Shown here one piece after another: positions 1 to 34,353 of a stretch of DNA of 34,353 nucleotides. Position 1 is the first letter of the stretch, and each line of letters starts with the position of its first letter. This stretch comes from Candidatus Coatesiibacteriota bacterium (GTDB lineage: Bacteria > RBG-13-66-14). The translations under genes were made by a program, and so were the position numbers. The stretch covers positions 1 through 34,353 of the forward strand of contig WJMB01000138.1 in assembly GCA_014728185.1 (NCBI GenBank), written 5' to 3'. The notes under the pieces are model-generated. The model made no database searches. It was not told the origin of the DNA and worked only from the letters and a program-made list of their open reading frames with translations.

Positions 1-25
1 CCAGATGACGGACTGGTAACGGAAT

Positions 26-43
26 GATAAGCGTTCGCTTATC
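26..43. promoter_or_regulatory. 18-bp palindrome upstream of the first gene
   Basis: The sequence shows 8-bp arms GATAAGCG and CGCTTATC around a TT centre, just upstream of the first gene. It could be an operator or a small hairpin. No regulator is visible in the window, so the role is unknown. Confidence 0.3.
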
Positions 44-129
44 GCTCAACGGCGCAGGATTCGCGGATGAATCGTGCAAGCGCGCCCCACGGCAGCGCAC
101 ATTATGACAGTAAAAACGGAAGGCGGCCG

Positions 130-1239
130 GTGAAGCTCAGCTTCCCCCACATGGGCAACATGTACATCGCGCTGCGGGTGCTGCTCGAGGCCCTGGGTCG
201 CGATTACGTGGTGCCGCCCCCCTGCTCGAAGCGGACGCTTGAGCTGGGTGTGCGTCACAGCCCGGAGACGGCTTGTCTGCCGCTGAAGATCAACCTGGGC
301 AACTTTCTGGAGGCCATCGAGCGGGGCGCCGACACGCTGCTGGTCATCGGCGGCGGCGGTCCCTGCCGCTTCGGCTACTACGGCTCGGTTCAGGAGCAGA
401 TCCTCAAGAACCTTGGCTACGACGTCACCTTCCACTACTTCAGCCAGGACACCAAAGAAGACTTCATCAACATGTTCCGCACGATCTCGAAGCGTTCCGG
501 TCTGCTACGTTTATGGCGGGCCTTCCGCTTCGGGTTGCGCAAGCTTCAGGCCATCGAGTTCGTCGAGGAGTCGGCCCGACGCGCCCGCTGGCGCGCCGCC
601 GAACCCCGCAGGGCCGAGAAGCTGCAGCAGAAATACCTCAAGCGCATCGATGACGCCGGCTGGTATCTCTCACTGCGCGCCGCCGAGATCAGCGCCCGGC
701 GTGATTTCGCCGGCCTGCCCGACCGCGACGACAAGCCGGATAAACCTCTGCGGGTCGGTGTAGTCGGCGAGCTCTACGTGGTCCTCGAGCGCTTCGTCAA
801 CTTCGAGATCGAGCGGCGCCTGGGCGAGATGGGAGTCTGGGTCGAGCGCCCGGTCTCGCTGTCGGCCTGGCTGCACCACAAGATGACCACTGGCGGTGTC
901 GGCGGCGACGCCGACCGCGAGACGGCCAAGCGCTACGCCGAGAAGTACCTGGCCTACGACGCCGGCGGCGAGAGCGTGGTCAGCGTCGGCCAGACGGTGC
1001 GCATGGCCCGCGAGGGTTACGACGGCGTGGTCCACCTGATGCCCTTCACCTGCATGCCGGAGATCGTGGCCCAGAACATCCTCACCCGGGTATCCAACGA
1101 GCTGGGCATCCCGGTGCTGACGCTGATCATGGACGAGCACACCGCCGAGGCCGGGATCGTCACCCGGCTGGAGGCCTTTGTTGATTTGCTTGCCCACAAG
1201 CGCGGCCTGACCCGGACCGAGCCGCTGCCGACGGCTTGA
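130..1239 (+). CDS. acyl-CoA dehydratase activase-related protein (HgdB/DUF2229-like)
   Basis: The protein resembles the family related to 2-hydroxyacyl-CoA dehydratase component D and the second half of the large 'CoA-substrate-specific enzyme activase' fusions (COG3580/COG3581 type). Visible hallmarks are FPHMGN near the N-terminus, ETACLPLKINLGN around residue 52, a glycine-rich VIGGGGPCRFGYYGS with a cysteine, and PFTCMPE near residue 320; these cysteines probably bind an Fe-S cluster. The ORF extends to an ATG at 67. A GTG at 130 is preferred because GGAAGG lies 6 nt upstream of it and the protein then begins VKLSFPHMGN, matching family starts; the ATG at 67 also has AGGA 7 nt upstream. 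The ATPase partner follows 456 bp downstream on the same strand. The substrate is unknown; (R)-2-hydroxyacyl-CoA or benzoyl-CoA chemistry is known for relatives only. Confidence 0.75.
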   Translation: MKLSFPHMGNMYIALRVLLEALGRDYVVPPPCSKRTLELGVRHSPETACLPLKINLGNFLEAIERGADTLLVIGGGGPCRFGYYGSVQEQILKNLGYDVTFHYFSQDTKEDFINMFRTISKRSGLLRLWRAFRFGLRKLQAIEFVEESARRARWRAAEPRRAEKLQQKYLKRIDDAGWYLSLRAAEISARRDFAGLPDRDDKPDKPLRVGVVGELYVVLERFVNFEIERRLGEMGVWVERPVSLSAWLHHKMTTGGVGGDADRETAKRYAEKYLAYDAGGESVVSVGQTVRMAREGYDGVVHLMPFTCMPEIVAQNILTRVSNELGIPVLTLIMDEHTAEAGIVTRLEAFVDLLAHKRGLTRTEPLPTA

Positions 1240-1695
1240 ACCGTCCCGGGATCAGTCTAAGCGGCGGAAGCTGATAAGCGAGGGAATGCTCACCTAGTTA
1301 TCGACCGCCATCGGCGGCTAATCGAATGTGACTTGACGCTTCCTAGCTCATTGTTCGTATCATTTGGCATCCTGGAGCCTGTTCGGCAAATAAACGTGAT
1401 TCAACGAGCGGGTCATTCGCCGTCTGGCAGAGCTGTGGACAGATTCCGATTTCAACAAGCGCATCCCTCGTCACGGCCTTTTTTCAAATGCTCATAAGTG
1501 CCGGCAGATTACAATCATATCCAGGTCCGAAGCGGTAACCATCTCTCGCTCCGGTTGCTGGTCCGGCTTCCTGTGTCGATCCCCATGCGCATCATGCATA
1601 TATTGCGTTTACCGTTCCGAGCCGATCCCGGCGACCACCCATGTGTCCGCTGATTTACCAACCACTGGTTCGAGGATCCAGTTCGAGGAGACATC
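1240..1695. other. 456-bp intergenic stretch with a family C repeat end
   Basis: No gene is seen. At about 1503-1545 there is a degenerate copy of the right end of repeat family C (CAGATTACAATC then AGGTCCGAAG). The rest is AT-richer than the genes and has no recognised terminator or promoter. It separates two genes that would be expected to sit in one operon. Confidence 0.4.
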
Positions 1696-2685
1696 TTGAC
1701 TGAGCGCTATTATCTTGGCGTCGACGTGGGCTCGGTGAGCACCAATTTCGCCCTGGTGGATGAGGGCGGCGAGGTCTCCCAGTCGCTCTACCTGCGCACC
1801 CAGGGCCGACCAATCGAGACCGTTCAGCGCGGTCTGGCCCAGCTCAACAAGCTGCTCGACGGTCGCTCCGAGGTCATCGCCGGCGTGGGCACCACGGGCT
1901 CGGCTCGTCAGCTCACCGCGGTGCTGGTCGGCGCCGATTCGGTCAAGAACGAGATCACGGCCCACGCCATCGCCGCGGGCCTCGAGATACCCGGCGTGCG
2001 CACCGTCTTCGAGATCGGAGGCCAGGACTCCAAGATTATCATCCTGCGCGAGAGCATCGTCGTCGATTTCGCGATGAACACGGTCTGCGCGGCGGGCACT
2101 GGTTCGTTTCTCGACCAGCAGGCGGCGCGGCTGGACATCGCCATCGAGGAGTTCGGCGGCTACGCCCTCAAGTCGACCAGCGCGGTGCGCATCGCCGGAC
2201 GCTGCACCGTCTTCGCCGAAAGCGATATGATCCACAAGCAGCAGATGGGCCACTCCACCGAAGACATCATCGCCGGATTGAGCGAGGCCCTGGTGCGCAA
2301 TTACCTCAACAACATCGCCCGGGGCAAGGACATCCAGCCCCCGATGGTTTTCCAGGGCGGCGTGGCGGCCAACGTGGGCATCAAGCGGGCCTTCGAGAAG
2401 GCCCTGGGTCACGAGGTCATCGTCCCCGAGCATCACAAGGTCATGGGAGCCATCGGCGCGGCTCAACTGGCGCGTGAGCGCGTCGAGATCACTGGCACGA
2501 CCCGATTCAAGGGCTTCGACGCCGCCGAGTTCAGCTACCGCACCCGGGGTTTCGAGTGCGGCTACTGCCCCAACGTTTGCGAGGTCGTCGAGATCCTGCA
2601 GGACGGCGCGGTGATCAGCCGCTGGGGCGACAAGTGCGGCCGCTGGCAGAACCTGGATGTTCCCAGCCCCGTCGGCAAGCGCTGA
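1696..2685 (+). CDS. acyl-CoA dehydratase activase, BadF/BadG/BcrA/HgdC ATPase family
   Basis: This is an ASKHA-fold ATPase that, in characterised relatives such as HgdC, passes an electron from its [4Fe-4S] cluster to a dehydratase or reductase at the cost of ATP. The N-terminus has the phosphate-binding motif GVDVGSVSTNFAL (residues 8-20); FEIGGQDSK is at 105-113. The cluster cysteines are in VCAAGTG (C131) and AGRCTVF (C170). At 329 residues it is longer than the usual ~260 because of a C-terminal extension with FECGYCPNVCE and GDKCGRW (C288, C291, C295, C314), which may bind a second cluster; the long fusion proteins carry a similar segment between their activase and DUF2229 halves. The start is a TTG with GAGGAG 5-6 nt upstream. 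It probably works with the preceding HgdB-like gene. Confidence 0.88.
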   Translation: MTERYYLGVDVGSVSTNFALVDEGGEVSQSLYLRTQGRPIETVQRGLAQLNKLLDGRSEVIAGVGTTGSARQLTAVLVGADSVKNEITAHAIAAGLEIPGVRTVFEIGGQDSKIIILRESIVVDFAMNTVCAAGTGSFLDQQAARLDIAIEEFGGYALKSTSAVRIAGRCTVFAESDMIHKQQMGHSTEDIIAGLSEALVRNYLNNIARGKDIQPPMVFQGGVAANVGIKRAFEKALGHEVIVPEHHKVMGAIGAAQLARERVEITGTTRFKGFDAAEFSYRTRGFECGYCPNVCEVVEILQDGAVISRWGDKCGRWQNLDVPSPVGKR

Positions 2686-2738
2686 TAAGCCGTGAGCGGC
2701 GGATCGACTGAAACCGTCGGAGAAAAACGCCTAAGGTC

Positions 2739-2767
2739 TTGACCTGTCATCAATAATCCGGTAACAT
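2739..2767 (+). promoter_or_regulatory. sigma70-type promoter for the HU gene
   Basis: TTGACC (2739-2744), a 17-bp spacer, then TAACAT (2762-2767). It predicts a start near 2774 and a leader of about 120 nt before the HU ATG. Confidence 0.55.
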
Positions 2768-2897
2768 CAAAATTCGTTACGGTACTACATTCTACAACGT
2801 AGAAAAAGCATACGTTTTTCCGGTTGCTGCGTACTAGGCTGACTGGTGAATCGCGGGTTCTCGTTATCCAACCCGGAGCGGCTTCAAGGAGTCGGCA

Positions 2898-3200
2898 ATG
2901 ACCAAAGCGGATCTGGCCCAAAAGATATCAAAAAGCACCGGTCTGACACTCAAGCAGACCACGGAGCTGATCAACGCCATCCTGGAGACGCTCATCGAGT
3001 GCCTGACGACGCCCGGCGACGAAGAGACACTCAAGAAGCAGCGCGTCGAGATCCGGGGCTTCGGCACCTTCCGCTTGCGCCATAAGCGCGCCCGGCAGGC
3101 CCGCAACCCGCGCACCGGCGAGATCATCGAGGTCAAGGAGAAGTGGGTTCCCCACTTCAAGCCGTCGAAGAAACTCAAGAGCATGCTGCCCGACGGTTAA
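2898..3200 (+). CDS. HU/IHF-family DNA-binding protein
   Basis: A small nucleoid protein that binds and bends DNA as a dimer. The N-terminal helices (MTKADLAQKISKSTGLTLKQ), the GFGTFRLRHK turn and the DNA-binding arm signature RNPRTGE with FKPSKKLK are all present. It is 100 residues against the usual 90-94. The extra residues lie between helix 2 and the beta-saddle (around LTTPGDEETLKKQ). An AAGGAG sequence sits 7 nt before the ATG. It has its own promoter upstream and terminator downstream, so it appears monocistronic. HU cannot be told from IHF by sequence inspection. Confidence 0.92.
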   Translation: MTKADLAQKISKSTGLTLKQTTELINAILETLIECLTTPGDEETLKKQRVEIRGFGTFRLRHKRARQARNPRTGEIIEVKEKWVPHFKPSKKLKSMLPDG

Positions 3201-3241
3201 TAGACCGCTCTCACAGTTAGTTTCTGAAGTCAATAATCAAG

Positions 3242-3266
3242 ACCGGTCCCGCGGAGGGCCGGTTTT
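3242..3266 (+). terminator. Rho-independent terminator of the HU gene
   Basis: ACCGGTCC and GGGCCGGT pair over 8 bp (one G-U) around a CGCGGA loop, followed by TTT. Confidence 0.75.
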
Positions 3267-3561
3267 AAAACATAGGCAATATGTTGTCATCCGCGGTACT
3301 GACGCCTAAGATCATCACCTGGATATGGATCGCCATCTTCACTTTATGGCATGATTGATAAGTATTTTAACATCATGAGACGTCTTCGGACCAGATTATG
3401 CAGATAACTGGCGTTCACAGAACAGTTTGATGAACAATTTTTCGCTGTCTGGTCGATCGACGCATCGATCCCCATTCATCAAGAGTTCCCTTTCCGCTTG
3501 CTATTGAGTCGCTTGATGGGCTGCGTAGAAAGCAGATGGTTGGTAAATTCAAATTGCTTAC
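3267..3561. other. intergenic stretch, no gene seen
   Basis: An AT-rich 295-bp region between the HU terminator and repeat B3. A possible decayed family C fragment with TCGGACC lies near 3386. Nothing else is supported. Confidence 0.3.
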
Positions 3562-3908
3562 GGGATTATCACGCGTGATTTAACAGGTATGCATCGCTAT
3601 TAGCTGGATATATAGTGGTTTATAGCTGTGCAAGTCGTCCCTGTTTGTGCAAGGCCTGGTGGCGAAAACCAGACTTGCTCTATGAAGGTTCTTTAGAGAA
3701 CACGCATGAGAGTCGGGAAGTCGCGACTCCTGATTTACATCCCAGGTTGTATGAGACTAAACGCTTTCAAACAGCGGCTTTGGCAGGTATGAAAGCTCTT
3801 TGGCTCGTCGAATAAACAGCCTTGCGAAAGATTGTTGTCAGCACCTCCTTTCTAAATGCCGCGCTTTTGCGTTTTCGACGTAGGTTTTCAGTATCAGGTG
3901 ATAATCCC
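3562..3908 (-). mobile_element. repeat family B, copy B3
   Basis: A 347-bp copy of repeat family B, inverted relative to B1. The ends are GGGATTATCAC and GTGATAATCCC. It aligns with B1 along the whole length, sharing CCTACGTCGAAA, AGCCAAAGAG, AGGAGTCG.GACTTCC, and TCATAGAGCAAGTCTGG followed by TTTTC and GCCACCAGG. The short ORFs over it (3615-3815, 3822-4013) are not conserved in other copies. The 8-bp flanks match only after a 1-nt shift (ATTGCTTA and AATGCTCA, 6/8). Confidence 0.75.
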
Positions 3909-3914
3909 AATGCT

Positions 3915-3966
3915 CATTATCAGCAAATTACAACCATCAACCGGTCCGAAGAGGGTACTCAATCCC
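3915..3966 (+). repeat. family C right-end fragment
   Basis: ATTATCAGCAAATTACAA, then CCGGTCCGAAGAGGGTACTC and AATCCC, match the right end of full family C copies. It abuts B3, suggesting that B3 landed in or beside a C copy. Confidence 0.6.
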
Positions 3967-4203
3967 AAATGGTAAACAACGCCTCACAGCTCATCGTCGA
4001 GTCGTTCTTCTAACCATGATGATCCCTTCAGCTAATCAACTCAACCAATACGTGGTGTCCCGTGCTTCGTGGAATACCCATTCATCCCCCAGTCCCCGTT
4101 ACATCGTTCCAGTCCCGCCGGTCAGCCGCCCTGTATTGCAGCGGCTGCGGTTTAGCCACAAGCGTTGTACGTGATCAGGGCGCCGCCGTGCACGCCGGAC
4201 GGC

Positions 4204-4232
4204 TTGCCTTTTCCCGTCCCAACAGGTACAAT
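4204..4232 (+). promoter_or_regulatory. sigma70-type promoter for the AURKAIP1/COX24 gene
   Basis: TTGCCT (4204-4209), a 17-bp spacer and TACAAT (4227-4232). It predicts a leader of about 85 nt. Confidence 0.55.
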
Positions 4233-4323
4233 ACCCGCTCATATTCAATGGGTTGACGCGCAGCACCCGCCCTTCGTCACTTGCCTGCTTCGATTGACCC
4301 TAGCGGCCGCTGAGAGGAGAAAC

Positions 4324-4416
4324 GTGGGTTCGAGCAAAAAGCGCAAGCGTAAAAAGATCGCCACGCACAAGCGCAAGAAGAAGCGCCGTGCGAATCGGCA
4401 CAAGAAGAAGAAGTAA
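4324..4416 (+). CDS. AURKAIP1/COX24 domain protein (bS22-like small ribosomal protein)
   Basis: A 30-residue, extremely basic protein, MGSSKKRKRKKIATHKR followed by a Lys/Arg-rich tail. This matches the AURKAIP1/COX24 domain proteins annotated in FCB-group bacteria. The same domain occurs in mitochondrial mS38 and in the mycobacterial small-subunit protein bS22, so a ribosomal role at the decoding side of the 30S subunit is inferred from relatives. The ORF track shows only an 83-residue extension. The GTG at 4324 is chosen because AGGAG lies 4-5 nt upstream and the conserved domain starts there. A promoter precedes the gene and a terminator follows it, which supports an independent, well-expressed gene. 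Confidence 0.85.
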   Translation: MGSSKKRKRKKIATHKRKKKRRANRHKKKK

Positions 4417-4419
4417 CCA

Positions 4420-4447
4420 AAGCCCCTGTCGCGGGGGCTTTTCTTTT
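4420..4447 (+). terminator. Rho-independent terminator of the AURKAIP1/COX24 gene
   Basis: AAGCCCC and GGGGCTT pair around TGTCGCG, followed by TTCTTTT. Repeat A1 begins 2 nt after the T-tract. Confidence 0.8.
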
Positions 4448-4448
4448 A

Positions 4449-4809
4449 GGCACCACACACGACCTCGGACCAACCAACTTCAACTCGAAACACCACCCCA
4501 CCTCGAAAAAAAGCTGCTGATACGAAGCTATGCCGAATGATGTTTGGCCTGCCAGCTCAACCCCTCGGCGACTGCTAGTTATATATGCATGATAATTGAT
4601 TACTTAGCATCGATAAATCGTCATCGAAACCCATTGCGCCAGGCAGTTGATAATGGAGCTTCGTGACGCCGTCAGGGTATCCCGGGAATGTGAAAATCCA
4701 CGTACCTGCCACAATCAGTTCGCTCGATGTGCACATCTGATTGCCTGCTGACAGCATGTCTCAGAACGATATCCAGTAACACCATGGTCCGTGACCATTA
4801 AGTGATCCC
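4449..4809 (+). mobile_element. repeat family A, copy A1
   Basis: A 361-bp repeat with ends GGCACCAC and GTGATCCC. It is very similar to A4 (29705-30064, inverted) over its full length and clearly related to A2 and A3. The inverted termini share the pattern GGSAYCAC, about 10 variable bases, then CGGACCA. Flanks TTCTTTTA and TTCTCATA match at 6 of 8 positions, consistent with a decayed 8-bp target duplication. The left flank is the T-tract of the preceding terminator. Confidence 0.78.
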
Positions 4810-5292
4810 TTCTCATAATATATTGGAATCAAGTACGGAGTAGCCTGATAAGGGGCGAATGAATGTTTGCCGCCGACACGTAGCGGTCTTGCGGAGCAAT
4901 AATCATTGGACGGGGTCCTCCGACCCCGTCACCAAGCATTGCCATTTTGGATTAACGCGGACGTTTCGAAAGACCAAACCCTAGATATCCCCCCCCGATC
5001 TTGCTCTGTAGGGCGGCCCCTCTGCGAGCCCCCGCGAATATTAAACCGCGTTGCGGGTCTGCAACCTCTCATTCGTCCACGCCTTCCAGAATGCAAATGG
5101 ACGGTACAGGCGAGGACGAACGGTTTTTGACAGACCACACCGATGGTTCTTCTAGTCTCATTCGGTCTTGCACAATTCAATCTCGGTAACCACACTTACA
5201 GTACCGTCACAGTGAATTCACCCAGCAATTTCGCCACAATGCACATAACCCCCATTATCAGAAGCCCGCCACACGGCGGGGTAAAAGTAAAA
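4810..5292. other. 483-bp intergenic stretch with two strong hairpins
   Basis: No gene is seen. GACGGGGTC and GACCCCGTC (4909-4930) form a 9-bp stem with a 4-nt loop. CCCGCC and GGCGGG (5265-5280) form a second stem with loop ACAC, directly before B1. Neither has a T-tract or an obvious gene to terminate. The overlapping ORFs are low-complexity shadows. Confidence 0.4.
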
Positions 5293-5646
5293 GGGATTAT
5301 CACCTGAAACTGAACCTACGTCGAAACCTAAAAATAGCGTCATATAGAATGGATGTGCCCACAACTACCACATGAGGGCCTTCAGCTCGACGGGCCAAAG
5401 AGGGTTTGCGTATCAGCTAAACCAGCTGTTTGGAAAGATTTAGCATCCATATGACTGGTAAGACCGGGATGCTAATAAGGAGTCGGGACTTCCAGACTCT
5501 CAGCGTCCTCTTGCAGCGCCCTCATAGAGCAAGTCTGGTTTTCCGCCACCAGGCGACGCATGGACAGGGACAGCTCGCGCAGCTATAAAGTACATGATAT
5601 CAAGCTATTAGCGATATATGTCTGTTCAGGAACGTGTGATAATCCC
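5293..5646 (+). mobile_element. repeat family B, copy B1 with a perfect 8-bp target duplication
   Basis: A 354-bp element with inverted ends GGGATTATCACCTGAA and TTCAGGAACGTGTGATAATCCC. It is flanked directly by AAGTAAAA on both sides (5285-5292 and 5647-5654), an exact 8-bp direct repeat. Internal hairpins shared with B3 include GAGTC...GACTC near 5482-5501 and CTGGT...ACCAG near 5535-5553. No ORF is conserved between copies. Confidence 0.82.
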
Positions 5647-5654
5647 AAGTAAAA

Positions 5655-6018
5655 ACTGGGCTCCTTGACGCTTGCCAAAATATTTCAGTTTAAAAACTAG
5701 GTCGGGCAAGAAACGTCGGGAGTTTAATGGTTAGGCCGCGTTGCCATCATGAAACACACAGGTGACTTTCGATCAGGCGCAATGAATAATGGAGCAGACT
5801 TGATACTACAGATCTGCTCCATAGGATAACTCATTGATCAAGCATCCAAAATAGGTATTGATTTGCACCGCCGAGAACTATTAGATAGACTGCCCGCCAG
5901 TTGCGGTATCAATCAGTAGCTTGTGAATCAAGGGTACTAAAACCCCTCCCCTGTCGATGATCGACGCTCTCCGGCCCTCTGAGAAGCTCGTTTATTAGTA
6001 GATGCTAATGCTTTGGGG
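5655..6018. other. intergenic stretch, no gene seen
   Basis: AT-rich DNA downstream of thiE and after B1. No repeat member, RNA gene or clear terminator was recognised. Confidence 0.3.
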
Positions 6019-6684
6019 CTAGCTCTCGCCGCTTCCGCCCCGCTTCTCCAGGCGGCGCGGCTGGAGGTTGTGCTCGTCGATGGAGAGCATGGTCACCAGT
6101 TTTTGCTTGGCCTTGGCCGGGTCATCGGACCGGGTCACGGAGCTGATCACGGCGGTGTAGGCCGGGTGGGCGTCGAGGACCAGGGCCAGCTTGTCCGGGG
6201 TGATGCCGCCGATGGCGCAGACCGGCAGCTCGCAGGCGGCGGTTATCTCCTTGACGGCGCCGACGCCGATGGGCTCGAGAGCGGGCTTGGTCTGGGTGCC
6301 GAAGCAGGGGCCGGCGGCCAGGTAGCTGGCTCCGTCCCGCTGGGCGTCCACGGCCTGCTGCCTGTTTCTGACGGTGCGGCCGATCAGAAGCTCGCCGCCG
6401 ACCAGGCGGCGGACCACCTCGACGGGCAGGTCGTCGGCACCCAGGTGGACGCCGTCGGCTCCGGCGGCCAGGGCGATGTCCACCCGGTCGTTGACGATGA
6501 AGGGCACCCCGGCCTCGTGACAGCGACGCGAGAACTCCAACGCGGCCTGGTGGAACTCGCGATCGCTCAGGTTGTCGAGGCGCAACTGGAACACCCCGCA
6601 GCCGGCCAGAAACTCCGTGGTGAAGAGCTTCAGGTTGGCCTCGAGGCCCAGGGTTTCGTCGGTTATCAGATAGAGTCGGGCCAT
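6019..6684 (-). CDS. thiE: thiamine phosphate synthase
   Basis: This TIM-barrel enzyme joins hydroxymethylpyrimidine diphosphate and thiazole phosphate to make thiamine phosphate. The family landmarks are present in order: MARLYLITDE at the N-terminus, FQLRLDN near residue 33, PFIVNDRVDIALAAGADGV with VHLGADDLP near 62-88, IGRTVRN, GPCFGTQTKP near 128, and CAIGGITPD near 157. The length of 221 is normal. The ATG at 6684 has AGGTG 4 nt upstream. No other thiamine gene is in the window, so it stands alone. The TenI-type paralogue is less likely because the VNDRVD and HLGADDLP motifs are intact. Confidence 0.88.
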   Translation of the reverse strand: MARLYLITDETLGLEANLKLFTTEFLAGCGVFQLRLDNLSDREFHQAALEFSRRCHEAGVPFIVNDRVDIALAAGADGVHLGADDLPVEVVRRLVGGELLIGRTVRNRQQAVDAQRDGASYLAAGPCFGTQTKPALEPIGVGAVKEITAACELPVCAIGGITPDKLALVLDAHPAYTAVISSVTRSDDPAKAKQKLVTMLSIDEHNLQPRRLEKRGGSGES

Positions 6685-6719
6685 CGCACACCTGCCGGGG
6701 TAGGTTTGAGGATCAATGC

Positions 6720-6725
6720 ATTATA
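6720..6725 (-). promoter_or_regulatory. possible -10 box for thiE
   Basis: On the minus strand a perfect TATAAT lies about 36 nt upstream of the thiE start. No clear -35 box is found at 16-18 bp. No TPP riboswitch was recognised in the short leader. Confidence 0.35.
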
Positions 6726-6839
6726 CTGTTTGATTGACATCGTCGGATTGACGTCGTCTGGGGTTATCGTTTCCAGCGTTTGCGGAAGAGCGTCAGGCTG
6801 AAGGTGATTTAACGAAAGTTGTATCACACTCATGGAGCA

Positions 6840-7160
6840 TACCCCACGTCTCTGACACGTCTTTGGCTGCTGAACTTGTACTTCTGCTACTACACGCGTT
6901 TTATCGGGAGTTACTATCTCCAATGAGCAGATGAAAAGCAGCGCTGACAAAGGGTAGGCCTTATGGATAACCTTCTATGCCAGCAGCTTGTACTTAAAGT
7001 CCTTCCGATTGCTACTCGACTGATAAGCGCATCAATGTCAAGGCCGAAGGATGCGCAGGGTGATATCGGTCAAAGACCAACGCACCCGGACGGCTACTAC
7101 CTGCTCGGTGAACCTCTCGATATCAGCTCTGTTTGGTCCAAGCACGCTCAATGATGCCCG
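6840..7160 (-). mobile_element. repeat family C, variant copy C1
   Basis: Read on the minus strand it begins GGGCATCATTGAGCGTG, then TTGGACC and TTCACCGAGCAGG, as in other C copies. Its right half differs from C2 and C3 but matches 14098-14218 closely, including GCGCTGCTTTTCATCTGCTC followed by GGAGATAGTAACTCC. It is therefore a C subfamily. Repeat A3 begins 6 bp beyond its end. Confidence 0.6.
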
Positions 7161-7165
7161 GCGTT

Positions 7166-7527
7166 GGGATCACTTAACTGTCACGGACCATGGTGTTACT
7201 GGATATCGTTCAATTATCAGCAGTTGGGGGACAATCAGGTTTGCACATCGAATTAGTTGTTTGTGGCAGGTCAAGTGGGTTTCCACATTCCCATGATGCT
7301 CGTGTTGATTTCTCGGCGCTCAACAAGGAACTGCTTGCTACTATCGGCCTCGATGAAGATGTGTCGATCCCAAATAGCCTAATAGCAAACATATATAACG
7401 AGTAAGCACTGGTATTTGAAGACAAGAGTCTGCTCTTTCTTCGGCATTGTCATGTATCAGGCGTTTTTTGCGAGGTGGGGCGGTGTTTCGAGTTGTAACT
7501 AGCTAGTCCGGGATCGTGTTTGATGCC
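7166..7527 (-). mobile_element. repeat family A, copy A3
   Basis: A 362-bp, inverted copy with ends GGGATCAC (7166) and GATGCC (7527). It shares with A2 the inner segments GGTTTNCACATCGA, TTCTCGGCGCTCAA and CACCATGGTCCGTGAC. A 71-residue ORF (7190-7405) overlaps it and has a 63-residue counterpart in A2, but the codon changes do not look like selection on a protein. No target duplication is visible. Confidence 0.75.
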
Positions 7528-7535
7528 CTTCTTAA

Positions 7536-7639
7536 TTGCAATTTTAAAAAGCTTGTTTTGTGACGGGTGTCCGATACCAATCACGTATATTATCAACAGG
7601 ATAGAATCACGAGCAGGTCCGAAGAGGGTATACGATCCC
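7536..7639 (+). repeat. family C right-half fragment
   Basis: TTGCAATTTTAAAAAGC, then CCGATACCAATCACG, TATTATCAAC and GGTCCGAAGAGGGTATACG with GATCCC. It is nearly the same as the C segment beside A4 at 29601-29704. It lies directly beyond A3. Confidence 0.65.
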
Positions 7640-7769
7640 TAATCATTTTCACGGTTCTTAACGGCTATCGACCAGAGCAGCGGGTCGGGCGACCTGTAGG
7701 CAGGTAGGAGCGCCGGGGTGTGCTTGCTCAGTTGTCAACATTCGAAAACCAGTCAAGCATAGATGTTGG

Positions 7770-9779
7770 TCAGTCGTAGAAGACCCAGGAGAAGCTCAGG
7801 TGGAAACCCGGCGGCGCGGTCAGGCGACCCAGGCCGTCGAATTCCATCCCGCCGCCGATCAGGTTGTTCAACCGCAGGCTGATATCGAAGTCGATCACCC
7901 GGGCGCGGATCAGCAGGTCCAGGGTGAACAGGTCCGTATCCGGCGTCGTGCCCGGCTCACCCGGGTAGGCGGTGTCGAGGATACGGTTGGCGTAGCTCAG
8001 GTGGGCTTCTCCGGTGAGGGTCAAATCACCCTGGAAGAAGCGCCCGGCGTAGCCCAGAGCGGCGCGACCCATGAACCAGGGACCCTTGTCGTCCCGCCAG
8101 GCCAGGGAACCGACCAGGCGCAGCCGCAGCGGTGAGCCGCGAAGCTCGTCGTTCTTCTGCTCGATCTGGTCTCGTCCGATGCCGCCCTGGATCCAGGGGT
8201 CGTCGTGATGCCCGAGAGTCAGTTCGAGCTCGCCGCCGTAGAGCTCTCGAGACTCGGCGGCGTTGACCAGACCGGCGCCTTCGTCGCTCAGCGCATCCGC
8301 CAGACCGCCGTAATAGCCGGTCAGTTGGAGCTTGAGCGGGTCAAGCCGGGTAACGCGCAGCCCGGCCTCCAGGTTCCAGCCGCGTTCGGGCTCCAGCTCG
8401 CCGATGGCCCGCTGGCGCTCCTCCAGGCTCGGTGGACGGTGACCGTCGGCGTAATTGACGAAGACCGAGTCCAGGCCCAGGCGGTGCTGGAGGCCCTGTA
8501 GAAAGCCCAGGCTGAAGGCCGGCGCGCCGCCGCAGCGTGAGTCCTCGTCGTAGCGGGCGGCGGCGACAATCTGGGTCAGGCCCTCGAAGAGTCCCTGCTC
8601 CAGGCTCAGCGCACCGCCGTAGCGATAGAGACGATCGTCAGCGTAGGCCGTTGACTCTTCCAGCCAGCCGTCCAGGGTCAAGCCGAGGCGGGCTCCCCTC
8701 CAGGGGGCCAGGTCCAGTTTGAGCAGCCCGTCGTAGACATCGGCCTCGTAGTAACTCGGCTCGGGCAGTTCTCCGGGAAAGAGCTGGTCGTAATCGGTCA
8801 AGCTGCGCGAGCGCTCACGGTCGTTGTAGCGCAGATCGCCGCGCAGGCGGCCCCAGTCAGCCAGGGGCAGCTCGAGCCAAGCGCCGTAGCTGTATAGATT
8901 GAGGTCGTCGCGGCGTTGGGCCTCGGAGTGCGACCAGCGGTCGCCGTAGCGCGAGTAGTGGCTGCGGGCGTAGATGCCAATGCGACCGTCGTCGTAGCGC
9001 TCTCCGGGTTGGGTGAGCCCCAGGTCGAAGGCCAGCTCTGCGTCCAGGTCGCCACCGTCGGAGTCCAGGCCGTGCTCGGCGGAGTCGGCGCTCCACTTGG
9101 AGCCGCCCACCTTGTAGGCCAGGCGCCAGCGCTGATCGGTAAAGCGTCCCCAGTAGCTCTGATCGTTATAGGTGCCGCTGCCGCCGCCCACCTGGGCCAC
9201 GGCCAGGGTGGGACGTCGAGCTGAGCGGGTGACCACGTTGATCACCCCGCCGGGGGCCCCGGCGTAGAGACCGCCGCCGGGGGTGCGCAGGATCTCCACC
9301 CGGCGGACCAGATTGAGCGGGATGCGTGCCAGGGCCTCGCTCCACCAGACGCCGTGATCGACGGGCAGGCCGTCGATGTAGACGCGCAGGTGCTGGGTGG
9401 AGTGACCGCGCACCGCCAGGCCGCCGTTGTCGCCCAGTCGGTAGCGCTGATCCGGGTAGAGGCCGGCCTCGAAGGCCAGGGCGTCGGCCAGGCCGGCGTA
9501 GTTGAACTCGCGCAGGCGGGCGCCGGAAATCACACTGACGGCGAAGGGCGTGCTCTCCACGTTACGCAGTGAGCCGCCGATGATCAGGCTGTCGGTGAGG
9601 TCGTCTTCGAGGTAGGCTTCGTGGAAGGCTTCGGCGAGGAGGCGGTCGCGTTCGAGCTGCTCCGGGGTCAGCTCGGGTCGGGGCTTTTCGGGCAGGTCCT
9701 GCTGTGCGACGGCGCCGGCGACCATCAGGATCGACAGCGCGGCGACCAGAATGAAACCGCGACGGGGCGGGGGGTTCAA
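7770..9779 (-). CDS. TonB-dependent outer-membrane receptor
   Basis: A 669-residue receptor expected to import a substrate across the outer membrane using TonB energy. Residues 1-25 form a signal peptide (ILVAALSILMVAGAVAQ). A plug domain at about 60-175 includes SLRNVESTPFAVSVISG, LAVRGHSTQHLRVYIDGLP, RVEILRTPGG and GVINVVTR. The remaining ~490 residues alternate as beta-strands and end FHLSFSWVFYD, an aromatic-rich C-terminus typical of barrels. The start is a TTG overlapping the stop of the upstream ZapB-like gene (TTGA), with GGGAG 5 nt before it, so translation is probably coupled. The ligand is not identifiable; no TonB box, riboswitch or transporter neighbour was found. Confidence 0.88.
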   Translation of the reverse strand: MNPPPRRGFILVAALSILMVAGAVAQQDLPEKPRPELTPEQLERDRLLAEAFHEAYLEDDLTDSLIIGGSLRNVESTPFAVSVISGARLREFNYAGLADALAFEAGLYPDQRYRLGDNGGLAVRGHSTQHLRVYIDGLPVDHGVWWSEALARIPLNLVRRVEILRTPGGGLYAGAPGGVINVVTRSARRPTLAVAQVGGGSGTYNDQSYWGRFTDQRWRLAYKVGGSKWSADSAEHGLDSDGGDLDAELAFDLGLTQPGERYDDGRIGIYARSHYSRYGDRWSHSEAQRRDDLNLYSYGAWLELPLADWGRLRGDLRYNDRERSRSLTDYDQLFPGELPEPSYYEADVYDGLLKLDLAPWRGARLGLTLDGWLEESTAYADDRLYRYGGALSLEQGLFEGLTQIVAAARYDEDSRCGGAPAFSLGFLQGLQHRLGLDSVFVNYADGHRPPSLEERQRAIGELEPERGWNLEAGLRVTRLDPLKLQLTGYYGGLADALSDEGAGLVNAAESRELYGGELELTLGHHDDPWIQGGIGRDQIEQKNDELRGSPLRLRLVGSLAWRDDKGPWFMGRAALGYAGRFFQGDLTLTGEAHLSYANRILDTAYPGEPGTTPDTDLFTLDLLIRARVIDFDISLRLNNLIGGGMEFDGLGRLTAPPGFHLSFSWVFYD

Positions 9780-10705
9780 TCCGTCTCCCGGCGCTCCCCG
9801 TTCTCGCTGGAACGGTCGACCAGCAAACCCTCGACGCCCAGGGGGTTGTAGCCGTCGTCGCTCTCGGACGCGTCGTCTTCGAGGTCGAAGAGGTCGTCTT
9901 CGGCGGGGGAGGACTCTCTGTTATCGGACACCGTCTCGCCCGTCGACCCATCCGCCAGCTCGTCCGAGAGATCGATTTCCTCGGCGTCGGCGGGCACCGC
10001 TGATTCACCGGCGGCGCGCCTTGTCGGATCAACCCTCGCACTGTCGACATCGGCCTCGCCGGGCGCTTCATCGTTTCCGGGGCTTTCGGGGAAATCGGCG
10101 GGGCGGCTGGGAGCGGGGGCTTCGTCGGTGGAACCCTCCTCGACGGCCGCGGGCGTATATTCGGTTTCATCGAGGAAACCGCTGGGGCGCTCGTCGGATA
10201 CGCCGGGCTCGGTCGATTCCTCGTTGCCGGATTCGAGCGGTTCGACCCGTTCCTCGGCGGAGGTTTGTTCCGGTGCGGCGCTTTCTTCAACGCGGCCCTC
10301 GTCTGGGAGGTCTACGTCGGGTCGCTCGGACGGGGCCTCGGTTTGAGCGGCGGGCGTCTGCGCAGGCTCATTGACAGCGGACTCGGGCGAGGTCTCAGGC
10401 TCCACCGGTGTCGGCGTCTTCGGGGCGGGCTCGAGCTCCAGGGCCTCATCGAGCTCGGCGATGAGGGCGTCGAGGCGTTCGACGGCGTTGCGGCGCAGCT
10501 TCTCCAGCTCCTCCAGTTGCCGCTTGAGCTCCTCACCGGCCGCCGCGCGCTCCTTGGCCTCTTCGAGCTCCATGTTCAACAGCTCGTTGTCCTCGGCCAG
10601 GGATTGGTTGAGACGCGAGAGGTCGCCGTTGGAGCGCTTTAGCTCGCCGATTTTCTCGACGGCCAGCCGGATGCGGCTCTGTAGTTTGTCGAGCAGTTCT
10701 TCCAC
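9776..10705 (-). CDS. ZapB-like coiled-coil protein with long acidic tail
   Basis: The first ~85 residues form a heptad-rich coiled coil (EKIGELKRSNGDLSRLNQSL, then LEEAKERAAAGEELKRQLEEL), resembling the ZapB-like proteins often encoded next to pheT and zapA. The remaining ~225 residues are low-complexity and rich in Pro, Glu, Asp and Ser, so probably disordered. No signal peptide or membrane segment is seen. The track starts at a TTG touching the CGGAGG sequence. The GTG at 10705, six nt after GGAGG, is a better start and gives 309 residues beginning M-E-E-L-L-D-K-L. Its stop overlaps the TonB-receptor start. The ZapB link rests on the N-terminus and on genomic position only. Confidence 0.65.
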   Translation of the reverse strand: MEELLDKLQSRIRLAVEKIGELKRSNGDLSRLNQSLAEDNELLNMELEEAKERAAAGEELKRQLEELEKLRRNAVERLDALIAELDEALELEPAPKTPTPVEPETSPESAVNEPAQTPAAQTEAPSERPDVDLPDEGRVEESAAPEQTSAEERVEPLESGNEESTEPGVSDERPSGFLDETEYTPAAVEEGSTDEAPAPSRPADFPESPGNDEAPGEADVDSARVDPTRRAAGESAVPADAEEIDLSDELADGSTGETVSDNRESSPAEDDLFDLEDDASESDDGYNPLGVEGLLVDRSSENGERRETD

Positions 10706-11087
10706 GGCCAACCTCCGTTTCGTCGCCTTCGGGTTCGAACTACCTTCGCGTTGTCCTTATCGATACCTAGAACTCCAATACGCTAAGTATCTTAACACAC
10801 CAAATCGCCTTCAGGGTAGCCCCGGTGGTCTCGATTGGCAAATTAACGTTGAAGCCCGGCACGATACCAGGTTATTCATTCATGATGAAGTTATAACCGG
10901 CTGCCGACTGAACAGTGGTGCCCCCCCAGCAAGTAGAGTCTTGATTGCCGGTTGGAAACCAGCGAAAGTGCTCCAGTCGCTGGTTCGATGCAGAGTGTTC
11001 TAAGCGATAACCATATCCTCTTGTTTCATCATCCCCTTGTTTAATCAAGACTTAGTGTACTCTTTCATGACCGTGGATTAATGGCAA
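10706..11087. other. intergenic stretch upstream of the ZapB-like gene
   Basis: No gene is seen. On the minus strand TAAGAT near 10784-10789 could be a -10 box, but no good -35 is present. The ORF 10371-11003 on the plus strand is a shadow of the coiled-coil gene. Confidence 0.3.
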
Positions 11088-11405
11088 GAGATCATATACT
11101 CTGATCGGACCGGGCTGTGTTCGTAATCTGCTTATATTACACGTGTAGCAGAAGATATACCTGTCACTTTCCAGCAGAAAAAAGTGGTGGTGATATGGGA
11201 CATGCTCGTTGGATAACCTACCCTGCCTAGTTGCCTGCAAAGAAAGACCACCCGATTGCCGCTCGACTCATAACTGCCCCAATATCAAGTAACAAGACTA
11301 CGCATGATAAGTATCGGGATTCAAGCCGAACGCAACTAAACAGCCAACTCCTCGTGAAGCTCTCATTATCGACCCTGATTTGGTTCGATCACGTTCTATG
11401 ATGGC
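11088..11405 (-). mobile_element. repeat family C, copy C2
   Basis: A 318-bp full-length copy. On the minus strand it starts GCCATCATAGAACGTGATCG and ends CGGTCCGATCAGAGTATATG with ATCTC. It aligns with C3 throughout, including GCAGTTATGAGTCGAGCGG, GGCAGGGTAGGTTATCC, AAAGTGACAGG and AGCAGATTAC. No coding content is seen. It lies just downstream of pheT. Confidence 0.72.
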
Positions 11406-11452
11406 TTCAATAAATACTTGGGCCGGCGGACAAGCCGACAGGGGACGTTGAG

Positions 11453-13834
11453 CTACGAGCGCAGCTCGGCGCCCAGCTCCTCGGCCAGGGCTTTGACGAT
11501 CGCGGCGTGACGGGCGTCCACCTCGTCGTCGGTCAGCGTGCGCTCCGGCGAGCGAAAGCTCAGCGCGTAGGCCAGGGAGCGCCTGCCGGCCCCGATCTGC
11601 TTGCCGGTGTAGACATCGAAGATATCCACGCTCTCCAGCAGCTCGTCGGCGGCGGCCTCGATCACCTCGAGTACGCGAGCGTGGGTCACTCCCTCCTCGA
11701 CGACCAGGGCCAGGTCCCGGGTGACGGGGGGATAGGCGGTCGGGTGTTGGAAAACCGGCTCGCCGCGGCGTTCGATCAGCTTGGCCACGTCCAGCTCCAA
11801 CCCCCAGGCCGGATCGCCCTCCAGCTCGTAGGTCTCCAGCAGCTCACCGGCGAAGCGCACCAGCCGACCCAGGCGCTCGCCGTCGAGTTCCACGGCCAGG
11901 CGCAGCGTCGTGTCCGGCGTGGTCTCCAGTGGTTTCAACTCCACCTCGGGGAGCTTGAGTGAATCGAGCAGCGCTTCCAACAGCCCCTTGAGGTCGTAGA
12001 AGTCGTAGGCGCGCTCGACGGCGTGCCAGCTATCGCCGGGGCGCTTGCCCGCCAGCACGGCGCAGAGGCGCTGGCTCTCCCGGGGAGCCTCGTCGCCCTG
12101 GTGGAAGCTGGTCGAGAACTCGTAGAAGCCTCCACCGGCCAGACCGCGACGGCGGTTGTGCCCGGCGGCGTTGAGCAGGCCGATGAAACCGGTGGGCCGC
12201 AGGAAGGGGTGTCCCTTATCCAGGGGATTGCGCACCCGAACGAGCTCCTCTTCGGCGAAACCGAAGCCGGCTGCCTCCTCGGCGGCGACGAAGTCCGTGC
12301 AGAGGACCTCGCGGCAACCGCCGGCGGCCAGGGCGGCGTGGAGGTGTCCGCGTGGGTCGGGCGGGTTGAGGCGCTCGGCGCGCAGCGGGGGCAGCTCTAT
12401 GGGCACGGCGTCGTAGCCGATGACCTGGCCCAGCTCCTCGATCAGGTCGATCTCCCGGGACAGGTCGGGCCGGTGGCTGGGAGCGGCCCAGCGGCTGGTC
12501 GACCCGGCGTCCTCAAGCAGCTCGCAGCCCAGGCTGCGCAGACTCTCCCGCAATCGCTCATCGGTAATGCTGAACCCCAGAACGGCCTCGGCCCGCTCCC
12601 GGCGCAGCTCGATCTGCGGCACTGTCCAGGGGCGGGGATGGGCGTCGTAGAGCACCTCGTCAATCTCGCCGCCGGCGATCTCGACGATCAGTTCAGCGGC
12701 CAGGCGGGCGGCCTCGGGAGCCAGCTCCGGATCGGCTCCACGGCTGAACAGATGACTCGAGGAGGAATGGACATCCAGGGCGTTGGCCGTGGCACGCACC
12801 GAGGTGGGCTCGAACCAGGCGCTCTCGATGAGGATATCGGTGGTGTCCTCGTCGACGCCGGAGTCACGGCCGCCCATCACCCCGGCCACCGCCACGGGCT
12901 TCTCCGCGTCGGCGATGACCAGCATCTCTTCACTCAAGGCGCAGTCGTCGCCGTCCAGGGTGACGATGCCCTCGCCGGGACGGGCGCGGCGGACGACTAT
13001 CCGGCCGTCCGTGAGTCTGTTCAGATCGAAGGCGTGCAGCGGCTGGCCCAGGCCGTGGAGGATGTAGTTGGTCACGTCGACGATGTTCGAGATCGGTCGG
13101 TGGCCGATGGCGATCAGCCGCTGGGCCAGCCAGTCCGGACCGGGGCCGACCTTCACGCCGCGCACGATCAGCCCGACGTAACGGCGGCAGAGCTCCGGGG
13201 CCTCGACGGCGACCACACCGGGATCATCGATTACTTTGGGCGTGATCCGCGCCCGGGGGGACTCGAAGTCCAGGCCGTGGATCGCCGCCAACTGCCGCGC
13301 CAGACCGAGGTGGGACAACGTGTCGGGCCGGTTGGGCGTAGTCTCGAAGTCGATCACCACGCCGTCACTCGGCGCCAGGCGCTCCAGGGACGCTCCCGGC
13401 TGCCACTCGTCCTCATCCAGCAGCCAAATGCCCGTGTGGTCCGCCGACAGTCCCAGCTCGAGCCGGCTGGCCAGCATACCCCGACTGAGCACGCCCATGA
13501 TCTCGCGCTCGCCCACCGTCAGCAGGGGCAGACGGGTGCCCGATGAAACGTAGGGCACCAAACGGCCGGCGGCTTCGGCGGTGTTGGGCGCACCGGCGAC
13601 GACCTCGACCCGACCGCCGTCGACCTCAACCAGGCAGCGGTAGAGCTTCTTCGACCTTGGCAGCGGCCCAACCTCCAGAACCCGACCGGCTTTAACCTTG
13701 CGAAGGTGCTCATATGCAATGCAAAAACCTTCGGAAACGGCGCAGGAGGTGGTCAGGTCGTCGGCTATCTGTTCCGGCGTGCGGTCGAAGCTTTTTGGCA
13801 GGTAGTCGGCCAGCCAGGTGGTGTAGCACTTCAC
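11453..13834 (-). CDS. pheT: phenylalanyl-tRNA synthetase beta subunit
   Basis: The 793-residue beta subunit of the (alpha-beta)2 enzyme that charges tRNA-Phe. Domains follow the normal order: the N-terminal strand MKCYTTWLADYLP, an EMAP/OB tRNA-binding domain at about 38-150 (VVAGAPNTAEAAGRLVPYV), the B3/B4 editing domain at about 210-390 (VDVTNYILHGLGQPLHAFD near 260), B5 at about 405-475, a catalytic-like fold, and the FDX-ACB anticodon-binding domain at about 700-793 (YPPVTRDLALVVEEG). The start is a GTG with GGGG 7 nt upstream. It is unusual in lying 1,035 bp downstream of pheS, with repeats between them, so it may need its own promoter. Confidence 0.96.
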   Translation of the reverse strand: MKCYTTWLADYLPKSFDRTPEQIADDLTTSCAVSEGFCIAYEHLRKVKAGRVLEVGPLPRSKKLYRCLVEVDGGRVEVVAGAPNTAEAAGRLVPYVSSGTRLPLLTVGEREIMGVLSRGMLASRLELGLSADHTGIWLLDEDEWQPGASLERLAPSDGVVIDFETTPNRPDTLSHLGLARQLAAIHGLDFESPRARITPKVIDDPGVVAVEAPELCRRYVGLIVRGVKVGPGPDWLAQRLIAIGHRPISNIVDVTNYILHGLGQPLHAFDLNRLTDGRIVVRRARPGEGIVTLDGDDCALSEEMLVIADAEKPVAVAGVMGGRDSGVDEDTTDILIESAWFEPTSVRATANALDVHSSSSHLFSRGADPELAPEAARLAAELIVEIAGGEIDEVLYDAHPRPWTVPQIELRRERAEAVLGFSITDERLRESLRSLGCELLEDAGSTSRWAAPSHRPDLSREIDLIEELGQVIGYDAVPIELPPLRAERLNPPDPRGHLHAALAAGGCREVLCTDFVAAEEAAGFGFAEEELVRVRNPLDKGHPFLRPTGFIGLLNAAGHNRRRGLAGGGFYEFSTSFHQGDEAPRESQRLCAVLAGKRPGDSWHAVERAYDFYDLKGLLEALLDSLKLPEVELKPLETTPDTTLRLAVELDGERLGRLVRFAGELLETYELEGDPAWGLELDVAKLIERRGEPVFQHPTAYPPVTRDLALVVEEGVTHARVLEVIEAAADELLESVDIFDVYTGKQIGAGRRSLAYALSFRSPERTLTDDEVDARHAAIVKALAEELGAELRS

Positions 13835-13989
13835 AGGCGTACCCCGGGGTTGAGTTGGTTTGGGTTGATCGGCACTGGTTGAAAACGGGGATCAGAAACA
13901 CACTGGGACATGATCGGCTTCAACGGCTTGTTCCGGCGCAGCGCGCGAGGAGCCGAGCCCGTCGATCGTTCATGCAGATCGAGAAGCCA

Positions 13990-14229
13990 GGCACTCCAGA
14001 ACATTGGCTGGAACTGCAACACCGCCGCATCCACCAAAGAAAGGACAGTTCACCGAGCGGTCACTAGTCGTTCGGTTGCGTCGCGTTTTGATACCGAAGA
14101 TAAGTCGAAGGGCAACCGGATGGACGCTAAACACAAGCTGCTAGCATAATAGGGTATCCTCAAGGCTTACCCCTGTCAGCGCTGCTTTTCATCTGCTCAT
14201 TGGAGATAGTAACTCCAGATTAAAGCCTA
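13990..14229 (+). mobile_element. repeat family C variant, left part
   Basis: The segment from GTTCACCGAGCGG (about 14050) to GGAGATAGTAACTCC (14215) matches the minus strand of C1. It also shares CAAGCTGCTAGCATA and CTGTCAGCGCTGC. It stops where A2 begins. The left boundary is uncertain. Confidence 0.55.
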
Positions 14230-14601
14230 GGGATCACACACGATCATGGACCAGCTAGTTATAACTCGAAACACCGATCCACCTCGAAAAACGGCTGATA
14301 CGAGGCTATGCCGAATGATGTTTGGCCTGTCAACTCAACCCCTCGGCGCCTGCTAGTTATAGCCTGTTAGTTATATATATGATAATTAGTTACTTGGCAT
14401 TAATGAATCGTAATCGAAGCCCATTGCGCCAGGCAGTTTCTTCTTGAGCGCCGAGAAGTCATAACAGGCATTATAGAAATGTGAAACCCCGCTTAACTTG
14501 CCACACACTAAAAACTCGATGTGTAAACCTGCTTGCCCGCTAACTGCTGATAATTGAACGATATTCAGTAACACCATGGTCCGTGACCATTAAGTGATCC
14601 C
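14230..14601 (+). mobile_element. repeat family A, copy A2
   Basis: A 372-bp copy with the clearest inverted termini: GGGATCACACACGATCATGG on the left and, read inverted, GGGATCACTTAATGGTCACG on the right. It matches A1 over ACTCGAAACACC, GCCGAATGATGTTTGGCCTG, CCCATTGCGCCAGGCAGTT and CACCATGGTCCGTGACC. It lies between two family C segments in the pheS-pheT gap. Confidence 0.78.
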
Positions 14602-14737
14602 TTGTTTCATTATCAAGCAATAAGGCCGCGCAAGCTGGTATCGGGGGCACCTTAAGACGCACCCAATCTGCGACTGTCTGCTTGCTGAACCTTTCACTAT
14701 CGGCCCTGATTTGATTCGTAAGAGTTCCATGATCACG
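14602..14737 (-). repeat. family C left-half fragment
   Basis: Read on the minus strand: GTGATCATGGAACTC, AATCAAATCAGGGCCGATAG and GCGCGGCCTTATTGCTTG match the left half of C3. It abuts A2 on the other side from the C variant segment. Confidence 0.55.
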
Positions 14738-14777
14738 TACGATGATAACCCACCGCCACTCGATAAACCGACGGGGA

Positions 14778-14854
14778 GGCGTTGGCGCGTTTGTTGCGCA
14801 GGCGGGGGTTGGTTCGCAGTGGCGGTGCGCACTCGCAAGAAACGTGCCAACGCC
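14778..14854. repeat. inverted repeat family D, copy D1
   Basis: 21-bp arms (14778-14798 and 14834-14854) match at 19 of 21 positions when inverted, around a 35-nt spacer. The arm reads GGCGTTGGCGCGTTTGTTG. The same arm occurs at 27460-27541. It lies 15 bp after the pheS stop, so it could form a stable 3'-end hairpin on the pheS transcript. Confidence 0.65.
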
Positions 14855-14869
14855 GGTTCAGGCCGGAAG

Positions 14870-15880
14870 CTAGAACTGCTCCAGGAAGCGGACGTCGTTC
14901 TCGTAGAACAGGCGGATGTCGTCGATACCGTAGCGCACCATAGCGATGCGCTCCGGTCCGATGCCGAAGGCGAAGCCGGTGAACATCTCGGTGTCCACGC
15001 CCATCGGCTCCAGCACCGCCGGGTCGACCATCCCGGAGCCGCCCAACTCGATCCAGCCCGTTCCCGAACAGGTCCGGCAGCCGTCACCGCCGCAGGCCGG
15101 ACAGGTTGACTCGATTTCAGCCGAGGGTTCGGTGAAGGGGAAGAAGTGGGGTCGGAAGCGCACTCGGGTCTTCGAACCGAAGAGCGCGCGGGCGAACTCC
15201 ATCAACACGCCCTTGAGGTGGGCGAAACTGACGCCCTTGTCGATCCAGAGCCCCTCGATCTGGTGGAAGACCGGGTAATGCCGGGCGTCGGCGGTATCGT
15301 TGCGATAGCAGCGTCCCGGGGCGATGATGCGCACCGGCGGCTTGGTCGTCTCCAGGGTGCGGATCTGCACCGGGCTGGTCTCGGTGCGCAGCAGCAGATC
15401 GCAGCCCTCGAGGTAGAGCGTGTCCTTCTCGTCGCGGGCCGGGTGGTCCGCCGGGGTGTTGAGTGCGTCGAAGTTGTGGTACTCGTCTTCGATCAGCGGT
15501 CCCTCGGCCGTGGTGAAGCCCAGATCGCAGAAGATATCGACCAGCTCGTCGATAACCTGGTTGACCGGGTGGCGGCGGTGGACCTCGAAGCGGCGTCCGG
15601 GCAGAGTGTAGTCGAGCTGCGGAACCTCGCGACGTGGGGCGCTGAGCTCGGCGGCGCGGGCGGTCAGGCGGCGCTGGATGTCGCCCTTGATCTCGTTGGC
15701 CAGGGCGCCGGCTCGGGGGCGGTCCTCGGGCGGCAGGGAGCCCAAACGGCGCAGCTTCTCGGTCAGCCGGCCCTTGCGGCCCAGGTACTCGACCCGGACG
15801 GCCTCGAGTTCGGCGTTTTCAGCGACTGCGTCCACGCGCTTGAGCGCCTCGCGACGGATCTTCTCCAGGGCTTCGAACAC
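14870..15880 (-). CDS. pheS: phenylalanyl-tRNA synthetase alpha subunit
   Basis: The catalytic alpha subunit, 336 residues, a normal length. It has the N-terminal coiled coil, then VEYLGRKGRLTEKLRRLGSL. Class II motif 2 appears as RIIAPGRCYRNDTADARHYP with VFHQIEG, and motif 3 as GFAFGIGPERIAMVRYGI. A CPACGGDGCRTCSGTGW segment is a Cys-rich insert found in some PheS proteins. The track ORF begins at 16051, but the GTG at 15880 is the right start: TGGAG lies 5 nt upstream and the protein then begins VFEALEKIRRE. The extra 57 residues lie in the leader. It is the last gene of the infC-rpmI-rplT-pheS run before the repeat-filled gap to pheT. Confidence 0.96.
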   Translation of the reverse strand: MFEALEKIRREALKRVDAVAENAELEAVRVEYLGRKGRLTEKLRRLGSLPPEDRPRAGALANEIKGDIQRRLTARAAELSAPRREVPQLDYTLPGRRFEVHRRHPVNQVIDELVDIFCDLGFTTAEGPLIEDEYHNFDALNTPADHPARDEKDTLYLEGCDLLLRTETSPVQIRTLETTKPPVRIIAPGRCYRNDTADARHYPVFHQIEGLWIDKGVSFAHLKGVLMEFARALFGSKTRVRFRPHFFPFTEPSAEIESTCPACGGDGCRTCSGTGWIELGGSGMVDPAVLEPMGVDTEMFTGFAFGIGPERIAMVRYGIDDIRLFYENDVRFLEQF

Positions 15881-15996
15881 GGTTGCTCCAGCTCTATCTA
15901 GTCGGGTGGCACGGCTTGTGAGTAAACAGTTCTTGCGGCTTATGGGAAATCCGCGGGATCTTCGCATACTGTGAAAAAAGTTATGGTCACCCGGCA

Positions 15997-16056
15997 GAAT
16001 GAAAGCCCCCGGGTGAGGGGGCCTGCGGCTTGCGGCACATTCCCGCCACACCCCCT
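15997..16056 (-). promoter_or_regulatory. possible attenuator between rplT and pheS
   Basis: On the minus strand GCCCCC (16017-16022) can pair with GGGGGC (16005-16010) to form a terminator-like hairpin before TTTCATTCT. An upstream AGGGGG (16051-16056) could pair instead with the same CCCCC. This is the layout of a terminator/antiterminator switch. No Phe-rich leader peptide and no T-box consensus was found, so it is only a candidate. Confidence 0.35.
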
Positions 16057-16129
16057 GGTATCAGAGAGGTCATGGGCAGGGGGCGTTGATGCTATAAGTC
16101 CGCCGGGTAGGGCGTCCCTGAAGCCTTCC

Positions 16130-16477
16130 TCAGCCTTGAAGCGCCTCGACGACGCTGGTGAAGGCTTGCGGATCGGTGGCGGCCAGATCCGCCAGTATCT
16201 TGCGGTCCAGTTCAACGCCGGCCTTGCCCAGACCGTTGATAAATCGGCTGTAGCTTGTGCCGTTGATTCGGCAGGCGGCGTTGATGCGGGCGATCCACAG
16301 GCGGCGGAAGTGTCCCTTGCGTTTGCGGCGGTCGCGGTAGGCGTACTGCAAAGACTTGGTAACCGCGTCCTTGGCGGTGCGGAACAACCGGCTGCGGCCG
16401 TGCTTGAAACCCGAGGCCCGCTTGAGGACCTTGCGGCGACGGCGGCGGCTGGCGACGTTGTTGATGGCGCGGGGCAT
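16130..16477 (-). CDS. rplT: 50S ribosomal protein L20
   Basis: A 115-residue bL20. Recognisable are [36 protein letters not shown], the central [20 protein letters not shown], and the C-terminal globular part [20 protein letters not shown]. In other bacteria L20 also represses the infC-rpmI-rplT mRNA. It lies 27 bp after rpmI in the conserved order. The ATG start is at 16477. Confidence 0.97.
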
Positions 16478-16504
16478 GGTCTATCTCCTGCTAAAAGCGC
16501 GGCG

Positions 16505-16702
16505 CTACTTGTTGAGCATACGCTTGATCTTCTTGACGTCACCCTTGACCGGAACGCTGGTCGAGTTGCGCAGACGGCGCTTGCGGTCCGCACTCTTCTT
16601 GGTCAGGATATGGTTGCAGTTGGCGCGATGACGCATCAGCTTGCCCCGGCGGGTCAGGCGGAAGCGCTTGGCGGTTCCCTTGTGGGTCTTGGCCTTGGGC
16701 AC
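16505..16702 (-). CDS. rpmI: 50S ribosomal protein L35
   Basis: A 65-residue bL35 with the typical MPKAKTHKGTAKRFRLT start, RRGKLMRHRANCNHILTKKS, and a basic C-terminal helix. An AAGGAG sequence precedes the ATG. It is followed closely by rplT, and 270 bp separate it from infC. Confidence 0.97.
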   Translation of the reverse strand: MPKAKTHKGTAKRFRLTRRGKLMRHRANCNHILTKKSADRKRRLRNSTSVPVKGDVKKIKRMLNK

Positions 16703-16830
16703 GTTTCTACTCCTTGAATGGCACGAGGATGCGGCGGTCGTCGGCTTTCGGAGAACGGTCTTCTCGGGGATCAGTCCTGGTGTGTGGGCTCGGATGTGAA
16801 TTCAAAGCCGCCGTTCCGCCAATCTCGAAT

Positions 16831-16856
16831 CCCCGCAGTTGGCGGGGAGTATAGCA
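16831..16856 (-). promoter_or_regulatory. hairpin and extended -10 element upstream of rpmI
   Basis: On the minus strand TGCTATACT (extended -10 type) is followed at once by the hairpin CCCCGC-CAACT-GCGGGG. This could be an internal promoter, or a hairpin in the infC-rpmI leader where L20 control acts in other bacteria. The two readings compete because a start from this -10 would fall inside the hairpin. Confidence 0.35.
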
Positions 16857-16972
16857 CAAAGGCATGATAAAGGGGAAGGCCCCTCTTGCCTTCATCCAGC
16901 CCGAGAAAAGCAGTACACACTCTACTGGCTTGCGTTCTCAGCGACGCGCGGGCGGCCCCGCGCGGATGCGGC

Positions 16973-17521
16973 TCAGGAGTCCTCCTCCGACTCCTTGAAG
17001 AACTCTCCCGGGGCCAGGATCATGGTCATGTTCCGGCCGTCGAGGTGGGGCCGCTTCTCAATCTCGACCTTGTCCCCGAAATGCTCGCAGATGCGCTCGA
17101 GAATCTCTCGGCCGATCTCGGGGTGGGACATCTCCCGCCCACGGAACATGATGGTGACCTTGACCTTGTTGAGCTGCTTGAGGAAGCGCTCGATATGCTT
17201 GACCTTGAACTGGTAGTCGTGTTCGCCGGTCTTGGGTCGCAGCTTGATCTCTTTCAGCGAGACGTTGTGCTGCTTCTTGCGGGCCTCGTGCTCTCGCTTG
17301 GTCTGCTTGTAACGGTACTTGCCGTAGTCCATGATCCGGCAGACCGGCGGTCGGGCGTTGGGCGCCACCTCTACGAGATCGAGCTTCTTCTTCTTGGCCA
17401 GGTCCAGGGCGTCCAGGGTCCGCATGATGCCGATCTGCGTGCCGTCCTCATCGACCACACGGACTTCACGGACGCGGATCCTTTCGTTGACGCGGGTCTT
17501 ACGCTGACTTCCCTTTATCAC
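16973..17521 (-). CDS. infC: translation initiation factor IF-3
   Basis: IF-3 checks start codons and keeps ribosomal subunits apart. The N-domain (RVNERIRVREVRVVDEDGTQIG), the linker YRYKQTKREHEARKKQ, and the C-domain (EIKLRPKTGEHDYQFKVKH, IMFRGREMSHPEIG) are all present; 182 residues is normal. The track starts at a GTG at 17521, but GGAGG lies only 3 nt before it. The next codon is ATA, 6 nt after GGAGG. Non-standard AUU, AUC or AUA starts are known for infC and underlie its autoregulation, so the ATA may be the true start. A strong promoter lies about 160 nt upstream. Confidence 0.96.
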   Translation of the reverse strand: MIKGSQRKTRVNERIRVREVRVVDEDGTQIGIMRTLDALDLAKKKKLDLVEVAPNARPPVCRIMDYGKYRYKQTKREHEARKKQHNVSLKEIKLRPKTGEHDYQFKVKHIERFLKQLNKVKVTIMFRGREMSHPEIGREILERICEHFGDKVEIEKRPHLDGRNMTMILAPGEFFKESEEDS

Positions 17522-17687
17522 GCACCTCCAGGTAGTGCTTTCAATGGTTGCCGTCCGGACGACGAATCAGCCGGTAAGAGCCGTTAAACGCCCGGTGAAC
17601 GTAAATGCCGCTTCGATAACCACGGGCGATGAATACTGCGCTCGTTTACGGTGTAAAGCCCGGTCGGCGACAATGCGTTAGAATGGA

Positions 17688-17717
17688 TTTATAACACGCG
17701 ATTCGGCCGGGCGTCAA
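17688..17717 (-). promoter_or_regulatory. sigma70-type promoter of infC-rpmI-rplT-pheS
   Basis: On the minus strand: TTGACG (17717-17712), an 18-bp spacer, TATAAA (17693-17688). The -35 box overlaps the 3' side of the thrS terminator hairpin region. The predicted infC leader is about 160 nt. Confidence 0.65.
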
Positions 17718-17718
17718 G

Positions 17719-17744
17719 CCCGGCGGGGCTGAAACCCCGCCGGG
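17719..17744 (-). terminator. thrS 3' hairpin
   Basis: CCCGGCGGGG and CCCCGCCGGG form a perfect 10-bp stem 15 bp after the thrS stop. It lacks a T-tract. An overlapping stem, GCCGGGC-TTGAC-GCCCGGC, uses the same bases and excludes the first. Confidence 0.5.
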
Positions 17745-17758
17745 TGAGGGGGATCAGG

Positions 17759-19699
17759 TCAGCTCCAGCGGCCGATGAGCAAACGCTCGTCGCGCTCCCG
17801 GGTCAATTCGTCGAGGGCCTTCTGCAGTGAGACGTTGAAGGGCTTCTCTCCGTGGGGCCGCAGGTTGATATCGCCTGCTTCGACCTCCTTGGCGCCGACC
17901 ACGGCGACGTAGCGCACCTTGGCGGTCTCGGCGGCGGCGATGCGCGCCCCCAGCTTGCGGTTGGAGTCATCGACCGACACCCGGAAGCCGCGCTCGGCGA
18001 AACGGGCGGCGACGCCGCGGGCGTAGTCGTTGAACTCGTCGGCCACGGGCAGCACGCGCAGTTGTTCCGGAGCCAGCCAGAGGGGGAAGTCACCGGCGAA
18101 GTGCTCGATCAGCACGCCGATGAAGCGCTCGAAGCTGCCCAGGATGGCCCGGTGGACCAGCACCACGCGATGGCGCGCCCCGTCCTCGCCGACGTAGGTC
18201 AGGTCGAATCGCTCGGGGAGGTTGAAGTCGGCCTGGCAGGTCGAGGTCTGCCACTCTCGACCCAGGGCGTCGGTGACGTGGACATCGATTTTTGGTCCAT
18301 AGAAGGCCCCGCCGCCCTCGTCGACGTCATAGTCGAGACTGGAGTGCTCCAGGGCTCCGCGCAGGGCCGCCGTGGCCGATTCCCAGATCTCGTCGGAGCC
18401 CATCGAGTCCTCGGGCCGCGTCGAGAGGGTGTAGCGCACCGGCAGGCCGAAGACGGCGAAGAGGTCGCGCACGAAGGCCAGCACACCCTCGATCTCGCCG
18501 CCCAACTGCTCCGGCGTGCAAAAGATGTGGGCGTCGTCGATGGTGAAGCCGCGCACGCGCAGCATACCGTGGAGCACGCCGGAGAGCTCGTTGCGGTAGA
18601 CCTGGCCGAACTCGTAGATCCGGTAGGGCAGCTCGCGGTAGGAGTGCAGCCCCGTGTCGTAGATCAGCACGTGCCCCGGGCAGTTCATCGGCTTGACGGC
18701 GTAATCGGCGTCGTCGCCCTCAAGGCGGGCGAAGAACATCTTGTCCCGGTAGTGCTCGTAGTGGCCCGAGGTGCGCCAGAGGTCGCTGCGGAAGATGTGC
18801 GGCGTGCGCACCAGGCGGTAGCCGCGCTCACGGTACATCGCGTGGGCCAGGCGCTCGATCTCGTGGAACAGCACGGCGCCGGCGGGGTGGTAGAGGATCA
18901 TTCCCGGGCCGTGGTCCTCGGCGACGCTGAACAGCTCCATCTCCTTGCCCAGCTTGCGGTGGTCGCGTCGCTTGGCTTCCTCGATGCGCTCCAGGTATGC
19001 TTCGAGCTGCTTCTTCTTGGGAAAGGCCGTGCCGTAGATACGCGAGAGCATCGGCCGGTTCTCGTCGCCGCGCCAGTAGGCCCCGGCCACGCTGAGCAGC
19101 TTGGGCACCCCCAAGCGCCCCGTCGAGGGCAGGTGAGGCCCCTTGCAGAGGTCGACGAAGTCGCCGTCGCGGTAGAAGCTGACCACGGCGTCCTCGGGCA
19201 GCTCATCGATCAGCTCGACCTTGAGCGCCTCGCCGCGCCGCTCCATCTCGGCCCGGGCGGCCTCGCGATCGACGACCTCGCGCTCCAGGGGCAGGTCCTC
19301 TTTGATGATCCGGACCATCTCGGCCTCGATGGCTTCCAGATCGTCCTCGGTAAAGGGCTTGTCCACCAGGAAGTCGTAGTAGTAGCCCTCGTCGATGGCC
19401 GGGCCGATGCCGTAGCGCACCTCGGGGAAGAGGCGCCCCACAGCCGTGGCCAGCACGTGGGCCGCCGTGTGCCAGTAAAACTCCTTGCCCTCGGGATCGT
19501 CGAACTTGACCAACGTGAATTCGTGCTCCCCGTCGGGCAGCTCGCGACCCAGGTCCCAGGGCTCACCGTCGACCAGGGCGCCCACGGCGGCGCGGGCCAG
19601 CCCGGCGCTGATGCCCAGGGCGACCTCCAGGGGCGTCGTCCCGGCGGGGTGCTCCTGCGCCGAGCCGTCGGGCAGGCGCAGCTTGATGTTCGCGGACAT
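17759..19699 (-). CDS. thrS: threonyl-tRNA synthetase
   Basis: A 646-residue, full-length class II enzyme. It has an N-terminal TGS domain (about 1-65), the editing domain with HTAAHVLATAVGRLFPE (HxxxH) and DLCKGPHLPSTG, then the catalytic core with KPMNCPGHVLIYDT, motif 2 around YRNELSGVLHGMLRVRGFTI with DDAHIF, and VHRAILGSFERFIGVLIEHF as motif 3. The C-terminal anticodon-binding domain is at about 545-646. The ATG at 19699 has GGAG upstream. It heads the conserved thrS-infC-rpmI-rplT-pheST order. A terminator hairpin sits between it and the small membrane protein gene upstream. Confidence 0.97.
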   Translation of the reverse strand: MSANIKLRLPDGSAQEHPAGTTPLEVALGISAGLARAAVGALVDGEPWDLGRELPDGEHEFTLVKFDDPEGKEFYWHTAAHVLATAVGRLFPEVRYGIGPAIDEGYYYDFLVDKPFTEDDLEAIEAEMVRIIKEDLPLEREVVDREAARAEMERRGEALKVELIDELPEDAVVSFYRDGDFVDLCKGPHLPSTGRLGVPKLLSVAGAYWRGDENRPMLSRIYGTAFPKKKQLEAYLERIEEAKRRDHRKLGKEMELFSVAEDHGPGMILYHPAGAVLFHEIERLAHAMYRERGYRLVRTPHIFRSDLWRTSGHYEHYRDKMFFARLEGDDADYAVKPMNCPGHVLIYDTGLHSYRELPYRIYEFGQVYRNELSGVLHGMLRVRGFTIDDAHIFCTPEQLGGEIEGVLAFVRDLFAVFGLPVRYTLSTRPEDSMGSDEIWESATAALRGALEHSSLDYDVDEGGGAFYGPKIDVHVTDALGREWQTSTCQADFNLPERFDLTYVGEDGARHRVVLVHRAILGSFERFIGVLIEHFAGDFPLWLAPEQLRVLPVADEFNDYARGVAARFAERGFRVSVDDSNRKLGARIAAAETAKVRYVAVVGAKEVEAGDINLRPHGEKPFNVSLQKALDELTRERDERLLIGRWS

Positions 19700-19771
19700 A
19701 TTCTCTCCTTCAAAGGTAATCGCTATCCGCCCAGCGGCGGTTGCTCGTTATCTGGTCTGTATGGAAGGTGG

Positions 19772-19810
19772 AAAAAGAAGCCGCACGGTCGCCCCGTTGG
19801 CGCCCTGCGG
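19772..19810 (-). terminator. intrinsic terminator or attenuator upstream of thrS
   Basis: On the minus strand CCGCA...TGCGG encloses GG...CC and CGCC...GGCG, about 11 bp in all, followed by CTTCTTTTT. It terminates the upstream small gene or attenuates thrS. No T-box consensus was recognised. Confidence 0.6.
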
Positions 19811-19918
19811 TTCTATTGCGCTATTGTCTGCACGGGCCGGGTCCGGCCTGATAAGCCGATGAAAACAACACGAACGTACCCAGCCCCGAAAACAGCCCTT
19901 CCGCAGGCGCCCCGGGGA

Positions 19919-20101
19919 TCAACTAAAGAAGCCGGGGACGGTGGTCAACAGGACACCCAGGAAGAAGACGATCTGACCCGCGACGGCCGCCAACGGACCG
20001 ACGACCTTCACCCAGCGGCGCTTCGAAACCGAAGCGCGCCAGAAGCCGCCGACCAGCAGGGCCAGGCCAAATGCCGCCATTCCTGAATATCCCCAGGCCA
20101 C
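19919..20101 (-). CDS. small two-helix membrane protein
   Basis: A 60-residue protein of unknown function with two hydrophobic segments: AAFGLALLVGGFW and VVGPLAAVAGQIVFFLGVLL, joined by the basic loop RASVSKRRWVK. Reality is supported by a near-consensus promoter 41-69 bp upstream, an AAAGG 7 nt before the GTG start, and a strong terminator between it and thrS. No family is recognised. Confidence 0.6.
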   Translation of the reverse strand: MAWGYSGMAAFGLALLVGGFWRASVSKRRWVKVVGPLAAVAGQIVFFLGVLLTTVPGFFS

Positions 20102-20141
20102 CTCGATGCCTTTCGGATGGGTTGCAGTTTGCTTGTGCTAG

Positions 20142-20170
20142 AATATAGGCGCTCAAGGCCGAGCTGTCAA
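20142..20170 (-). promoter_or_regulatory. near-consensus sigma70 promoter for the small membrane gene and thrS
   Basis: On the minus strand TTGACA (20170-20165), exactly 17 bp, then TATATT (20147-20142). It is the best promoter match in the window and gives a leader of about 35 nt for the small membrane protein gene. Confidence 0.72.
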
Positions 20171-20342
20171 GTGAGATAGCAATCAAGGGGGCGACCGCTG
20201 GAAGAGCCGCAAGCCGGATAGCTTGGGCACGCCAGTCAGGAGGCTCACCTTGCGTAACATCGCCCATCGAGTAAGCACCGGGGTAACCGCAACGGCGGTC
20301 CCCCACTCCGTTTCGCTCCTTCATCAGCCGAGAGGTTCCCGC

Positions 20343-22814
20343 ATGACCCCACCAAACCGAACAGCCGTCCGCCTGTTAATTGCGCTCGCCATCATGGGCG
20401 GCTCGGTGAGCTCTTCCGCCGCGCCCCGGGTCGTTGTCGAGGCCGCCGTCGACGCAGCCTGGACCCTCGAGGCCCGGGCCGCCTACGAGCTGATCAACGA
20501 CACCGCCGAGCCCCGGCGGGAATGGCTGTTCAGCTTTCCGGCCAACCGCGACGCCGACCCCGGTTTCGTCGGGACCGTCGAGGCGCTGGAGCTCTACGCC
20601 GATAACGAGCGCGGCCCCTACCGCTTCGACGCGCCGGCGGAGCTGCTGGCGGTGAGTTCGGCTGACTGTCCGGTGGAGTCATGGAGCCTGTCGGGGACCG
20701 ATCTGCGTGTCGTGTTGGAAGAGTCCGTCCAGCCCGGTCAGCACGTGGACCTTGAACTGCACTGGCGCCAACCCGTGCCCGAGTTCCGCCACCGTTGGGG
20801 TCGCACCTCCGAGCTCTGCCTGCTGGCCGACTGGTACCCGCTGCCTCGACCGAACCCGGCCCTGGAGCCCAACACCTTCATCCCCGAAAAACCCTGGATC
20901 GCGCCGACGCCTTTCGAGCATGAACTGGAGGTCAACCTGACCCCGCCGCCGGGTTGGGCCTTGGTCGGCGGGGCCGGCGCCGAGGTACTGCTGCTGCCCG
21001 AGGGGCGTCTTGACGAGGTGCGGACCGAGGTCTGGGACGGCGCAACGGTCAGGCTGGTCGGCCTGATCGAGGACCCGGCCCCGGACTTCGCCTGGGCGGC
21101 GCGCTTCGAGGAGCTCTTCGCCGGCTGGATCGGCGGTGAACCGCCCCGGCTGGTCCTCTCGGCCGAGGTCCCCCTCACCGGCGACGAGGCTTATCGGGAC
21201 TTCGTCGTCATCGGCGAGGGCAACCGGCCCTGGCTCTGGCGGGCCAACCACCTGCTGCTGGCCCGGCAGATCGTCCGCCGCCGCCTTGAGCGCCCCGACC
21301 TCACCCTCTCCCTGCTGGAGGCGCTGAGCCAGCGCCTCGCCCGACGGGCCCTCGTCGAAACCCTGGGCGACGGCCGGGACCTGCTGCCCTATGCGTTGCC
21401 CGCCGAGCTCTTCGACGTCACCCAGCAACGCTGGAGCGAGAACCTGATTTACAGCTACCGCGCCTTTGGCTACCCCGATGATTTCCTGCGCCACGCCGAA
21501 CGCCAACCCACGCCCGAGTTCTACGACATCGCCGCCCGGCGCATCCCCGACGAGCACCTGGCCGAACTCGAGGAGGGCCTCGGTTTCGAGCGCTTCTCGA
21601 CGGCGATACGCTACTACCTCGGGGGCGCCCTGCCCGATGATCCCGAGCTGCTGCGCGCCTTGGCCGCGTCCGGCTTCCAACACGACGCTCAGCAACAGCG
21701 ACCCGTCATCGAAGACGCAAGGGGCGACGACTCTGAATCCTGGATCCGCCTGCTGCCCGAGCTCTTCTCGCCGGAGCGCTGGACGCTGTCTGTCTCGCCC
21801 TTCGGCTGGCTCGACGAGGACGACAGCCTCTCCCTGGGCTGCGCCCTGTGGGGCCGCCGCGGGGTCTCCCTGGCCCCGATGGAGCTCTGGGGCACCGACG
21901 ATGTGCTGCTGGTGGCCAACTACAACCTCGAACACGACGACTACAATCTGCTGGCCCAGTACACCACGCCGTTGGCGCCGGGTCCGGCAAGACCCCGAAT
22001 CGGCGCCGGCGTCTTCGCCCGACGCGACGAGATCGGCGCTCAGGCGCTGCTGAACCTCCAGTGGAGCGATTATCCGGGCTACGCCCCGCGCCGTGAGCTG
22101 ACCCTGGGGCTCGAATACGCCTGGATGCGGCCCTTCGCCTCCTACTATCCCAACGGCCTGGAGGGCGACGACGGCCGCCAGCTCTCAGTCTACGCTTCCT
22201 TCTTCCTCGACGGCCGCGGTCCCCTGGGCGGAGTGCAGTCGCTGACCCGCCTCGAGTACGCCTTCGATCCCCTGCCCGAGCTCTCCAGCGATCCGGCTAT
22301 CGACTACTGGCGGCTCTGGCTGGTCAACCAGCTCGAATACCGCCTGGCGAGCTTCCTGCACCCCCGGCTGCGCTTCACCCTGGGCCGGATCTCCGGACAG
22401 GCCCCGGCGCAGCGCCTGCCCGAGCTCACCGAGGACAACGTCGAGCCCCAGTACCATCTGCTTCGTCGGCCCCAAGCCGCCGAGATGCGCGGCTACAACG
22501 ACCTCGACATCTTCGGCGAGGGAGTCTGCGTCCTCTCGGCGGAGCTGAACACGCCCCTGCTTTGGGGGCTGGAGGCCGGGGTCTTCTGCGACTACGGCGA
22601 GGGCGGCGCCCCCCTCGGCGAGCTCTTCGACACCTTCGACAACTGGCGCGCCTCCGTCGGACCCCTGCTGCGCTGGCGCTTCGCCGGGGCCTCCGTCGAG
22701 GCCCACTTCCCGCTCTGGATCAACCGGCCCTACGATTCCGCCACCCGTCTCGATGATCCCGCCGCTCCCCGCTGGGATTGGCGGGTGGATCTGGACGCCT
22801 CGCTGAGCTTCTGA
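20343..22814 (+). CDS. peptidase-M1-like domain fused to an outer-membrane barrel; active site lost
   Basis: An 823-residue exported protein. The start is placed at the ATG at 20343, giving a signal peptide (LLIALAIMGGSVSSSAA) with GAGAGG 7 nt upstream; the track ORF starts 40 residues earlier. Residues ~28-340 resemble the N-terminal part of bacterial M1 aminopeptidases: LLADWYPLP at 160-168, FEHELEVNLTPPPGW at 191-205, then a helical region where HExxH and WLxEG would lie. Here the sequence reads LLLARQIVRRRLERP and LLEALSQRLARR, so zinc-binding residues are absent. Residues ~490-823 are alternating, aromatic-rich strands (LSVYASFFLDGRGPLGG, ENTPLLWGLEAGVF-like) ending LDASLSF, like a BamA/Omp85-type barrel. 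Function is unknown; a surface or periplasmic scaffold is inference. Confidence 0.65.
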   Translation: MTPPNRTAVRLLIALAIMGGSVSSSAAPRVVVEAAVDAAWTLEARAAYELINDTAEPRREWLFSFPANRDADPGFVGTVEALELYADNERGPYRFDAPAELLAVSSADCPVESWSLSGTDLRVVLEESVQPGQHVDLELHWRQPVPEFRHRWGRTSELCLLADWYPLPRPNPALEPNTFIPEKPWIAPTPFEHELEVNLTPPPGWALVGGAGAEVLLLPEGRLDEVRTEVWDGATVRLVGLIEDPAPDFAWAARFEELFAGWIGGEPPRLVLSAEVPLTGDEAYRDFVVIGEGNRPWLWRANHLLLARQIVRRRLERPDLTLSLLEALSQRLARRALVETLGDGRDLLPYALPAELFDVTQQRWSENLIYSYRAFGYPDDFLRHAERQPTPEFYDIAARRIPDEHLAELEEGLGFERFSTAIRYYLGGALPDDPELLRALAASGFQHDAQQQRPVIEDARGDDSESWIRLLPELFSPERWTLSVSPFGWLDEDDSLSLGCALWGRRGVSLAPMELWGTDDVLLVANYNLEHDDYNLLAQYTTPLAPGPARPRIGAGVFARRDEIGAQALLNLQWSDYPGYAPRRELTLGLEYAWMRPFASYYPNGLEGDDGRQLSVYASFFLDGRGPLGGVQSLTRLEYAFDPLPELSSDPAIDYWRLWLVNQLEYRLASFLHPRLRFTLGRISGQAPAQRLPELTEDNVEPQYHLLRRPQAAEMRGYNDLDIFGEGVCVLSAELNTPLLWGLEAGVFCDYGEGGAPLGELFDTFDNWRASVGPLLRWRFAGASVEAHFPLWINRPYDSATRLDDPAAPRWDWRVDLDASLSF

Positions 22815-23132
22815 TGGCGCGGCTTCCAGCTTGGACCTGTTGGGCGTTCATTCATTGTGAAACCCGTGCGCTCAACCACACAGAAACACCCCTGGCGAAT
22901 GTGGTACAGTTAAGGCCGCCTCCGATTACAATGAGCGCTTGACTGTCGCCTCCCTTCTTTTCACCGCATATTGGCCATAGCGGTTCGACTAGAATGAACC
23001 GGGAAACCGGTGTCTTCGTAGATAGCGGGAACAGCGTTCCCATCGGTGATGTCGTTTGCTCCGGCCCCTCGATAAGTCCATCAAGCACGTAAACCAGGCT
23101 TTCACATCAACCCGACCGACCCTGGAAGGCCC
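22815..23132. other. 318-bp intergenic stretch, no gene seen
   Basis: A small perfect hairpin GGGAAC-AGC-GTTCCC at about 23028-23042 and a CCGGGAAACCGG hairpin at about 23000 are the only structures noticed. No promoter with good spacing was found. Confidence 0.3.
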
Positions 23133-24350
23133 ATGCTCTGGGACCTGATCAAGAACGTCTTCGCTCAGATGCGCGCCCACCTGATGCGCAGCATCCTGAC
23201 GATGTTGGGGATCATCATCGCGGTGATGACCGTGGTGACGATCCTCTCCCTGGTCGGTGGTCTGGACGCCTTCGTCCGCGAGCAGATCGGCAACCTGGGC
23301 GCCAACAGCATCATCATCAGCCGCATGGGCATCGTCAACAGCCAGGAGGACTGGATGGAGGCGGTCAAGCGGCCCCGGGTGACCCTGGAAGACTACGAGG
23401 ACCTTACCCGGCGAATGCGCGGCCGCTACCTCTACGCCTCGCCGCGCATCTTCGCCTACCTGAACCTCAAGGCCGGCAACACCGCGCTGCGCTTCGTGAT
23501 GAGCGTGGGCTGCAACGAGCAGATGATCAGCATCAACGAGCGCTCCCTGGAGGCCGGACGCTACTTCTCCGCCGCCGAGGTGCGCCATAAGCGCAACGTG
23601 ACGGTCATCGGCTCGGAGATCGCCGAGCAGCTTTACGGCGAGACCGATCCCATCGGCCGCCGGGTTTATATCGGCGGGCGGCCCTTCAACGTCATCGGCG
23701 TCTACGAAGCCCAGGGCACGGTGATGGGGCAACCCACCGACGACTTCATCGAGCTGCCCCACACCAGCCTGACCAAAAGCTTCGGCTCGCGCCGCTCCAT
23801 CGCCATCGCCCTGCGCGCCGCCAGCCACGAGGACCTGCAGGAGCTCATCGACACCGCCGAGCGCGAGATGCGCCAGATCCGCCGCCTGGACGCCGGAGAG
23901 CCCAACAACTTCGGCATCATCACCGAGGAGTTGATGCTCTCCACCTTCGAGCAGATGAGCGGCCTGATCTTCGCCGTGATGATCGTCGTCGGCGCCGTCA
24001 GCCTGGTCGTGGGCGGCATCGGGATCATGAACGTCATGCTGGTCTCGGTCTCCGAGCGCACCCGGGAGATCGGTATCCGCAAGGCCGTCGGTGCCACCAA
24101 CCGCGACATCCTGCGCCAGTTTCTGACCGAGGCCGTGGCCATCACCGCGGTGGGCGGGCTGATCGGCATCGCCCTGGGCGCCCTGCTGGGCAACTTCATC
24201 GGCGGTCTGGTCGACCTGCCGGTGAGCATCTCCGTGCTCTCGGTGATCCTCTCGCTGGGCTTCTCCGGCCTGGTGGGGATCAGCTTCGGCATCTTCCCGG
24301 CGCTCAAGGCCTCGCGCCTGGACCCCATCGTCGCCCTGCAGAAGGTTTAG
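23133..24350 (+). CDS. MacB/FtsX-type ABC transporter permease
   Basis: A 405-residue inner-membrane permease of the type that moves lipoproteins, peptides or drugs by mechanotransmission. It has the standard layout: an N-terminal helix (MRSILTMLGIIIAVMTVV), a periplasmic MacB_PCD domain at about 45-265 (NLGANSIIIS, TVIGSEIAEQLYGETDPIG), and three C-terminal helices in the FtsX domain (LIFAVMIVVGAVSLVVGGIG, then SERTREIGIRKAVGATNRDI, and a final pair). GGAAGG precedes the ATG. No ATPase or membrane-fusion protein gene is adjacent, so the partner must lie elsewhere. The substrate is unknown. Confidence 0.88.
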   Translation: MLWDLIKNVFAQMRAHLMRSILTMLGIIIAVMTVVTILSLVGGLDAFVREQIGNLGANSIIISRMGIVNSQEDWMEAVKRPRVTLEDYEDLTRRMRGRYLYASPRIFAYLNLKAGNTALRFVMSVGCNEQMISINERSLEAGRYFSAAEVRHKRNVTVIGSEIAEQLYGETDPIGRRVYIGGRPFNVIGVYEAQGTVMGQPTDDFIELPHTSLTKSFGSRRSIAIALRAASHEDLQELIDTAEREMRQIRRLDAGEPNNFGIITEELMLSTFEQMSGLIFAVMIVVGAVSLVVGGIGIMNVMLVSVSERTREIGIRKAVGATNRDILRQFLTEAVAITAVGGLIGIALGALLGNFIGGLVDLPVSISVLSVILSLGFSGLVGISFGIFPALKASRLDPIVALQKV

Positions 24351-24417
24351 CAGGGACATCCAAGACCAGCTTGAATGACGGCGTTAACCGGACCGGCAGA
24401 GCCCCGCATTTCTGATA

Positions 24418-24642
24418 GGCACCATGGAATGTGTTTGGAATGAATCAGGGCGGATACTGACAGGCTCACCGAGCAGGCAATCGCCGACTGCAGGCTTATT
24501 CACAGTGCAGTTTATCATCCGAGCACACCCCATATCGCCGCCGCTTCTTGACCGCTGATAAGTGACAGGCGCATCTGCTGCTACACGCGTCTTATCAGGA
24601 TAATACAATCGCTACTCGATCCGCACAGGGTATACGATCCCT
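24418..24642 (+). mobile_element. repeat family C, internally deleted copy C4
   Basis: The left end GGCACCATGGAATGTG and the right end GCACAGGGTATACGATCCC match C3, but about 95 bp are missing inside. Flanks TTCTGATA and TCCTGAGA match at 6 of 8 positions, consistent with a decayed 8-bp target duplication. Confidence 0.65.
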
Positions 24643-24725
24643 CCTGAGAGGCATACGTCTGAGAGGCTTGACCATTCTCGACCGTGTTCCGGGTTGCTGA
24701 TGATCACTCCATGATCCTCGGTTAT

Positions 24726-24767
24726 GCAAGGCAAAATGGCCGCCCACGGGCGACCATTTTGCCTTGC
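24726..24767. terminator. long bidirectional hairpin between permease and esterase genes
   Basis: 14-bp perfect arms, GCAAGGCAAAATGG and CCATTTTGCCTTGC, enclose a further CGCCC/GGGCG stem. It lies 33 bp after the minus-strand esterase stop and contains T/A tracts inside the stem, so it can act in both directions. Confidence 0.65.
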
Positions 24768-24799
24768 TGTTGGAAACCGTTTTACTGGAGAAACTTCGG

Positions 24800-25780
24800 C
24801 TACTCCACCAGGTAGGTCAGGATCTCCTCGAAGAGGCCGGCGGTGTCTTTGGGCAAGGAGTGCGCCACGCCCGGCTCGACGACGAAGCGCAGCTCGACGC
24901 CGGCACTTTCCAGTACACCGGCTGCCTCGCGCAGGGACTCCACCCGCTCGGCGTCGTCCTCCAGGCCGATCCAGAGGTAGCAACGCAGCCCGGCCTCGGC
25001 GGCTTCGGCGGCGTATTCGGCCCAGAGCGGGTTCCAGCCTCCAGCCAGGGGGAAGATGCCGCCAAAGACCCCGGGGTTGCGCAGGCCCACACCCAGGCAG
25101 ACAGCTCCGCCCTGGCTGAACCCGCCCAGCAGCACGCGACTCTCGTTGATGCCGTACTCGGATTCCAGGAGCTCCAGGGTCTCCAGCACCCGGGCCTCGG
25201 CGCCGTCGATGCCGCTCCAGACGAAGGCCCGGGGTCCGCGGACCTCGTCGGCGTAGGGAGCGACGAAGAGGTAGCCCCGCTCGGTGAAGGTTCCGGCGAT
25301 CTCATCGCACAGCAGGGGCTCCGGGCTCCCGCCGTAGCCGTGGAGCATGACGACCACGGGGTAGCCGCCGTCGCCGGGGGGATCCTCGGGCAGGGATACC
25401 TGAGGGGGCCGGTCTTTCTCCCGGAGCTCCTCGATCAGCCCGAGGACCTCGGCGATGCGCAACTGGAAGGCGTCGCCATCGCGGATAGAATCGAAGTCGC
25501 TGTCATCGATGAAGGAGTAGACGCCCAGCTCGATGGCCCGATCCAGGTAGAGCAGGGCGCGGTCGGCCTCTCCGATCAGGGCGTAGCAGCAGGCCGCGTT
25601 GTAAGCCGTGTAGGGGCAATCGGGGTGGTTGATGTAGTGCTCATCAAGCAGCCGGGCGGCCTCGGCGTAGTCCCCGGCGTCGTACAACTCCATGGCCTCG
25701 AGATAGCGGTTGTGCTTCTGCTGGGCGAAAACCAGCGCTGGAAGCAGCAGCGAAAGCAAAAGCGGAACAAGGCGCTTCAT
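24800..25780 (-). CDS. exported TPR-containing alpha/beta-hydrolase (esterase/phospholipase-like)
   Basis: A 326-residue secreted protein. Residues 1-20 are a signal peptide (LVPLLLSLLLPALVFAQ). Residues 25-100 form TPR-like repeats (AMELYDAGDYAEAARLL, YNAACCYALIGEADRALLYL). From about 138 an alpha/beta-hydrolase fold follows: VVVMLHGYGG for the oxyanion region, the nucleophile elbow GGFSQGG (S222), the acid D275 or D276 in GLEDDAER, and H307 in VAHSLP. This matches the phospholipase/carboxylesterase or dienelactone-hydrolase group. AGGGGAGG lies 6-7 nt before the ATG. The TPR-hydrolase fusion suggests binding to a protein or polymer, but the substrate is unknown. Confidence 0.82.
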   Translation of the reverse strand: MKRLVPLLLSLLLPALVFAQQKHNRYLEAMELYDAGDYAEAARLLDEHYINHPDCPYTAYNAACCYALIGEADRALLYLDRAIELGVYSFIDDSDFDSIRDGDAFQLRIAEVLGLIEELREKDRPPQVSLPEDPPGDGGYPVVVMLHGYGGSPEPLLCDEIAGTFTERGYLFVAPYADEVRGPRAFVWSGIDGAEARVLETLELLESEYGINESRVLLGGFSQGGAVCLGVGLRNPGVFGGIFPLAGGWNPLWAEYAAEAAEAGLRCYLWIGLEDDAERVESLREAAGVLESAGVELRFVVEPGVAHSLPKDTAGLFEEILTYLVE

Positions 25781-25985
25781 TTTTGACCTCCCCTGGGTCG
25801 GGTGAGCTCATCATTACTGGACTCCGCTATCTAGGATACACCCGACACCACCTCGGTTGCGCTGTACTTGAGGGGATGACCCAGTGTGTCGAACCGCGCC
25901 GGTTCAATAGGCTGTTATGATACAGTGCAGTTAGAAAAAATACACGCCTGTCGTATTGTTATTGTTATGATATCATTAATACTAT
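25781..25985. other. intergenic stretch upstream of the esterase
   Basis: AT-rich, with no gene and no clear promoter for the esterase. Confidence 0.3.
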
Positions 25986-26332
25986 GGGATTATCACCTGA
26001 AACTTAACCGACATTGAAAGGACACTGAGCGGAATATAGAGCGAAAGTGCCAACAACCAGCTCACGAATGGCTCCAGATCGATATGCCAATATTATCATA
26101 TCTGCTAAGTAGCTATTTAAAAGCATATGGCATCCTAAGACTGTGAAGCCAAGGATGTACGCCAGGAGTCGCGATTACTCGACTCGCAACGTTCCATTAG
26201 AATGTTCCGCTTAGAGAACATACGTTTTATGCCAACGGGCAACACACGGACACTGACAACCCGCATGGCAATAAGACACTAAACAACAGGCTATTGGCCA
26301 TATATGCCTGTCCAGGTACGTGTCGTTATCCT
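25986..26332 (+). mobile_element. repeat family B, copy B2 (diverged)
   Basis: The left end GGGATTATCACCTGAAAC is identical to that of B1. The right end, CTATTGGCCATATATGCCTG then CCAGGTACGTGTCGTTATCC, is a decayed match. The middle keeps AGGAGTCG...CGACTC with a different loop. No intact target duplication is seen. Confidence 0.68.
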
Positions 26333-26343
26333 CTATTCAATGA

Positions 26344-26376
26344 CCCCTCAGCGTGAAGCTCCTGAGGGGCGTTTTC
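26344..26376 (+). terminator. terminator-like hairpin next to B2
   Basis: CCCCTCAG and CTGAGGGG form a perfect 8-bp stem around CGTGAAGCTC, followed by CGTTTTC. There is no plus-strand gene upstream for it to end. It could also serve the minus-strand gene at 26512, without a T-tract. Confidence 0.5.
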
Positions 26377-26511
26377 ATATCTAACGCAGCATCGTAGAGG
26401 TGTTAAGCACACCAGTACTGATGCTAACCTGCCAGTTCTGTCCGTTATCGTACTGTTTTCGCCGTTTGAAGTCCGGAACATGGTCGGTGACCTGGTTACG
26501 ATATACATCCC

Positions 26512-27282
26512 CTAGGCGTCCGAGTCGACAGGATCGACGGCGTTATTCGGACGGTGGAGCTTGCGGCCGAAGAGGCGCCGGAAGGGGCGGCTGATGGCGG
26601 CGAAGCCGTCGCGCAGCGTGGTGCGCAGGGAATCGGCGATGGGTCGCAGCAGGTAGAAACGGGTCATTCCACGAACACTGGTGCGCAAGGCGCCCTGTCG
26701 CCAGGTGAACAAACGGGGAAGTAAGGCGCCGCTGCGACCTTGATAGTCCAGGTATTCCCCGCCGTAACGCTCGATCAGGGAGCGCTCCTCGCGACCCAGC
26801 CTGTACAGGACCAGCGGCAGGGCCAACACGATGTTCGAGAAACCGGCGGCAAAGTTCCAGACCAGCAGGGGTTGGGCCAGGCCCCACAGTAGGTGGGAGG
26901 CGTACATCGGGTGGCGCAGCCGGGCGTAGACGCCCGTGGTCACCAGGTCGGCGCTCTCCCGTGGCTCGGCTCCCGGGCTCCAGTTGGAGGCCAGGTCGGC
27001 GTGGGAGCGCCAGAGCAGCCAGGCCGCGCCGAGCATCAGCACCGAGCCAACCGGGACGGCCCAGCGCCCCAGGGTGTAATCGAAGGTCGCCAGCCAGTCC
27101 GTGGCCGCATAAACAACGGGCAGAACGAACATCCCGGTGAAGGGAAGCAGGGTCAACAGAAGTCCCGTCAAACCGAACCGACGTTCACCCTTCAGCGGTC
27201 GGTTGCCCAGGGTGTAGACGACGCGCAGCGCCGTGAGCAGCGCCAGCAGGGCGAAGTAGACGTAGACGCCGTTGGGTCGCAT
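26512..27282 (-). CDS. isoprenylcysteine carboxyl methyltransferase-like membrane protein
   Basis: A 256-residue integral membrane protein of the ICMT/phospholipid-methyltransferase group, which uses S-adenosylmethionine. Several hydrophobic segments precede the signature region, LVTTGVYARLRHPMYASHLL (about 118-137) and later EERSLIERYGGEYLDYQGR, where RHPMY and the EE motif form the cofactor site in relatives. A basic ~50-residue C-terminal tail (RPIADSLRTTLRDG, RPFRRLFGRK) extends beyond the family core. AAGGA lies 7 nt before the ATG. The bacterial substrate is unknown. Confidence 0.78.
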   Translation of the reverse strand: MRPNGVYVYFALLALLTALRVVYTLGNRPLKGERRFGLTGLLLTLLPFTGMFVLPVVYAATDWLATFDYTLGRWAVPVGSVLMLGAAWLLWRSHADLASNWSPGAEPRESADLVTTGVYARLRHPMYASHLLWGLAQPLLVWNFAAGFSNIVLALPLVLYRLGREERSLIERYGGEYLDYQGRSGALLPRLFTWRQGALRTSVRGMTRFYLLRPIADSLRTTLRDGFAAISRPFRRLFGRKLHRPNNAVDPVDSDA

Positions 27283-27362
27283 CGGGTCGTCCTTGAATCA
27301 GGGAAACGCAGTTGGGCGGGAGCTCCGAGATTAACGGAGGCGGGCAAAGGCAAGCGGATGTG

Positions 27363-27391
27363 ATTCTAATACAGCCCGCCGCGCCGGGCAA
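27363..27391 (-). promoter_or_regulatory. sigma70-type promoter for the ICMT-like gene
   Basis: On the minus strand TTGCCC (27391-27386), a 17-bp spacer, TAGAAT (27368-27363). The leader would be about 75 nt. Confidence 0.5.
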
Positions 27392-27459
27392 CGGCGGGGT
27401 GGGATTGACGATTACCGGCGACCTCGGCTCGTCGTTCTCGCGCGACTGGGTCGAAAACC

Positions 27460-27541
27460 GGCTTTGGCACGTTTTTTGCGCCGTCCCGCCGCCCCTGGTC
27501 GGCCGGCGATGTCTTCCTGTTGCAAAAAACGTGCCAAAGCC
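27460..27541. repeat. inverted repeat family D, copy D2
   Basis: Perfect 20-bp inverted arms, GGCTTTGGCACGTTTTTTGC and its complement at 27522-27541, around a 42-nt GC-rich spacer. The arm matches D1 (consensus GGCKTTGGCRCGTTTNTTGC). It sits about 195 bp downstream of gatD. Confidence 0.7.
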
Positions 27542-27687
27542 TGGCGTACATGGGATTGCGCGGGTGCCGGACGAGGGGGGGCCGAGGTCGCCGGTGCGTT
27601 GGCTGACTGAACGCGGATCGACGATTCTTTGCCCCTTTTTGGTCCGATCGGGTTGCCTGATGCCTTCTGGTTCCCACTCGACAACGA

Positions 27688-27705
27688 CCGGGTCCGAGGA
27701 CCCGG
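27688..27705 (-). terminator. hairpin downstream of gatD
   Basis: CCGGGTCC and GGACCCGG, an 8-bp stem 32 bp beyond the gatD stop, without a T-tract. Confidence 0.35.
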
Positions 27706-27736
27706 CCGCGCGTAAACCCGTGGTTGGGTTATCGGC

Positions 27737-29131
27737 CTAGCGCCAGTGGTCGTGCAGGAAGGCGTCGACCTCGGGCAGGCCGCCCTGGAGCACCACGTAG
27801 GCGTTGTACTGCTCGCGTTCGGTGATTTCGCCGTTGACCGGGGTGAGCATCAGCTCCTTGACCCGCTCGGCGTCGTCGCTCATCCCCAGCGCCCAGCCCA
27901 GCTTGATGTAGGCGGCCTCGGGCAGCATATTCGCCAGGGGGACGACCCCCAGCTCCATCAGGTCGCGCCCGGTGTCATAAACGTACATCTGGGCGTAGCC
28001 CCAGAGGGTCTGCACAGTCATGTAGACCTGAACGCCGGACTCGCAGGCCTTGCGCAGCGGTTCGTAGAGCGGTTTGTTGACGTGGCCCAGTCCGGTCCCG
28101 GCGATGACGATGCCCTTGTAACCGTTGTCGATCAGGCTTTCGATGATGTCGGGCTGCATGTTGGGGTAGTAGTAGACGATGGCCACGCGCTCTTCGAAGA
28201 CGTCATAGAGATTTAGCTTTCGCTCGGGATCGCGCCGGGTGAAATCGCGACGCAGCGGCTCGGGCGGGGCCTCCGGGGTGACGGTGGCCAGCGGGGTGTC
28301 GCCCAGGGTACGGAAGGTGCTGCGGTAAGAGCTGTGCATCTTGCGGACCCGGGTGCCACGGTGCAGCAGATTGTAGCGGTCCGAGGTCGGACCGAACATG
28401 CAGACCAACACCTCGGCCAGCTCGCCGTGGGCGGCGGACTGGGCGGCGCACTGCAGGTTGAAGGCGGCGTCCGATGAGGGGCGGTCGCTGGAGCGCTGGC
28501 TGCCCACCAGGATCACCGGAACGGGGAGGTCCTGGAGCATGTAGGACATGGCGGCGGCGGTGTGATGCAGGGTGTCGGTGCCGTGGCCGATGATGATTCC
28601 GGCGACGCCGTTTTCGATCTGCTTGGCGATCTCCCGGGCGGTAATCAGGTACTGTTCGGGGCCCATGTTCTCGCTGAAGACGCCGAAGAGCTTCTTGGTC
28701 TCGAGGTTGCAGATGTCGGCCAGCTCGGGGCAGGCGCCGTAGAGCTCGCCGGGACTGAAGGCGGGTATCACGGCGCCGGTGCGGTAGTCCAGGCGGCTGG
28801 CGATGGTCCCCCCGGTGCCCAGCAGCGTCACGTTGGGCTTGGCGGGATCAAAGGGAAACTCCTGCTCGGGAATCTTGTAATGGGCCTCTTTGTAGTCGTG
28901 CTCGACGATGCTCTGGATGCGTTCCACGGCGATGCCGATGTTGTAGCCCGTGTTCATCTTGAGCACGATGTGGCGGTCGTCGGCCTGTTCGGAGCGCGGC
29001 AGGATGATGCCGGAGAACTCGCCGGTGTCGGTAGTGATGGTGCAGTCACTCCAGACCCGGGCGCCAAGCCGCTTGAGCAGCTCGCGTCCCCGGCCGCGGT
29101 AGCCCTTGTAGGGATCGGGGGTGTCGGTCAT
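27737..29131 (-). CDS. gatD: Glu-tRNA(Gln) amidotransferase subunit D-like protein
   Basis: GatD is the amidase of the archaeal GatDE complex, which frees ammonia from an amide donor to convert Glu-tRNA(Gln) to Gln-tRNA(Gln). The 464-residue protein has the extra N-terminal domain that separates GatD from plain asparaginases (VWSDCTITTDTGEFSGIILP at about 27-46, NTGYNIGIAVERI at 60-72). The asparaginase-type active site follows: GTGGTIAS at 105-112, HGTDT at 183-187, and GSQRSSDRPSSDAAFNL from 210. The track ORF starts 45 residues earlier; the ATG at 29131 has GGAG 6 nt upstream and gives the natural N-terminus. GatE is not in the window. An unusual asparaginase with a GatD-like N-domain is the alternative. 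Confidence 0.85.
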   Translation of the reverse strand: MTDTPDPYKGYRGRGRELLKRLGARVWSDCTITTDTGEFSGIILPRSEQADDRHIVLKMNTGYNIGIAVERIQSIVEHDYKEAHYKIPEQEFPFDPAKPNVTLLGTGGTIASRLDYRTGAVIPAFSPGELYGACPELADICNLETKKLFGVFSENMGPEQYLITAREIAKQIENGVAGIIIGHGTDTLHHTAAAMSYMLQDLPVPVILVGSQRSSDRPSSDAAFNLQCAAQSAAHGELAEVLVCMFGPTSDRYNLLHRGTRVRKMHSSYRSTFRTLGDTPLATVTPEAPPEPLRRDFTRRDPERKLNLYDVFEERVAIVYYYPNMQPDIIESLIDNGYKGIVIAGTGLGHVNKPLYEPLRKACESGVQVYMTVQTLWGYAQMYVYDTGRDLMELGVVPLANMLPEAAYIKLGWALGMSDDAERVKELMLTPVNGEITEREQYNAYVVLQGGLPEVDAFLHDHWR

Positions 29132-29194
29132 CGTCGCTCCAGTGTCTTTGCGTCCGGATGCAGCTTCCAGTATGGTTGTCCGGCGAGAGAGGCG

Positions 29195-29224
29195 ATTGTA
29201 GCAACGCTCGACCGCTTTAGTAAA
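29195..29224 (-). promoter_or_regulatory. possible promoter of gatD
   Basis: On the minus strand TTTACT (29224-29219), an 18-bp spacer, TACAAT (29200-29195), about 65 bp upstream of the ATG. Confidence 0.42.
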
Positions 29225-29344
29225 GCCTCTCAAGCCGGGCCTTCGACCGGAGGGAAAGCCGACCATTCACAAGTCCTCGTCTACGCTTCGAGTCGGATAT
29301 GCCCCACATTTGCCAGACCGCACATCGCCTGCTATAGTGAGTCT

Positions 29345-29405
29345 ATGTCGATACTCGGCTTAATATCATCTGCTCTGTCCGGACCGAATATTGATTGTAA
29401 CCTTC
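29345..29405 (-). repeat. family C right-end fragment
   Basis: Read on the minus strand: AGAAGGTTACAATCAATATT then CGGTCCGGACAGAG, matching the right end of family C. Confidence 0.5.
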
Positions 29406-29600
29406 TGAAAACACTAATGATGAACCTCAGATACTACTCAGAAAACCGGCTGTTAAAAAGGCGGTGGCAATCAAAGGGCGTTATCTGTAGCAGATTTTAG
29501 TATCAACGTGCTTGAATGTGCCCTGAGGGCAGCGAGCTACCTGGACCTAAGTACAGTAATAACAAGCACTAAGGGCGCACCAAGTTAACGCTATATAAAA

Positions 29601-29704
29601 GGCATCGAATACCCTGTCCGGACCTGATCGTGATTGTATCCCGTTGATAATAGACTTGATTGGTATCGGATACCTGTCACGAAACAGGCTTTTAATAATT
29701 GCAT
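29601..29704 (-). mobile_element. family C copy C5, right half (split by A4)
   Basis: On the minus strand it ends with AGGTCCGGACAGGGTATTCG and contains CCGATACCAATCAAG. The other half of the same copy lies beyond A4 at 30065-30147. Confidence 0.62.
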
Positions 29705-30064
29705 GGGATCACTTAATGGTCACGGACAATAGTGTTACTGGAGATCGTTCTGATACAAGCTGTCATTGGGCAATCAGGTTTGCACATCGAATTAGTTGTT
29801 TGTGGCAGGTACGTGGATTTCCACATTCCCAGGATACCCTGACGACGTCACGAAGCTCCATTATCAACTGCCTGGCGCAATGGGTTTCGATGACGATTCG
29901 TCGATGCTAAGTAACCATTTATCATGTATATATAACTAGCAGGCACCGAGGGCTTGAGTTGGCAGGCCAAACATCATTCGGCAAAGCCTCGTATCAGCGG
30001 CTTTTTTCGAGGTGGATCGGTGTTTCGACTTGAAGCTGGTTGGTCCGAGGTCGTGTGTGATGCC
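29705..30064 (-). mobile_element. repeat family A, copy A4, nested in a C copy
   Basis: A 360-bp inverted copy, the closest relative of A1. Ends are GGGATCAC and GATGCC. Flanks AATTGCAT (29697-29704) and AACTGCAT (30065-30072) match at 7 of 8 positions, a clear target duplication. Both flanks belong to one family C copy, so A4 inserted after C5. Confidence 0.8.
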
Positions 30065-30147
30065 AACTGCATTTCTGGTAAGTGAAGAACGGCCCAACAA
30101 CCCGCTCCCAATCAGCCTGATCTGGTCCTATCACGTTCCATGATGTT
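30065..30147 (-). mobile_element. family C copy C5, left half (split by A4)
   Basis: On the minus strand it starts ACATCATGGAACGTGATAGG and continues ACCAGATCAGG, the left end of family C. Together with 29601-29704 it makes a C copy interrupted by A4. Confidence 0.6.
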
Positions 30148-30239
30148 CTCGCTTTCAGGCATTCCCGTTGTCCCGCGAGGACGTTACTCTACTTGCCTGT
30201 CAATAACCGCTCCACACAGTAAAGCGAAAGGAGCCCGCT

Positions 30240-30905
30240 ATGAAACGACTGCTGCCCCTGCTTTTTGCGGCGGGCGTGATGGCCCTGCCCACGGTCGAAG
30301 CCGCCGCTCCGGCCGACGACCTCCTCTTCACCGAGGACTGGGGCGATCCCGCCTCCTGGAACATCAACAATCCGCCCACCGGCTGGACGATCAACGACCT
30401 GGTCCCCGGCGGGAACCTGGGCTGGGTCCACGACACCTTCCAGGACGGCCACAGCGCCCATGTGGATTACAGCCCGACGGAAACCAGCTTCCAGTACGAG
30501 CTGCTGATGGATAGCCACAGCGTGGACTGCTCCGGCTACAGCGAGATCGAGCTGGCGATGGACTTCGTCCTCGACTGGTACACCACCGCCGGCGGTGTCT
30601 TCGAGATCTGGGTCTCCACCGACGACTGGGCCGGCTACGACGTCGCGCTGACCCACAGCTACGCCGACGGCAGCGTCGGTTACTACGATTGCTGAGGCGG
30701 CGCCCACTCTTACGAGGCCGTGGTTTACGGTCTCGCAGACTACGCCGCTGGATATGACAACGTCAAGCTGGGCTTCGTCCTCTCGGGCACCGACACCTAC
30801 GACAACCTGGACGGCTTGCTGATCGACAACCTTGAAATCCGCGGGGAGGCGGGCAGCCGGACCGAGGTAGCCAGCTTCGGCGAGATCAAAGGCGCCTACC
30901 ACTAG
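30240..30905 (+). pseudogene. secreted choice-of-anchor-J-like protein with one in-frame TGA
   Basis: Two track ORFs (30240-30695 and 30720-30905) share one frame and are separated only by a TGA at 30693-30695. Read through, they give a 221-residue secreted protein: a signal peptide (LLPLLFAAGVMALPTVEAAA), then a beta-rich domain (FTEDWGDPASWNINN, GWTINDLVPGGNLGWVHD, FEIWVSTDDWAGYDVAL, LDGLLIDNLEIRG) like choice-of-anchor J or MAM-type extracellular domains. The 69 codons after the TGA keep GC-rich third positions and end at a TAG just before a perfect terminator. AAAGGAG lies upstream of the ATG. The TGA follows TGC; a TGG-to-TGA change, a sequencing error or recoding are all possible. No convincing SECIS hairpin was identified. 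Confidence 0.7.
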
Positions 30906-30933
30906 GCATTGTCGGGTAGAAGCAAAGCGGCAC

Positions 30934-30960
30934 GGGGACCGGGTTTACCGGTCCCCTTTT
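30934..30960 (+). terminator. Rho-independent terminator of the secreted-protein gene
   Basis: GGGGACCGG and CCGGTCCCC, a perfect 9-bp stem with loop GTTTA, then TTTT. Confidence 0.88.
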
Positions 30961-30991
30961 CCATTCTAAGTGTCGCTCGTTGTCCCTTTAA

Positions 30992-31058
30992 CGTTGGTTC
31001 AGTTGCAGGTGATAATCCCATTAGCGATATGCATCAGTTCAGGTGCGTGTGATATTTT
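30992..31058. repeat. relic of repeat family B (two ends only)
   Basis: GGTTCAGTTGCAGGTGATAATCCC (one B end) is followed at once by ATTAGCGATATGCATCAG with TTCAGGTGCGTGTGAT (the other B end). The ~290-bp interior is missing. It abuts the iscU terminator. Confidence 0.6.
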
Positions 31059-31063
31059 CAACC

Positions 31064-31091
31064 AAAAAGCCCGCCGGAGCGGGCTTTCGTT
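31064..31091 (-). terminator. terminator of iscU (bidirectional)
   Basis: AAAGCCCGC and GCGGGCTTT form a 9-bp stem around CGGA. On the minus strand, the iscU direction, TTTTT follows; on the plus strand CGTTTT. Confidence 0.8.
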
Positions 31092-31118
31092 TTATCTAGT
31101 TTCTGGAAGATCACGGAG

Positions 31119-31583
31119 CTATTCGGGTTCACCCTCGGCGAACTCTGCGTGGTGCTCGTGGTCGCATTCGCCGCCCAGGTCCATCTTGTCCATCTCCGGG
31201 CATTCGCCGTTGCGGCGGCAGCGGTAATGGGCGATCGCGGCGCGCAGGGCGTCGGTGGCCAGGTTGCTGCAGTGCATCTTGATCTTGGGCAGGCCGCCCA
31301 GGGCCTGGGCGACGGCGTCCCGCGTCAGCTTCTCGGCTTCGTCCAGGGTCATCCCCTTGGCCAACTCCGTGGTAATCGAGCTGGTGGCGATCGCCGCACC
31401 GCAGCCGAAGGTCTTGAAGGTGCAGTCGGTGATGCGCTCGTTCTCATCGACCTTGATGTAGATCTCCATGATGTCGCCGCAGGAGGGGTTGCCGACTCGG
31501 CCGATGCCGTCGGCGTCCTCCAGGGTTCCCACGTTGCGCGGGTTCATGAAGTGGTCCATCACCTTTTCGGTGTAAGCGTCCAT
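31119..31583 (-). CDS. iscU: Fe-S cluster scaffold protein IscU/NifU N-domain, with Cys/His tail
   Basis: A scaffold on which Fe-S clusters are assembled before transfer. The three ligand cysteines are in GNPSCGD (C35), TFGCGAA (C61) and KMHCSNLA (C105). It begins typically (YTEKVMDHFMNPRNVG). The protein is 154 residues, longer than the usual ~130, with a C-terminal tail holding C122, C128, C140, H142, H144 and H145 (ending ECDHEHHAEF), a possible extra metal site. The ATG has GAGGT about 9 nt upstream. No cysteine desulfurase or other isc gene is adjacent. Confidence 0.93.
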   Translation of the reverse strand: MDAYTEKVMDHFMNPRNVGTLEDADGIGRVGNPSCGDIMEIYIKVDENERITDCTFKTFGCGAAIATSSITTELAKGMTLDEAEKLTRDAVAQALGGLPKIKMHCSNLATDALRAAIAHYRCRRNGECPEMDKMDLGGECDHEHHAEFAEGEPE

Positions 31584-31634
31584 CTCTAGGTTACCTCGGT
31601 TGGAGTGTGAACTTTACCAGCTTGGCACAATCCC

Positions 31635-31663
31635 AGTATGCCACAAAAGGAATTAAACGGCAA
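31635..31663 (-). promoter_or_regulatory. possible promoter of iscU
   Basis: On the minus strand TTGCCG (31663-31658), a 17-bp spacer, CATACT (31640-31635). Confidence 0.35.
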
Positions 31664-31866
31664 TCATGTAGGGAATTATCTTCAGCGGTTTGAGCGGCGG
31701 AGGTATCCGCCCACATTCGAGCGATAGTCGAGAAGCGGTAGCCTCCGTTATCATTCCACGAAGCTGAACAGGCAGGTTCGCACAGATAGCCGCCGCAAGG
31801 GAGTTACGCCATCTCTGGTTTTCCGTTTGTTACTATCACTCGTATTCGAACCGCTAGATACAGTCA

Positions 31867-32189
31867 GGCATCATGGTACGTGATCGGACCAAATCTGGGC
31901 GGATATTGCACGGTGCACTGAACAGGTACTCGTTGTTTGTGTGCGCCCGAGTTTGATCCCGATTTTACCACGCGCAGCCTTATTGCTTGAATATGAAGCA
32001 GTTATGAGTCGAGCGGTATTCGGGTGACCGTTAACTGCAAGGCAATAGGCAGGGTGGGTTATCCTCCGAGCACACACCTTGCAACCGCCACTATTTTGAT
32101 CGCTGAAAAGTGACAGGCACCTTTTCTACTGTACGTTTGTTATCAGCAGATTACAAACGAAACCCGGTCCGAACAGGGTATATGATCCC
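31867..32189 (+). mobile_element. repeat family C, copy C3 (reference copy)
   Basis: A 323-bp, full-length copy with ends GGCATCATGG and ATATGATCCC. The inverted termini share GGSATCAT, about nine variable bases and TCGGACC, almost the same pattern as family A. It aligns with C2 throughout. Confidence 0.72.
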
Positions 32190-32238
32190 ATTGAACGATA
32201 TTCTGTAACACTCTGATCCGTGACAGCTAAGTGATCCC
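32190..32238 (+). repeat. family A right-end fragment
   Basis: ATTGAACGATATTCTGTAAC, then GATCCGTGACAGC and AAGTGATCCC match the right end of family A. It joins C3 without a gap. Confidence 0.65.
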
Positions 32239-32290
32239 TGCTGGAGTTTTTTAGCTGGGCCGAAAACAAGTAAGCGCAAGGGATCGGATG

Positions 32291-32317
32291 CTCGGTCCGA
32301 AGAGGCTACACGATCCC
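32291..32317 (+). repeat. family C right-end fragment
   Basis: CTCGGTCCGAAGAGGCTAC followed by ACGATCCC matches the C right terminus. The rest of 32239-32522 holds no gene. Confidence 0.5.
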
Positions 32318-32472
32318 CCGCGAAACTTCTAAACAGCGGAAACGCCGGCCACCCGCTTTCGCTCGGTGCGAAGCCCAGGTAACGCAGAGCCGTCCCCATG
32401 TTCCGCCGTTATGTATCGGATTGACAGACCTTCAACGGGGCATACCCGTCCAGCTTGGTCATAGATAGCACC

Positions 32473-32496
32473 ACGGGGCGGTCCGGACCGCCCCGT
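32473..32496 (-). terminator. 24-bp palindrome after the DUF4349 operon
   Basis: ACGGGGCGGTCC and GGACCGCCCCGT form a perfect palindrome 27 bp after the last stop. There is no T-tract. Confidence 0.42.
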
Positions 32497-32522
32497 CACT
32501 CAAAGCGTGGACGCCTTGCCCG

Positions 32523-33380
32523 CTAGGCTTTCCTCCGGCGGCGCAGGCGGCGGATCAGCAGGAAGATTCCCAGCCCCAAGCCGCAAACGGGCACCCCGAC
32601 CACCAAGACGATGATCAGCACCCGCAGCACGTGGAGCAGGATGATGTAGCCCCGGGTGAAGCCTGTGCCGGTGAGCCGGGCCGCCGGATCGGCGATCAGC
32701 CCCTCCTCGGCGGTCAGGGTCAGGTAGACCGGGGTGACGCCGGAGGCGCCGTCCAGGCTCGGGTATTGAGCCAGCAGGGCTGCCTCTTCGTTTTCGATGG
32801 TCAGCAGGCGGTAGCGCAGCTCGGCGGCTTCGGCGCTTCCGGCCTCCTCGAGCTGGCGTTCCAGGGCGGCTCGCTGGGCCCGCAGGTCTCGCAGCTCGGT
32901 AGCGGCCGTGTGGTACTCGTTGCTGACGTCGACGGTGTAGCGCTCCTCGCGCAGCACCTCGCCCAGGGCCCCCAGGCGACGCACCAGGCGGTCGCGTTCT
33001 GAGACGTTAACCAGTTGCAGCAGCCAGCCGGCGGCGGGTTCGTCGGTGGGCCGCAGGTAGGAAAGGCGGGCCAGGTAGCCGTCATGGTCGTCCAACAGCT
33101 CCCGGATGCTCTCCAGCGTCCCGCTAAAATCCTCGACCTGGAGAACGAGGCTGGTGGTCACCCGGAGCATCCGCGGCCGAGTGACGGTGTCGTAGCCCGT
33201 GCCGTCGGGTCGGGGCAAGGTCAGGGTGACCTCGTCGCCGGCGGGCTCGACGGCGGGGACGACGGCGTAGTCCTCGAGATGCTCCTCGAGGGCCGGCCCC
33301 TCGTAGGAGGTGCTCTCGCAGCCGGAGAGGATCAGCGCTGCGGCCAGGACCGCAGCGAAGGCGGCGGTTGCTCGGCGCAT
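32523..33380 (-). CDS. DUF4349-like lipoprotein
   Basis: A 285-residue envelope protein of unknown function. Residues ~5-22 form a lipoprotein signal with the lipobox LILSGC. A DUF4349-like body follows (SLVLQVEDFSGTLESIRELL, DHDGYLARLSYL), then a coiled coil (LRDLRAQRAALERQLEEA), the conserved PVYLTLTAEEG, and a C-terminal membrane helix (VLRVLIIVLVVGVPVCGLGL) ending in arginines. The start is the ATG at 33380, overlapping the upstream stop as TGATG with GGAAGG 7 nt before it; the track uses the GTG one codon earlier. It is the last gene of a tandem trio. Confidence 0.72.
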   Translation of the reverse strand: MRRATAAFAAVLAAALILSGCESTSYEGPALEEHLEDYAVVPAVEPAGDEVTLTLPRPDGTGYDTVTRPRMLRVTTSLVLQVEDFSGTLESIRELLDDHDGYLARLSYLRPTDEPAAGWLLQLVNVSERDRLVRRLGALGEVLREERYTVDVSNEYHTAATELRDLRAQRAALERQLEEAGSAEAAELRYRLLTIENEEAALLAQYPSLDGASGVTPVYLTLTAEEGLIADPAARLTGTGFTRGYIILLHVLRVLIIVLVVGVPVCGLGLGIFLLIRRLRRRRKA

Positions 33381-34045
33381 CACTCCCCCTTCCGCTCGCG
33401 CAGCCGCCCGATGCGCAGCCCGACGAAGAAGGCCAGGATGACGATCACCAGGGCCGGCACGATTGTGGTGAAGATGAAGCTGGCCGCCGGGCCGAAGGCC
33501 GGATCGGGTCGGGGGGTCAGGACCAGCTCGAGGCTGTGGCGCTCGGTGGCTTCGCTCAGCTCGTCGAGGCGTCGCCGGGTGTCCTCGAGCTCGCCCTCCA
33601 GTGTGCTGAGCTGACGCTGGCGGCGGATGCGCTCATCGGCGGAGAGGCCGGTCTGCTCCACGGCCACACTCGCGGAGGCGACGCGTTCCTCCAGGCGCTC
33701 GACCTGTGCGTTCAGTTCTGCGAGCAGATCACCGACGACGTCCAGGCGCGAGGTCTCGCTCTCGACAAGGCCCAGACCGCGCAGCTCGGTCACGGTGCGT
33801 CGGGAGGTCTCGGCGGGCAGGCGGTATTCCAGATAGGCGACGCGACCGTCCGCCGACTCCTCGACCTCACGGGAGACCAGCAGGGCATCGCGCTCGGCCA
33901 GCAGGGTCTCGACGCTGGTCAATCCGGCATCGAAGTCATCGAGGGCCAGAACCAGCTCGACCTCGTAGACCCGGGGAGCGGCCCGGGACAGCGGAACCAG
34001 AGCGACCAGGGCCAGCGTCGTCAGGATCGGGATTGCGCGGCGCAC
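33380..34045 (-). CDS. DUF4349-like membrane-anchored protein
   Basis: A 221-residue paralogue-like neighbour. It has a signal peptide (IPILTTLALVALVPLSRA), a domain with DDFDAGLTSVETLLAERDAL, a coiled coil at about 100-155 (LLAELNAQVERLEERVAS, LEGELEDTRRRLDEL), the conserved HSLELVLTPRPDP, and a C-terminal helix (FTTIVPALVIVILAFFVGL) followed by basic residues. It lacks the lipobox cysteine seen in the downstream gene. The GTG start is 2 nt after the upstream stop, and its own stop overlaps the next start, so the genes are one transcription unit. Confidence 0.7.
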   Translation of the reverse strand: MRRAIPILTTLALVALVPLSRAAPRVYEVELVLALDDFDAGLTSVETLLAERDALLVSREVEESADGRVAYLEYRLPAETSRRTVTELRGLGLVESETSRLDVVGDLLAELNAQVERLEERVASASVAVEQTGLSADERIRRQRQLSTLEGELEDTRRRLDELSEATERHSLELVLTPRPDPAFGPAASFIFTTIVPALVIVILAFFVGLRIGRLRERKGE

Positions 34046-34047
34046 GA

Positions 34048-34353
34048 TTACTCACCGCCCCGGCGCAGCAACCGGACGATCCAGCGGGCCAACAGGAAGG
34101 TCGGAACACCGAGCACGGCCAGGGCCAGAACCACGCCGATGATTACCACGAAGACGCGCAGGATGTTGACGATGGCGATGTAGGCCATCTCGAAACCGTC
34201 GGCGATGACCCGGTCACCGCGGAAGGTCGTCCCGGGCTCGTCCTCGGTCAGCGTGATGCGGATCTTGGGCAGAGTGACCAGGTCGTCGAAGTTCTTCAGC
34301 CGACCCTCGGCCTCGGAGAGGCTATAGTCCATCTCGTTGAGGCGTCGGTCGAG
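34048..34353 (-). CDS. DUF4349-like protein, 3' part (cut by window end)
   Basis: The reading frame stays open from the window edge (LDRRLNE precedes the track's first Met), so only the C-terminal ~101 residues are visible. They show the end of a coiled coil (LSEAEGRLKNFDDLVTLPKI), RITLTEDEPG as in the two neighbours, and a C-terminal membrane helix (ILRVFVVIIGVVLALAVLGV) with a basic tail. It is the first visible member of the three-gene unit. Confidence 0.68.
   Translation of the reverse strand, partial: LDRRLNEMDYSLSEAEGRLKNFDDLVTLPKIRITLTEDEPGTTFRGDRVIADGFEMAYIAIVNILRVFVVIIGVVLALAVLGVPTFLLARWIVRLLRRGGE

Follow-up and report, generated by a model that had tools for sequence, protein, structure and literature searches.

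The element B1 is a non-coding repeat of 354 bp with the same 8 bp, AAGTAAAA, directly at both of its ends, and the locus raises the question whether this pair is the scar of a transposition and which transposase could have moved an element that has no such gene of its own. The window, i.e., the whole stretch of 34,353 bp analysed here, is part of contig C6 in a genome of 2.90 Mb and 405 contigs, and contains further copies of B and of two other repeat families, A and C, all of which sit in intergenic regions (Table 1). Reading the letters directly, the duplication around B1 was found to be perfect, as the initial annotation had claimed, and the weaker matches reported for A4 (7/8), A1 and C4 (6/8 each) were likewise recovered. 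Taken alone, the window is only suggestive, as most other copies there have lost the duplication or never had one.

Table 1. Copies of the repeat families A, B and C in the window, with the terminal features of B1.
Feature	Position	Strand	Basis or remark
Family B, second copy, 73% identical, duplication not surviving (1/8)	3562..3908	-	
Family A (A1), 6/8 duplication TTCTTTTA/TTCTCATA	4449..4809	+	
Target-site duplication of B1, left copy AAGTAAAA	5285..5292	+	sequence
Element B1, non-coding, MITE-like, 354 bp	5293..5646	+	
Left terminal inverted repeat of B1, GGGATTATCAC	5293..5303	+	looser match extends to TGAACC at 5311-5316
Right terminal inverted repeat of B1, GTGATAATCCC on +	5636..5646	-	
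Target-site duplication of B1, right copy AAGTAAAA	5647..5654	+	sequence
Family A, beside C-like half element (7537-7640), duplication 1/8	7166..7527	-	
Family C	11090..11403	-	
Family A, duplication 1/8	14230..14601	+	
Family C (C4), internally shortened, 6/8 duplication TTCTGATA/TCCTGAGA at 24410-24417 and 24642-24649	about 24418..24641	+	sequence
Family B, third, older copy, 66%, right end degraded, duplication not surviving (1/8)	25986..26331	+	
Family A (A4), 7/8 duplication AATTGCAT/AACTGCAT	29705..30064	-	
Family B remnant (nested or rearranged), left end directly next to an internal segment from the right end of another B	30960..31068	-	
Family C, 323 bp, duplication 1/8	31867..32189	+	

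The families extend far beyond the window. A census based on searches and fetched contig stretches gave at least 42 genome search matches for B, at least 40 for A and at least 43 for C, and the exact 11-mer GGGATTATCAC occurs 155 times in the own genome, 28 times in the relative G003 and 0-3 times in other relatives, its reversed control being absent from both the own genome and G003. Profile searches of 816 kb of fetched contigs, a sample enriched by contigs picked because of matches, found 32 A, 69 B and 134 C matches including fragments, which covered 6.2%. Where sampling was systematic, taking about one in three of the contigs C1-C118 (273 kb), coverage was 4.6%, which extrapolates to about 600 matches with a wide error and with family A clearly under-sampled, so that A, B and C occupy ~4.6-6% of the sampled genome. 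Across the three families the elements measure 320-390 bp and reach dozens to hundreds of copies; their longest stop-free stretches have a median of 64-72 aa and a maximum of 94-119, and a transposase gene is lacking. Much of the length range of B (350-390 bp) arises because a short tandem unit (about CATCCTCTTGG) varies in number among copies (L004, L003, L013; alignment A2 columns about 223-268). A selected internal core in B, the palindrome GAGTCGCGACT, was considered and rejected, its conservation not exceeding that of the ends and the motif not being found outside B copies in the sample.

Testing all genomic copies for 8-bp direct repeats had been proposed initially, and the lack of such repeats in other B copies had been named as what would speak against transposition. 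Among the distinct full-length copies with flanks (37 A, 55 B and 67 C), perfect 8-bp duplications were present in 12 B, 8 A and 10 C copies and duplications of at least 7/8 in 18, 19 and 21, respectively, B1 being one of the perfect B cases. Lengths of 4-7 and 9-12 bp occurred 0-1 times each. When left and right flanks were shuffled among 28 A, 36 B and 28 C copies, each family yielded about 0.2-0.4 perfect 8-mers; for the 36 B copies the mean was 0.26 and the maximum 3 in 1000 shuffles, compared to 10 observed. B copies that have a good duplication deviate less from the family profile than the remaining ones (P = 0.005), as would follow from a decay of duplications with age; in A and C the trend is alike but not significant (P = 0.09 and 0.26). 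A, B and C also share one target motif, a palindrome that has A/T at the two edges of the cut and is unconstrained in between.

Empty sites in related genomes had been regarded as the decisive check. Since B was absent from 40 relatives, nested insertions in the own genome were used: elements often lie inside other elements, and unoccupied copies of the host repeat thus act as empty sites. Joined-flank queries gave junction-spanning matches in 41 of 156 cases. Where the duplication matched at 7/8 or better, deletion of the element plus exactly 8 bp restored an ungapped junction in 14 of the 23 best matches, compared to 0/21, 0/23 and 0/22 when the element plus 0, 4 or 12 bp was deleted. Examples are the insertions of A into C at TCCCGATA (93% over 190 bp), of B into C at TTTTTTAA and of C into B at GAGATTTA. 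Hence the check succeeded for the families inside their own genome, but not for B1 itself, for which there is no empty counterpart, as its flanking sequences occur only once in the genome and the relatives yielded no B. Duplications of 8 bp in all three families, a common palindromic, A/T-edged target and empty sites restored by taking out exactly 8 bp with the element together corroborate the earlier view of true transposition by one type of transposase. As an observation on the targets themselves, a C-like repeat (window 7537-7640 and 29600-29703; L150, L177, L096, L104) was hit recurrently. B and C copies both occupy the same AAAGGTAA site, while several copies of A lie at AATTGCAA in related sequence, which suggests insertion hot spots.

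ISL3, IS256, IS66 and IS1595 had been put forward as candidate families for the transposase. IS1595 is indeed present with the same ends, but neither ISL3 (DDE_Tnp_ISL3, PF01610) nor IS256 (Transposase_mut, PF00872) has a match in the assembly. The IS1595 DDE domain PF12762 was matched 13 times in the own genome, 34 times in G003, 4 times in G002 and once each in G004, G005 and G010. Intact transposases of 257 aa in G002 and G004, which are same-family genomes, pass the Pfam and NCBIfam cut-offs for IS1595: intact homologues reach 104-107 bits for PF12762 (own partial copy 73 bits, cut-off 27) and 151-155 bits for NF033547 (own partial copy 96 bits, cut-off 75). These proteins also carry the N-terminal zinc ribbon (PF12760), which with 25.4-26.2 bits in L203/L204 barely reaches its cut-off (25.4); to our knowledge, this ribbon is absent within the IS1595 family only in the IS1016 group.

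An intact IS1595 transposase was not assembled in the own genome. The proposed search for an autonomous IS with matching ends was answered in part: IS1595 elements whose ends are of the A, B and C types exist in the own genome and its relatives, but the B-type IS of the own genome (contig C87) is frameshifted and lacks a portion of the DDE domain. C-type copies in contigs C184, C245, C355 and C47 run into contig ends, as a repeat that interrupts the assembly should. Those in C308, C368, C7 and C47 have one internal deletion in common, by which transposase residues at about 103 and 157 are joined, followed by TAG, and the sharing of one deletion by several copies suggests that the deleted ISs themselves multiplied in trans. 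Deletions in the transposase gene also recur near the same place beside short direct repeats (GAGCTGGA, CTCGAG), namely in own C-type copies (L212, L214, L104, L219), in the B-type IS of C87 and in A-type copies of G003 (L229 8165-8725 and 1648-2168), the junction in the latter being slightly different.

Oriented by the transposase gene, the ISs display three end types, which resemble the ends of families B, A and C, respectively. B-type ISs read GGGATCATCACAGAAGATGAACAT...TTCATAATTAGGTGATAATCCC (own C87; L205, L221, L224 and others in G003), starting with GGGATCATCACAnAAGATGAAC with small variations and ending in GTGATAATCCC (C87, L205, L221, L224); A-type ISs GGGATAACTTAGTG.../...CGTGTGTGATGCC or CGTGTGTGATCCC (G002, G003, G004); and C-type ISs GGGATCGTATACCTTATTCGGACC...GGTCCGATCAGGTTACATGATGCC (5' end in own C355 and C47, 3' end in C184, C245, C248 and others). 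The partner end types, GGGATTATCAC, GGCATCACACACG/GGGATCACTTA and GGCATCATG/GGGATCGTATACC, begin with GG (GGGAT/GGCAT). When IS ends were scored against the repeat families, the own family scored highest for each, a preference that is clear except for the weak 5' ends of B-type and G003 A-type ISs. The exact 11-mer GGGATTATCAC lies at the transposase-side end of several B-type copies, compared to ~1.4 chance occurrences expected per genome; the 5' end carries GGGATCATCAC, and among the places listed no pair of exact 11-mers at a distance of 1-3 kb marked out a full B-type IS. In the parts examined, the likeness between B and the B-type ISs is limited to the ends. In family A, the left end GGGATCACACACGATCATGGACC of the copy at 14230-14601 recurs unchanged at the transposase-side (3') terminus of an A-type IS1595 copy in G003. 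The partners leave the same scar: in L224 of G003 a B-type IS is flanked by a perfect duplication (TATAGGTA, 8/8), as is an A-type IS (TTGTTTTA, 8/8), the last element base of which is changed.

Short, present in many copies and without a transposase gene, A, B and C have inverted repeats of the partner type and duplications of the partner's length (8 bp), as MITEs do, and we are highly confident that they are non-autonomous elements of this type, moved by IS1595-family transposases that would act in trans and make a staggered cut of 8 bp. A transposase supplied in trans would recognise the ends of B1 (GGGATTATCAC and a conserved TGAAC block ~18 bp further in), move the element and join it to the target DNA by a presumably staggered cut of 8 bp, from which host repair would produce the two copies of AAGTAAAA. 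IS1595-type subfamilies with matching ends would move A and C likewise. Because the three families match three IS subfamilies, the one type of transposase was probably not one enzyme for all. Most likely three IS1595-type subfamilies mobilise A, B and C in trans, each presumably serving mainly its own MITE family.

Several IS families generate 8-bp duplications, IS66 and IS6 among them, and it could be assumed that another such transposase (ISL3, IS256, IS66, IS6 or others) moves A, B and C, the likeness to IS1595 ends being convergent. The lack of an assembled intact IS1595 gene in the own genome would fit, but this reading is strongly disfavoured and in our view quite improbable, since IS256 and ISL3 are without a match in the genome, the IS1595 ends correspond family by family, and the exact 11-mer stands at the transposase-side end of several B-type ISs against the ~1.4 chance occurrences per genome.

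Still less credible is a conserved structured RNA or regulatory repeat that spread by recombination or duplication instead of transposition. B1 folds better than its shuffles (z -3.75) and the window copies are intergenic, but 17 of the 35 predicted pairs fall in the terminal inverted repeats or just inside, conservation is highest at the termini, the covariation term of RNAalifold is about 0, no Rfam match was found in the window, and precise 8-bp duplications with empty sites require transposition. That the AAGTAAAA pair is a chance repeat, made commoner by A/T-rich flanks and missing from two other B copies in the window, can practically be dismissed, as shuffled flanks match perfectly over 8 bp in ~0.7% of copies (0.26 in 36) and 10 were observed including B1, at length 8 only.

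Mobilisation by IS1595-type transposases places A, B and C beside systems described before. As a rule, members of IS1595 lie between duplications of 8 bp, and Merlin elements, which are related to them, have GG at their termini (PMC8101967); A/T-rich 8-bp duplications were reported for one element of the family (PMC12561309). The partners found here agree in PF12762 and zinc ribbon (DDE_Tnp_IS1595/ISXO2-like; Zn-ribbon subgroups), GG ends and A/T-rich duplications of 8 bp, whereas the MITEs encode no protein and the partners form three end types. In Haloquadratum walsbyi an ISHwa6-related MITE of the IS1595 family has 165 bp, 7 copies, IR 25 and DR 8 (PMC3852290), and is comparable as a non-coding element with ends of ~25 bp and 8-bp duplications; in contrast, the elements studied here comprise 320-390 bp, three families and hundreds of copies nested in one another. 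High copy numbers of non-autonomous elements are familiar from Correia (>120 copies) and ERIC (up to 711; PMC10969869), but A, B and C differ in that their partner IS family has been identified and that empty sites demonstrate how long the duplication is. A, B and C thus add to a kind already known, and the surprise is moderate, since IS1595 MITEs and high-copy bacterial MITEs had both been described; what stands out is the copy number together with the clean proof inside one genome.

A large share of the repeats between genes in this genome is explained by the three families, as are contig breaks at their copies. Three IS1595-linked MITE families with empty sites in the same genome also offer natural data on how closely related transposases discriminate ends. 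Whether the three MITE families co-diversified in parallel with three IS1595 subfamilies in one lineage of a small phylum, reaching ~5% of the genome and serving as each other's targets, appears evenly balanced to us; if so, natural data could reveal which ends each transposase subfamily recognises. Apart from A, B and C, a separate family of palindromic repeats of 85-130 bp with the core GGCACGTTTCTTGC...GCAAGAAACGTGCC, forming REP-like hairpins, was observed in the window (14768-14854 and 27456-27497), in L108 (79-211) and at dozens of places in the sample.
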